48,013 nt of DNA from contig CACJRE010000005.1 in NCBI GenBank assembly GCA_902595745.1, positions 1-48,013 of the forward strand. Reading direction: 5' to 3'. The notes beneath the pieces were generated by a model. The model searched no databases. It had not been told where the DNA came from and saw nothing but the letters and a program-made list of their open reading frames with translations. Shown here piece by piece: positions 1-48,013 of the stretch (its first letter is position 1; the number at the start of each line of letters is the position of its first letter). The position numbers and the translations under genes are program-made. The stretch comes from an uncultured Pelagibacteraceae bacterium. GTDB lineage: Bacteria; Pseudomonadota; Alphaproteobacteria; Pelagibacterales; Pelagibacteraceae.

Positions 1-1265
1 TATCTAAAGAACCTGAGCAATGTTTGGGCGCCTATGTGATTTCAATGACTTCAAAAGCATCTGATATTTTATCTGTTTATTTATTACAATTACAAGCTGA
101 AACAAAAAATTTGTTAAGAGTAGTACCGCTTTTTGAAACTTTAGATGATTTAAAGAATGCCAAAGGTGTTATGCAAAATTTATTTAAACTTCCTTGGTAC
201 AGAAAAATGATTAACTCAAAACAAGAGGTAATGATTGGATATTCTGACTCTAGTAAAGATGCTGGAAAATTATCTGCAAGCTGGCATCAATATAAACTTC
301 AAGAGGAACTAAGAAATTTAGCTAAAAAATATAAGATAGATCTTGTATTTTTCCATGGAAGAGGTGGATCTCCGGGAAGAGGAGGAGGACCAATTCAGGC
401 AACTCTTAAATCTCAACCATCTGGAACAGTAAATGGAAAAATTAGAATTACTGATCAAGGAGAGGTGATACAGCAAAAATATGGATATAAACCTTTAGCT
501 GAATATAACTTATGTAGTTATATCGGAGCAGTAATGGAGGCAACCCTAAATCCACCTCCGAGATCTAAACCAAATTGGCGAGAGTTGATACAAAAGATGT
601 CTGAGATTTCTACATCTGCTTACCGAAAATATTTAAATCAAAGCGAAGATTTTATTAGATATTTTAAAACTGTTACTCCGCATAAATCTCTTGGAAAACT
701 TGCAATTGGCTCAAGACCTACCAAAAGAAAAAATGTTGACAATATTCAAAGTTTAAGAGCTATCCCTTGGGTGTTTGCTTGGACGCAAATTAGATTAATG
801 CTTCCTGCATGGCTTGGTACAACTGAGGCATTGAGATATGGATCAATTAAAAAGTTTAAAAAAACTATGACAGACATGGAAAGGAACTGGCCTTATTTTG
901 TATCAACAATGGATATTTTGGATATGGTGATTTCAAAAGTCGATCCAGAAATATCAGTAATATATGAAAATAATTTAGCTGATAAATCATTAATTAGAAT
1001 TGGAAAAAGATTGAGGTTTCAATTTGATGCATTGGTTAAATTGCATAATAAAATTACTCCTAAAGATGTGATAACAGAAAGAAAAGAATTTAGAAAAGCA
1101 TTGTTTATAAGAAATAATTACACTGAAATGTTAAACATATTACAAGCTGATATAATGAACAAATTAACAAATAAAAAATATAAAAAAATAGATAAAAAGT
1201 TTCTAGACGACTCTTTAATGACATCAATTGCTGGAATTTCCGCTGCAATGAAAAATACTGGTTAA
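1..1265 (+). CDS. ppc: Phosphoenolpyruvate carboxylase, C-terminal part (5' truncated by window start)
   Basis: PEPC motifs GYSDSSKDAGKLSASW and FFHGRGGSPGRGGGP; frame stays open to base 1 (..SKEPEQCLGAYVISMTSKASDIL). Confidence 0.96.
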   Translation, partial: SKEPEQCLGAYVISMTSKASDILSVYLLQLQAETKNLLRVVPLFETLDDLKNAKGVMQNLFKLPWYRKMINSKQEVMIGYSDSSKDAGKLSASWHQYKLQEELRNLAKKYKIDLVFFHGRGGSPGRGGGPIQATLKSQPSGTVNGKIRITDQGEVIQQKYGYKPLAEYNLCSYIGAVMEATLNPPPRSKPNWRELIQKMSEISTSAYRKYLNQSEDFIRYFKTVTPHKSLGKLAIGSRPTKRKNVDNIQSLRAIPWVFAWTQIRLMLPAWLGTTEALRYGSIKKFKKTMTDMERNWPYFVSTMDILDMVISKVDPEISVIYENNLADKSLIRIGKRLRFQFDALVKLHNKITPKDVITERKEFRKALFIRNNYTEMLNILQADIMNKLTNKKYKKIDKKFLDDSLMTSIAGISAAMKNTG

Positions 1266-1973
1266 ATGTTTGAATATTTAATTGCTTTTGGTGCTGGTCT
1301 AATTAGTTTTTTATCACCATGTGTTTTGCCTTTAATTCCTGGATATATTTCTTATGTGTCAGGTCAGTCACTTCAAGAAATTTTAAATTCAAAAAAAATT
1401 AATTTTTTTCCATTAATTTTATTTTGCTTGGGTTTTTCAACTGTCTTTGTGATTTTAGGTGCATCAGCATCTTTCTTAGGTCAAGCTTTTTTACAAAACT
1501 CTGAAATCTTAAGAATTGTTGCTGGTATAGTTATAATTATTTTTTCACTACAATTAATTGGTATAATAAATATTCAATATTTAAATTTTGAAAAAAGATT
1601 TGATGCAAGAGAGTCACGAAATATATTATTCCCTTACGTAATCGGTCTAGCCTTTGGTTTTGGATGGACACCTTGTATTGGACCAATTTTAGGGTCAATT
1701 TTAGCGCTGGCATCTATTGAAGAAACATTATCCAGAGCAATATTGTTATTGAGTTTTTATTCTTTAGGCTTAGCTATACCCTTTATTCTTTCAGGTTATC
1801 TTATTCAAAGGTTCTTATTATTTTCAAAGAATTTTAAAAAGAACATAAATACAATCTCTAAAATAGGTGGAATTATTCTTTTAGTAACAGGGATTTTAAT
1901 TTTGACCAACCAATTGCAGGCTATTGGTTTTTACATAATTAAAATTTTTCCTTTTATGCAAAATTTCGGTTAA
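1266..1973 (+). CDS. ccdA: Cytochrome c biogenesis protein CcdA/DsbD-like transmembrane protein
   Basis: FGAGLISFLSPCVLPLIPGYISYVSG and FGFGWTPCIGPILGSIL motifs; multiple TM segments. Confidence 0.93.
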   Translation: MFEYLIAFGAGLISFLSPCVLPLIPGYISYVSGQSLQEILNSKKINFFPLILFCLGFSTVFVILGASASFLGQAFLQNSEILRIVAGIVIIIFSLQLIGIINIQYLNFEKRFDARESRNILFPYVIGLAFGFGWTPCIGPILGSILALASIEETLSRAILLLSFYSLGLAIPFILSGYLIQRFLLFSKNFKKNINTISKIGGIILLVTGILILTNQLQAIGFYIIKIFPFMQNFG

Positions 1974-1982
1974 AAAGTATTA

Positions 1983-2570
1983 ATGAAAATTTATCAAATA
2001 GACTCAAGTGCTAGAAAAAAGGGATCAACTTCAAGAGCATTAGCTAAAAAAATTCTAGATAAAATAAAAAAACCTGGTGATGAAGTCATTTATAGAGACT
2101 TAGATGATGAGATGCTTTTTGTGAGTGGTTTAACTGAATCTGGTATGAAGATTGATGAAAAAGACCAAACACATGAACATAAAAAAATGTTCAAATTATC
2201 AGATACACTTGTTAAAGAATTAAAAGAAAGTGATGTAATTATAATTTCAGCTCCAATTTATAATTATGGTCCACCCGCAACTCTAAAAGCTTGGTGTGAT
2301 CTAGCTGCCAGAATTGGAGAGACATTTAGATTTAAACCGGATGGAAGAAGAGAAGGTTTGTTAAAAAACAAACATGCATATTTAGTAATTACATCAGGAG
2401 GGACAAAATTAAATTCTAAAGAAGACTTTTTAACTCCATGGTTAAAATTTATATTAAATTTTTTTGGTATAGAAAAAGTTGATGTAGTCAGTGCTGATCA
2501 AATGGCATTAGATTACGAAAAATCAATCAAAGATGCAGAAGCTCAAATAGAAAATTTATTTAAAAATTAA
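1983..2570 (+). CDS. NAD(P)H-dependent FMN reductase / flavodoxin-fold (AcpD/azoreductase-like) protein
   Basis: IDSSARKKGSTSRAL N-terminus, SAPIYNYGPPATLKAWCDLAARIGETF, flavodoxin-like fold pattern. Confidence 0.85.
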   Translation: MKIYQIDSSARKKGSTSRALAKKILDKIKKPGDEVIYRDLDDEMLFVSGLTESGMKIDEKDQTHEHKKMFKLSDTLVKELKESDVIIISAPIYNYGPPATLKAWCDLAARIGETFRFKPDGRREGLLKNKHAYLVITSGGTKLNSKEDFLTPWLKFILNFFGIEKVDVVSADQMALDYEKSIKDAEAQIENLFKN

Positions 2571-2654
2571 TAATGATTGAGTTTCAAGACCTACATATGA
2601 AAAAATAAAATTTTCAGTCATTGTTTTGACATACTTTTCTTGTTAAAATTATCT

Positions 2655-3164
2655 ATGAAAAAAATAATCTTACTTACTTTGTTAGGCTTATTATTTTTTA
2701 CAAATTCGAATGCAGCTTGTGATGATCCTCTAACTGATGGTGTTGATTACTCAAATTGTAGATTTTCAGATGCACAAGATTTACAAGGAAGCTATCTGAC
2801 AAATTCAAATCTTTCATTTGCAAGTTTTATACAAGTAAATTTTGATAAAAGTATAATGATGAATTCAAACTTATCGTTTGGAACTTTTCCAGAGTCTACT
2901 TTTGTTAGAGCAAATTTATATGAAACGATTTCAATTGGAGCAAATTTTGAAAAAACTAATTTCTCAGGATCCAATCTTACAAGAGTTGATTTTATGGGAG
3001 CAACTTTAATCGAAGCAAATTTTCAAAATGCAAATTTAATGGAAGCAAATTTTACTTCATCTAATATTACTAATGCCAATTTTGATGGTGCCAACTTGAT
3101 TGGTGCGACTTGGACTGGTGGTGAAACTTGTGGCCCAGGTTCTATTGGCACTTGTAATAAGTAA
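2655..3164 (+). CDS. Secreted pentapeptide-repeat protein
   Basis: Signal peptide (MKKIILLTLLGLLFFTNSNA) then A(N/D)(L/F)xx repeats; ATG at 2655 preferred over the upstream TTG of the ORF track. Confidence 0.85.
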   Translation: MKKIILLTLLGLLFFTNSNAACDDPLTDGVDYSNCRFSDAQDLQGSYLTNSNLSFASFIQVNFDKSIMMNSNLSFGTFPESTFVRANLYETISIGANFEKTNFSGSNLTRVDFMGATLIEANFQNANLMEANFTSSNITNANFDGANLIGATWTGGETCGPGSIGTCNK

Positions 3165-3166
3165 AT

Positions 3167-3460
3167 ATGAATACTGCCATCAAGACTGACGATGTAATTT
3201 TCAATTTTTTTAAACAAATTTGTGACGAAAAAGACGATCAAAAATGTGTTGAACTTGGAAAAGAGTGGATTAAAGCGATGGAGACAAATCTATCAAGTAT
3301 GGAAGCGAATTTAAATGGTGCCGATAAATTAAAACACCAAGATGATATAAAAAGTAATCGTGATCACTTAAATAGTCTTAAAACCAAAAACTCATCTGAG
3401 TGGCGCGAGTATGCAACTCAGTGTATGATTGAGATAATGAATCACAAAAGCCAGCAATAA
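3167..3460 (+). CDS. Hypothetical protein (97 aa)
   Basis: Intact ORF immediately downstream of the pentapeptide-repeat gene. Confidence 0.6.
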   Translation: MNTAIKTDDVIFNFFKQICDEKDDQKCVELGKEWIKAMETNLSSMEANLNGADKLKHQDDIKSNRDHLNSLKTKNSSEWREYATQCMIEIMNHKSQQ

Positions 3461-3549
3461 TGAGTAATCAAGAAAGAGTTTTTTTAATTATTTGTGCATC
3501 ATTAATAATTTTTACTTTACATTATCTAATCGAAAAACATTTTTTCTAA
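3460..3549 (+). CDS. Tiny single-TM membrane protein (29 aa: MSNQERVFLIICASLIIFTLHYLIEKHFF)
   Basis: TAATG overlap with the preceding stop suggests translational coupling; hydrophobic helix; not in the ORF track. Confidence 0.45.
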   Translation: MSNQERVFLIICASLIIFTLHYLIEKHFF

Positions 3550-3587
3550 TTTCTTTTAATTTCTAAAAAAATAGAGTAAGAGATAAT

Positions 3588-3652
3588 AAAGGGGTGTCTA
3601 AATAGACTGAGATTAAACCCTATGAACCTGTCCGGTAATTCAGAAAGGGATA
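3588..3652 (+). promoter_or_regulatory. TPP (THI-box) riboswitch
   Basis: ggggtg...actgaga...accctatgaacctgtccggtaattcag..aaaggga matches the conserved TPP aptamer blocks (CUGAGA, ACCC..GAACCUG, AGGGA). Confidence 0.9.
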
Positions 3653-3654
3653 AA

Positions 3655-5094
3655 ATGGATAACACATATTTTTTAAGTCAATCATCATCATTAACATTAG
3701 TAGTTATTATTAGTTTGATATTTGCTGCTTTAGGAATTTATCATTCTAAAAAATTTCAAGGAATTAGTAATTATTTAACTGCAAATAGAAAAATTGAATT
3801 ATTTTCATTAACAACCAGTCTTATTGCGTCTGCTTTAGGGGCATGGATTTTATTTGGTCCTGTTGCCGCTGCTACATGGGGAGGAATGGGGGCTGTCATT
3901 GGGTATGCACTTGGCACAGCTTTTCCAATGATTTTCTTAATCTATTTTGGAAAAAAAATTAGATCAGATTTTCCAAAAGGTTCATCTCTAATTGAATTTA
4001 TGAGAAAAAAGTTTGGAAAAAGTTTATTTAAATTGATTTTGTTAATGACAATCTTTTATATGTTTATTTTTCTTTGTGCAGAAGTCACAGCCGTTGCAGT
4101 TTTGATAAATTATTTATCAGGGACAGATCTTTGGATTACAGCACTGATAGTACTTTTAGCTACTTTAACTTATACGCTTTACGGAGGTCTAAGAGCTTCT
4201 ATTTTTACTGACAATATTCAGATGATAGTAATTGGTTTTCTTTTATTAATTCTAATTTTAATTATAAGCTCATCAACAGGAGATAATTTTTCATTTGCTT
4301 TAATCAAAGAAAAAAATCCACAATTATTAAGCTCGTCTTATATTCCAAGTTATACAGCTGGATTAACTTTTTTTATTGCAGTTGCAGCCACAAATTTGTT
4401 TCACCAAGGTAATTGGCAACGGGTTTACGCTGCTAAAGATTATCAAACTTTAAAATCAGCATTAATCATTTCTTTTTTTATTATTGTCCCGATAGTTTTT
4501 TTAATGGGTTTTATTGGAATGATATCATTTTCAATAGACTCATCAGCAAGAGCTGATTTAGGATTTTTTACTTTATTATTGAAAGAACAAACTGAAATGT
4601 TATCATTAATTATCATTATCCTTGGTTTATCTTTAACAATTTCAACAGTTGATACATTGGTTAATGCAATATCAAGTTTGTTTATTGTTGATGGTAAGGC
4701 AACTTTTGATTTAGATAAAAAAACAGATTATTTAAAAATTTCTAAATATTTTATTGTATTTTTATCATTAATCGCATTTGGTGTTGCATCAAAAGGATTT
4801 GATATTTTATATTTATTTTTACTCGCAGATTTATTTTGTTGTGCATTTGTATTCACAGTCTTTTATAGCTTTTATAATAAAGTAAATGAAAAAACTGCCT
4901 ATGTTTCAATTTTAATCGGTTTAATTGGTGGATTTTTAATGTTTCCGTATCCTGATTTTTCTAAGAGTTTATTGGTTGGGGTATTGATGTCTAAAGATCT
5001 ATTTTCACCTTTTGTAGCTCAATCTTTATTATTTTTATCATTTGTTGTTGCAACTTTTTTACCAGCAATAATTTTAAAACTGAAAAGTAATTGA
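3655..5094 (+). CDS. thiV: Sodium:solute symporter (SSS family), TPP-riboswitch controlled; candidate thiamin-pyrimidine precursor transporter ThiV
   Basis: SSS-family topology and motifs (SALGAWILFGPVAAATWGG, TYTLYGGLRASIFTDNIQ); TPP riboswitch directly upstream. Start taken at 3655 because the ORF-track start (3622) lies inside the aptamer. Confidence 0.8.
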   Translation: MDNTYFLSQSSSLTLVVIISLIFAALGIYHSKKFQGISNYLTANRKIELFSLTTSLIASALGAWILFGPVAAATWGGMGAVIGYALGTAFPMIFLIYFGKKIRSDFPKGSSLIEFMRKKFGKSLFKLILLMTIFYMFIFLCAEVTAVAVLINYLSGTDLWITALIVLLATLTYTLYGGLRASIFTDNIQMIVIGFLLLILILIISSSTGDNFSFALIKEKNPQLLSSSYIPSYTAGLTFFIAVAATNLFHQGNWQRVYAAKDYQTLKSALIISFFIIVPIVFLMGFIGMISFSIDSSARADLGFFTLLLKEQTEMLSLIIIILGLSLTISTVDTLVNAISSLFIVDGKATFDLDKKTDYLKISKYFIVFLSLIAFGVASKGFDILYLFLLADLFCCAFVFTVFYSFYNKVNEKTAYVSILIGLIGGFLMFPYPDFSKSLLVGVLMSKDLFSPFVAQSLLFLSFVVATFLPAIILKLKSN

Positions 5095-5095
5095 T

Positions 5096-5464
5096 TTAGA
5101 CAACAGAGTTTAAAGCTTCATAAATAAGTGCTTTGGTAGTTTCACCAATACTTCTGTAAACTTCTTTATTATCTTTAAAAATTAAAAGGGTTGTTTGATA
5201 TTGAATATTAAAAAATTCAGCAATTTCTTTATTAGTTACATCAAATGTAAAATATTCAATATTATCAAAATCATTTTTTGCTTTATTAAGAACTTTCATT
5301 TGACTTGCACAAGACGTGCAATATTTGATCCAAGAGCTAACGACTACAATCTTTCCTTCTGATTGAGCTTTATCAAATAGCTCTTTTTTGAAAGTTGTTT
5401 CTTTGCCAATTGCTTTAGCGTTAAATGCTAAAACAAAAAACACAAAAAATAAAAAGTTTTTCAT
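5096..5464 (-). CDS. Thioredoxin-fold secreted protein with CTSC motif
   Basis: Signal peptide MKNFLFFVFFVLAFNAKA; VVVSSWIKYCTSCASQMKVLNK; internal ATG gives the better signal peptide. Confidence 0.75.
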   Translation of the reverse strand: MKNFLFFVFFVLAFNAKAIGKETTFKKELFDKAQSEGKIVVVSSWIKYCTSCASQMKVLNKAKNDFDNIEYFTFDVTNKEIAEFFNIQYQTTLLIFKDNKEVYRSIGETTKALIYEALNSVV

Positions 5465-5534
5465 AATTACTATTGATAGAATAAATTTAAATTTATTGTA
5501 ATCAATCAAATTGTCCCTATATAAGGATTACCCA

Positions 5535-6470
5535 ATGTCTAATAATCAAATTACTATTAATAATCTATCTAAAGTCTATAAAAATGGATTTAATGCACTT
5601 AAAAGTATTAATTTAAATATCAAAAAAGGTGAAATTTTTGCTATGCTTGGGCCAAATGGAGCAGGCAAAACTACCCTAATCAGTATAATTTGTGGGATTG
5701 TAAAGCCATCTTCTGGAAAAGTTACAGTTGATAACTTTGATATCATTGATGACTATAGAGAAACAAGATCTAGAATTGGTTTAGTTCCTCAAGAATTAAC
5801 CTTAGAACAATTTGAAACAGTATTTAACAATGTATCTTATTCAAGAGGTCTTTATGGAAAAAAACCAGATCCACAACATATAGAAAAAATTTTAAAACAA
5901 TTAAGTCTATGGGATAAAAAAGATCAAAGATTAAGACAACTATCTGGAGGAATGAAAAGAAGAGTTTTAATCGCAAAAGCATTATCACATGAGCCTTCAA
6001 TTTTATTTTTAGACGAACCTACTGCTGGAGTAGATGTTGAGTTAAGACAAGATATGTGGAAAATTGTTGAAGAGTTAAGATCAACAGGAGTTACTATTAT
6101 CTTAACTACCCACTATATTGAAGAAGCAGAAGCTATTGCGGATAGGGTGGGCGTTATCAATCAAGGTGAGATAATAGTTGTGGAAGAAACAAAACAATTA
6201 TTAAAAAAAATGGGACATAAAAAATTAACTGTAGAACTTCAGGATGAAATTTCAGAAATTCCAGTTAGCTTAGATAAATATAAATTAGTCTTAGGTAAAA
6301 ATAATATGTCAATTGATTACACATACAATGTTCAAGCAGAACAAACTGGAATTACAAATTTATTACAAGATATAAAAGATGCAGGATTAAAATTAAAAGA
6401 TTTAAAAACTGAACAAAGTACTTTAGAGAAAATATTTGTTAGTTTGGTAAAGGAGAATAATGAAATTTAA
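5535..6470 (+). CDS. ABC-2 type transporter ATP-binding protein
   Basis: Walker [10 protein letters not shown], signature LSGGMKRR, Walker [11 protein letters not shown]. Confidence 0.95.
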
Positions 6471-7227
6471 TTATTCAGCTTTCAAAGCAATTTATCTACA
6501 TGAAATGGATAGATTTAAAAGGACATTAATGCAATCTTTACTATCACCAGTTTTATCTACCTCTCTTTATTTTATTGTTTTTGGTTCAGTCATTGGTGGG
6601 TATGTGGAAAAAATAGATGGTATTAGCTACGGTTCATACATTGTCCCAGGACTTTTAATGCTAACATTATTAACTCAATCAATCACCAATACTTCGTTTG
6701 GAATATTTTTTCCAAAATTCAATGGAACTATTTATGAAATCTTAGCAGCACCAATTTCAACATTGGAAATAGTCTTAGCTTTTGTTGGGGCTGGAGCTAC
6801 TAAAACGCTAATTGTTGGGGTGGTAATTTTCATTACAGCTAATTTTTTTGTTGAAGTAGATGTTAAATATCCCCTTTTGGTAGTTTTTTTACTTATGCTT
6901 GTTGCATTCACGTTTGCATTATTTGGTTTTTTGATTGGGTTAATGAGTTCAAATTTTGAACAAATGTCTATCATTCCAACGTTAATAATCACGCCAATGG
7001 TATTTTTGGGAGGAAGTTTATATTCACTAGATATGTTACCTCCATTTTGGCAAACAATAACTTACTTTAACCCAGTTGTTTATTTAATTAATGGTTTAAG
7101 ATTTGCTTTTTATGGAGTTTCTGATTTTAATATTTGGATAAGTATTAGCTCAATGGTTATTTTCTTATTTATTTGTATAGGAACTGTCAGTGTATTATTG
7201 AAAAAAGGTTACAATATTAAGTCTTAA
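6460..7227 (+). CDS. ABC-2 type transporter permease
   Basis: Overlaps the ATPase gene; ABC-2 permease pattern with six TM segments ([32 protein letters not shown]). Confidence 0.93.
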
Positions 7228-8363
7228 CTACTAGCAATTTTCTTTTTTGGGTCGTAAAAAGGTTTTTCAACAACAATACAGTTAAAAGTGCCTTCGTTGG
7301 TAGTTACTTGAAATTCATTTCCTATTTCAGATTGTTCAACTGAAACCATTGCTAAAGCAATATTCTTTTTTAGCCTTGGTGAATACACTGCAGAAGTAAC
7401 TTTACCAATATTCATTTTATTTTTTTTAAGTTCCCAAAAAGTTGTATTTGGTCCAGCTAAAGGTTTGCAATCAATTTCGATACCAACCTGTTTTCTTGTT
7501 ATTCCATTTTGTTTGATTTTTTTTAAAGCTTCTTTCCCAATAAAGTTAGCACCACTATCTAAATTTACCAGTCTATCAAAACCAACTTCAAATGGGTTTG
7601 TATTAATATCTGCATCAGCATGATACGAGAGCATTCCACCTTCTATTCTTCTAATAGAAGACGTATGACCTGGTTGCAAACCATGTTCTTTCCCAGCTTG
7701 CATAATTTTTTCATATAGTTCATTTCCTTTACTGCCATCTCTTAGATAAATCTCGTAACCAAGCTCACTTGACCAGCCAGTTCTAGATACAATTACAGGT
7801 ATTCCATCTAAATTATACTCTCTTAACCAATAATATTTTAAATCCTTAATATCCTCTCCAAAAAGTTTAATCATTATTTCACCTGATGTGGGCCCTTGAA
7901 GTTGTAAAGGGGAAACATCAGGTTCTTTAATTTGAACATCTAAACCCGAATTAATAGCTACTCCTTGTGCCCATAATAAAATATCACTATCTGCTAATGA
8001 TAACCAAAACTGATTTTCAGCAAGCCTTAATAAGACTGGATCATTTAAAATACCACCTTCATTATTTGTGATTAAAACATATTTACATTGACCAACAGCT
8101 AGTTTTGACAGGTCTCTTGGGGTTAATAATTGGGTAAATTTGAAAGCATCTGGTCCAGTAATCTCAACCTGCCTTTCAACAGCTACATCACAAAGAATGG
8201 CTTTTTCAATTAGGTTCCAAAAATTCTGCTCAGGACTTCCAAAATCTCTTGGAATATACATATGATTATAAACTGAAAAACCAGTTGCACCCCATTTAAC
8301 AGTAGAGTCAAAGTAAGGAGATTTTCTAATCTGTGTCCCGAAACCAAAGTTTTTATTATTCAT
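7224..8363 (-). CDS. dmdA: GcvT-family tetrahydrofolate-dependent enzyme, probably DMSP demethylase DmdA-like
   Basis: Aminomethyltransferase-fold motifs (TPRDLSKL, NDPVLLRLAENQFWLSLADSD, SRTGWSSELGYEIYL). N-terminal FSVYNHMYIP and lack of other gcv genes favour DmdA-like over GcvT, but this is not proven. Confidence 0.6.
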   Translation of the reverse strand: MNNKNFGFGTQIRKSPYFDSTVKWGATGFSVYNHMYIPRDFGSPEQNFWNLIEKAILCDVAVERQVEITGPDAFKFTQLLTPRDLSKLAVGQCKYVLITNNEGGILNDPVLLRLAENQFWLSLADSDILLWAQGVAINSGLDVQIKEPDVSPLQLQGPTSGEIMIKLFGEDIKDLKYYWLREYNLDGIPVIVSRTGWSSELGYEIYLRDGSKGNELYEKIMQAGKEHGLQPGHTSSIRRIEGGMLSYHADADINTNPFEVGFDRLVNLDSGANFIGKEALKKIKQNGITRKQVGIEIDCKPLAGPNTTFWELKKNKMNIGKVTSAVYSPRLKKNIALAMVSVEQSEIGNEFQVTTNEGTFNCIVVEKPFYDPKKKIASS

Positions 8364-8399
8364 ATTTGCTTCCTATCAGTCCATATAGTTTTATCAAAT

Positions 8400-8427
8400 A
8401 AAAAAAAATAGCCCTGTTAAGGGCTAC
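8400..8427 (-). terminator. Rho-independent terminator of aceA
   Basis: Minus strand TAGCCC-TTAACA-GGGCTA followed by a run of T. Confidence 0.85.
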
Positions 8428-8457
8428 TAAAAAAAATGAGAGGGAAATTATTTTTAT

Positions 8458-9732
8458 TTAAAACTGTTCAGATTCTGTAGAACCTGCCATAGCAGTTGTT
8501 GAACTTTTTCCACTACTAATAGTATTTGATACTGCATCAAAATAAGAAGTTCCAACTTCTCTTTGATGTTTAACACTCGTGTAACCATCTTTTTCTCTAG
8601 AAAATTCTTGTTGTTGAATTCTAGAGTAAGCAGCCATTCCTTCTTTTTTATATTTTTCTGCAAGTTCAAATATCGCTATGTTTTGAGTATGAAATCCGGC
8701 TAATGTAATAAATTGAAATTTATATCCCATCTTAGCAATTTCTTGTTGGAATGAAGCTATCTCATCATCGCTTAAATGTTTTTTCCAATTAAATGAGGGT
8801 GAACAATTGTAAGCTAATAATTTTCCTGGAAATTTTTCATGTATTGCATCTGCAAATTTTTTTGCTTCAGCAAGATTTGGTGTTGCTGTTTCACACCAAA
8901 TTAAATCAGCATAAGGAGCATACGCAAGTCCTCTTGAAATAGCTTGATCAATTCCATCTTTTACATAAAAGAAACCTTCTGGAGATCTTTCACCTGTTAA
9001 AAAAGGTTTATCATTTTCATCAAAATCGTTAGTAATTAATTTTGCAGCATTAGCATCTGTTCTAGCTAAAATTATTAATGGAACTTTCGCAATATCTGCA
9101 GCAAGTCTCGCTGATTTTAAATTTTTAACCATTGTTCCAGTTGGTACTAAAACTTTACCACCCATATGACCACATTTTTTTTCACTAGCAAGCTGATCTT
9201 CAAAGTGAACACCTGCAGCTCCAGCTCTTATAAATTTTTTAGTTAATTCAAATACATTTAGCGGTCCACCAAATCCTGCTTCACCATCTGCTATAATTGG
9301 TAACATATAATCAACAGCATTTTCTTTTTTCATATCACCATCTTGAAGTTCCATATGTTGGATTTGATCAGCTCTAACTAATGAGTTATTCATACTTTCA
9401 ACTAATTTTGGAGCACTATCATACGGATATAAAGATTGATCGGGGTACATTTCACCAGCTGTATTAGCATCTGCAGCTACCTGCCATCCACTTAGGTAAA
9501 TTGCTTTCAATCCAGCTTTTGCATGTTGTACTGCTTGGTTACCTGATAATGAACCAAGTGTGTTTACGTATGGTTCAGTATTTAATAAATTCCAAAGTTT
9601 TTTTGATTGATTTTTACATAAAGAATATTCAATTTTTATTGATCCTCTTAATCTTTCAACTTCTTCTTCAGAGTAATCACGCTTAATTCCAGCAAACCTT
9701 TTTAAGTCGTATGAGATATTTTCTGCACTCAT
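8458..9732 (-). CDS. aceA: Isocitrate lyase
   Basis: [14 protein letters not shown] active-site motif, [38 protein letters not shown]. Confidence 0.97.
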
Positions 9733-9787
9733 TATTGTTTATCCTTTGATGTTAATTGTTTACGAAAAATGAAAAAGTTGGAATGAA

Positions 9788-9949
9788 TTAGTTATTATCG
9801 TCAAGAGACTTAATAAGATCGTTCATTCCACTAGAACCCCAATCACAATGATCATCTCGCATGTAGATTCCTCTACTGTTATGTTGATCTAAATCCTCTT
9901 TTTTGATGATTTGAGCTTCATTTTCAGTGTTTTTTAATTTTTTGTTCAT
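9788..9949 (-). CDS. Small hypothetical protein (53 aa) between aceA and the RamB-like regulator
   Basis: MNKKLKNTENEAQIIKKEDLDQHNSRGIYMRDDHCDWGSSGMNDLIKSLDDNN; start at 9949 avoids reading through the repeated operator-like element. Confidence 0.5.
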   Translation of the reverse strand: MNKKLKNTENEAQIIKKEDLDQHNSRGIYMRDDHCDWGSSGMNDLIKSLDDNN

Positions 9950-9960
9950 GTAAATTTTAT

Positions 9961-10051
9961 AATTTACAAAATTTACAATATCCATAAATTTATCTAAAAT
10001 CCTTGTAAATCAATAAAAAAAATTGTAAAAATAAATTTACAAAATTTACAA
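9961..10051. promoter_or_regulatory. Two copies of AATTTACAAAATTTACAA, candidate operator for the divergent regulator
   Basis: Identical 18-mers at 9961-9978 and 10034-10051, each itself a tandem TTTACAAAA-type repeat. Confidence 0.6.
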
Positions 10052-10060
10052 ATAGAAAAT

Positions 10061-11494
10061 ATGAGTCAATTAGATTTAAAAATAGGGCCAAAAATCAAGT
10101 CTTTTAGAAGGCAATTAGGGCTACAAGCAAACAAGCTTGCAGAAGATCTAGGTATTTCTCCAAGTTACTTAAACTTAATTGAAAGTGGAAAAAGAAAAAT
10201 TGATGGTGATTTACTTTTATTGGTATGCGAAAAACTTAACATCAATTTGTCTGACTTAACATCTAAAACAGATATTAATTTACAAAATACAATATCTGAA
10301 ATTTTAGATGATAACTTGTTTGAAGATTTAGATATTTTAGGTCCAGAAGTAAAAGATCTTGTTAGTACAAATCCAAAAATAGGTAAAGCTATAGTAAGGC
10401 TTGGAGATATTTTAAAAAAAAAGGATCATGAACTAATTAATAAGATCGAAAAAATATCAGGTAAAATTGTTGATAATAGAAAAAATTCTTTTCCTGGAGA
10501 AGTTATTTCTGATTTTTTACAAGTTAATAAAAATTATTTCCCTAAATTAGAAGAATTTGCGAATAAAGTTTTTGGAAAAATACAAAAAAATAATAGAACA
10601 AGATATATTGCTTTATGTGAATATTTAAAATCAGAATATTCAATAAAAGTCTTTGACGTGATACCTGAAGAAAATAAACCATTTTCAAAAATTTATAATA
10701 AAAATAAAAAAGAACTTTTGTTAAGTGATTATAGCTCCTTAGAAACAAAAAAATTGCATGCGGCAGCACAAATAGCTCAAGAAGGAGCAAGTAAAGAAAT
10801 TGATACATACTTATCTACTTTTAGTTTTCCTTCAGAGGAGTCTAAAAAATTAACAAAAGTAGCTTTATTGAATTATTGTGGAGCAGCAATATTAATGCCT
10901 TATAAATTATTTCATACGGAGTGTAAAAAACTAAAATATGATTTAGAACTGTTACAAAATACTTTTGCAACATCATTTGAACAGGTTGCGCATAGAGTAA
11001 CGTGTTTACAAGATCCAAAACTTCCAGGAATTCCGTTTCATTTTTTAAGAGTTGATATGGCTGGAAATATATCAAAGAGATTTTCTTTATCAGGTATTGA
11101 TATTCCAAGATATGGTGGTGCATGTCCAAGATGGAATGTTTATTCTGCGCTTACGAGACCAGGAGTAATTCAAGCAGCAGTTAGTAAAATGACGAATGGT
11201 GAAAAATATGTTTGTATCGCAAGAACAGTTGAAAAGGGTATTGGACGTTTTGGGCAAGCAAAAAGTATTTTATCTATTGGCCTTGGATGTGAAGCCAAAT
11301 ATGCAAAAGATTTTGTGTATACAGAAAATATAAATATTAATGACAAATCAACAGAAATTCCCATAGGTGTTTCTTGTAGAACTTGTGATCGTTTGGATTG
11401 TTCTCAAAGAGCTTTTCCACCATTGCATAAAAAATTTGATGTTGACCTTAATTCAAGAGGAGTTTCAGTTTATGTCAGTGATAACAATTCATAA
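10061..11494 (+). CDS. XRE-family regulator with ImmA/IrrE-like domain and C-terminal Cys-rich domain (RamB / short-chain fatty-acyl regulator family)
   Basis: N-terminal HTH (LAEDLGISPSYLNLIESGKRKI), HxAAA(Q/H)IAQE-like region, C-terminal CRTCDRLDCSQRAFP; divergent from aceA. Confidence 0.88.
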   Translation: MSQLDLKIGPKIKSFRRQLGLQANKLAEDLGISPSYLNLIESGKRKIDGDLLLLVCEKLNINLSDLTSKTDINLQNTISEILDDNLFEDLDILGPEVKDLVSTNPKIGKAIVRLGDILKKKDHELINKIEKISGKIVDNRKNSFPGEVISDFLQVNKNYFPKLEEFANKVFGKIQKNNRTRYIALCEYLKSEYSIKVFDVIPEENKPFSKIYNKNKKELLLSDYSSLETKKLHAAAQIAQEGASKEIDTYLSTFSFPSEESKKLTKVALLNYCGAAILMPYKLFHTECKKLKYDLELLQNTFATSFEQVAHRVTCLQDPKLPGIPFHFLRVDMAGNISKRFSLSGIDIPRYGGACPRWNVYSALTRPGVIQAAVSKMTNGEKYVCIARTVEKGIGRFGQAKSILSIGLGCEAKYAKDFVYTENININDKSTEIPIGVSCRTCDRLDCSQRAFPPLHKKFDVDLNSRGVSVYVSDNNS

Positions 11495-11497
11495 ATC

Positions 11498-11662
11498 ATG
11501 ATTAAATATATATTGCCAGCTGTAATTATTTTCTTAATTGTTTTATTCTGGGAAAAAATTAAAGATTATGTTGAAAAGAAATTTAATATTAAGCTTAATT
11601 ATATAGTTGTTAGTTCCGTTATTGTTGCAATAGTAATTATCCTTTTACTCCTAAATTACTAG
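11498..11662 (+). CDS. Small membrane protein (54 aa)
   Basis: MIKYILPAVIIFLIVLFWEKIKDYVEKKFNIKLNYIVVSSVIVAIVIILLLLNY, two TM segments; below ORF-track length cutoff. Confidence 0.5.
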   Translation: MIKYILPAVIIFLIVLFWEKIKDYVEKKFNIKLNYIVVSSVIVAIVIILLLLNY

Positions 11663-11667
11663 GATTT

Positions 11668-11937
11668 ATGAACAGTATAGATTTTTCAAATTATAATTTA
11701 AATGAGTCAGATGGTGTTTTTACATATAAGAATAAAAATACAACACTAGGCTTTGTTAGATTTAATGAAAAGGGCGAAGTTGAATACATCTTTGTTAACC
11801 CTATTTTTAGGAAAAAAGGAATAGCAACAAGGTTGCTAAAATTAGTGAAGGAAAAAACAGGAAAAGAAATTGTTCTTCAAGAGCCAATTAGTCCATTAGG
11901 ATCAAAATTATTAAATTCACTAAATAAATGGAAATAA
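11668..11937 (+). CDS. Small GNAT-like N-acetyltransferase domain protein
   Basis: VEYIFVNPIFRKKGIATRLLKLVKEK resembles the GNAT acetyl-CoA binding motif. Confidence 0.7.
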   Translation: MNSIDFSNYNLNESDGVFTYKNKNTTLGFVRFNEKGEVEYIFVNPIFRKKGIATRLLKLVKEKTGKEIVLQEPISPLGSKLLNSLNKWK

Positions 11938-12674
11938 ATTTCTTATTTTTCTTCACAGTTATTCCAGCAATAATTTTATATGGGATAGCGAAATCTGGTT
12001 TAGGTGGATCTATGACTTTAATTTCTATTCCACTAATGACGATAGTTATGCCATTAAATCAAGCATTAGGGATTATTCTTCCTATTTTGATATTTTCAGA
12101 CTTCATAGCCACTTATAAATACAGAAAAGAATTTGATCTAAGTACATTAAAATTAATGATACCATTTGCTGCTATAGGCATAATTATTGGATCTTTAACT
12201 TTTTCATATTTTTCAGAAGAATTATTAAAATTTATAATTGGTTTAATGGGATTTATATTTGCTGGTCATTATTTTTTCTTAAAAAAAAATAAAGAAGCAA
12301 AGTCTCAAAAAAATTTTATTAAAGGTGGGATTTGTTCAACGATTGCAGGTTTTACAAGTTTTTGTGTTCATGCTGGTGGCACTCCGGTGAGTATTTATAT
12401 GCTTCCTTTAAGAATGAAAAAAGAAATATATGTTGGAACAAGAATAATTTTTTTTACTTTTGTAAATTTAATTAAACTTCCACTTTATATAAATTTATCA
12501 ATGACTAATTTTATTACATTCAAACAATCTGTAATGTTATTTCCTGTGGCATTTTTAGGAATATTAATTGGTTATAGATTAATCAAAATTATTAATGAAA
12601 AACTATTTTATAATATTTTATATATTTTGATTTTTGTAAGTAGCTCAAAACTTTTATATGATTATTTAATATGA
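11928..12674 (+). CDS. TauE/SafE family (sulfite/sulfonate exporter-like) membrane protein
   Basis: GIAKSGLGGSMTLISIPLMTIVMP and GFTSFCVHAGGTPVSIYMLPLRM motifs. Confidence 0.85.
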   Translation: MEINFLFFFTVIPAIILYGIAKSGLGGSMTLISIPLMTIVMPLNQALGIILPILIFSDFIATYKYRKEFDLSTLKLMIPFAAIGIIIGSLTFSYFSEELLKFIIGLMGFIFAGHYFFLKKNKEAKSQKNFIKGGICSTIAGFTSFCVHAGGTPVSIYMLPLRMKKEIYVGTRIIFFTFVNLIKLPLYINLSMTNFITFKQSVMLFPVAFLGILIGYRLIKIINEKLFYNILYILIFVSSSKLLYDYLI

Positions 12675-13222
12675 AAACTTTTAAACCAAGACTAAAAGCT
12701 AGGTTAAGGAAAAATAGACAAACACTAAATAAAAATATTGATAATTTTTTTGGCTGGATCAAGGGGGCAAAACTTATTGAGCTTAAAGAATGTAATACTG
12801 AAGAAGATCCAGTAAGACCTGAATTAGACAACGAGTTTAGAACTGGATATGGTCGAAAAATTTATGGTGTGAAATACCAAGGAGAAATTCATGCAGTTAT
12901 GTGCTTTGCATATACAAATATAATTCCAAAAAGTGTCGACGAGTTGGAGAAATTAAGTACTGATGCTTTTTTACAGAGTGCAATGAGAGATCAAAGTGGG
13001 GGTCAAATAGCAATTGCTTACACTGTTTGGTCAAAAAAAAAAGGTGGTGGAAAGTTAATAGTTAAAGAGGTGTTTAAAAAAATTAAAAAATCAAATCATC
13101 TAAATAGATTGGTAACACTGTCACCGTTAACTGAGATGGCAACTAGCTTTCATACTAGAAATGGAGCTAAATTAATTCAAATTAATGAAACAACACAAAA
13201 TTTTGAGTATAAAGTTTTGTAA
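12671..13222 (+). CDS. Hypothetical protein (possible acyltransferase-like fold)
   Basis: Intact ORF overlapping upstream CDS by 4 nt; no family confidently recognised. Confidence 0.6.
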   Translation: MKTFKPRLKARLRKNRQTLNKNIDNFFGWIKGAKLIELKECNTEEDPVRPELDNEFRTGYGRKIYGVKYQGEIHAVMCFAYTNIIPKSVDELEKLSTDAFLQSAMRDQSGGQIAIAYTVWSKKKGGGKLIVKEVFKKIKKSNHLNRLVTLSPLTEMATSFHTRNGAKLIQINETTQNFEYKVL

Positions 13223-13225
13223 TTT

Positions 13226-13792
13226 ATGAGTTTAAAAAAGCTATTTATTCTTACATTTTGTACTTTAATCATTATACCGTATTCTGCAGTTATGGCTAAT
13301 GAGGAGGCAAAATACGAAGTTATTAATAAAAATCAAATATTTGAAATTAGAAAATATTCTGATCGTTTAGCCGTAGAAACATCTAGAGCTGGCATAGATA
13401 GCAATTTTAGAAAATTATTTAATTACATATCGGGTAGGAATGATACTCAAGAAAAAATTGCAATGACTACACCAGTTACTCAAATTGAAAAAAATGGGAA
13501 TATGACTATGCAGTTTTATTTACCTTCAAAATTCAACTCAGATAACGTTCCCAATCCAAGTAATACAGATGTAAGTATAGTTAATATTGAGGGAGGGCAC
13601 TATGCTGTCATTAGATATTCTGGTAGAGCCTCGGATAACAATTTTATAAAACATAAAGAAATTTTAGAAAAAGAGTTAAAAAGAAATAATATATCAATTA
13701 TAAGCCCACCTATTAGAGCAACATATGATAGCCCTTTTACATTACCAATGAATAGAAGAAATGAAGCAATGTTTAAAGTAGAGTACCAATAA
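13226..13792 (+). CDS. SOUL-family heme-binding protein
   Basis: YEVINKNQIFEIRKYSDRLAVET and KIAMTTPVTQIE motifs; signal peptide. Confidence 0.88.
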   Translation: MSLKKLFILTFCTLIIIPYSAVMANEEAKYEVINKNQIFEIRKYSDRLAVETSRAGIDSNFRKLFNYISGRNDTQEKIAMTTPVTQIEKNGNMTMQFYLPSKFNSDNVPNPSNTDVSIVNIEGGHYAVIRYSGRASDNNFIKHKEILEKELKRNNISIISPPIRATYDSPFTLPMNRRNEAMFKVEYQ

Positions 13793-14208
13793 TGAGATCA
13801 AAATATAAAGCCATGGTTTTATCTTGTATGGATCCTAGATTTCAGCTCCCTGTTTTTAATTTTATAAAAAAAAAGAATTTAGTTAGTAAACACAGTTCTT
13901 TTACGATAGCAGGTGCTGCTGTAGGAGTTACCCATTCTAAATTTAAAAAATGGCATCAGGCTTTTTTAGACAATCTCAAAACTTCAATAAAATTACATAA
14001 AATTGAAAAATTAATTGTAGTTAATCACGAGGATTGTGGAGCTATTAAATTAGCTGAAAATAAAAAAAATTATATTGAAGATAAAATTCACAAAAATTCA
14101 TTTCAAAAACTTGAAAAAATAATTACCAAAAAATTTCCAAAATTAAAATTAGAGTTTTATATAATTAAATTAGATCAAAAAATTTTAAGGGTTCGCTCTT
14201 TAAGATAA
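13792..14208 (+). CDS. Beta-carbonic-anhydrase-like protein
   Basis: CMDPR (CxDxR) and HEDCG (HxxC) candidate zinc ligands; 138 aa. Confidence 0.75.
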   Translation: MRSKYKAMVLSCMDPRFQLPVFNFIKKKNLVSKHSSFTIAGAAVGVTHSKFKKWHQAFLDNLKTSIKLHKIEKLIVVNHEDCGAIKLAENKKNYIEDKIHKNSFQKLEKIITKKFPKLKLEFYIIKLDQKILRVRSLR

Positions 14209-14266
14209 GTCTCAAAGAGCTCCCTTATTCAGCCTCTTTGGCTTTTAAATCCGTTTGGATTTTTTT
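14189..14266 (+). terminator. Three consecutive hairpins ending in a Rho-independent terminator after the carbonic-anhydrase-like gene
   Basis: GGG..GCTCTTT/AAAGAGC..CCC (14189-14224), AGCC/GGCT (14231-14243), AAATCC-GTTT-GGATTT followed by T-tract (14247-14266). Confidence 0.65.
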
Positions 14267-14293
14267 AGTTTGTTTTATGGATTGTTTTTTCAG

Positions 14294-14323
14294 CTAAGTA
14301 TCAGGTGGTGTAAGTTTTAACAT
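14294..14323 (-). CDS. Putative 9-aa ORF MLKLTPPDT with strong Shine-Dalgarno
   Basis: Minus strand AAGGAGG-TTATT-ATG TTA AAA CTT ACA CCA CCT GAT ACT TAG. Confidence 0.4.
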   Translation of the reverse strand: MLKLTPPDT

Positions 14324-14355
14324 AATAACCTCCTTGATATAAAGGTAGTTATTAT
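14322..14355 (-). promoter_or_regulatory. Stem-loop sequestering the SD/start of the 9-codon ORF
   Basis: ATAATAAC..CCTT-loop-AAGG..GTTATTAT inverted repeat: 8 bp + 2x2 internal loop + 4 bp, 6-nt loop. Confidence 0.55.
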
Positions 14356-14459
14356 TAAACCTATTTCAATTTATTTATTTACATTTTCAGCAAATATATT
14401 TCTTGAATACAACCTGGCGCTTTAGTAGATTCCCGGTAACTTAATTAACTCTTCTAAAA

Positions 14460-15317
14460 TTATTTTTTATCAATTAATTCGCTAATAAAATTTTCTCCAT
14501 AGCCATCGTCAACTGCTTTTTGAAAATAATTTTTGTTATCTTCTGCAATTTTTTCAGCTTCAGGAAAATCTTTTAATAGATCTTGAATGTAAGATAAATC
14601 TTTTACTGAATTAGCAGCTGTAAATTTGAAACCTGTCAAATCTCCTTTAAGCAAAGCATCAAAAACTCTAACAAGTGCAGCTGAATTTCCAGAACCTAAT
14701 TTTGCAACATCAAATAATTTTTTTAAATCAAGATCAAATTTTTTAGCAGCTTTTGCCATATGATTTATTAATGCAGCATTACCTAGTGTTAAAAAATTGT
14801 TTAAAAGCTTAGATTTCGCACCCATTCCAACAGGACCAAAATGGAAATAGTTTTTACAAAAAAGTTTTAAAATGGGTTCTGCTAATTTAAAATTTTTATC
14901 TGTAGCACCAATAATACCACCTAATATACCTTCTTCTGCTTGAACAGGACCCCCCATCACAGGACACTCAATATAATTAATATTTTTAGATTGATAAATT
15001 TTTTCAGTTTCAATTGATCCTGATTTATTATGGGTTGTAATATCGATGATCAATGTTTTTTCGTCTAAAATATTAGATAGTTTTGTGGCAATTTCTTTTG
15101 CAATAGGAGTATTCGTTACACATTTCACTAAAACATTTAATTGTTTTTCTTTAAATTCCTCAAAGGTTTTAATTTCTGTTGCACCTTCGCTTACAATTTT
15201 TTCTATTGGTTTTCTATTTTTATTTGCAATTACAAATAACTTATTGCCTTTATGTAAAATATTTTTAGCTATTCCATAGCCCATGTATCCTACACCGATA
15301 AAGCCTACATTGCTCAT
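14460..15317 (-). CDS. NAD(P)-dependent 3-hydroxyisobutyrate dehydrogenase / beta-hydroxyacid dehydrogenase family
   Basis: VGFIGVGYMGYGIAKNIL Rossmann motif, ECPVMGGPVQAEEGILGGIIGA, GMGAKSKLLNNFLTLGNAALI. Confidence 0.9.
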   Translation of the reverse strand: MSNVGFIGVGYMGYGIAKNILHKGNKLFVIANKNRKPIEKIVSEGATEIKTFEEFKEKQLNVLVKCVTNTPIAKEIATKLSNILDEKTLIIDITTHNKSGSIETEKIYQSKNINYIECPVMGGPVQAEEGILGGIIGATDKNFKLAEPILKLFCKNYFHFGPVGMGAKSKLLNNFLTLGNAALINHMAKAAKKFDLDLKKLFDVAKLGSGNSAALVRVFDALLKGDLTGFKFTAANSVKDLSYIQDLLKDFPEAEKIAEDNKNYFQKAVDDGYGENFISELIDKK

Positions 15318-15361
15318 ATAATGAAGTTTACATGATTAATTAATATGTATAAAGTTTAATT

Positions 15362-15541
15362 ATGAAATACTTATGTGCGTTAAGAGATTTATTAATAAGT
15401 CTTGTTGCTTCAACAATAATTATTTATGCAATAAATATTGTCGCTAGTTTTGGTGGTGCCGACTATGAGTTTAGTCATGGAGAAACTTTCATAGTTTGGA
15501 TATTGATGGCAATATTAGTTAATAATTGCTTAAAAAAGTAA
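15362..15541 (+). CDS. Small membrane protein (59 aa)
   Basis: MKYLCALRDLLISLVASTIIIYAINIVASFGGADYEFSHGETFIVWILMAILVNNCLKK; two TM segments; below ORF-track cutoff. Confidence 0.5.
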   Translation: MKYLCALRDLLISLVASTIIIYAINIVASFGGADYEFSHGETFIVWILMAILVNNCLKK

Positions 15542-15542
15542 G

Positions 15543-16646
15543 TTAGATATTAAATTTTCTTCTTAAATGTCTTAATTTTCCTTCAGTACTATCGTAGTCA
15601 ATATAGCATCCTTGTAAAAATCTATTTCCTTCTTTTGTTTCATAGGATGTTCTTCCATGTAGTAACCTATAATTATCCATCATCATTAAATCTTTTGGAG
15701 CTAGTTTAAATTCAATTCTGTATTTTTCTGAGTTGTACATTTCAGATAATTTTTTACGAGCTTTATAATATAGATCTAGTTTTTCTTTATCTAAAATTGG
15801 CACATAATCTAGTCGTGGACTAAACCTAACTTGTTTAAAATTATTATTCTCATCAAGTTTAATCAGCTCTGACCAATCTTCTAAAACGACGTCTTTATCA
15901 ATAAATTTAAATCTAACTTTTACTTCAGATAAAATCTTATAGAAATCTGGATTTTCTTTTTTTAAATCTTCAGTTACTGTAAAACCGTCTACTAACGTAG
16001 ATAGTCCTCCAGTTACCTGACTCTCAATACAATGAAGTAGTTGTATACATGGTACAGGGTTTCGGTAAGGATTGTCAGTATGTGGTGATAATTCTAAAGA
16101 GGTGTATGCAAGATCATTTGGATCTGGTTTTGACTTAACATCAAAATATTCTCCAAAATTTGTTCTTCTCACACTTCCTATTGAATTAGCAAATTTTACA
16201 ATGAAATTATTTTCTACTGGAATATTTTTGATTATTACAAATCCATATTTGTAAAATGAAACAAGTAATTCATACATTTCTTTACTATCAAAAAAGTCAT
16301 TTTGGTATTTAAAATTTTTTATATTTTCTAATTTTGAATTCCATTTAATTTTTGGAATAGATTTTATAACTGTGTCTTCATTATAAAACTCTAAAGCGAG
16401 TTTATTAATATCTAATATTGATCTAATGCCGTCATTGAAATCTAATTCTAGGAATTTATCATTAATATTTGCTTTATTAATTGATATTTCACTATTTAAT
16501 GTTGTCGGATCGAATAGTCTTTGTTGTGTGCCTTTGTCCAAAAAATCCTCACCCTCAATTCTTTCTCTTAACCAAAAAGGGTGTATTTCTTTTTTTACCG
16601 AACCATTATTGAAGTAAACTTTATTTTCATCTAGTTCAATTTTCAT
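15543..16646 (-). CDS. Gamma-butyrobetaine dioxygenase-like / TauD-family 2-oxoglutarate oxygenase
   Basis: N-terminal DUF971-like HPFWLRER; LSPHTDNPYRNPVPCIQLLHC and DNYRLLHGRTSYE (HxD...H) motifs. Confidence 0.88.
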   Translation of the reverse strand: MKIELDENKVYFNNGSVKKEIHPFWLRERIEGEDFLDKGTQQRLFDPTTLNSEISINKANINDKFLELDFNDGIRSILDINKLALEFYNEDTVIKSIPKIKWNSKLENIKNFKYQNDFFDSKEMYELLVSFYKYGFVIIKNIPVENNFIVKFANSIGSVRRTNFGEYFDVKSKPDPNDLAYTSLELSPHTDNPYRNPVPCIQLLHCIESQVTGGLSTLVDGFTVTEDLKKENPDFYKILSEVKVRFKFIDKDVVLEDWSELIKLDENNNFKQVRFSPRLDYVPILDKEKLDLYYKARKKLSEMYNSEKYRIEFKLAPKDLMMMDNYRLLHGRTSYETKEGNRFLQGCYIDYDSTEGKLRHLRRKFNI

Positions 16647-16712
16647 AACTAAATTTGAGGATTATTTAAATTTTAACTTTATTCAACATAAATAAAATAG
16701 TATGAGATTGAT

Positions 16713-17519
16713 GTGGATCAATTTAATTCAAAAAACTATCCAATATATGCTAATTTTTTAGACAAATTAGCTAAAGACTTAACTACTTTCTATTACTCTA
16801 AATTAAATAGAACTTTTAAGGTATCCAATAAACTTAAGGGAAAAGGTTATGATCCTGTAACAACTTCTGACAAAGCATTTGAAAAATTTATTAGATCTAA
16901 AATTAAAAGTAAATTTCCAAATCATCAAGTTATAGGTGAGGAATTTGGTCATAAAAAATCTGAGAGTGATTATACATGGGTGATAGACCCAATTGATGGC
17001 ACAAGATCATTTGTTATAGGCAATCCAACTTGGAGCAATCTTATTTCTTTAAATTATAGAGGAAATCCTGTTTTGGGGTTGGCTAATTTTCCTGTGCTTA
17101 AAAAATATTATATAAATCATTCTGATAAAATTGCATATGTAGTTGAAAATGGAAGAAGAAGAAAAATATCTGTGAATAAAAAAGTTTCATTTAAAAATGT
17201 CAAAGTTTCAGCAGCATTTCATGGTTGGTTATCACTAGATAAACAAAAAAAAATTCCTCAAATTTTAAAATTAATGCAATTTCCTTGTAGCGATGCTTTA
17301 AGTTACTCACATCTTGCAGAAGGCAAAGTCGATATAGTAATCCAATGTTCAAATAAGATTTGGGATATTCACCCAATTATTCCAATTGTTAAAGCTGCTG
17401 GAGGATATCTCTCTACATGGAATAATAGTGAGGCGGTTAATGCAGGAAATATTTTAGTATCTTCTAACAAAATTGTTCATAATAAATTTTTAAAATTATT
17501 AAAACCTGTCTCAAAATGA
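16713..17519 (+). CDS. Inositol monophosphatase-family phosphatase (histidinol-phosphatase-like)
   Basis: VIGEEFGHK, WVIDPIDGTRSFVIGNPTWSNLI, IWDIHPIIPIVKAAGG motifs; GTG start. Confidence 0.88.
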   Translation: MDQFNSKNYPIYANFLDKLAKDLTTFYYSKLNRTFKVSNKLKGKGYDPVTTSDKAFEKFIRSKIKSKFPNHQVIGEEFGHKKSESDYTWVIDPIDGTRSFVIGNPTWSNLISLNYRGNPVLGLANFPVLKKYYINHSDKIAYVVENGRRRKISVNKKVSFKNVKVSAAFHGWLSLDKQKKIPQILKLMQFPCSDALSYSHLAEGKVDIVIQCSNKIWDIHPIIPIVKAAGGYLSTWNNSEAVNAGNILVSSNKIVHNKFLKLLKPVSK

Positions 17520-18079
17520 TCCCTAAAAAAGCACAAGAAATTTTAGATTTTTGGTTTAAGGAAACTCCAGCTGAAAAAAGATTTAAAAAAGATGAAGCAT
17601 TTGACAAAACTATAAGGGACAAGTTTTTAAATGATTATGAACTTGCAAGTCAAAATGAGTATGATGATTGGCAAGATCAACCGATGAGCGCGTTAGCTTT
17701 AGTTATTCTTTTTGATCAATTTTCAAGACATATGTTCAGAGATGATAAAAAAGCTTTTGCTCAAGATCATAAAACTAGATTAATTGTAAATGATGCAGTT
17801 TATGCAGGTTATCTCGAGTCTATGAATGAAAGTGAAAGATTTTTTATGATTTTACCTCTTATTCATAGTGAAGAGATAACAGATCATGACATGGCTTATT
17901 ATTTACTTAATAAATATTTAAGAGAGCACGAAGGATATGTTCAAATTAAAAAATTTTGGCAAGACCATACAAAAGCAATTAGGTTATTTCACAGGTATCC
18001 ACACAGAAATAAAATACTTAGAAGAGAGTCTACTGAGGAAGAAATAGCTTTTTTAAATGGTCCTAATTCCTCCTGGTAA
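17516..18079 (+). CDS. DUF924 family protein
   Basis: ILDFWF.. LALVILFDQFSRHMFRDDKKAFAQD ... FMILPLIHSE pattern. Confidence 0.88.
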   Translation: MIPKKAQEILDFWFKETPAEKRFKKDEAFDKTIRDKFLNDYELASQNEYDDWQDQPMSALALVILFDQFSRHMFRDDKKAFAQDHKTRLIVNDAVYAGYLESMNESERFFMILPLIHSEEITDHDMAYYLLNKYLREHEGYVQIKKFWQDHTKAIRLFHRYPHRNKILRRESTEEEIAFLNGPNSSW

Positions 18080-18081
18080 AC

Positions 18082-18429
18082 GTGAATTTAAAGTATATTT
18101 TCAAAATAATAACTATTGATGAATGGCAAAAAGTAAAACAGTCTGAAACTTATTTGGGATCTTCTAAAGATATAAAAGATGGTTACATTCATTTTTCAGG
18201 AGAAGATCAAGTCAAAGGAACTCTTGAAAAGTATTATTCTAAAAAAAAAGACCTTGTTTTGCTTAAGGTTGAAACTTTAAGATTAGATCATTTAATTTGG
18301 GAACAAGCTTCAGATGGCAGTATGTTTCCTCATTTATATTCATCATTAGATTTATCCAATGTTGTAGACGAGTTTGAAATTACTCTTAATGATAATGGCA
18401 TTCATGAATTACCAGATAATTTTAATTAA
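18082..18429 (+). CDS. DUF952 family protein
   Basis: KIITIDEWQKVKQSETYLGSSKDIKDGYIHFS ... LIWEQASDGSMFPHLY; GTG start. Confidence 0.88.
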   Translation: MNLKYIFKIITIDEWQKVKQSETYLGSSKDIKDGYIHFSGEDQVKGTLEKYYSKKKDLVLLKVETLRLDHLIWEQASDGSMFPHLYSSLDLSNVVDEFEITLNDNGIHELPDNFN

Positions 18430-18761
18430 TTTAGTTTTCCTAAATAGTTGACCATCACCACACCAATAATGATTAAGATTATTCCAATAGTTCCATAAAT
18501 ATTTGGTATTTGCTGGTATTTAAGCATCGCAAACAAAACAACACCGGTAACTGTTAAACCACTATAAGTGGAGTAGGCAAATCCAACTGGGAGTGCTGAC
18601 ATTGCTTTTGAAATAGAAAACATAGTAATGCACATAAATACAATACATAAAATTGAAGGAGTTACTTTTGTAAAACCATCAGATATTTTTGCAAAACTAT
18701 TTGATGCTATACCAAATGAAATTCCAATGGCTAAAAATAAATATCCAAATAAAGGCTTCAT
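18426..18761 (-). CDS. Small multidrug resistance (SMR/EmrE-like) transporter subunit
   Basis: Four TM segments; GFAYSTYSGLTVTGVVLFAMLKYQQ; 111 aa. Confidence 0.85.
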   Translation of the reverse strand: MKPLFGYLFLAIGISFGIASNSFAKISDGFTKVTPSILCIVFMCITMFSISKAMSALPVGFAYSTYSGLTVTGVVLFAMLKYQQIPNIYGTIGIILIIIGVVMVNYLGKLN

Positions 18762-18764
18762 ACT

Positions 18765-19097
18765 TTAGTTATTGCCCAATAAGTTAACCATCAAAACCCC
18801 AATTACAATGAAAGCTAAACCTATTATTGAATAAAGATTTGGCATTTGATCAAATCTAAATATCCCAACAACTACAGTTGCAATGATAGTTAATCCCGCA
18901 AAGGATGCATATGTTATTCCAATTGGAATATTTTTCATCACCATTGAAAGCGCATACATACATGCAACAATTGTAATACCAGTGATAATGCTTGGAAATA
19001 GAAGGGTAAAACCTTCTGCACTTTTTGCAAAACTATTTGAGGTTACCCCAAGAAAAACTGCTAGGATTAAAAAACCATAGGATGTTGCGAGACTCAT
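18765..19097 (-). CDS. Small multidrug resistance (SMR/EmrE-like) transporter subunit
   Basis: Four TM segments; GITYASFAGLTIIATVVVGIFRFDQ; 110 aa; tandem with previous gene. Confidence 0.85.
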   Translation of the reverse strand: MSLATSYGFLILAVFLGVTSNSFAKSAEGFTLLFPSIITGITIVACMYALSMVMKNIPIGITYASFAGLTIIATVVVGIFRFDQMPNLYSIIGLAFIVIGVLMVNLLGNN

Positions 19098-19135
19098 TTT
19101 ATAATATTAAATGAAATCTCGCTAAATATATATAA

Positions 19136-19456
19136 TTATTTAGGAATCTTGGTTGCTCCTGTTTCAAGAGAAATCATTTTTCCATCTTGATATCTAAAGA
19201 CAGCCATTACTGCTTCAGTGTTTCCATCATTAAATGTAACAAATGAATGTTCAACACCAATTTCATCATTTTCAAAAAGAACTCTTATTTTATCTCTTTT
19301 AATGTCACCGCTCATTGCCCATTTGATTACATCTGCTTTTCCTAAAACATTACCTGATGCATGCATAGTAAATTTATAATCATCATGTAAAAGTTCATTC
19401 ATGGCAGCTTCATCTTTAGCCTCCATAGCAGAATTATATTTTGCCAATATCGACAT
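19136..19456 (-). CDS. SnoaL/NTF2-like small protein
   Basis: ILAKYNSAMEAKDEAAMNELLHDDYKFTMHASGNVLGKADVIKWAMSG resembles SnoaL-like N-terminus. Confidence 0.65.
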   Translation of the reverse strand: MSILAKYNSAMEAKDEAAMNELLHDDYKFTMHASGNVLGKADVIKWAMSGDIKRDKIRVLFENDEIGVEHSFVTFNDGNTEAVMAVFRYQDGKMISLETGATKIPK

Positions 19457-19458
19457 AT

Positions 19459-19755
19459 TTAACCCTCTTTAACTTTAGTTAAATCATAGATTGTATAGCT
19501 GCCCAACACTTCATCCATAATTGGTTTAGATACTTCAGTACCTTCAATAAATTTATGTAGCGCAGCTTCATCAGTGCAAAATATTTTAAACATCACTGCA
19601 CTTTTATCAGGAGTTACCGATGCTACAGTTTTTTCTACAACAGCTACTTTTTGTCTTTCAGCTAATCCTTCTGGAGATTGCATAAATCCCATAAATTTTT
19701 CAAATTTACCTTCTCCTTCTTTAAACTTAGCTACTACTAACATTTCTTTTTCCAT
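19459..19755 (-). CDS. Hypothetical small protein (98 aa), possible dimeric alpha/beta-barrel
   Basis: Intact ORF with AGGAG SD (aaaGGAGataataATG). Confidence 0.55.
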   Translation of the reverse strand: MEKEMLVVAKFKEGEGKFEKFMGFMQSPEGLAERQKVAVVEKTVASVTPDKSAVMFKIFCTDEAALHKFIEGTEVSKPIMDEVLGSYTIYDLTKVKEG

Positions 19756-19780
19756 TATTATCTCCTTTTGTTTTTTATTA

Positions 19781-20155
19781 TTAATATAAAGTTTGCACTA
19801 CTTTATTTACTCTTTCTTTTCCATTAGGGATCAATCCTTCTAAAAAAGCATGGCATTCACTCGTTTTTACTTCGTCATACTTTGACCCATAATGCTTATC
19901 TACCGCTTTATTTACTCCTTCATCCCAATTTTTTTCAGGAATATTATTTTCTAAAGCATAAGCTTTTAAAACTTTTACTGATGCCATAGATTTTTCTTTC
20001 ATACTGTACTCAAATGTTTCACCAGATGGCAAAAAGTAATTTGCCATATATATTCCACTGCAATCCCAAGCTTTGGTTTTATCAGCATCACTCATCTCTG
20101 CGTAAACAGGGAAGGAAAAAAAAATGCTTATAATTATAAATATTATCTTATTCAT
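19781..20155 (-). CDS. Hypothetical exported protein (124 aa)
   Basis: Signal peptide MNKIIFIIISIFFSFPVYA; two Cys residues in the mature part. Confidence 0.6.
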   Translation of the reverse strand: MNKIIFIIISIFFSFPVYAEMSDADKTKAWDCSGIYMANYFLPSGETFEYSMKEKSMASVKVLKAYALENNIPEKNWDEGVNKAVDKHYGSKYDEVKTSECHAFLEGLIPNGKERVNKVVQTLY

Positions 20156-20168
20156 TATTACGTATTTT

Positions 20169-20459
20169 TTAGTTAGCGTTATAATCCATCACATCATCTG
20201 TACACTCAGTGAACTGATGAGGCTCAAAAAAATCATTCATAGATTCTAATTGTTTATTAATTGCATCTGGATTAGTTCCTTTCCACCAACAAAACATAGT
20301 CAAAGTTTCACCTGGTGTGTTCCAAGTCATTTGACACTTAGCATTTTCACCTGTCATTGATTTTACAATTTCTTCCATTTTCATTGATGCCACAACTTCA
20401 CCCATTTTAGCTTTCGCTTCTTTAGATTTAAAAGTGTGCGTTACCATGTAGTTTTTCAT
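20169..20459 (-). CDS. Hypothetical small protein (96 aa)
   Basis: SD AAGGAGACAAAGATG; intact ORF in the same small-gene run. Confidence 0.6.
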   Translation of the reverse strand: MKNYMVTHTFKSKEAKAKMGEVVASMKMEEIVKSMTGENAKCQMTWNTPGETLTMFCWWKGTNPDAINKQLESMNDFFEPHQFTECTDDVMDYNAN

Positions 20460-20490
20460 CTTTGTCTCCTTTGTTTGTTAATTATTAGTT

Positions 20491-20802
20491 TTATTCACTA
20501 AAAATAAATCTAATTTCATCTTTAATTGTTCCTTCAACTGCAACTCTCTTTAATTGTTTTTGAAGACTTTGATATTTTTTATCAGCAGACATTTTCGCGT
20601 CAGCGTCATTATCTCCTTCAAACATAGGACCAATTAATGTCTCTCTAATTGTTCTTGGATCCCCACCTATTTGAAATGAAAAATAGATTTGATGTTTTGG
20701 ATAATATTTTTTTCTAACTTTTGCTAAACCTTTACCAATCTCCATAGCTTTACCTAACATGTCATCTTTAACTCTCATTGTCCTTGTATAGATTGCTTGC
20801 AC
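20491..20802 (-). CDS. Hypothetical small protein (103 aa)
   Basis: SD AAGGAGAAAGCTGTG (GTG start); first gene of the small-gene run. Confidence 0.6.
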   Translation of the reverse strand: MQAIYTRTMRVKDDMLGKAMEIGKGLAKVRKKYYPKHQIYFSFQIGGDPRTIRETLIGPMFEGDNDADAKMSADKKYQSLQKQLKRVAVEGTIKDEIRFIFSE

Positions 20803-21003
20803 AGCTTTCTCCTTATTTAGAATTATTATAAATTGACGGTACAGTTTAAGTTGATGTTTAATAAGAGTTAAATTGTAGCAACTGTAATGCTTTTAATGCA
20901 TACCCTTTGATATATTGATTATTTTACTCAACTTTAAAGAGAATGAGACTAAATTGCTCAAAAATTTAAATTTATCAGAAGTTAAATTTGATATGGTTTT
21001 AAA

Positions 21004-21417
21004 ATGATAGAAAAATTTAATGGAATTTTTTATTTAATACTTTTCATAATTCATTTTATTGGTTTTGGTATGTATTCATATCAAATGATAATTGGTAACC
21101 AAAAGTTTAGAGCAAAGTTTGAAATTGACGAGACGGCAGCAACTATCATGAGAATGACTGGGGCTATTTTTCTAGGATCATTTTTAATGGCTATTTATAT
21201 TATGTTTGTAAGACCTAATGGTGTTGAAGGAACATGGGCATTTTTTAATTTAATTTTTGTTCAAAATATTTGTGTCTTAATTGTAAACACTTATTCACTT
21301 AAGATTGACAAAACTGGCATTAAGAACAATTCTAATGAAGCTATCATTGCGCCATTGGTTTTTACTATATTAAGTGCAGTTCTTATTTACGGATTATCTG
21401 ATAAAATTTATATTTAA
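21004..21417 (+). CDS. Hypothetical integral membrane protein
   Basis: 137 aa with four predicted TM segments. Confidence 0.65.
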   Translation: MIEKFNGIFYLILFIIHFIGFGMYSYQMIIGNQKFRAKFEIDETAATIMRMTGAIFLGSFLMAIYIMFVRPNGVEGTWAFFNLIFVQNICVLIVNTYSLKIDKTGIKNNSNEAIIAPLVFTILSAVLIYGLSDKIYI

Positions 21418-22415
21418 AGCCAACTAGGGAAGGGTAAACCTTTTTCTTGAAGAAACTTTTTATTAAACATCTTAGTTGAATACTTATCGCTTCTATCACA
21501 AAGAATTGTAACTATTGTTTTTCCTGGACCCAGTTCTTTTCCAAGTCTTATTGCACCTGCAATATTAATTCCACAACTAGTTCCAAGACTTAATCCTTCG
21601 TTTTGAATTAGATCGTAAAGGACAGGTAATGCTTCGTGATCATCAATTGAATAGGCGTCATCTATTTGAGCTTCTCCAAAGTTTTTAGTTACTCTACTAG
21701 ATCCAATTCCTTCAGTAATTGATCCCCCTTCAGATTTTAATTCACCATTTTTTATATAATTATAAAGAGCAGATCCTTTTGGATCTGATAGATATATTTT
21801 TATGTCTTTATTCTTTTCTTTAAGAGCATTACTTACTCCAGAAATTGTTCCACCTGTTCCAGAGGAACATACAAATCCATCCACTTTGCCATCTGTTTGT
21901 TCCCAAATCTCTTGTCCAGTTCCCTCATAATGACCCTTAGCATTTGCAGTATTATCAAATTGATTGGCCCAGATAACTCCATTATTATTTGATGGTCTTA
22001 GCTCATCAGCAAGTCTTGCTGCAATTTTTACAAAGTTATTATCATCTTTGTAAGGTTTAGGAGAAACCAATCTAAGTTCTGCACCTAAGTTTATAAGTAA
22101 ATCTTTTTTTTCTTGAGTTTGATTATCGTTCATTACAATAATAGTTTTATAGCCTAAAGAATTTCCTAAAAGACCCAAACCAATGCCAGTGTTCCCTGCG
22201 GTTCCTTCAACAACCGTTCCACCTTTTGAAATCAATTTTTTTTCTTGAGCGTCTTTTATTAATGCTAATGCTGCTCTATCTTTAACTGATCCACCTGGAT
22301 TTAAAAATTCAGCTTTACCATAAATATTACATCCGGTAATTTCTGATGCAGCTCTTAATTTTATTAAAGGAGTGTTTCCAATCCCTGCAATAAAATCATT
22401 TTGAATATTACTCAT
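21414..22415 (-). CDS. cysK: Cysteine synthase A (O-acetylserine sulfhydrylase)
   Basis: PLIKL.. EFLNPGGSVKDRAAL PLP-lysine motif, GTAGNTGIGL, SSGTGGTISG; next to cysE. Confidence 0.9.
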   Translation of the reverse strand: MSNIQNDFIAGIGNTPLIKLRAASEITGCNIYGKAEFLNPGGSVKDRAALALIKDAQEKKLISKGGTVVEGTAGNTGIGLGLLGNSLGYKTIIVMNDNQTQEKKDLLINLGAELRLVSPKPYKDDNNFVKIAARLADELRPSNNNGVIWANQFDNTANAKGHYEGTGQEIWEQTDGKVDGFVCSSGTGGTISGVSNALKEKNKDIKIYLSDPKGSALYNYIKNGELKSEGGSITEGIGSSRVTKNFGEAQIDDAYSIDDHEALPVLYDLIQNEGLSLGTSCGINIAGAIRLGKELGPGKTIVTILCDRSDKYSTKMFNKKFLQEKGLPFPSWL

Positions 22416-22993
22416 TAATCTGATTTTGTATCACTGTCTGGGGTAATACCATAAGGCTTAAACTCACTATCAGCTAATCCAACATTTTTAGCAGGTATTC
22501 CTACCATAACAGCTTTTTCTGGAACATCTTTCGTGATTACTGCATTGGCCCCAATCTTCGCACATCTTCCAACCGTGACAGGTCCTAAAACTTGCGCACC
22601 TGACCCTATGACAACTTCATCTTCAATAGTTGGATGCCTCTTTATATTGCGTTGATCATTTGAATTTATACTGGGCGCAATTCCGCCTAATGTTACCATA
22701 TGATAAATAGTAACATTATCTCCAATATCCGATGTCTCTCCAATTACAACACCCATTCCATGATCAATAAATAAATTTTTTCCAATTTTTGCTCCAGGAT
22801 GAATTTCAATACCGGTTAGGAAACGTGAAAATTGAGAAATAATTCTAGCAATTAGATTAAATTTTGCCACACTAAAGAAATTTGCAATTCTATGAAAAAA
22901 AACTGCTTTAACACCCGGATATGTTAAGACTAAACTTAGTTTAGATTTTGCTGCAGGATCTCGATCAATTATAGATTGTAGAAAATCACTCAT
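22415..22993 (-). CDS. cysE: Serine O-acetyltransferase
   Basis: [43 protein letters not shown] hexapeptide motif. Confidence 0.94.
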
Positions 22994-23075
22994 TTAGTTT
23001 GTTAAATTTGACTTATTGATTAATAAAATTAGCTTTTATATAATGTAAAAAATCAAAATTTAAAGGGCTAAACTT

Positions 23076-23486
23076 ATGTATAAAAATACCAATTGTTTTC
23101 ATTTAGCAGTTCCATGTGGAGATTTAGAGACTGCAAAAAAATTTTACAGCGAAGCATTAGGCTGCAGATTGGATAATTCTGCTCAAGAGTGGGCCGATGT
23201 TGATTTTTGGGGAAATGAATTAACTCTTCATGCAAGTGAACATAAATTAGAGAATGAGAGACATGATGTCGATATGGGAAATGTCTCTGTACCGCACTTT
23301 GGCGTGCATTTATCTAGAAAAGATTTTGATGCTCTTAAACAAAGATTAAAAGACAATGGTACAAAATATTATGATGAACCTTATTTAAGATTCAAAGGAA
23401 CTAAGTACGAGCAAGAAACCTTCTTTGTAAAAGATCCAAATGAAAATATTTTAGAGATAAAAACATTAACTGCTAATCCAGATTAA
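23076..23486 (+). CDS. VOC / glyoxalase-like domain protein
   Basis: FHLAVPCGDLETAKKFYSEALGCRLDNS ... FGVHLSRKDFDAL ... FFVKDPNENILEIK. Confidence 0.9.
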   Translation: MYKNTNCFHLAVPCGDLETAKKFYSEALGCRLDNSAQEWADVDFWGNELTLHASEHKLENERHDVDMGNVSVPHFGVHLSRKDFDALKQRLKDNGTKYYDEPYLRFKGTKYEQETFFVKDPNENILEIKTLTANPD

Positions 23487-23489
23487 TAA

Positions 23490-24971
23490 ATGGCTACAAA
23501 CTACAAAGCTATTGCAAAAAAACTTAAGTTTGAAGGAAGAGCTTTTATAAATGGAAAATATGTTAATGCAATTGATGGAAATAAATTTGAAACTATAAAT
23601 CCTGCAACAGGAGAAAAACTTTGTACTGTTGCAAAATGTAATCATAAAGATGTTAACTTGGCAGTTAAAGTTTCAAGGAAAGCTTTTAATAGTGGTGTTT
23701 GGTCAAGAAGCTCACCAGAGCATAGAAAAGAAGTTTTAATAAAATTTGCAGAATTACTCAGAAAACATGGAGATGAAAATTCGGTTTTAGAATGTGTTGA
23801 TACTGGAAAATTAGTTGCAGATTGTATCAACGAAGTTGCTAATGATGCGCCCATGCATTTTCAATGGTATGGAGAATTAATTGATAAAGTATTTGGAAAA
23901 GTTGGTCCTACAGAACCATCTATTACAAGCTTAATCGTTAAAGAACCAATTGGTGTTGTTGCAGGAATTGTTCCTTGGAACTTTCCTTTAATGATGGCAG
24001 TTTGGAAAATGGCACCAGCATTAGCTGCAGGTTGCTCTGTAATTATTAAGCCAGCTGAAGATACTCCACTTACAGCAATTAGAGTTGCAAGAATAGCTCA
24101 AGAGGCTGGAATTCCAGATGGAGTTTTAAATGTACTTCCTGGCTATGGTGATGTTGGTGAAGCTTTAGGTAGACATAAAGATGTTGATGCTGTTTCTTTT
24201 ACAGGTTCAACGGAAGTGGGTGGATATTTTTTAAAGTACTCAAGTGAAAGCAACTTAAAACCTGTTGCGTTGGAGATGGGTGGTAAAAGTCCATTTATAG
24301 TTTTAGAGGATGCTAAAATTAATGATGACTTGATTGATAACGCTATAAATTCTGCTTTCTGGAATGGTGGTCAAAATTGCTCTGCAAATATGAGACAGAT
24401 AGTTCATAAAAAAATTAAAGATGAATTTTTAGATAAAGTTATTAAAAAAGTAAAAAAAATAAAAGTAGGTGATCCTTTAGATTTAAAATCTGGTATGGGT
24501 TCAATGATATCAAAGGGACATTTGCAAACAGTTGATAGTTATATTCAAAAAGGAATAGATGAAGGTGCTAAACTTTTGTCAGGTGGAGTTTCAAGTAATA
24601 GTCAAAAAGGCTTTTATGCAAAACCAACTTTATTTGATGGATTAAAAGAAAATATGACCATAGCCCAAGAGGAAATTTTTGGACCTGTTTTGGGGGTATT
24701 GACTGTTAAGAGTGATGAAGAAGCTCTTAAGGTTGCGAGTAATTCAAAATATGGATTGCATGCGAGTGTATTTACCCAAGATATAAACCGTGCATTTCAT
24801 TTAGCTAAAAGCTTACCTTGTGGAACAGTATCGGTTAATACTTTTTCAGAAGGAGACATCAAAACTCCTTTTGGTGGCTATAAACAATCCGGGTCTTTAT
24901 CAAGAGATCAGGGTACAGAGGCACTTAATTCTTTTCTTCAAACTAAAACAATTTGGATTAGTCATCAATAA
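23490..24971 (+). CDS. NAD-dependent aldehyde dehydrogenase
   Basis: VPWNFPLMMAVWKMAPALAAGC, VSFTGSTEVG, LEMGGKSPFIV, NGGQNCSA active-site Cys, EEIFGPV. Confidence 0.96.
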   Translation: MATNYKAIAKKLKFEGRAFINGKYVNAIDGNKFETINPATGEKLCTVAKCNHKDVNLAVKVSRKAFNSGVWSRSSPEHRKEVLIKFAELLRKHGDENSVLECVDTGKLVADCINEVANDAPMHFQWYGELIDKVFGKVGPTEPSITSLIVKEPIGVVAGIVPWNFPLMMAVWKMAPALAAGCSVIIKPAEDTPLTAIRVARIAQEAGIPDGVLNVLPGYGDVGEALGRHKDVDAVSFTGSTEVGGYFLKYSSESNLKPVALEMGGKSPFIVLEDAKINDDLIDNAINSAFWNGGQNCSANMRQIVHKKIKDEFLDKVIKKVKKIKVGDPLDLKSGMGSMISKGHLQTVDSYIQKGIDEGAKLLSGGVSSNSQKGFYAKPTLFDGLKENMTIAQEEIFGPVLGVLTVKSDEEALKVASNSKYGLHASVFTQDINRAFHLAKSLPCGTVSVNTFSEGDIKTPFGGYKQSGSLSRDQGTEALNSFLQTKTIWISHQ

Positions 24972-25033
24972 TTTTTGCAACTATTAAGTTAATAAATACA
25001 AGGTTATATATATTTTTTATAACTTTATTTCCT

Positions 25034-25063
25034 TTGACTCACTTTCAATATCCACGATAGACT
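25034..25063 (+). promoter_or_regulatory. Putative sigma70-type promoter of the TRAP operon
   Basis: TTGACT-N18-TAGACT; same element occurs upstream of the proX-like gene (28853-28882). Confidence 0.6.
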
Positions 25064-25089
25064 TAATTTATAAATTAATAGGAGATAAA

Positions 25090-26139
25090 ATGAAAATAAT
25101 AAACATTAAAACAATTTGTAGAACACTACTCAAAGTGTTTGCAATTGCTTTATTTACCCAAGCTACCTATGCAGAGGTAACTCTTAAACTTGGAACTACT
25201 GGTAGATTAGGGATGCCGATCGGTGATGCTATTGATCAAGCGCTAATCCCAGCCTTAGCAAAAGCTTCAGGTGGTAAGATGAAAATCGAACCTCATTATC
25301 AAAAAAGTTTGTGTGCTGAACAAAAATGTGGTGAGCAAGCTAATCAAGGGCTAATAGCTTTATGGACTAGTTCTACTGCAAACTATGGTAATTTTGGACC
25401 AGAGTTGGCAATTTTCGATTTACCTTTTATCTTTAAATCACTAGAAGATGCGAAAAGAATATCAGATGAATGGTTAGCTGAAAGACAGTGTAAACTTGCG
25501 TTAGAGAATGCTGGTCATATTTGCCTTTCTGTGTATTCAAGTGGTGGATTTAGACAACTTGGTAACGCAACAAAACCAGTTCATGTTCCTAATGATATGA
25601 AGGGATTGAAATGGCGTACTACGAAAAGTCCAGTTGAATTCATGCTTGTTAAAAATTGGGGTGCAACTCCAACACCTTACGACTGGAGCCAATTATATTC
25701 AGGCTTACAATCGGGTGTAGTTGAAGGTCAGTATGTTGCAAGTCCATGGCAGCATGTAGCGAAACTTCATGAAGTTGCAAAGTATTTCACTGAGATCGGA
25801 GGAATGTGGTCTGGAAATATTCTGGCGATGGATGCAAAACAGTATAATGCATTGTCTGATCAGCAAAGAAAATGGTTACATGAGGCTGCTGATGCTTATG
25901 GAGAAAAAGTAAATCAGCTTGATAATGCTTGGATTAAGAATGGTGAAGATGCAATTAAAGCATCTGCAAAAGAGTGGTACGTGCCAACTGAAGCGGAGAT
26001 GACTAAGTGGAGAGCAGGTGCAATTGGTGCTTGGTTAGATGCTAAAGGTACTTTTGAACCAGAAGTAGCTAAAAGAGTGCTTCTAGAACAAGGTATGGAT
26101 GGATTTGTAGCTCAGTTAGAGAAAGCTGGGGCTTTATAA
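25090..26139 (+). CDS. dctP: TRAP transporter substrate-binding protein (DctP family)
   Basis: Signal peptide; FDLPFIFKSLEDAKRISDEW, MKGLKWRTTKSPVEFMLVKNWGATPTPYDWSQLYSGLQSGVVEGQ. Confidence 0.92.
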   Translation: MKIINIKTICRTLLKVFAIALFTQATYAEVTLKLGTTGRLGMPIGDAIDQALIPALAKASGGKMKIEPHYQKSLCAEQKCGEQANQGLIALWTSSTANYGNFGPELAIFDLPFIFKSLEDAKRISDEWLAERQCKLALENAGHICLSVYSSGGFRQLGNATKPVHVPNDMKGLKWRTTKSPVEFMLVKNWGATPTPYDWSQLYSGLQSGVVEGQYVASPWQHVAKLHEVAKYFTEIGGMWSGNILAMDAKQYNALSDQQRKWLHEAADAYGEKVNQLDNAWIKNGEDAIKASAKEWYVPTEAEMTKWRAGAIGAWLDAKGTFEPEVAKRVLLEQGMDGFVAQLEKAGAL

Positions 26140-26160
26140 ATCACTCAACAATAAAAATGT

Positions 26161-26202
26161 GTAAAGATCATTTGGTTTATTTTAGAACTAGATGATCTTT
26201 AC
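26161..26202 (+). terminator. Intra-operon stem-loop between dctP and dctM
   Basis: Perfect 11-bp inverted repeat GTAAAGATCAT ... ATGATCTTTAC; no T-tract. Confidence 0.75.
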
Positions 26203-26231
26203 CTAATACAAATCATAACTTATAAGTATAT

Positions 26232-27515
26232 ATGGAAAGTATTATTCTACTCGTAGTACTCCTTTTTCTAATTTTGTTGGGTGCTCCAATTGGCTTTATA
26301 TTAATACTAATTCCATTTGTTTATATTCTATTTACCGATGCAGTACCCCTTGTTTTAATTCCTAGTCAAATGTTTAATGCAATTGACTCAGTTCCATTAA
26401 CTGCAATTGCATTTTTTATGCTGACAGGTGAATTAATGACTAGTGCTACGATTACAGATCGATTAGTAGCTTTGAGTAGAGCATTAATTGGACGTATTCG
26501 AGGAGGGTTAGCACAAGTTAATGTTCTTGTGAGTATGTTCTTTGCTGGCATGAATGGTTCTGTAGTAGCAGATACAGCTACGGTTGGAGCATTAGTTTTA
26601 CCAGCGATGAAAAAAGCTGGTTATCCCGCAGCATTTTCGGCTGCAGTTACAGGTGTAAGTTCCACCATTGGAGGGATAATTCCACCAAGTATCATGATGA
26701 TTGTGCTAGCTAATTCGACAGAGATTTCGATTGCAGCATTATTTGCAGCAGGAATTGTTCCAGGCATATTGATAGGTATTGTGATTATGGTAATCAATCA
26801 TTTTTTTGCTATCAAATATAACTTTGAAAGAAGTGATCAACCATTTTCGATACGTAGAGCAGGAAAAGAATTATATCGATCCTCATTCGCTCTATTAATT
26901 CCTTTAGTCTTAGTGGGTTCAGTGATGGGTGGTGTAGCATCAGTTGTGGAAGCGGGCGCTATCACAGCGATGGTTGCATTATTAACAGGTGTATTCGTTT
27001 ATCGAACCATTAAATGGAAAGAATGCACTGGTGCTTTTCGTCGTGCATTTCGAAATTCAGCAATGGTTTTTATCATCATAGCTGCTTCGGGACCATTTAG
27101 CTGGTTGCTTACATCTCTAGGTGCAATCGGTGATCTTGAAAATTGGCTATTAAGCCTTACAGACTCTCCCATTATTTTTATTTTAGCTGTAATTTTATTC
27201 ATTTTTCTTCTTGGAACAGTAATGGATTCTGCAGTTAACATTATCATAGTTGGCCCTGTATTAGTAAACGTTATGTCTCAAGCTGGCTTTCCTGAGGTTC
27301 AAGCAGCTATCGTAGTAATAGTTGGTTTCTTAATAGGGTCAGTAACACCCCCTGTTGGTGTTGCATACTTTACTGCTGCAACAATAGCTCAAGTACGGCT
27401 TGAGAAAGTGGCTATTGCGTTAATACCATATCTAATAGGGTTGTTTTTACTTTTATTTTTTATTCTTGTTATTCCAGAGTTGACCATGTTTCTTCCAAAC
27501 CTAATGAGTAATTAA
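26232..27515 (+). CDS. dctM: TRAP transporter large permease (DctM)
   Basis: GGSMNGSV-like FAGMNGSVVADTATVGALVLPAMKKAGY, PPSIMMIV, TPPVGVAYF motifs. Confidence 0.95.
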   Translation: MESIILLVVLLFLILLGAPIGFILILIPFVYILFTDAVPLVLIPSQMFNAIDSVPLTAIAFFMLTGELMTSATITDRLVALSRALIGRIRGGLAQVNVLVSMFFAGMNGSVVADTATVGALVLPAMKKAGYPAAFSAAVTGVSSTIGGIIPPSIMMIVLANSTEISIAALFAAGIVPGILIGIVIMVINHFFAIKYNFERSDQPFSIRRAGKELYRSSFALLIPLVLVGSVMGGVASVVEAGAITAMVALLTGVFVYRTIKWKECTGAFRRAFRNSAMVFIIIAASGPFSWLLTSLGAIGDLENWLLSLTDSPIIFILAVILFIFLLGTVMDSAVNIIIVGPVLVNVMSQAGFPEVQAAIVVIVGFLIGSVTPPVGVAYFTAATIAQVRLEKVAIALIPYLIGLFLLLFFILVIPELTMFLPNLMSN

Positions 27516-27519
27516 CTTT

Positions 27520-28029
27520 ATGTTAAAATTTTTTAACAATATAGATCGTTTTATCCATCGTATGTTGGAAGCTATGTGTTCACTTTTTTTGGCAGCGATG
27601 GTTGGTTTTACTATCTATAACGTCACTATGCGATATGTTTTTAATAATCCTCCTGTTTGGGGTGATCTTTTAACAGTGTTAAGTAATATTTGGTTAATGT
27701 TTATAGCACTTTCTCTGACAGCTAGAGATAATGAACACATAGCTTTAAATTTAATTTATGAAAAATTACCAAACAGAATATCTCTATATATAAGACAGTT
27801 CTGGAAAATTATGATTATGATAATTGGCATAGTCTTGATGATTTATGGAGTTGAACTTGTAGAGGGTATGCGTGGAAAATATTGGGAAATGTGGTATTTT
27901 GAAATAAGTTTCCAAGGCATTGAATTTAAAGAAAATTATATGCCAAAAAAATACGCAGTTGCAATTTTACCTTTAGCTGGATTTTTGACAACCGTTGGTG
28001 CTGCAATTAGCTTTGTAAAAAAAACCTAG
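27520..28029 (+). CDS. dctQ: TRAP transporter small permease (DctQ)
   Basis: Four-TM small permease pattern TIYNVTMRYVFNNPPVWGDLLTVLSNIWLMFIALSLTARDNEHIAL. Confidence 0.9.
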   Translation: MLKFFNNIDRFIHRMLEAMCSLFLAAMVGFTIYNVTMRYVFNNPPVWGDLLTVLSNIWLMFIALSLTARDNEHIALNLIYEKLPNRISLYIRQFWKIMIMIIGIVLMIYGVELVEGMRGKYWEMWYFEISFQGIEFKENYMPKKYAVAILPLAGFLTTVGAAISFVKKT

Positions 28030-28059
28030 TTCATTTGAGGCAGTTACTTTAAATATTTA

Positions 28060-28812
28060 ATGAAAAATTTATTTGTAAATGATGTTGGCAATGAATTTCC
28101 ATTAGTAATGGTTCATGGTTTCTTAGGTTCATCAATTATGTGGGAACCTCAAATAGAGGAATTAAAAAAATATTATAGAGTTATCACACCAGATCTTCCT
28201 GGTTTTGGATATAGCAATAAAGTTATGCCGTGTAATAGCATTAATTCAATGGCAAAATCTATTTTAGAACTAATTGATCATATGGGTATTAATAAATTTC
28301 ATTTATTAGGACACTCAATGGGTGGAATGATTGTACAAGAAATGACTAAACTTGCAGATGATAAAGTTGAAAAGTTAATTTGTTATGGGACTGGGCCTAG
28401 AGGAAATATGCCTGAAAGATTTGAAACAATTGATCAATCAAGAGAAAGACTAAAAGTAGAGGGACTTATACGCACCTCAAATAGAATAGCAAAAACTTGG
28501 TTTGTAAATGAAGATAAAGCTAAACACTTTGATTTATGTTCAAAAGCTGGAAAACTTGCAACACTAGAAGCTGCAGACTCTGCTTTAGTAGCCATGAAAA
28601 ATTGGGATGGATTAGAAAATCTTAAAAATATCAAAAATAAAACTTTAATTATATGGGGCAACAAAGATAGAGCATATAATAGAAATCAAGTGGATACACT
28701 TAATGAAAATATAAGAGATAGTAGCTTAATTATATTTGAAGGATGCTCACATAATATACATCTAGAAAATTCTGACAAGTTTAACAAAACAGTACTTGAA
28801 TTTTTGAAGTAA
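28060..28812 (+). CDS. Alpha/beta hydrolase
   Basis: MVHGFLGSSIMWEPQ, LLGHSMGGMIVQEM nucleophile elbow, C-terminal CSHNIHLE His. Confidence 0.92.
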   Translation: MKNLFVNDVGNEFPLVMVHGFLGSSIMWEPQIEELKKYYRVITPDLPGFGYSNKVMPCNSINSMAKSILELIDHMGINKFHLLGHSMGGMIVQEMTKLADDKVEKLICYGTGPRGNMPERFETIDQSRERLKVEGLIRTSNRIAKTWFVNEDKAKHFDLCSKAGKLATLEAADSALVAMKNWDGLENLKNIKNKTLIIWGNKDRAYNRNQVDTLNENIRDSSLIIFEGCSHNIHLENSDKFNKTVLEFLK

Positions 28813-28852
28813 AATCTTTGATATTATATCTATTTTATATAACTAATTTCCT

Positions 28853-28882
28853 TTGACTCTCTGAATTCATTCGCGTTAGACT
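28853..28882 (+). promoter_or_regulatory. Putative sigma70-type promoter of the proX-like operon
   Basis: TTGACT-N18-TAGACTTAATTT, matching 25034-25063. Confidence 0.6.
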
Positions 28883-28911
28883 TAATTTTTTAAATTAATA
28901 GGAGAGAGATA

Positions 28912-29874
28912 ATGAGAACAATTAAAACTACACTTGTAGCAGCGTTGATTTCTATATTTGCAACTTTTTCTTCTTTTGCAGAAAAAGTTAAAATTGGAGA
29001 TCCAGGTTGGACAGGTGCTACAGCAATTGCAAATTTATTAGCTGCAGTTGTAAATGATAAAATGGGTGGAGAAGCAGAATTAGTTCCAGGAAATAATACT
29101 GCAATCTATGGTGCAATTGACAGAAGTAAAGGTGAAATAGAAGTTCACCCTGATATCTGGTTACCAAACCAACAAGCATATACTAATGACTTAGTTCCAA
29201 AAGGAACATTAAAATTAAGTAGTAAATCATATGAGGGAAACCAAGGTTATTGTGTTTCACAAAAATTTGCTAAAAAATTTAATATTACTGCAATAGAAGA
29301 TCTAGGAAGACCAGAAGTTGTGAAAGCTATGGATAGTGATGGCAATGGTAAAGGTGAGTTTTGGATTGGTGCAGATGGTTGGGCGTCAGCAAATGTTAAC
29401 CAAGTTAAGTTAAGAGATTATGGTTTATATGATGCAGGCATTGAACCTATTAGAGCAGCTGAGGCAGTTAAGAATGCAAGAGTACTTGACTCTATAAAAA
29501 AAGATGAAGGTTATGCTTTTTATTGCTACAAACCACATGCAATCTGGGGAATGGCTGATGTAGTTATGTTGGAAGAACCAAAATTTGATCCAGCTAAATA
29601 CAAAATGGTTCAGCCTAAGGAAGATGCAGACTGGTACAAAAAATCTTATGTTGCATCAAAAGATGCTCTTAAAAAAATTCAAATTGGTTGGGGAACTTCT
29701 TTAGAAAGTAAATCGCCAGCTATTGTTGAATTCTTTAAGAACTTCCAGCTAACAGCAGACGATGTATCATCAATGGCTTATGCAATTTCAGTTGAGAAAA
29801 AACAACCAGCTGATGTAGCAAGAGCTTGGATGAAGGCTAATAAATCAACAGTTGATGGTTGGTTAGGTCTTTAA
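28912..29874 (+). CDS. proX: Glycine betaine/proline-type ABC transporter substrate-binding protein
   Basis: Signal peptide; KVKIGDPGWTGATAIANLLAAVV, VHPDIWLPNQQAY, OpuAC-like; followed by proV and proW. Confidence 0.88.
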   Translation: MRTIKTTLVAALISIFATFSSFAEKVKIGDPGWTGATAIANLLAAVVNDKMGGEAELVPGNNTAIYGAIDRSKGEIEVHPDIWLPNQQAYTNDLVPKGTLKLSSKSYEGNQGYCVSQKFAKKFNITAIEDLGRPEVVKAMDSDGNGKGEFWIGADGWASANVNQVKLRDYGLYDAGIEPIRAAEAVKNARVLDSIKKDEGYAFYCYKPHAIWGMADVVMLEEPKFDPAKYKMVQPKEDADWYKKSYVASKDALKKIQIGWGTSLESKSPAIVEFFKNFQLTADDVSSMAYAISVEKKQPADVARAWMKANKSTVDGWLGL

Positions 29875-29893
29875 TCAAAATAGAATAAATATT

Positions 29894-29926
29894 TTACATC
29901 CGGCAATATTATATTGTCGGGTGTAA
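29894..29926 (+). terminator. Intra-operon stem-loop between proX-like and proV-like genes
   Basis: TTACATCCGGCAATA-TTA-TATTGTCGGGTGTAA: 15-bp stem with two G-U wobbles valid only for the plus-strand RNA. Confidence 0.85.
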
Positions 29927-29950
29927 TTTCCTTAAGTAAAAAAAAGCAAA

Positions 29951-31012
29951 ATGGACTCATCTGGATCAGCAATAAGAATTGAAAATGTCTGGAAAGTGTT
30001 TGGTAACACTTCAAAAGAAGCACTAGATGCAATCCAAAATAAAAAAATTTCAAAAAATGAAGCACTTGAAAGATATAATTCAGTTATCGGAGTATCTGAT
30101 GTTTCTTTTAACGTAAAACAAGGTGAAATATTTTGTGTCATGGGCTTATCAGGTAGTGGTAAATCTACATTGGTAAGACACATTAACAGATTGTTAGAAC
30201 CAACATCAGGAAAAATTTTAATTAACGGTCAAGATGTAATGACACTCGATAGAGATAAATTGCAAGAATTAAGAAATAAAAAAATTGGAATGGTTTTTCA
30301 AAATTTTGCTTTGATGCCTCATAGATCAGTAGTTGATAATATTGCAATGCCACTCGAAATAAGAGGTATAAGTAAAAATGATAGATTAGATTCAGCCAAT
30401 AAAATTTTAGAAATTGTAGAATTACAAGGATGGGGAAACAAATTCGCTCATGAGTTATCTGGAGGTATGCAGCAAAGAGTGGGTCTTGCAAGAGCTTTGG
30501 CGGCAGACCCAGACTTTTTGTTAATGGATGAACCTTTTAGTGCATTAGATCCATTGATTAGAAGACAGCTTCAATCTGAATTCATTAAACTTTCAAAGCA
30601 AATGAAAAAAACTACAGTTTTTATCACTCACGATTTAGATGAAGCAGTAAGAGTTGGTCACAGAATTGCAATAATGAGAGATGGTAAAGTAATTCAAGTT
30701 GGAACACCTGAGGAAATTGTAGTGAGCCCAGCTGATGATTATGTTGCTGATTTTGTAAAAGGTATTTCTAGATTAAAAGTAGTTCAAGCAAAATCAATTA
30801 TGAAATCAGTTCAAGAATTTGAAAACGAAAATGGAAAATTGTCTAATGATTTAGAAATTGTAAACGAAAGTGATTTATTAAGTAAGTTAATTGAAACTTC
30901 TGCTTCAAGAGATAAACCAGTCATAGTTCATAATTCACAAAATCAAGTAGTTGGTGTTATTTCTCAAGCAGATCTTTTAAAAGCAGTCATCGAAGGAGGT
31001 GAAGGTGAGTAA
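29951..31012 (+). CDS. proV: Glycine betaine/proline ABC transporter ATP-binding protein
   Basis: Walker A GLSGSGKST, LSGGMQQRVGLARALAADPDFLLMDEPFSALDPLIR, C-terminal CBS domain. Confidence 0.94.
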   Translation: MDSSGSAIRIENVWKVFGNTSKEALDAIQNKKISKNEALERYNSVIGVSDVSFNVKQGEIFCVMGLSGSGKSTLVRHINRLLEPTSGKILINGQDVMTLDRDKLQELRNKKIGMVFQNFALMPHRSVVDNIAMPLEIRGISKNDRLDSANKILEIVELQGWGNKFAHELSGGMQQRVGLARALAADPDFLLMDEPFSALDPLIRRQLQSEFIKLSKQMKKTTVFITHDLDEAVRVGHRIAIMRDGKVIQVGTPEEIVVSPADDYVADFVKGISRLKVVQAKSIMKSVQEFENENGKLSNDLEIVNESDLLSKLIETSASRDKPVIVHNSQNQVVGVISQADLLKAVIEGGEGE

Positions 31013-32507
31013 AGAGATTAATAACCCAACTAGATCAGAATTAATAACTGATTTTGTTAAAACGAACCCAAATTATTACATCAATCAGTTTCAAAAAATA
31101 GGAAGTAAACCATCTTTTTCATTCTCATTTAATATATACGCTGCAATTTTAGGTCCAATTTGGTTTGGAATGAGAAATATTTGGAATTGGGCTTTGACTT
31201 TTTTAATCATTGAAACTTTCTCAGTAGTTCAGATTATTAGAGGTTTATTTGGAAATATTACAAAAGATGCTATAGAAAAAATTGAACAAGTTCAATCAAC
31301 TATTGCTTTTAGAAACAAACAACTGGAGGCCGCAATTACAAATAATCCAGACAAAGTTGAGGTTTACAAACGAAATATAAAGTCTTTAGAGGATGCTATG
31401 CAAGGATATATCGATGAGGTTAATAGAATTGAAGCTTCAGCTATTTGGATAGCAATATTTGGAATTACTTTATTAATTGTAATTAAGATCATTCAGGGTG
31501 TTCTTGCAAATTCAAAATTAGAGAAGAGATATTCTGAATGGCTTTCTGATAAAACAATAAGTCCAGGTATGCAAATTAAAAACTATATTTTAAGTGTTGT
31601 ATTTAGCTTGGTAATAATGTTCTTTTCAGTGGTCCATTATAGTTTCCCAGGTTTAATTAATGTGATGAATGAATTTCCCACTCATCCTGATATTAGATTA
31701 ACTTCAATTGCATGGGTTGAAACAATATTTAATTATGCAGTTTTAAAAGGTGATGCTTTATTTACTGCGATCACAATTGGAATTAGATCAGTTTTAGATT
31801 TCTTAGAACTGTTATTTGTAAAAACTCCATGGATTGTAATAATTACAACTATTGTAACACTCACTGGACTTTCAGCAGGTCCTAGAGCTGCGATTTATTC
31901 TGCAGGTTTTTTAAGTTATATGGGCTTTTTAGGTTTTTGGGTTAAAGCAATGACAACTCTTGCTTTACTTGGAACAGCAGCAATTTTAAGTATCGCAATT
32001 GGAATACCTCTTGGAATTTTTTGTGCAAGACGTCAAAGATTTTATTCAATGATAAGACCTATAATGGATTTTATGCAAACTATGCCAGCTTTTGTTTTTA
32101 TGATACCAGTAATTGCTTTCTTTGGAACTGGAAAAGTTGCAGCTGTAATAATCACCATGATCTTTGGTGGTACACCAGTTGTTAGATTAACTGTGCTAGG
32201 ATTAAGAGGAGTACCTGAAACTATTAGAGAAGCTGCAATCGCTTATGGTGCCAGTAAATGGTATTTACTCAGAAAAGTTGATTTACCTTTAGCTACCCCA
32301 TCAATATTGGCAGGTGTTAATCAAACAGTAATGTTAAGTTTAGCTATGGTTGTTGTTGCATCTTTAATTGGTGCAAAAGGATTAGGACAAGATGTGCTTG
32401 AAGCTTTACAATATGCAAACGTTGGTCAAGGTATTCTTGCAGGTGTTGCGATATTATTTGTAGCATTAATTCTTGATAGGGTTGTTCAAGGTAAAAAAAG
32501 AGTTTAA
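30999..32507 (+). CDS. proW: Glycine betaine/proline ABC transporter permease with N-terminal extension
   Basis: AYGASKWYLLRKVDLPLATPSILAGVNQTVMLSLAMVVVASLIGAKGLG; about 200-residue N-terminal extension. Confidence 0.92.
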   Translation: MKVSKEINNPTRSELITDFVKTNPNYYINQFQKIGSKPSFSFSFNIYAAILGPIWFGMRNIWNWALTFLIIETFSVVQIIRGLFGNITKDAIEKIEQVQSTIAFRNKQLEAAITNNPDKVEVYKRNIKSLEDAMQGYIDEVNRIEASAIWIAIFGITLLIVIKIIQGVLANSKLEKRYSEWLSDKTISPGMQIKNYILSVVFSLVIMFFSVVHYSFPGLINVMNEFPTHPDIRLTSIAWVETIFNYAVLKGDALFTAITIGIRSVLDFLELLFVKTPWIVIITTIVTLTGLSAGPRAAIYSAGFLSYMGFLGFWVKAMTTLALLGTAAILSIAIGIPLGIFCARRQRFYSMIRPIMDFMQTMPAFVFMIPVIAFFGTGKVAAVIITMIFGGTPVVRLTVLGLRGVPETIREAAIAYGASKWYLLRKVDLPLATPSILAGVNQTVMLSLAMVVVASLIGAKGLGQDVLEALQYANVGQGILAGVAILFVALILDRVVQGKKRV

Positions 32508-32516
32508 TAAACTCTA

Positions 32517-33125
32517 ATGGATTTTCTTTTACTCGGTTTTTTCACTGGCTTAAGTTTAATTTTAGCTATAGGCGCTCAAAACATATTTGTAATAGAGCAA
32601 GGTTTAAAAAAACAGCATATATTTTTAGTTTGTTTGATTTGTTCATTATCTGATTTGATTTTAATTTTTGTAGGAATTTTTTTATTTCATTATTTTGTCC
32701 AATATTTTAATTCAACTATAGAATTAATTTTTAATATTTTGCTAATTGGATTTTTAATTCACTTTATTTATTCAAAAATAAAAATTTTTAATACAAATGT
32801 CAGTTTACAAAATAATCAAAGTAAAATTTCTAAATATGATATTTTTTTAAAAACTCTTGGATTTACGTACTTAAACCCCCATGTTTATTCAGACACAGTA
32901 TTTATACTTGGAAACTTTTCAAAAAACTTTCTATTAAATGAAAAAATTATATTTGGAATTGGCGCTTCAATAGCGTCATTCCTTTTTTTCTTTTTATTAG
33001 GTTATCTTTCTAAGTTGTTATCAAAATATGCAGAAAGCAAAATAATATGGAATATAATTAATATATTTATAATTATATTTATGAGTTTTTTAATTTTCTT
33101 AGTATTTTTGGAAATTATTAATTAG
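32517..33125 (+). CDS. LysE/ArgO-family amino-acid exporter
   Basis: FFTGLSLILAIGAQNIFVIEQGLKKQHIFLVCLICSLSDLILI motif. Confidence 0.9.
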   Translation: MDFLLLGFFTGLSLILAIGAQNIFVIEQGLKKQHIFLVCLICSLSDLILIFVGIFLFHYFVQYFNSTIELIFNILLIGFLIHFIYSKIKIFNTNVSLQNNQSKISKYDIFLKTLGFTYLNPHVYSDTVFILGNFSKNFLLNEKIIFGIGASIASFLFFFLLGYLSKLLSKYAESKIIWNIINIFIIIFMSFLIFLVFLEIIN

Positions 33126-34404
33126 AGTATCCGTATTTTTTAAGTCTTACATCACCCGTTCTTGCATGTGCTTCCATACCTTCGTATCTAGAAATTCTAG
33201 CAGCTGCAGCTCCAACTAATTCTGTAGACTCTTTGGTCATTCTTTGGAAACTTAGAGTTTTAACAAATTTACCAACAAATAAACCACCAGTGTACCTTCC
33301 TGCACCTTTAGTAGGCAAAATGTGATTTGTTCCAGAACACTTGTCACCATAAGCAACCGTTGTTTCTTCACCTACAAATAAGGAGCCATAATTAGTTAAT
33401 CTATCATGAAACCATTGTAGGTTTTCAGTTTGAACTTCTAAGTGCTCTGGAGCGTACTCGTCACTAATTTTAACCATTTCCTCATCAGTATCACAAAGAA
33501 CTACCTCACCATAATCTCTCCAAGCTGCTTCAGCATTTGTTCTTGGAACTTCTGGAAGTTCAGCAATCAATTCTGGTACTCTTTTCATTACTTTTTCAGC
33601 AAGATCTTTGCTGGTAGTGTATAACCAACAAGGTGAGTTATAACCATGTTCAGCTTGACCAACTAGGTCAACTGCTACTATTTCAGGATCAGCCTTAGCA
33701 TCTGCAATAATCCCAATTTCTGTAGGACCGGCAAACAAATCTATTCCAACTTTTCCAAATAAAATTCTTTTTGCTTCTGCAACAAATTGATTACCTGGGC
33801 CAACTATAATGTCAGCTGGTGGGTTATTAAATAAACCATTTGTCATTGCTGCAATTGCTGGAACACCTCCTAAATTTAATATCACATCGGCACCACATAA
33901 ATCAGCAGTGTATACAATAGTTGGATGAGCACCAACACCTTCTTTTGGAGGACTACAAGCAATTACATTTTTAACACCTGCAACTTTTGCTGTTGTCACA
34001 CTCATTACTGCTGATGCAATATGAGCATATCTTCCACCAGGTACATAGCATCCAGCAGTATTGACCGGAACTAATTTTTGTCCTGCAAACAAACCTTCTG
34101 ATAGTTCAACTTCAAAATCTTGACCATAGTTTTTTAATTGTGCTTCAGCAAATTTTCTAACTCTATCGTATGAAAATTGAACATCATCTTTTGTTTTTTG
34201 ATCAAGTGTTTTTTTAATTTCTTCAATTCTTTCTTTAGATACAATAATATCACCATCATACTTATCAAATTTTTTAGTTAAATCGATGCAACCTTGTTCT
34301 TTTGTTGTTTCAATATCTTTTAGAAGATCTTGAACTATACCAGTAGTCTTTGTGTCGTCTGTTGATGATGTTTTAGGTGATTTTTTTAAGTATTGTATTG
34401 CCAT
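33118..34404 (-). CDS. Histidinol dehydrogenase-family protein (HisD-like; possibly a sulfopropanediol/other polyol dehydrogenase)
   Basis: CYVPGGRYAHIASAVM, VGPGNQFVAEAKRILFG, DLFAGPTEI, DEYAPEHLEV; not in a his cluster. Confidence 0.85.
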   Translation of the reverse strand: MAIQYLKKSPKTSSTDDTKTTGIVQDLLKDIETTKEQGCIDLTKKFDKYDGDIIVSKERIEEIKKTLDQKTKDDVQFSYDRVRKFAEAQLKNYGQDFEVELSEGLFAGQKLVPVNTAGCYVPGGRYAHIASAVMSVTTAKVAGVKNVIACSPPKEGVGAHPTIVYTADLCGADVILNLGGVPAIAAMTNGLFNNPPADIIVGPGNQFVAEAKRILFGKVGIDLFAGPTEIGIIADAKADPEIVAVDLVGQAEHGYNSPCWLYTTSKDLAEKVMKRVPELIAELPEVPRTNAEAAWRDYGEVVLCDTDEEMVKISDEYAPEHLEVQTENLQWFHDRLTNYGSLFVGEETTVAYGDKCSGTNHILPTKGAGRYTGGLFVGKFVKTLSFQRMTKESTELVGAAAARISRYEGMEAHARTGDVRLKKYGYSN

Positions 34405-34463
34405 TGATTGTTTCCTTTATTTTGACAATCTTAATAGAGTATAAATGAATTTTATTCAATGAT

Positions 34464-34553
34464 TTAAAAATAATATCTATACGCAATATTTACACTAGCT
34501 AAACACAAAATGATTACTAATAAATATAAACTTATATAATCAAATGGTTTCAT
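34464..34553 (-). CDS. Tiny single-TM membrane protein (29 aa: MKPFDYISLYLLVIILCLASVNIAYRYYF)
   Basis: Intact hydrophobic ORF between two minus-strand genes; below ORF-track cutoff. Confidence 0.4.
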   Translation of the reverse strand: MKPFDYISLYLLVIILCLASVNIAYRYYF

Positions 34554-34568
34554 AAATTTAATTTAGAA

Positions 34569-35480
34569 TTAATCTAAAGCAACTACTGCTGCTGCAATGG
34601 ATGCTAATCTTGCTTGGGCTTCATCTGATCTACTGGTAATGACAACCGGAACTTTTCCACCAACTACAACTCCTGCAGCACACGCTCCCATAAAATAAAT
34701 CATCATTTTGACTAATCCATTTCCAGTCTCAACACTTGGTACTAACAATACATCGGCTTCTCCGGCTACTGAATTTTTTATACCTTTTATCCCAGCTGAT
34801 TTTTTTGAAATACTGTTATCAAATGCAAGAGGTCCAAAAACATCTGCGTTAAGATTTTCTTCTTTTGCTAGTTTTGTTAATTCTGCAGCGTCCAAAGAGC
34901 TTGGAACACTTTCTAAAACCTCCTCTGTAGCAGATAAAACAGCAATTTTTGGTTTTGAAATTCCAATTCTATTAGAAAAATTAATTACATTTTTAAGAAT
35001 ATGCATTTTAGTTTTTACATTGGGTAAAACATTCAAAGCTCCATCAGTTATAATTAAAGGTTTGTCATCTTTTTCAACTGTCATATGCCAGATATGACTT
35101 AACCGAGTTTTACCTAATAAATTATATTCTCTTTTTAAAACTTCCTTCATAAGAACATCGGTATGAATATGACCTTTAACAATTATCTTAATTTTATTTT
35201 CGCTAGCAAGTTTAGCAGCAATTTTAGCTGTATTATTCTCAATAGGCTCATTAATAATCTGGTAATTTGAAATATCCCATTTTAAATCATCTGCACATTT
35301 TAGAATTTCTTTTTCATCACCAATAAAAATAGGTTCAATCAAATTTTCATTAACTGCATCTTGCACAGAAAGCATAGGCAAGGGTTTACCTGCATTTACA
35401 ACTGCAACTTTTACACCTTTTTTTTTATGAGCCTCATCTAAAAGGTTATTAGGACAAACTATTTCTTTATTTGAAAGCAT
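34569..35480 (-). CDS. Phosphate acetyl/butyryl-transferase family protein
   Basis: GDEKEI.., LPMLSVQDAV, VLLVPSVETGNGLVKMMIYFMGACAAGVVVGGKVPVVITSRSDEAQARL. Confidence 0.88.
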   Translation of the reverse strand: MLSNKEIVCPNNLLDEAHKKKGVKVAVVNAGKPLPMLSVQDAVNENLIEPIFIGDEKEILKCADDLKWDISNYQIINEPIENNTAKIAAKLASENKIKIIVKGHIHTDVLMKEVLKREYNLLGKTRLSHIWHMTVEKDDKPLIITDGALNVLPNVKTKMHILKNVINFSNRIGISKPKIAVLSATEEVLESVPSSLDAAELTKLAKEENLNADVFGPLAFDNSISKKSAGIKGIKNSVAGEADVLLVPSVETGNGLVKMMIYFMGACAAGVVVGGKVPVVITSRSDEAQARLASIAAAVVALD

Positions 35481-35550
35481 AAAGTATAATTATAATTAAT
35501 TTGCAAAATGTATATAGTGTAATTTATATATAGATATCAATTCTGACTAA

Positions 35551-36732
35551 ATGATGAGAGATTTTAAGGTTAATTTTACCGAAAAAGAAATATCTTTGGT
35601 TTACCAAAAAATTAAGGACTATCCTTGGAGTTCGATGCCTGATTTAGATGGGTGGGAACATGGAACTAATAAAAAATATCTAAAAGAATTGTGTGACTAT
35701 TGGGTTAGTGAATTTGATTGGTACAAACATGAAAAACAAATTAATAATTTTGAAAATTTTATTACAAATGTTGAGGGCACAGATATTCATTTCATTAAAA
35801 AAAAGGGAAGCAATCCTAGCTCTACACCCTTATTACTAATGCATGGATGGCCAGGTTCTGTTATTGAGTTTTTAGATATTATAGAAAAACTTGCGAGTCC
35901 TGAAATTTCCGGAGTAAATAAAAATAATTCTTTTGATGTTATTGTACCTTCATTACCTGGTTTTGGTTTTTCAGGAAAACCAGACAAACCAATTGGTCCA
36001 AGAAAAATGGCTGAAATACTTAATAAGCTAATGATAAAAAATCTTGGCTATAAAAATTATATGGCACAAGGTGGTGATTGGGGAGCCACTATAGCTAATT
36101 GGATAGGATATGATCATTCTAAATTTTGTAAAGCATTGCATATAAATTGTCTTACAATGCGTCATCCTGACGGGCCTCAATCTGATGATGAGAAAAATTG
36201 GCAAAAAAGATTTGATAAAGATCAAATTATGCAAGATGGATATAGAACTCAACAAGCAACAAAACCTCAGTCTTTAAGTTATGGGATGATGGACAGTCCT
36301 GTAGGTATTGCTGCTTGGATTTTAGAAAAAATGTATTTTTGGTCAGACCTTAAAAATAATAATCTTGAAAGTGTTTATTCAAAAGACACGCTGATTGCTA
36401 ATATAATGGTATACATTTTAACCAAGTCATTTAACTCATCTAGTTGGATTTATTTTGGAAGAAGAGAAGAAGGCGGAAGGTTTTTTCCAAAAGATTTTAA
36501 AAAGATAACTGTACCAACAGCTGCTGCGATTTTTCCTGCAGAAATGTCTGAGTGGCCTCCTAGATCTTATGTAGAGAGAATATTTAATATTAAACAATGG
36601 AGCGAAATGCCAGGAGGAGGGCACTTTGCAGCTTTAGAAAAACCAGATTTATTAGTTGATGATATAAGAAAATTTTTAAGAAGCTTAAGGTTCAATCCTT
36701 ATGATGAAAGTGGAGGTCAATCTAATCATTGA
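35551..36732 (+). CDS. Epoxide hydrolase (EHN + alpha/beta hydrolase domains)
   Basis: LLMHGWPGSVIEFLDIIEKL, AQGGDWGATIANWIGY nucleophile, GGGHFAALEKPDLLVDDIRKF. Confidence 0.93.
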   Translation: MMRDFKVNFTEKEISLVYQKIKDYPWSSMPDLDGWEHGTNKKYLKELCDYWVSEFDWYKHEKQINNFENFITNVEGTDIHFIKKKGSNPSSTPLLLMHGWPGSVIEFLDIIEKLASPEISGVNKNNSFDVIVPSLPGFGFSGKPDKPIGPRKMAEILNKLMIKNLGYKNYMAQGGDWGATIANWIGYDHSKFCKALHINCLTMRHPDGPQSDDEKNWQKRFDKDQIMQDGYRTQQATKPQSLSYGMMDSPVGIAAWILEKMYFWSDLKNNNLESVYSKDTLIANIMVYILTKSFNSSSWIYFGRREEGGRFFPKDFKKITVPTAAAIFPAEMSEWPPRSYVERIFNIKQWSEMPGGGHFAALEKPDLLVDDIRKFLRSLRFNPYDESGGQSNH

Positions 36733-37777
36733 GAATTTTAATATCTTTTTCACTTATTGATAAAAATACTTCCTCGCCAACATTAAAAATATTATTAGTT
36801 TCTCCTGAAACAACGTATATTTTTCCTGCGTTAGAGTTTAAGATATATTGATAACTACTTCCCACAAATGAGGCATTATTTACTTTTGCATGTATACAAT
36901 TATCAGTTTTAGTTTTATCAATTGAAATTTTTTCAGGTCTTAAAGCGACAGAAACAGTGTTGCTAAAATCTTTATCAGTTTGAACTTTAATTTTCATTTC
37001 AGCTATTTTTAAGATGTATGATTTTGACTCTTTATTAACTATTTCAGCTTTAACAACATTTGCATCACCGATAAAATTCGCAACAAATTTATTTTTTGGA
37101 AAGTTATATAGATCTTTTGGATTTCCTTGTTGAGCAATCACTGCGTTATTCATTACAATGACTTTATCAGATATAGCCAAAGCTTCTTCTTGGTCGTGAG
37201 TAACATAAATAGTAGTTACACCAAGTTTTTGTTGTATTTCTCTAATATCTTCTCTTACTTGTCTTCTGAGTTTTGCATCTAAGTTAGACAAAGGTTCATC
37301 GAATAATAGTACTTTTGGTTTTAGAACAATAGCTCTTGCAACAGCAACCCTTTGCTGCTGTCCTCCAGATAACTCAGAAGGCATTCTATTTTCATATCCT
37401 TCTAAATTTACTAATTTTAATGTCTCTAAAGCTTTCTCAGTATATTCTTCTTTATTTACATTGATCATTTTTAGTCCATAGGAAACATTTTCAATTACAC
37501 TCATATGTGGGAATAGCGCATAAGATTGAAACACCATTGAAACATCTCTGTCGGTTGCTGGCAGTAAAGTAACATCTTCATTATCAACTAAAATTTTTCC
37601 ACTAGTGGCTCTTTCGAGTCCTGCAATTATTCTTAATGACGTAGTTTTTCCACAACCAGATGGACCAAGTAAAGTTGTTAAAGTTCCGGCTTCAAAATTA
37701 CAACTTACATTATCAACTGCAGTTGTTTCATTAAATTTTTTTGTAATATTTTCAAATTTAACTTCAGCTTTTTTCAT
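36722..37777 (-). CDS. fbpC: ABC transporter ATP-binding protein (iron(III)-type, FbpC-like)
   Basis: GPSGCGKTTSLRIIAGLE, LSGGQQQRVAVARAIVLKPKVLLFDEPLSNLDAKLR; TOBE-like C-terminus. Confidence 0.88.
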   Translation of the reverse strand: MKKAEVKFENITKKFNETTAVDNVSCNFEAGTLTTLLGPSGCGKTTSLRIIAGLERATSGKILVDNEDVTLLPATDRDVSMVFQSYALFPHMSVIENVSYGLKMINVNKEEYTEKALETLKLVNLEGYENRMPSELSGGQQQRVAVARAIVLKPKVLLFDEPLSNLDAKLRRQVREDIREIQQKLGVTTIYVTHDQEEALAISDKVIVMNNAVIAQQGNPKDLYNFPKNKFVANFIGDANVVKAEIVNKESKSYILKIAEMKIKVQTDKDFSNTVSVALRPEKISIDKTKTDNCIHAKVNNASFVGSSYQYILNSNAGKIYVVSGETNNIFNVGEEVFLSISEKDIKILND

Positions 37778-39975
37778 TATCCTAAGTTTCCTTGCAAGAT
37801 CCCGGTAGATTGATCTCTTCTACCTAATTTACGTTTACCTATTATTAATTGCATTAACATAATTGTAAACAGCATAACTACAATTAATGCTGATGAATAT
37901 ACAATTGCCAAACCATAGTCATTATTTTCTAATCTTCCTAAAATGTATGAAACAGCTAAGTCATAATTTGCGCTGACTAGGAAAATAACAGCACTAATCG
38001 CTGTCATAGCTCTTACAAAACTAAAAACTAATGATGCTGTAATTGCGGGCTTTAGCAATGGAAGAATTATATTTCTAAATGTTTGTGAGCTTGAAGCATT
38101 TAAAGTTGAAGATGCTTCATCTAAATGAGGATCAAGTTGGTTCATTGCAGCTATTCCAGCCCTTACTCCAACAGGCATATTTCTGAACACAAAAGCAATT
38201 ACAAGAATTATTCCTGTTCCTGTTAGTTCAAGAGGAGGGACATTAAATGCAAATACGTAGCTTACCCCTATAACACTCCCCGGGATTGCAAAACTTAACA
38301 TTGTGCCAAATTCAAAAGCATTTTTTCCTTTAAATTTATGTCTTGTTAGCAAGTAAGCAGTTAAAATCCCTATAGCAGCCGTTGGAAAAGCTGAAATTAT
38401 TGCTATCGTAAATGTTGTGTTAAATGAATTCCATGCTGTACCTGTCCACAACAATCCTCTTTCTTTAACCCAATCAATACTAAAAGCTTCAATATAATGT
38501 TTTAAGGTAAAGCTATGATCAACACCCCACATCTCAACAAACCCTCCAAACATAATCATTACATAAATTATAAAAGTAATTGATGCCCATGGAAGTACAG
38601 TTGAATAAATCATCCATTTAGCTTTTTTAGGAAGTTCAGGATGAACTCCGCTATCACCTTTACCCGAAATTGAAATATATGATTTTTTTCCTAACCATTG
38701 ATTTTGAAGATAAAATACTACTAGAACGACAGATAATAAAATCATAGCAAGTATTGCAGCTTTGGTTTCATCATATTGTGCACCAACAATTGCAAAAAAT
38801 ATTTCTGTAGATAATACATCATATTCAGCACCAAGTACCAACGGGTTACCAAAGTCTGCTAAACTTTCAATAAAGCCAAGTAAAAATGCATTAGCAATTC
38901 CAGGCCTCATTAATGGCAAAGTAACAGTTTTAAAAACTTGCCATCTAGACGCTCTTAATGTTTGTGAGGCTTCTTCCATTGAAGGACTTACACTTTCAAC
39001 AACTCCAATTAAAACTAAGAATGCAATAGGGGTGAAAGCAAGCGTTTGTGCAAACCATATTCCTGGTAATCCATAAATCCATCTAGAAGGCTCAATATCA
39101 AAACCCCATTCAAGAAAACTACTTACTACACCAGTTCTTCCAAACAAAATTATTATCGCTAAACCGATTACAAATGGTGGAGTGATTATTGGTAAAACAG
39201 ATAGTACTTTTATTATTTTTTTAAATTTAAAACTAGTTCTTGCAACTAATAATGCAAAAGCTAAACCTAAAACTGTTGATGAAAATGCTGTTAGTGTCCC
39301 CATGGTAATTGTGTTCCAAAAAACTCCACAAGCATAATCACTATAAAGACAATCTAATCCCCAAATTCCTTTATTAAATATTTTGTCTGAAAAATTACTT
39401 ATCTCATATCCGCCTTCAGTTCCTTTAAAGGCAACTGTAAACATTCTAAAAATTGGAAAAAAAACAAAAGTTGATACCAAAATAATAATACTTCCAATAC
39501 TTCCAACAATAAAATTATCGCCATTAAGCCATCCACGTGAGGATAGCCCGTGAGTAATATAAAATATAAAAGTACAACAAGTTAAAACTGCTCCAGATCC
39601 AACTCCAAATTGATTTTCAACATCACCAAAAATTGATTGAAAAACCTCAAAGTTCCAGCCTTTTATCCCGATAGAAAACCCTTGGAGAAAAAAATAAAAA
39701 AAACCTATTAATCCTGAATATAAAAAAATTTTGGAATAAAGAGGATTGTTTTGATTTAATTTAAAGGCTGTTAAAGGAAAAAACAAAGGAATTACTAAAG
39801 GTAATAACCAATATTTGCTGTTTACAAATACTTGGGGAAGGGCAGAACCGTAATTCTCTAAAGAATATTCTTTAATCCAGTTAACAGAGAAAAACCCGTC
39901 ACCTGTTACATACCAGGGAAAGATTAGGAAACCCAATCCTCCTATGAGCATCCAACAGATAACGAGCCCTCTCAT
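37777..39975 (-). CDS. fbpB: Iron(III)-type ABC transporter permease, two-domain (FbpB-like)
   Basis: Two BPD permease EAA-like loops (EEASQTLRASRWQVFKTVTLPLMRPGI; DEASSTLNASSSQTFRNIILPLLKPAI). Confidence 0.9.
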   Translation of the reverse strand: MRGLVICWMLIGGLGFLIFPWYVTGDGFFSVNWIKEYSLENYGSALPQVFVNSKYWLLPLVIPLFFPLTAFKLNQNNPLYSKIFLYSGLIGFFYFFLQGFSIGIKGWNFEVFQSIFGDVENQFGVGSGAVLTCCTFIFYITHGLSSRGWLNGDNFIVGSIGSIIILVSTFVFFPIFRMFTVAFKGTEGGYEISNFSDKIFNKGIWGLDCLYSDYACGVFWNTITMGTLTAFSSTVLGLAFALLVARTSFKFKKIIKVLSVLPIITPPFVIGLAIIILFGRTGVVSSFLEWGFDIEPSRWIYGLPGIWFAQTLAFTPIAFLVLIGVVESVSPSMEEASQTLRASRWQVFKTVTLPLMRPGIANAFLLGFIESLADFGNPLVLGAEYDVLSTEIFFAIVGAQYDETKAAILAMILLSVVLVVFYLQNQWLGKKSYISISGKGDSGVHPELPKKAKWMIYSTVLPWASITFIIYVMIMFGGFVEMWGVDHSFTLKHYIEAFSIDWVKERGLLWTGTAWNSFNTTFTIAIISAFPTAAIGILTAYLLTRHKFKGKNAFEFGTMLSFAIPGSVIGVSYVFAFNVPPLELTGTGIILVIAFVFRNMPVGVRAGIAAMNQLDPHLDEASSTLNASSSQTFRNIILPLLKPAITASLVFSFVRAMTAISAVIFLVSANYDLAVSYILGRLENNDYGLAIVYSSALIVVMLFTIMLMQLIIGKRKLGRRDQSTGILQGNLG

Positions 39976-40002
39976 TAATTCCTAAGTATTATCTAGGAAT
40001 TA
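39976..40002 (-). promoter_or_regulatory. Stem-loop spanning the fbpA stop and the fbpB ribosome-binding site
   Basis: Perfect 9-bp inverted repeat TAATTCCTA ... TAGGAATTA with 9-nt loop; adjoins fbpB ATG and contains its AGGA. Confidence 0.7.
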
Positions 40003-41026
40003 CAGATACATCGTTATCCCATTTGGATAACAGACCTGCTCTTTTAGTCTTGTCTCCATAAACTTTAAAATTGTAATCGATTAAGTTTATAGTTGATAAG
40101 TCTGGAGCATCAGGATCAGCTTTTGCCTTAGTATTGGATGGCACTTGTAAAGATTTTCCTGAAGTGAAAACCATAGTTTGTATGGCAGGACTTAAAGCCC
40201 AGTCATAAAACTTTTTAGCTTCCTTCATATTTCTTGCACCTGCAATAATACTCATAGATCCAACTTCATAACCAGTTCCTTCCTCTGGAGAAACGGTTAC
40301 AACAGGTAAACCTTTTTTAGTTTGCTTCACACCATCATGCTGGAAACAAATCCCAATTAAGTTTTCACCTCTACCAGTTGCTTTAATTGGAGCAGAACCA
40401 GATTTAGTATAAGTATTGATATTCATATGAAGAGCTTTCATATAATCCCAACCTTTTTCTTCACCAAAAATCTGAATAATAGTTGCTAAAGTTGTATAAG
40501 CAGTTCCAGATGAGTTTGGATTAGCTATTTGGATTTCACCTTTATAAATAGGTTTAGTCAAATCCATCCAAGATTTTGGAGCCGGCAAACCTTTTTTTGC
40601 TAAGAGATCTTTGTTGTATCCAAAACCTAGCGCACCAACATAAATTCCAACTGATTTATAATTAGCATTTTTAGCTTGGTTTTGTGCTGCAGGCAATAAA
40701 TCATTAAAATGTTTTGATTTATACTCTGCAGTCAAATTTTCTTGCGCAGCTGTTAAATGTGGATCACCTGTGCCACCAAACCAAACATCTCCTTTTGGAT
40801 TTGACGACTCTGCTTTAATTTTTGCGAAAGTTTCACCACTACTTGCTCTAGTCATAGCAACTTTTGTTCCAGTTGCTTTTTCATAAGCTTGTTCAAGCAT
40901 TTCACAAACATCTATTTCTACACTGCAATATAAAGTCAGTTTCGCAGCAGAAGCTTTGTTTGTTAATCCGAACAATGTAAATAAAAGAACTAAAGCAATG
41001 GAAGCTAGTTTCATCGTATTTTTCAT
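39989..41026 (-). CDS. fbpA: Iron(III)-type ABC transporter substrate-binding protein (FbpA/SfuC-like)
   Basis: Signal peptide; LTLYCSVEIDVCEMLEQAYEKATGTKVAMTRASSGETFAKIKAE..GDVWFGGTGDPHLTA. Confidence 0.9.
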   Translation of the reverse strand: MKNTMKLASIALVLLFTLFGLTNKASAAKLTLYCSVEIDVCEMLEQAYEKATGTKVAMTRASSGETFAKIKAESSNPKGDVWFGGTGDPHLTAAQENLTAEYKSKHFNDLLPAAQNQAKNANYKSVGIYVGALGFGYNKDLLAKKGLPAPKSWMDLTKPIYKGEIQIANPNSSGTAYTTLATIIQIFGEEKGWDYMKALHMNINTYTKSGSAPIKATGRGENLIGICFQHDGVKQTKKGLPVVTVSPEEGTGYEVGSMSIIAGARNMKEAKKFYDWALSPAIQTMVFTSGKSLQVPSNTKAKADPDAPDLSTINLIDYNFKVYGDKTKRAGLLSKWDNDVSVIPR

Positions 41027-41345
41027 TATTTCCTCTCTAATGTTAATATTTATTTTAAAATGTTATTATGAAACTCTAATGCTTGTCACTAATTATTTAA
41101 AAGTTATAAAATTAGATACAATTACAGGTTTAAAAAAATCATAATTATTCGTTAATTAGTAGGTATATAAGTTAAAGTTTTTAAAATATTTAAACTAATT
41201 AAAATATAATTACTTTGTTTGACACACATTATATTTAAATTCCAGTTTGACCTTACTTTAAAAAATTTCTACATAAATAATCATTTAAATTATTATCAGA
41301 AATTTTTTTTAAAAAATTTAATTTTAGATGAATAAAAACGAATAA

Positions 41346-41420
41346 AACTCTTATTTCCCTGCGCTAGAAAAACCAAAGTATTTAATTGAAGATATTAAAA
41401 AATTCTTTAAAGATAATTAG
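41346..41420 (+). pseudogene. Decayed C-terminal remnant of an epoxide hydrolase-like gene
   Basis: NSYFPALEKPKYLIEDIKKFFKDN* aligned by eye with FAALEKPDLLVDDIRKFLRS of the intact epoxide hydrolase; stop codon just upstream in the same frame, no start. Confidence 0.65.
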
Positions 41421-41460
41421 AGACTCAGTTATAAAGTAACATAGATAACGTTCATAATTA

Positions 41461-42306
41461 ATGGAAATCGTCACAACAATAGCCCCATTTGCTTTAGCCT
41501 TAATCATGTTTGGATTGGGTCTTGGACTTACAACAACTGACTTTTCGAGGGTTATAAAAAACCCAAAAGATTTTTTTGTTGGATTTTTTTCTCAGCTAAT
41601 TTTACTGCCAATAGTGGCTTTGGGACTAGTTTTTTTACTTAATTTACCTACCACAATTGCTGTTGGGTTAATGATTATTGCTGCAGCACCTGGTGGTGTA
41701 ACCTCAAATATTTTGACTAAATTTGCAAATGGGGATGTCGCTTTATCTGTAACTCTTACAGCAGTTACAAGTTTGGTTAGCATATTAACAGTTCCATTTG
41801 TGGTAATTAATTCGGCAAATATAATTGGGGTTTCTATTTCATCTGATATTTCAATTGCTAATGTTGCCTTAAAAATGGCATTAGTAGTAACAGTTCCAGT
41901 TTTGTTTGGAATGATCATTAGGAAATTGTTTACAAATTTTATTTTATCTAAAGTTAACTTAATTGATAAATTATCTGGCATTTTGTTTATCATCGTGTTT
42001 GCTGCGATTTATATTGAAGAAAGAAATAATATTTTAGATTATATCCTTCAATCTGGTCTTGCAGTCTTGATACTAAATATAGTTATGATGACTTTAGCGT
42101 TTTTAATAGCTAAAAAATATGCTTCTGGAATTTCTCAACAAAAATGTATTGCAATCGAGGGCGGTTTACAAAATGGAACAGTAGCTGTTTTTGTAGCAAC
42201 GTTAATTTTTGATGATGTAGCATTTGTTGTGCCTACAGCATCATATGCTTTAATTCAATATATAACTGGTTTCTTATTTATAGCTTTGTTAAGAAAATCA
42301 AATTAA
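41461..42306 (+). CDS. Bile acid:sodium symporter (BASS) family transporter
   Basis: FGLGLGLTTTDFSRVIKNP, AAAPGGVTSNILTKFANGDVALSVTLTAVTSL, IEGGLQNGTVAVFVA. Confidence 0.93.
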   Translation: MEIVTTIAPFALALIMFGLGLGLTTTDFSRVIKNPKDFFVGFFSQLILLPIVALGLVFLLNLPTTIAVGLMIIAAAPGGVTSNILTKFANGDVALSVTLTAVTSLVSILTVPFVVINSANIIGVSISSDISIANVALKMALVVTVPVLFGMIIRKLFTNFILSKVNLIDKLSGILFIIVFAAIYIEERNNILDYILQSGLAVLILNIVMMTLAFLIAKKYASGISQQKCIAIEGGLQNGTVAVFVATLIFDDVAFVVPTASYALIQYITGFLFIALLRKSN

Positions 42307-43310
42307 GAATTAATAACTTTTATTTGATTAAACAATCTATGGATTAAATAACTCAAACTTAACATATTTTTTTCTTGTATTTGAGCACTTCTTTTAAACG
42401 CACTATCTTTAATATTTAAAGAAATTAATTTTTTTTCATTAATCTTTAAAATTTTTTTTTCTATTAACCATTTAAGTTTTCTTACAACGGTTGGTCTGGG
42501 GATTCCAGTTATTTCAGAAATCGACATTGCGTTAACACCTCTGGTGTCAGATCCCATAATTTCTTCTCTCCATGATTTGATGGTTGATTTAGAAGTTTTA
42601 AAATCTTTATTGTGAGCTGCACTCACTACTAACACCATACCAATACAGAAAGTTTCTAAATCTTTAAGCTCTTTTTTCCATCTTTTTAGATAAATAAAAA
42701 TAAATTTATAAAAATGATGCCAACAAAAAGTAAAATTATCTTTAATTGATTTGTTGATTTGATTTACGGTAAAAATATTATTAGTTAATTTATCTTTTTT
42801 TAATATTTTATTAAACTCATATAGTAGAGCACAAAGATCTGATAAAGTAGTTTTGGCTTGAACAGCATGGAAAGCTGATCTATTTAAAAACATTTTTTTT
42901 CCTAATTTTTTAATAACTCCTATTTTTTCTAATTCTGCTACTTTGCGTCTCACACTCTCTTTAGGTATTTCTAAATCTTTAGAAATGTCAGATATATTAA
43001 TTTTTTCTATCTCTAAAGTTCTTTCTTTATAGAAAGCATTGTAATCGATATTGATCCCATTTTTTCTATAAAAGAAAAGATCCTTGCTAACTAGATAAAT
43101 AATTATTGTATACTTATCGATGTCATTATAATTTTTGTATGAATTTACCAGCCAATTGCTGATCAATGAGATAAAAGAAGGAGCTAAATAAGTGTAATTC
43201 TTTCGCAATGTTTTAAATATAATTTTTTCATCAATCTGTGCAGAGATACTTGGTAGAGCGTTCATAAATAATAAAAAAACCCAATTTGACCAATTAAATT
43301 TTAAAGTCAA
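42303..43310 (-). CDS. Putative transcriptional regulator with two winged-helix-like segments
   Basis: INISDISKDLEIPKESVRRKVAELEKIGVIKKLGKKM and MSISEITGIPRPTVVRKLKWLIEKKILKINEK. Confidence 0.7.
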   Translation of the reverse strand: MTLKFNWSNWVFLLFMNALPSISAQIDEKIIFKTLRKNYTYLAPSFISLISNWLVNSYKNYNDIDKYTIIIYLVSKDLFFYRKNGINIDYNAFYKERTLEIEKINISDISKDLEIPKESVRRKVAELEKIGVIKKLGKKMFLNRSAFHAVQAKTTLSDLCALLYEFNKILKKDKLTNNIFTVNQINKSIKDNFTFCWHHFYKFIFIYLKRWKKELKDLETFCIGMVLVVSAAHNKDFKTSKSTIKSWREEIMGSDTRGVNAMSISEITGIPRPTVVRKLKWLIEKKILKINEKKLISLNIKDSAFKRSAQIQEKNMLSLSYLIHRLFNQIKVINS

Positions 43311-43367
43311 CCCATTTTGAGCATCTTCATTGCACAGGTCTTTATTTTATGTGGTTTATTAACGCAA

Positions 43368-43673
43368 ATGAGTAATGAAGATATAATTAGAACACCTGAT
43401 ACTAGAAATATTGAGACCCCAATAATTAATGAAGGTGTTCTAAATCAAGAACCAAAATTAGATAATAAATCTGAGACACTTAATAAATCTAATCTTGTGA
43501 ACGTATCTAGTTTTGTAATTAAAAAAAATTTAGTTAACAAAACTAAAAGAACATGTGTAAATGCACTTAACCAAAGACTTTATAATATACAAAAAAAAGA
43601 CAAAATAAAAAATAGAGCAATAATATTTACAATTTTTTTCTCAGTTGGAATTATTGGCTTTATAGCAGGTTAA
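43368..43673 (+). CDS. Hypothetical protein with C-terminal TM segment
   Basis: ATG at 43368 preferred; C-terminal AIIFTIFFSVGIIGFIAG. Confidence 0.5.
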   Translation: MSNEDIIRTPDTRNIETPIINEGVLNQEPKLDNKSETLNKSNLVNVSSFVIKKNLVNKTKRTCVNALNQRLYNIQKKDKIKNRAIIFTIFFSVGIIGFIAG

Positions 43674-44674
43674 GAACTTAGTAATTTTAAATCATTCTTA
43701 ATAATATTCGAAATTGAAATTTCTTTTTTCATATTTTGTTTATATCGATTAAATTTATTTTGTCCTGGATACATTATTTCTTTTATCCCTTTAATTTTTG
43801 GAAGTTTTTTAATTGTTTTAATATTATCTTTAATTCTTTGATTATAATTTTTTTGAAATAAGTTTGGTTTAAATGTAATGAATAAATGTCCAATATTTTG
43901 AGGTCCTGAAAAGTCATCAAATGGATCTTTTACACGTCCGGCGTGATTGCCACCTGTTAAAACTCCACTTAAAATGTCAACCATCCAAGCAAGACCTGAG
44001 CCTCTAAATCCTGCAATTGGAAGTTGAACACCTTCTAGAGCTTTTTTGGCATTTGTAGTTGGCTTTCCAAGTTTATCTAATGCAACTCCCCCAGGGATTG
44101 TTTGATTATTTCTTGCAGCAACTCTAATTTTACCTCTGTTAATCATTGAAATTGATGTATCTAAAATAAATGGAATTTTTGATCCAGTAGGAGTTCCAAA
44201 ACAAATTGGATTTGTTCCAAATAAAGATTTTAATGCACCATGAGGAGCAACAGCTGGAGGTGCATTAGTGTAAATCATAGCAATTAAATTTTTTTTAACC
44301 GCTTGTTCGGCATAGTAACCAGACAAACCATAGTGACCACTATTTTTAACAGCGACCATTCCTATTCCTGTTTTTTGCGCATGTTTAATTGCAGTTTTAA
44401 TTCCATGATCTGCTGCTACAAAACCAATACTGTTATTTGCATCTATATGAGAAATTGAATGAGAAATTTTTTTAGTCTTAATCTTAGGCTTTGGGTTAAT
44501 TACTTTTTTAGAAATTCTATCACAGTACATTTTAAGTCTTGATAAACCATGTCCATAAGCACCTACAAGTTCAGCATTAATTAAAGCATTGGCTGAAATG
44601 GACGCATGATCTTTACTAAGACCATATTTTTGAAAAATTTTAATGATTTCTTTTTTAAGTAAGGTAGTTTTCAC
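43670..44674 (-). CDS. Malate/L-lactate dehydrogenase-like (Ldh2 family) oxidoreductase
   Basis: GAYGHGLSRLKMYCDRI, NSGHYGLSGYYAEQA, PHGALKSLFGTNPICFGTP. Confidence 0.92.
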   Translation of the reverse strand: MKTTLLKKEIIKIFQKYGLSKDHASISANALINAELVGAYGHGLSRLKMYCDRISKKVINPKPKIKTKKISHSISHIDANNSIGFVAADHGIKTAIKHAQKTGIGMVAVKNSGHYGLSGYYAEQAVKKNLIAMIYTNAPPAVAPHGALKSLFGTNPICFGTPTGSKIPFILDTSISMINRGKIRVAARNNQTIPGGVALDKLGKPTTNAKKALEGVQLPIAGFRGSGLAWMVDILSGVLTGGNHAGRVKDPFDDFSGPQNIGHLFITFKPNLFQKNYNQRIKDNIKTIKKLPKIKGIKEIMYPGQNKFNRYKQNMKKEISISNIIKNDLKLLSS

Positions 44675-44676
44675 GT

Positions 44677-46602
44677 TTACCCTTTACCACGCCACGGAAT
44701 ATATTTGTCTATAAGTTTTCTTAAAGTAATATCAAATAACAAACCAAGCATTCCCATTATAAAAATGGTGATCCAAATAACCTCATATTGGAAGTACTTT
44801 TTAGCGACGTTTTCAACAAAACCTATTCCAGTAGTTCCTGCTAAAAATTCTGCTGCAACCAATGTACCCCAACACATTCCAACAGCCACCCTAATTCCAG
44901 TTAGTATTTCTGGTAAAGAATTAGGAAAAATTACATATCTTAAAATTTGTTTCTTTGATGCTCCTAAAGAGTGAGCTGCATGTATTTTTGAAAGTTGCGT
45001 TCCTGATGCACCCGCTCTTGCCGATATAATCATAATCGATAAAGAGACCATAAATAGTAAAAATACTTTACCTGTATTATCAATTCCAAGAACCGAGATA
45101 ATTAAAGGTGCCCATGCTAATGGCGGAACAGGTCTATATAATTCTATCAATGGATCAAAAAAACCTTTTGCAAATCTGTTTAGACCCATAAATAAGCCTA
45201 GAGGTACTCCAATAATTATTCCAAAAACTAAACCTAGAAATACCCTTAAAAATGAATCCCAAATATGTCCGTAAGGAACTGGAACTTTAAATAATTTAAA
45301 ATCACCAGTAACAACTTTGAGGACATTACTTTTGAAGTTTTCTTTAACTATACCCTCTTTTGTATGAACAGGATACTCACCAGGCAATACATCAGCAATC
45401 CAATCAGGCAATATAAAACCAATCATTGAACTTACATCAACCATCTCAATCCAAAGTAAAGGAATATTTTTATATCCAACGCTAGGTTTAGACATCAAAA
45501 TAAATTTATTAAAAGTATCAGATGGTTTTGGTAACCATCTTCCAGATCCTTGCTCTGAGCATGTAGGTCCGCTTGCAACGATTGTACCAGCAGGAAACAA
45601 AAGAATATCGATTAATCTCAATCCTCCTTGTTCTTTATTTTGCAACTTATCAAATTCAATTATTGAAGCTTGCATTTCATTCAACGCATTAGGAGGATAG
45701 ATGCTGGCAAACTCTATTCTTCTTGCAATTTTGACAATGTTCTTTGCATAATCAGACGCAATTTCCTGATTATCATCTAAACTTTTTCTATAAGCTTTAA
45801 TATCATTTTTTAATTGTTTAATAGAATTTTTAAATTGTGGATTGTGATTTCTTAACTTAAAAAATTTATCATTAATCAATCTTAGTTCTTCAGCAGCAGC
45901 ATGAAATTTTAAACCTTTTTTAGTTTGTGGTGCAGTAGGAATTTCAATTGTATTTTCTATAGATCCAGTTCCAGAGTTAATAGTTGTAATACCCCAGCCA
46001 CCTTGTTCTGAAATAAGTTTTTGTCTTTCTTTTTTTTCAGACTCTGTTTCAAAAGGATAATTTTCTTTTTGAAAATTTAAACTTAGAAGCCTGATTTCAT
46101 TAGTCATCTCCTTAATTTTAATTTTGGTTTCCGTTTCCATTAATGCTTCACTCGTTAAAAATGGAATTAATTTGGAAGTTCTGTCTATATAGCTAACAAG
46201 AATTGTTTTTTGTTGATTATCTAAATCAGAAGATCTGTTAATTTCACTTGCAATTTTTTGAAGATTTTTGTTTTCAATTTTAATAATTGAAGTACTTTTG
46301 AATTCTCTCTCTTCAATTGGGAACTGATATTTTAATCCTAAAAGTGACTCATTTATTTTAGCTACTTGGCACAGTTCATTTGCTGACTTTGGGTAAAAGC
46401 CTTTTGCTATATCCCATGAATAATAAAGCCATAACATTAAAATTGCGCTACTTCCAACGATTACCCAATGAGTTCCACCTTTAGCTCTCTCTGGATTGCC
46501 AAATACCGCATCTACTTTTTCTGTTCTAATTAATTTTCTTCCATAAAGGATGCATCCGATAACGGATACAATAATCAATATTGTTAGTATTTGAGTTAAC
46601 AT
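44677..46602 (-). CDS. ABC transporter permease (taurine/nitrate/sulfonate TauC-like) with very large N-terminal insertion
   Basis: C-terminal BPD_transp EAA loop (AAHSLGASKKQILRYVIFPNSLPEILTGIRVAVGMCWGTLVAAEF); about 390 residues precede the permease core. Confidence 0.88.
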   Translation of the reverse strand: MLTQILTILIIVSVIGCILYGRKLIRTEKVDAVFGNPERAKGGTHWVIVGSSAILMLWLYYSWDIAKGFYPKSANELCQVAKINESLLGLKYQFPIEEREFKSTSIIKIENKNLQKIASEINRSSDLDNQQKTILVSYIDRTSKLIPFLTSEALMETETKIKIKEMTNEIRLLSLNFQKENYPFETESEKKERQKLISEQGGWGITTINSGTGSIENTIEIPTAPQTKKGLKFHAAAEELRLINDKFFKLRNHNPQFKNSIKQLKNDIKAYRKSLDDNQEIASDYAKNIVKIARRIEFASIYPPNALNEMQASIIEFDKLQNKEQGGLRLIDILLFPAGTIVASGPTCSEQGSGRWLPKPSDTFNKFILMSKPSVGYKNIPLLWIEMVDVSSMIGFILPDWIADVLPGEYPVHTKEGIVKENFKSNVLKVVTGDFKLFKVPVPYGHIWDSFLRVFLGLVFGIIIGVPLGLFMGLNRFAKGFFDPLIELYRPVPPLAWAPLIISVLGIDNTGKVFLLFMVSLSIMIISARAGASGTQLSKIHAAHSLGASKKQILRYVIFPNSLPEILTGIRVAVGMCWGTLVAAEFLAGTTGIGFVENVAKKYFQYEVIWITIFIMGMLGLLFDITLRKLIDKYIPWRGKG

Positions 46603-47400
46603 TTAAATATCTTTACCCATTATTTCTTCTTCCATATTCCAAATCATGGACAAAATTTCCTCTCTTGTAGATGAAAAATCTTTATTTTTTTTTATTTCTC
46701 TCAAGTCTTGTGTAAGGCCCATTTCTGCAAATGGCAGATTGTACTCTTTGTGTATTCTTCCTGGTCTTGGTGCCATTACATATAATCTTTCACCAAGTAG
46801 TAATGCTTCCTCAACTGAGTGAGTAATTAAAATTATTGTTTTTCCAGTCTCCTTCCAAATTTTTAAAACTAAAGACTGCATCTTTTCTCTAGTCAATGCA
46901 TCTAAAGCACCTAAAGGCTCATCCATTAAAATTAAATCAGGATCATTAATTAAACATCTAGCTAGAGCTACTCTTTGCTGCATACCACCGGATAATTGAT
47001 ATGTAGGAGTGTTTCCAAAGCCTTTAAGCCCAACAATGTCTAACCATTCTTCAACTTTTTTTTCTGTAACTCCAGTGTCTTCTTTTTTCATTCTTAGTCC
47101 AAAGTTCACATTTTCAGCTACAGTTAACCATTCAAATAACGCTCCTTGTTGAAACACCATTCCTCTTTCAACACCTGGGCCATCAATCTCATTATTATTT
47201 AAAGAAATTTTTCCTGAGGTTGGTCTTAAAAAACCTGCAGTAATATTTAACAGAGTTGTTTTTCCACATCCTGATGGACCAAGCACTGTTAGTAATTCTC
47301 CTTTTTTTAAAGTAAAGCTAACATCCTTTAATGCATGAACTGTTTCTCCTTTTGGAGTTTTAAAGATCATATTAAGATTTTGAGAAACCAAATCACTCAT
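46603..47400 (-). CDS. ABC transporter ATP-binding protein (taurine/nitrate type, TauB-like)
   Basis: GPSGCGKTTLLNITAGF, LSGGMQQRVALARCLINDPDLILMDEPLGALDALTR. Confidence 0.94.
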   Translation of the reverse strand: MSDLVSQNLNMIFKTPKGETVHALKDVSFTLKKGELLTVLGPSGCGKTTLLNITAGFLRPTSGKISLNNNEIDGPGVERGMVFQQGALFEWLTVAENVNFGLRMKKEDTGVTEKKVEEWLDIVGLKGFGNTPTYQLSGGMQQRVALARCLINDPDLILMDEPLGALDALTREKMQSLVLKIWKETGKTIILITHSVEEALLLGERLYVMAPRPGRIHKEYNLPFAEMGLTQDLREIKKNKDFSSTREEILSMIWNMEEEIMGKDI

Positions 47401-47430
47401 AATTGCTCTATATTTGAAAATTCTATAAAA

Positions 47431-47465
47431 AAATAGGCACTAATTTTAATAATCAGCGCCTATTT
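47431..47465 (-). terminator. Intra-operon stem-loop between substrate-binding and ATPase genes
   Basis: AAATAGGC ... GCCTATTT; extends to 10 bp with a G-U wobble in the minus-strand RNA. Confidence 0.7.
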
Positions 47466-47486
47466 ATAAATTTTAAACCTTTAAAA

Positions 47487-48013
47487 TTATAAAGGTAAGA
47501 AACTTGTATCTACAGATCCTCCTGGAGTTCCCATACCTTTTAGGAAGGCATCAAGATTTCCACTTTCCATAGACTGTTTAGTTTCCTCTGGTGTTAGAAA
47601 TTTAAAGCCACTTAAAGTGTCTTTCATATCACCAACTTTCATCTCAGAAGCTTTAGCCATTGCATTCATGTCAGCTTTACCAGCTTTGTATCTTGCATTA
47701 GCTTCATGCGTTACTTCAATAAAAGTTCTTAACATACCAGGGTTTTCTTTCATGAATTTATCTGTAACAGATGTTATATCTATACCTAAGATACCAGCTG
47801 CTCTTGCTTCATCTACAGTTAACAATCTAGAACCAACTGCAGTTGCTGCCTTGATAGAATTACCACCAAATAAACATGCCATAACAACATCACCACTTAC
47901 TAATGCAGCAGCTCCTTCTTCAGGGTCCATTTGTATGATATCCATTTTACCTCTGTCAGCACCAACAACTTTCATACTTTCATCAAAAACGTATTCAGCC
48001 ATAGTTCCAAGTG
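47487..48013 (-). CDS. ABC transporter substrate-binding protein (taurine/nitrate type), truncated by window end
   Basis: MDPEEGAAALVSGDVVMACLFGGNSIKAA; frame open to the window edge (..LGTMAEYVFDES); upstream of TauB/TauC-like genes. Confidence 0.85.
   Translation of the reverse strand, partial: LGTMAEYVFDESMKVVGADRGKMDIIQMDPEEGAAALVSGDVVMACLFGGNSIKAATAVGSRLLTVDEARAAGILGIDITSVTDKFMKENPGMLRTFIEVTHEANARYKAGKADMNAMAKASEMKVGDMKDTLSGFKFLTPEETKQSMESGNLDAFLKGMGTPGGSVDTSFLPL

Follow-up and report, generated by a model that had tools for sequence, protein, structure and literature searches.

An exact 18-bp repeat, AATTTACAAAATTTACAA, lies between divergent genes of a SAR11 genome, which raises the question of whether it is a regulatory site and, if so, for which protein and which genes. 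SAR11 bacteria are among the most abundant marine heterotrophs and possess few transcription factors, and to our knowledge almost none of their transcription-factor binding sites have been defined. In the window, the whole 48,013-nucleotide stretch of DNA analyzed here, copies of the repeat were confirmed at 9961 to 9978 and 10034 to 10051, where the sequence-only reading had placed them, and no other exact 18-mer in the window recurred within 111 bp. Across the 892-kb assembly, exact matches to the 16-bp core TTTACAAAATTTACAA were found at these two positions only. The inverted TTGTAAA copies noted between the repeats were also present, at 10003 to 10009 and 10023 to 10029 (units B and C; minus strand). 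The surrounding spacer (9950 to 10060; 111 bp) is 87% A+T, a composition that could favor a chance repeat or a low-complexity promoter tract. When the spacer was dinucleotide shuffled, the length of the repeat was attained in 1 of 5,000 shuffles and the count of six TTTACAA/TTGTAAA heptamers in 0 of 5,000 (mean, 0.16; maximum, 3), placing the repeat beyond chance.

The repeat had been described as lying between aceA and the regulator gene. It does lie in that intergenic region, but a 53-aa gene (9788 to 9949, minus strand) separates aceA from it, so that the true spacer is 9950 to 10060. This small gene, with the core GIYMRDDHCDWGSSGM, was detected in 78 of the 121 Pelagibacter genomes and, judged by its pN/pS (0.04 in the 15-codon core and 0.32 over 46 codons), is under purifying selection. 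Its product had no Pfam match, AlphaFold2 gave no confident fold (mean pLDDT, 56.5), and a class-wide profile search returned the SAR11 family only, plus two weak matches not adjoining aceA. The proposed target, aceA (8458 to 9732, minus strand), encodes isocitrate lyase (NCBIfam PRK15063, 725.9 bits; cut-off, 562). A related element reported in front of aceA, AATTGTTTACGAAAAA, was indeed present at 9754 to 9769, between the small gene and aceA, but since no copy was seen there in the compared relatives, it was left out of the operator. Beyond aceA lies a GcvT/DMSP-demethylase-like gene (7224 to 8363, minus strand; 390.2 bits, with a cut-off of 410 for the demethylase model). About half of 80 named relatives have such a gene downstream of aceA, at a distance of ∼95 to 110 bp, and in the remaining ones it was not found in the retrieved aceA flank.

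Six units could be delineated in the spacer. Box A (9963 to 9978, plus strand) consists of two TTTACAA units, A1 (9963 to 9969) and A2 (9972 to 9978), in a 9-bp direct repeat, and box D (10036 to 10051, plus strand) of two such units 9 bp apart, D1 (10036 to 10042) and D2 (10045 to 10051), ending 9 bp before the regulator ATG. The single units B and C lie between the boxes, 20 bp from each other. In 58 distinct Pelagibacter loci, the six pentamer cores (TTTAC at A1, A2, D1, and D2; GTAAA at B and C) were nearly invariant, with the lowest column at 98%, while the sequence between the units drifted. TTTAC was invariant at A1 and A2, as was GTAAA at B and C, and the TTTAC units of box D were conserved at 98 to 100%. 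The spacing of B and C was fixed in 77 genomes. The start of A1 lay 40 bp from B in 48 loci and 41 bp in 10, and the distance from box A to box D was therefore 73 or 74 bp, or approximately 7 helical turns. Near-invariant cores at fixed spacing in 58 distinct loci, together with the shuffles, leave a chance repeat or low-complexity tract scarcely credible. In most relatives, box A is followed by a weaker third 9-bp unit (TCYAY-like), which corresponds to 9981 to 9990 in the window. On its other side, box A directly adjoins a TATA (9958 to 9961) conserved at 95 to 100% in the 58 loci, which forms part of a candidate −10 element, TATAAA, at 9956 to 9961 in minus-strand reading, 6 nt before the ATG of the small gene; box A itself is 13 bp from that ATG. 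A promoter scan returned promoter-like sites without clear excess over shuffles.

To define how the site is distributed, the B-C-D module was searched as TGTAAA-N14-TGTAAA-N6-TTTACAAANTTTAC, allowing at most one mismatch, in the 121 genomes. Exactly one module was found in each of 77 genomes, these being all 77 in which the 5′ region of the regulator gene was assembled, and none in any other genome; the reversed control gave 0 matches in the 121. The regulator was found in 79 genomes, and the two without the module (G013 and G017) carry regulators truncated at the 5′ end. With aceA detected in 80 genomes, the small gene in 78, and the operator in 77, the few discordant genomes were fragmented assemblies, and the discordance looks like an effect of contig ends. 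Among 19 near-complete genomes, each of the four elements was present in 16, and they were co-present or co-absent. The whole aceA-small gene-operator-regulator cassette was missing as a unit from G009, G022, and G139, three of the 19 near-complete genomes. It had been suggested that the repeat be looked for upstream of orthologous aceA/regulator pairs, where its absence would speak against an operator; no such absence was found, and the units were invariant across Pelagibacter.

The gene that follows box D (10061 to 11494, plus strand) encodes a 477-aa ScfR-family regulator, the proposed operator-binding protein and regulator of its own gene. It carries a C-terminal ScfR domain (Pfam ScfRs PF09856, 197.5 bits; cut-off, 24), an N-terminal helix-turn-helix (HTH_3, 47.2 bits), and an IrrE-like region (Peptidase_M78, 42.3 bits), and its C-X2-C-X4-C motif, CRTCDRLDC, aligned with CKICNRTSC of PrpR. 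The best solved relatives were the structures of Mycobacterium tuberculosis PrpR (E = 1.7e-63). The earlier description of the protein as RamB-like holds at the level of the family: the RamB equivalog model NF038139 scored 354.6 bits over residues 8 to 471 against a cut-off of 700, so that the protein is better described as ScfR-family and RamB-like than as Corynebacterium RamB. In the acyl-CoA region, Gly was found at the equivalent of PrpR Phe155 and Ser at that of Arg159. In the F155H mutant of PrpR, the succinyl group is contacted by His155 and Arg159, and with Gly and Ser at these positions, the regulator does not directly fit the propionyl-CoA case or that of succinyl-CoA. The regulator is predicted to be an acyl-CoA-sensing protein of the ScfR family.

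The invariant units, the single site per genome, the match to known ScfR boxes, and the upstream regions of relatives together support the proposal of an autoregulatory and aceA operator set, and it is very probable that the regulator acts through the six-unit site on aceA as well as on its own gene. The preferred explanation, which we consider probable, is that the 111-bp spacer is the operator of the ScfR regulator, with binding most likely repressing both promoters and an acyl-CoA, perhaps also Fe-S loss, bringing about release. Each TTTACAA/TTGTAAA unit would be read by a helix-turn-helix domain, mainly at the tandem pairs of boxes A and D, with B and C in an auxiliary role. The 7 helical turns between A and D could be spanned by a tetramer; PrpR forms a tetramer, as does Paracoccus RamB (PMC10370305). 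Because box A abuts the conserved TATA at the start of the small gene and box D abuts the regulator start, binding would be expected to repress both the small gene-aceA promoter and that of the regulator. Release would come about when the regulator binds a short-chain acyl-CoA, and perhaps also when it loses its Fe-S cluster.

The same regulator and sites might instead activate aceA as in Paracoccus, with ligand-bound protein on the array recruiting RNA polymerase and box D providing negative autoregulation. In Paracoccus, icl expression indeed requires RamB and promoter activity requires the two boxes together (PMC10370305), but the motif there lies 82 bp upstream of the target gene, whereas Pelagibacter box A sits beside the TATA close to the ATG. 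Moreover, in Mycobacterium a similar unit is present at the binding sites of RamB, which is a repressor of icl1 (PMC6765138). Activation therefore appears unlikely, although it retains some weight. Much less probable is an RNA-level element, such as a riboswitch or other leader in the two divergent transcripts. In SAR11, malate synthase, the second enzyme of the glyoxylate cycle, is known to be under a glycine riboswitch (PMC5069720). However, no Rfam match was obtained in the 48-kb window, and the units, which face both ways, reach so close to the two start codons that there is little room for a leader. With the spacer read as an operator, one SAR11 regulator gains a precise, testable site, tied to entry into the glyoxylate cycle, the second enzyme of which has the riboswitch instead.

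A motif search upstream of other genes, suggested by the sequence-only reading, was carried out in the same and related genomes and found no other gene carrying the site. In eight near-complete genomes, sites with two or fewer mismatches occurred at about control numbers and revealed no further target. All of the best four off-locus matches per genome fell within coding sequence except one in L044 (at a contig end) and one in L048 (2 mismatches). A recurrent match to TTCACAWAATTTACAA was considered as an extra target and rejected, as it lay inside the coding sequence of two unrelated genes. As far as these searches extend, the predicted operator serves one divergent promoter pair.

This distribution also bears on a published alternative, in which the site would be an iron box of the Fur type. 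In HTCC1062, relaxed motifs resembling Fur boxes were described by Steindler et al. in front of both fur (SAR11_0964) and SAR11_1242, with the cognate regulator left open (PMC3090418). SAR11_1242, annotated as a regulator and two loci on from aceA (SAR11_1240), corresponds to the regulator by synteny only, and by the same synteny its motif probably lies in the same spacer. Iron limitation of HTCC1062 gave weak induction of both genes, 1.58-fold for aceA (p 0.091) and 1.60-fold for SAR11_1242 (p 0.054) (PMC2864753), and the strongly iron-induced sfu genes adjoin them. A Fur box would be shared with iron-regulated genes such as sfu and fur, but the module was found at the aceA/regulator locus only in the 121 genomes (a sample without HTCC1062), and nearly all near-matches lay inside coding sequence. 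In addition, presence of the site tracks the ScfR gene, and its unit, which agrees with known ScfR boxes, is found again next to ScfR genes class-wide. On account of the single-locus distribution and the class-wide association, the ScfR protein is favored over Fur, which we consider improbable, and the small joint rise of aceA and SAR11_1242 would fit Fe-S loss relieving repression. The motif presented there as a relaxed Fur box is here assigned to the adjacent ScfR regulator and is probably explained by its operator, which would provide an owner for a motif described as a potential Fur box in 2011.

The regulator carries a tandem second HTH in 11 of the 121 sampled genomes (L017, L028, L031 to L034, L041, and L239 to L242); that of L033, for example, has two HTH_3 stretches. 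The extra HTH domains grouped together, though not decisively (SH-aLRT, about 88), and share a linker, suggesting a single duplication. The two-headed proteins were nevertheless scattered over the tree of the remaining protein, with 6 changes of which at least 2 are forced, a pattern that points to repeated loss or exchange. At unit B, TTTACTTGTAAA was present in 10 of the 11 two-headed cases, compared with 3 or 4 among the 129 remaining distinct spacers, and in one of those four the regulator was broken. A plain Fisher test of this association, which ignores relatedness, gave 5e-12; an independent-pairs test found 2 supported pairs only and so had no power, and linkage alone could explain the association. 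It is tentatively suggested that head number and operator co-vary, with B taking the form TTTAC-TT-GTAAA where a second HTH is present, and that a single monomer may engage the two units of one box.

Among known systems, RamB of Corynebacterium glutamicum (class 1) is an ScfR-family protein that controls aceA and has TTTGCAAA-type sites at several genes. The Pelagibacter regulator shares the family but falls below the RamB equivalog cut-off. In M. tuberculosis, the 17-bp PrpR/RamB box at prpR-prpDC and ramB-icl1 is TTTGCAAA-N-TTTGCgAA, two 8-bp units in a 9-bp direct repeat (PMC6765138). The 9-bp tandem unit is common to both systems, as is an ScfR-family HTH protein with a CoA pocket and Fe-S cluster, both of them predicted in Pelagibacter, and icl is a target there as aceA is proposed to be here. 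The Pelagibacter site differs in its units, TTTACAAA, and in combining two tandem boxes with a pair of single units in inverted orientation, and the regulator has at the 155 equivalent neither Phe nor His.

The boxes of Paracoccus denitrificans RamB, TGACAAACCTTACAG and TGACAATACTGACTG, are T(G/T)AC 9-bp repeats whose mutation abolished binding (PMC10370305). As in Pelagibacter, this class 2 regulator is divergent from a glyoxylate-cycle target and has two boxes with units 9 bp apart. However, the Paracoccus boxes are both direct and 32 bp apart, whereas those of Pelagibacter are separated by more than twice that distance with inverted units between them, and the Paracoccus target is malate synthase-icl, which RamB activates. 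The Pelagibacter gene neighborhood and box fit class 2 RamB. In 21 loci outside Pelagibacter with divergent aceA and regulator, same-strand GTAAA pairs 9 bp apart numbered 14 versus 0.04 expected from shuffles, with further peaks at 31 to 33 and 40 bp. ScfR boxes of this 9-bp tandem form are widespread among Alphaproteobacteria. In L208, from the other SAR11-family genus sampled, there are three tandem boxes; the one beside the regulator start points the other way, and unit B takes the form of a tandem pair. In Pelagibacter, near-TTTGCAAA units in tandem, 9 bp apart, adjoin an ScfR gene and its proposed target, as in ScfR operators. Since the 9-bp tandem unit matches known boxes and recurs beside alphaproteobacterial relatives, the repeat is assigned to this kind on the strength of tests and not only of likeness, and the predicted operator appears to be a well-supported case of a known ScfR type.
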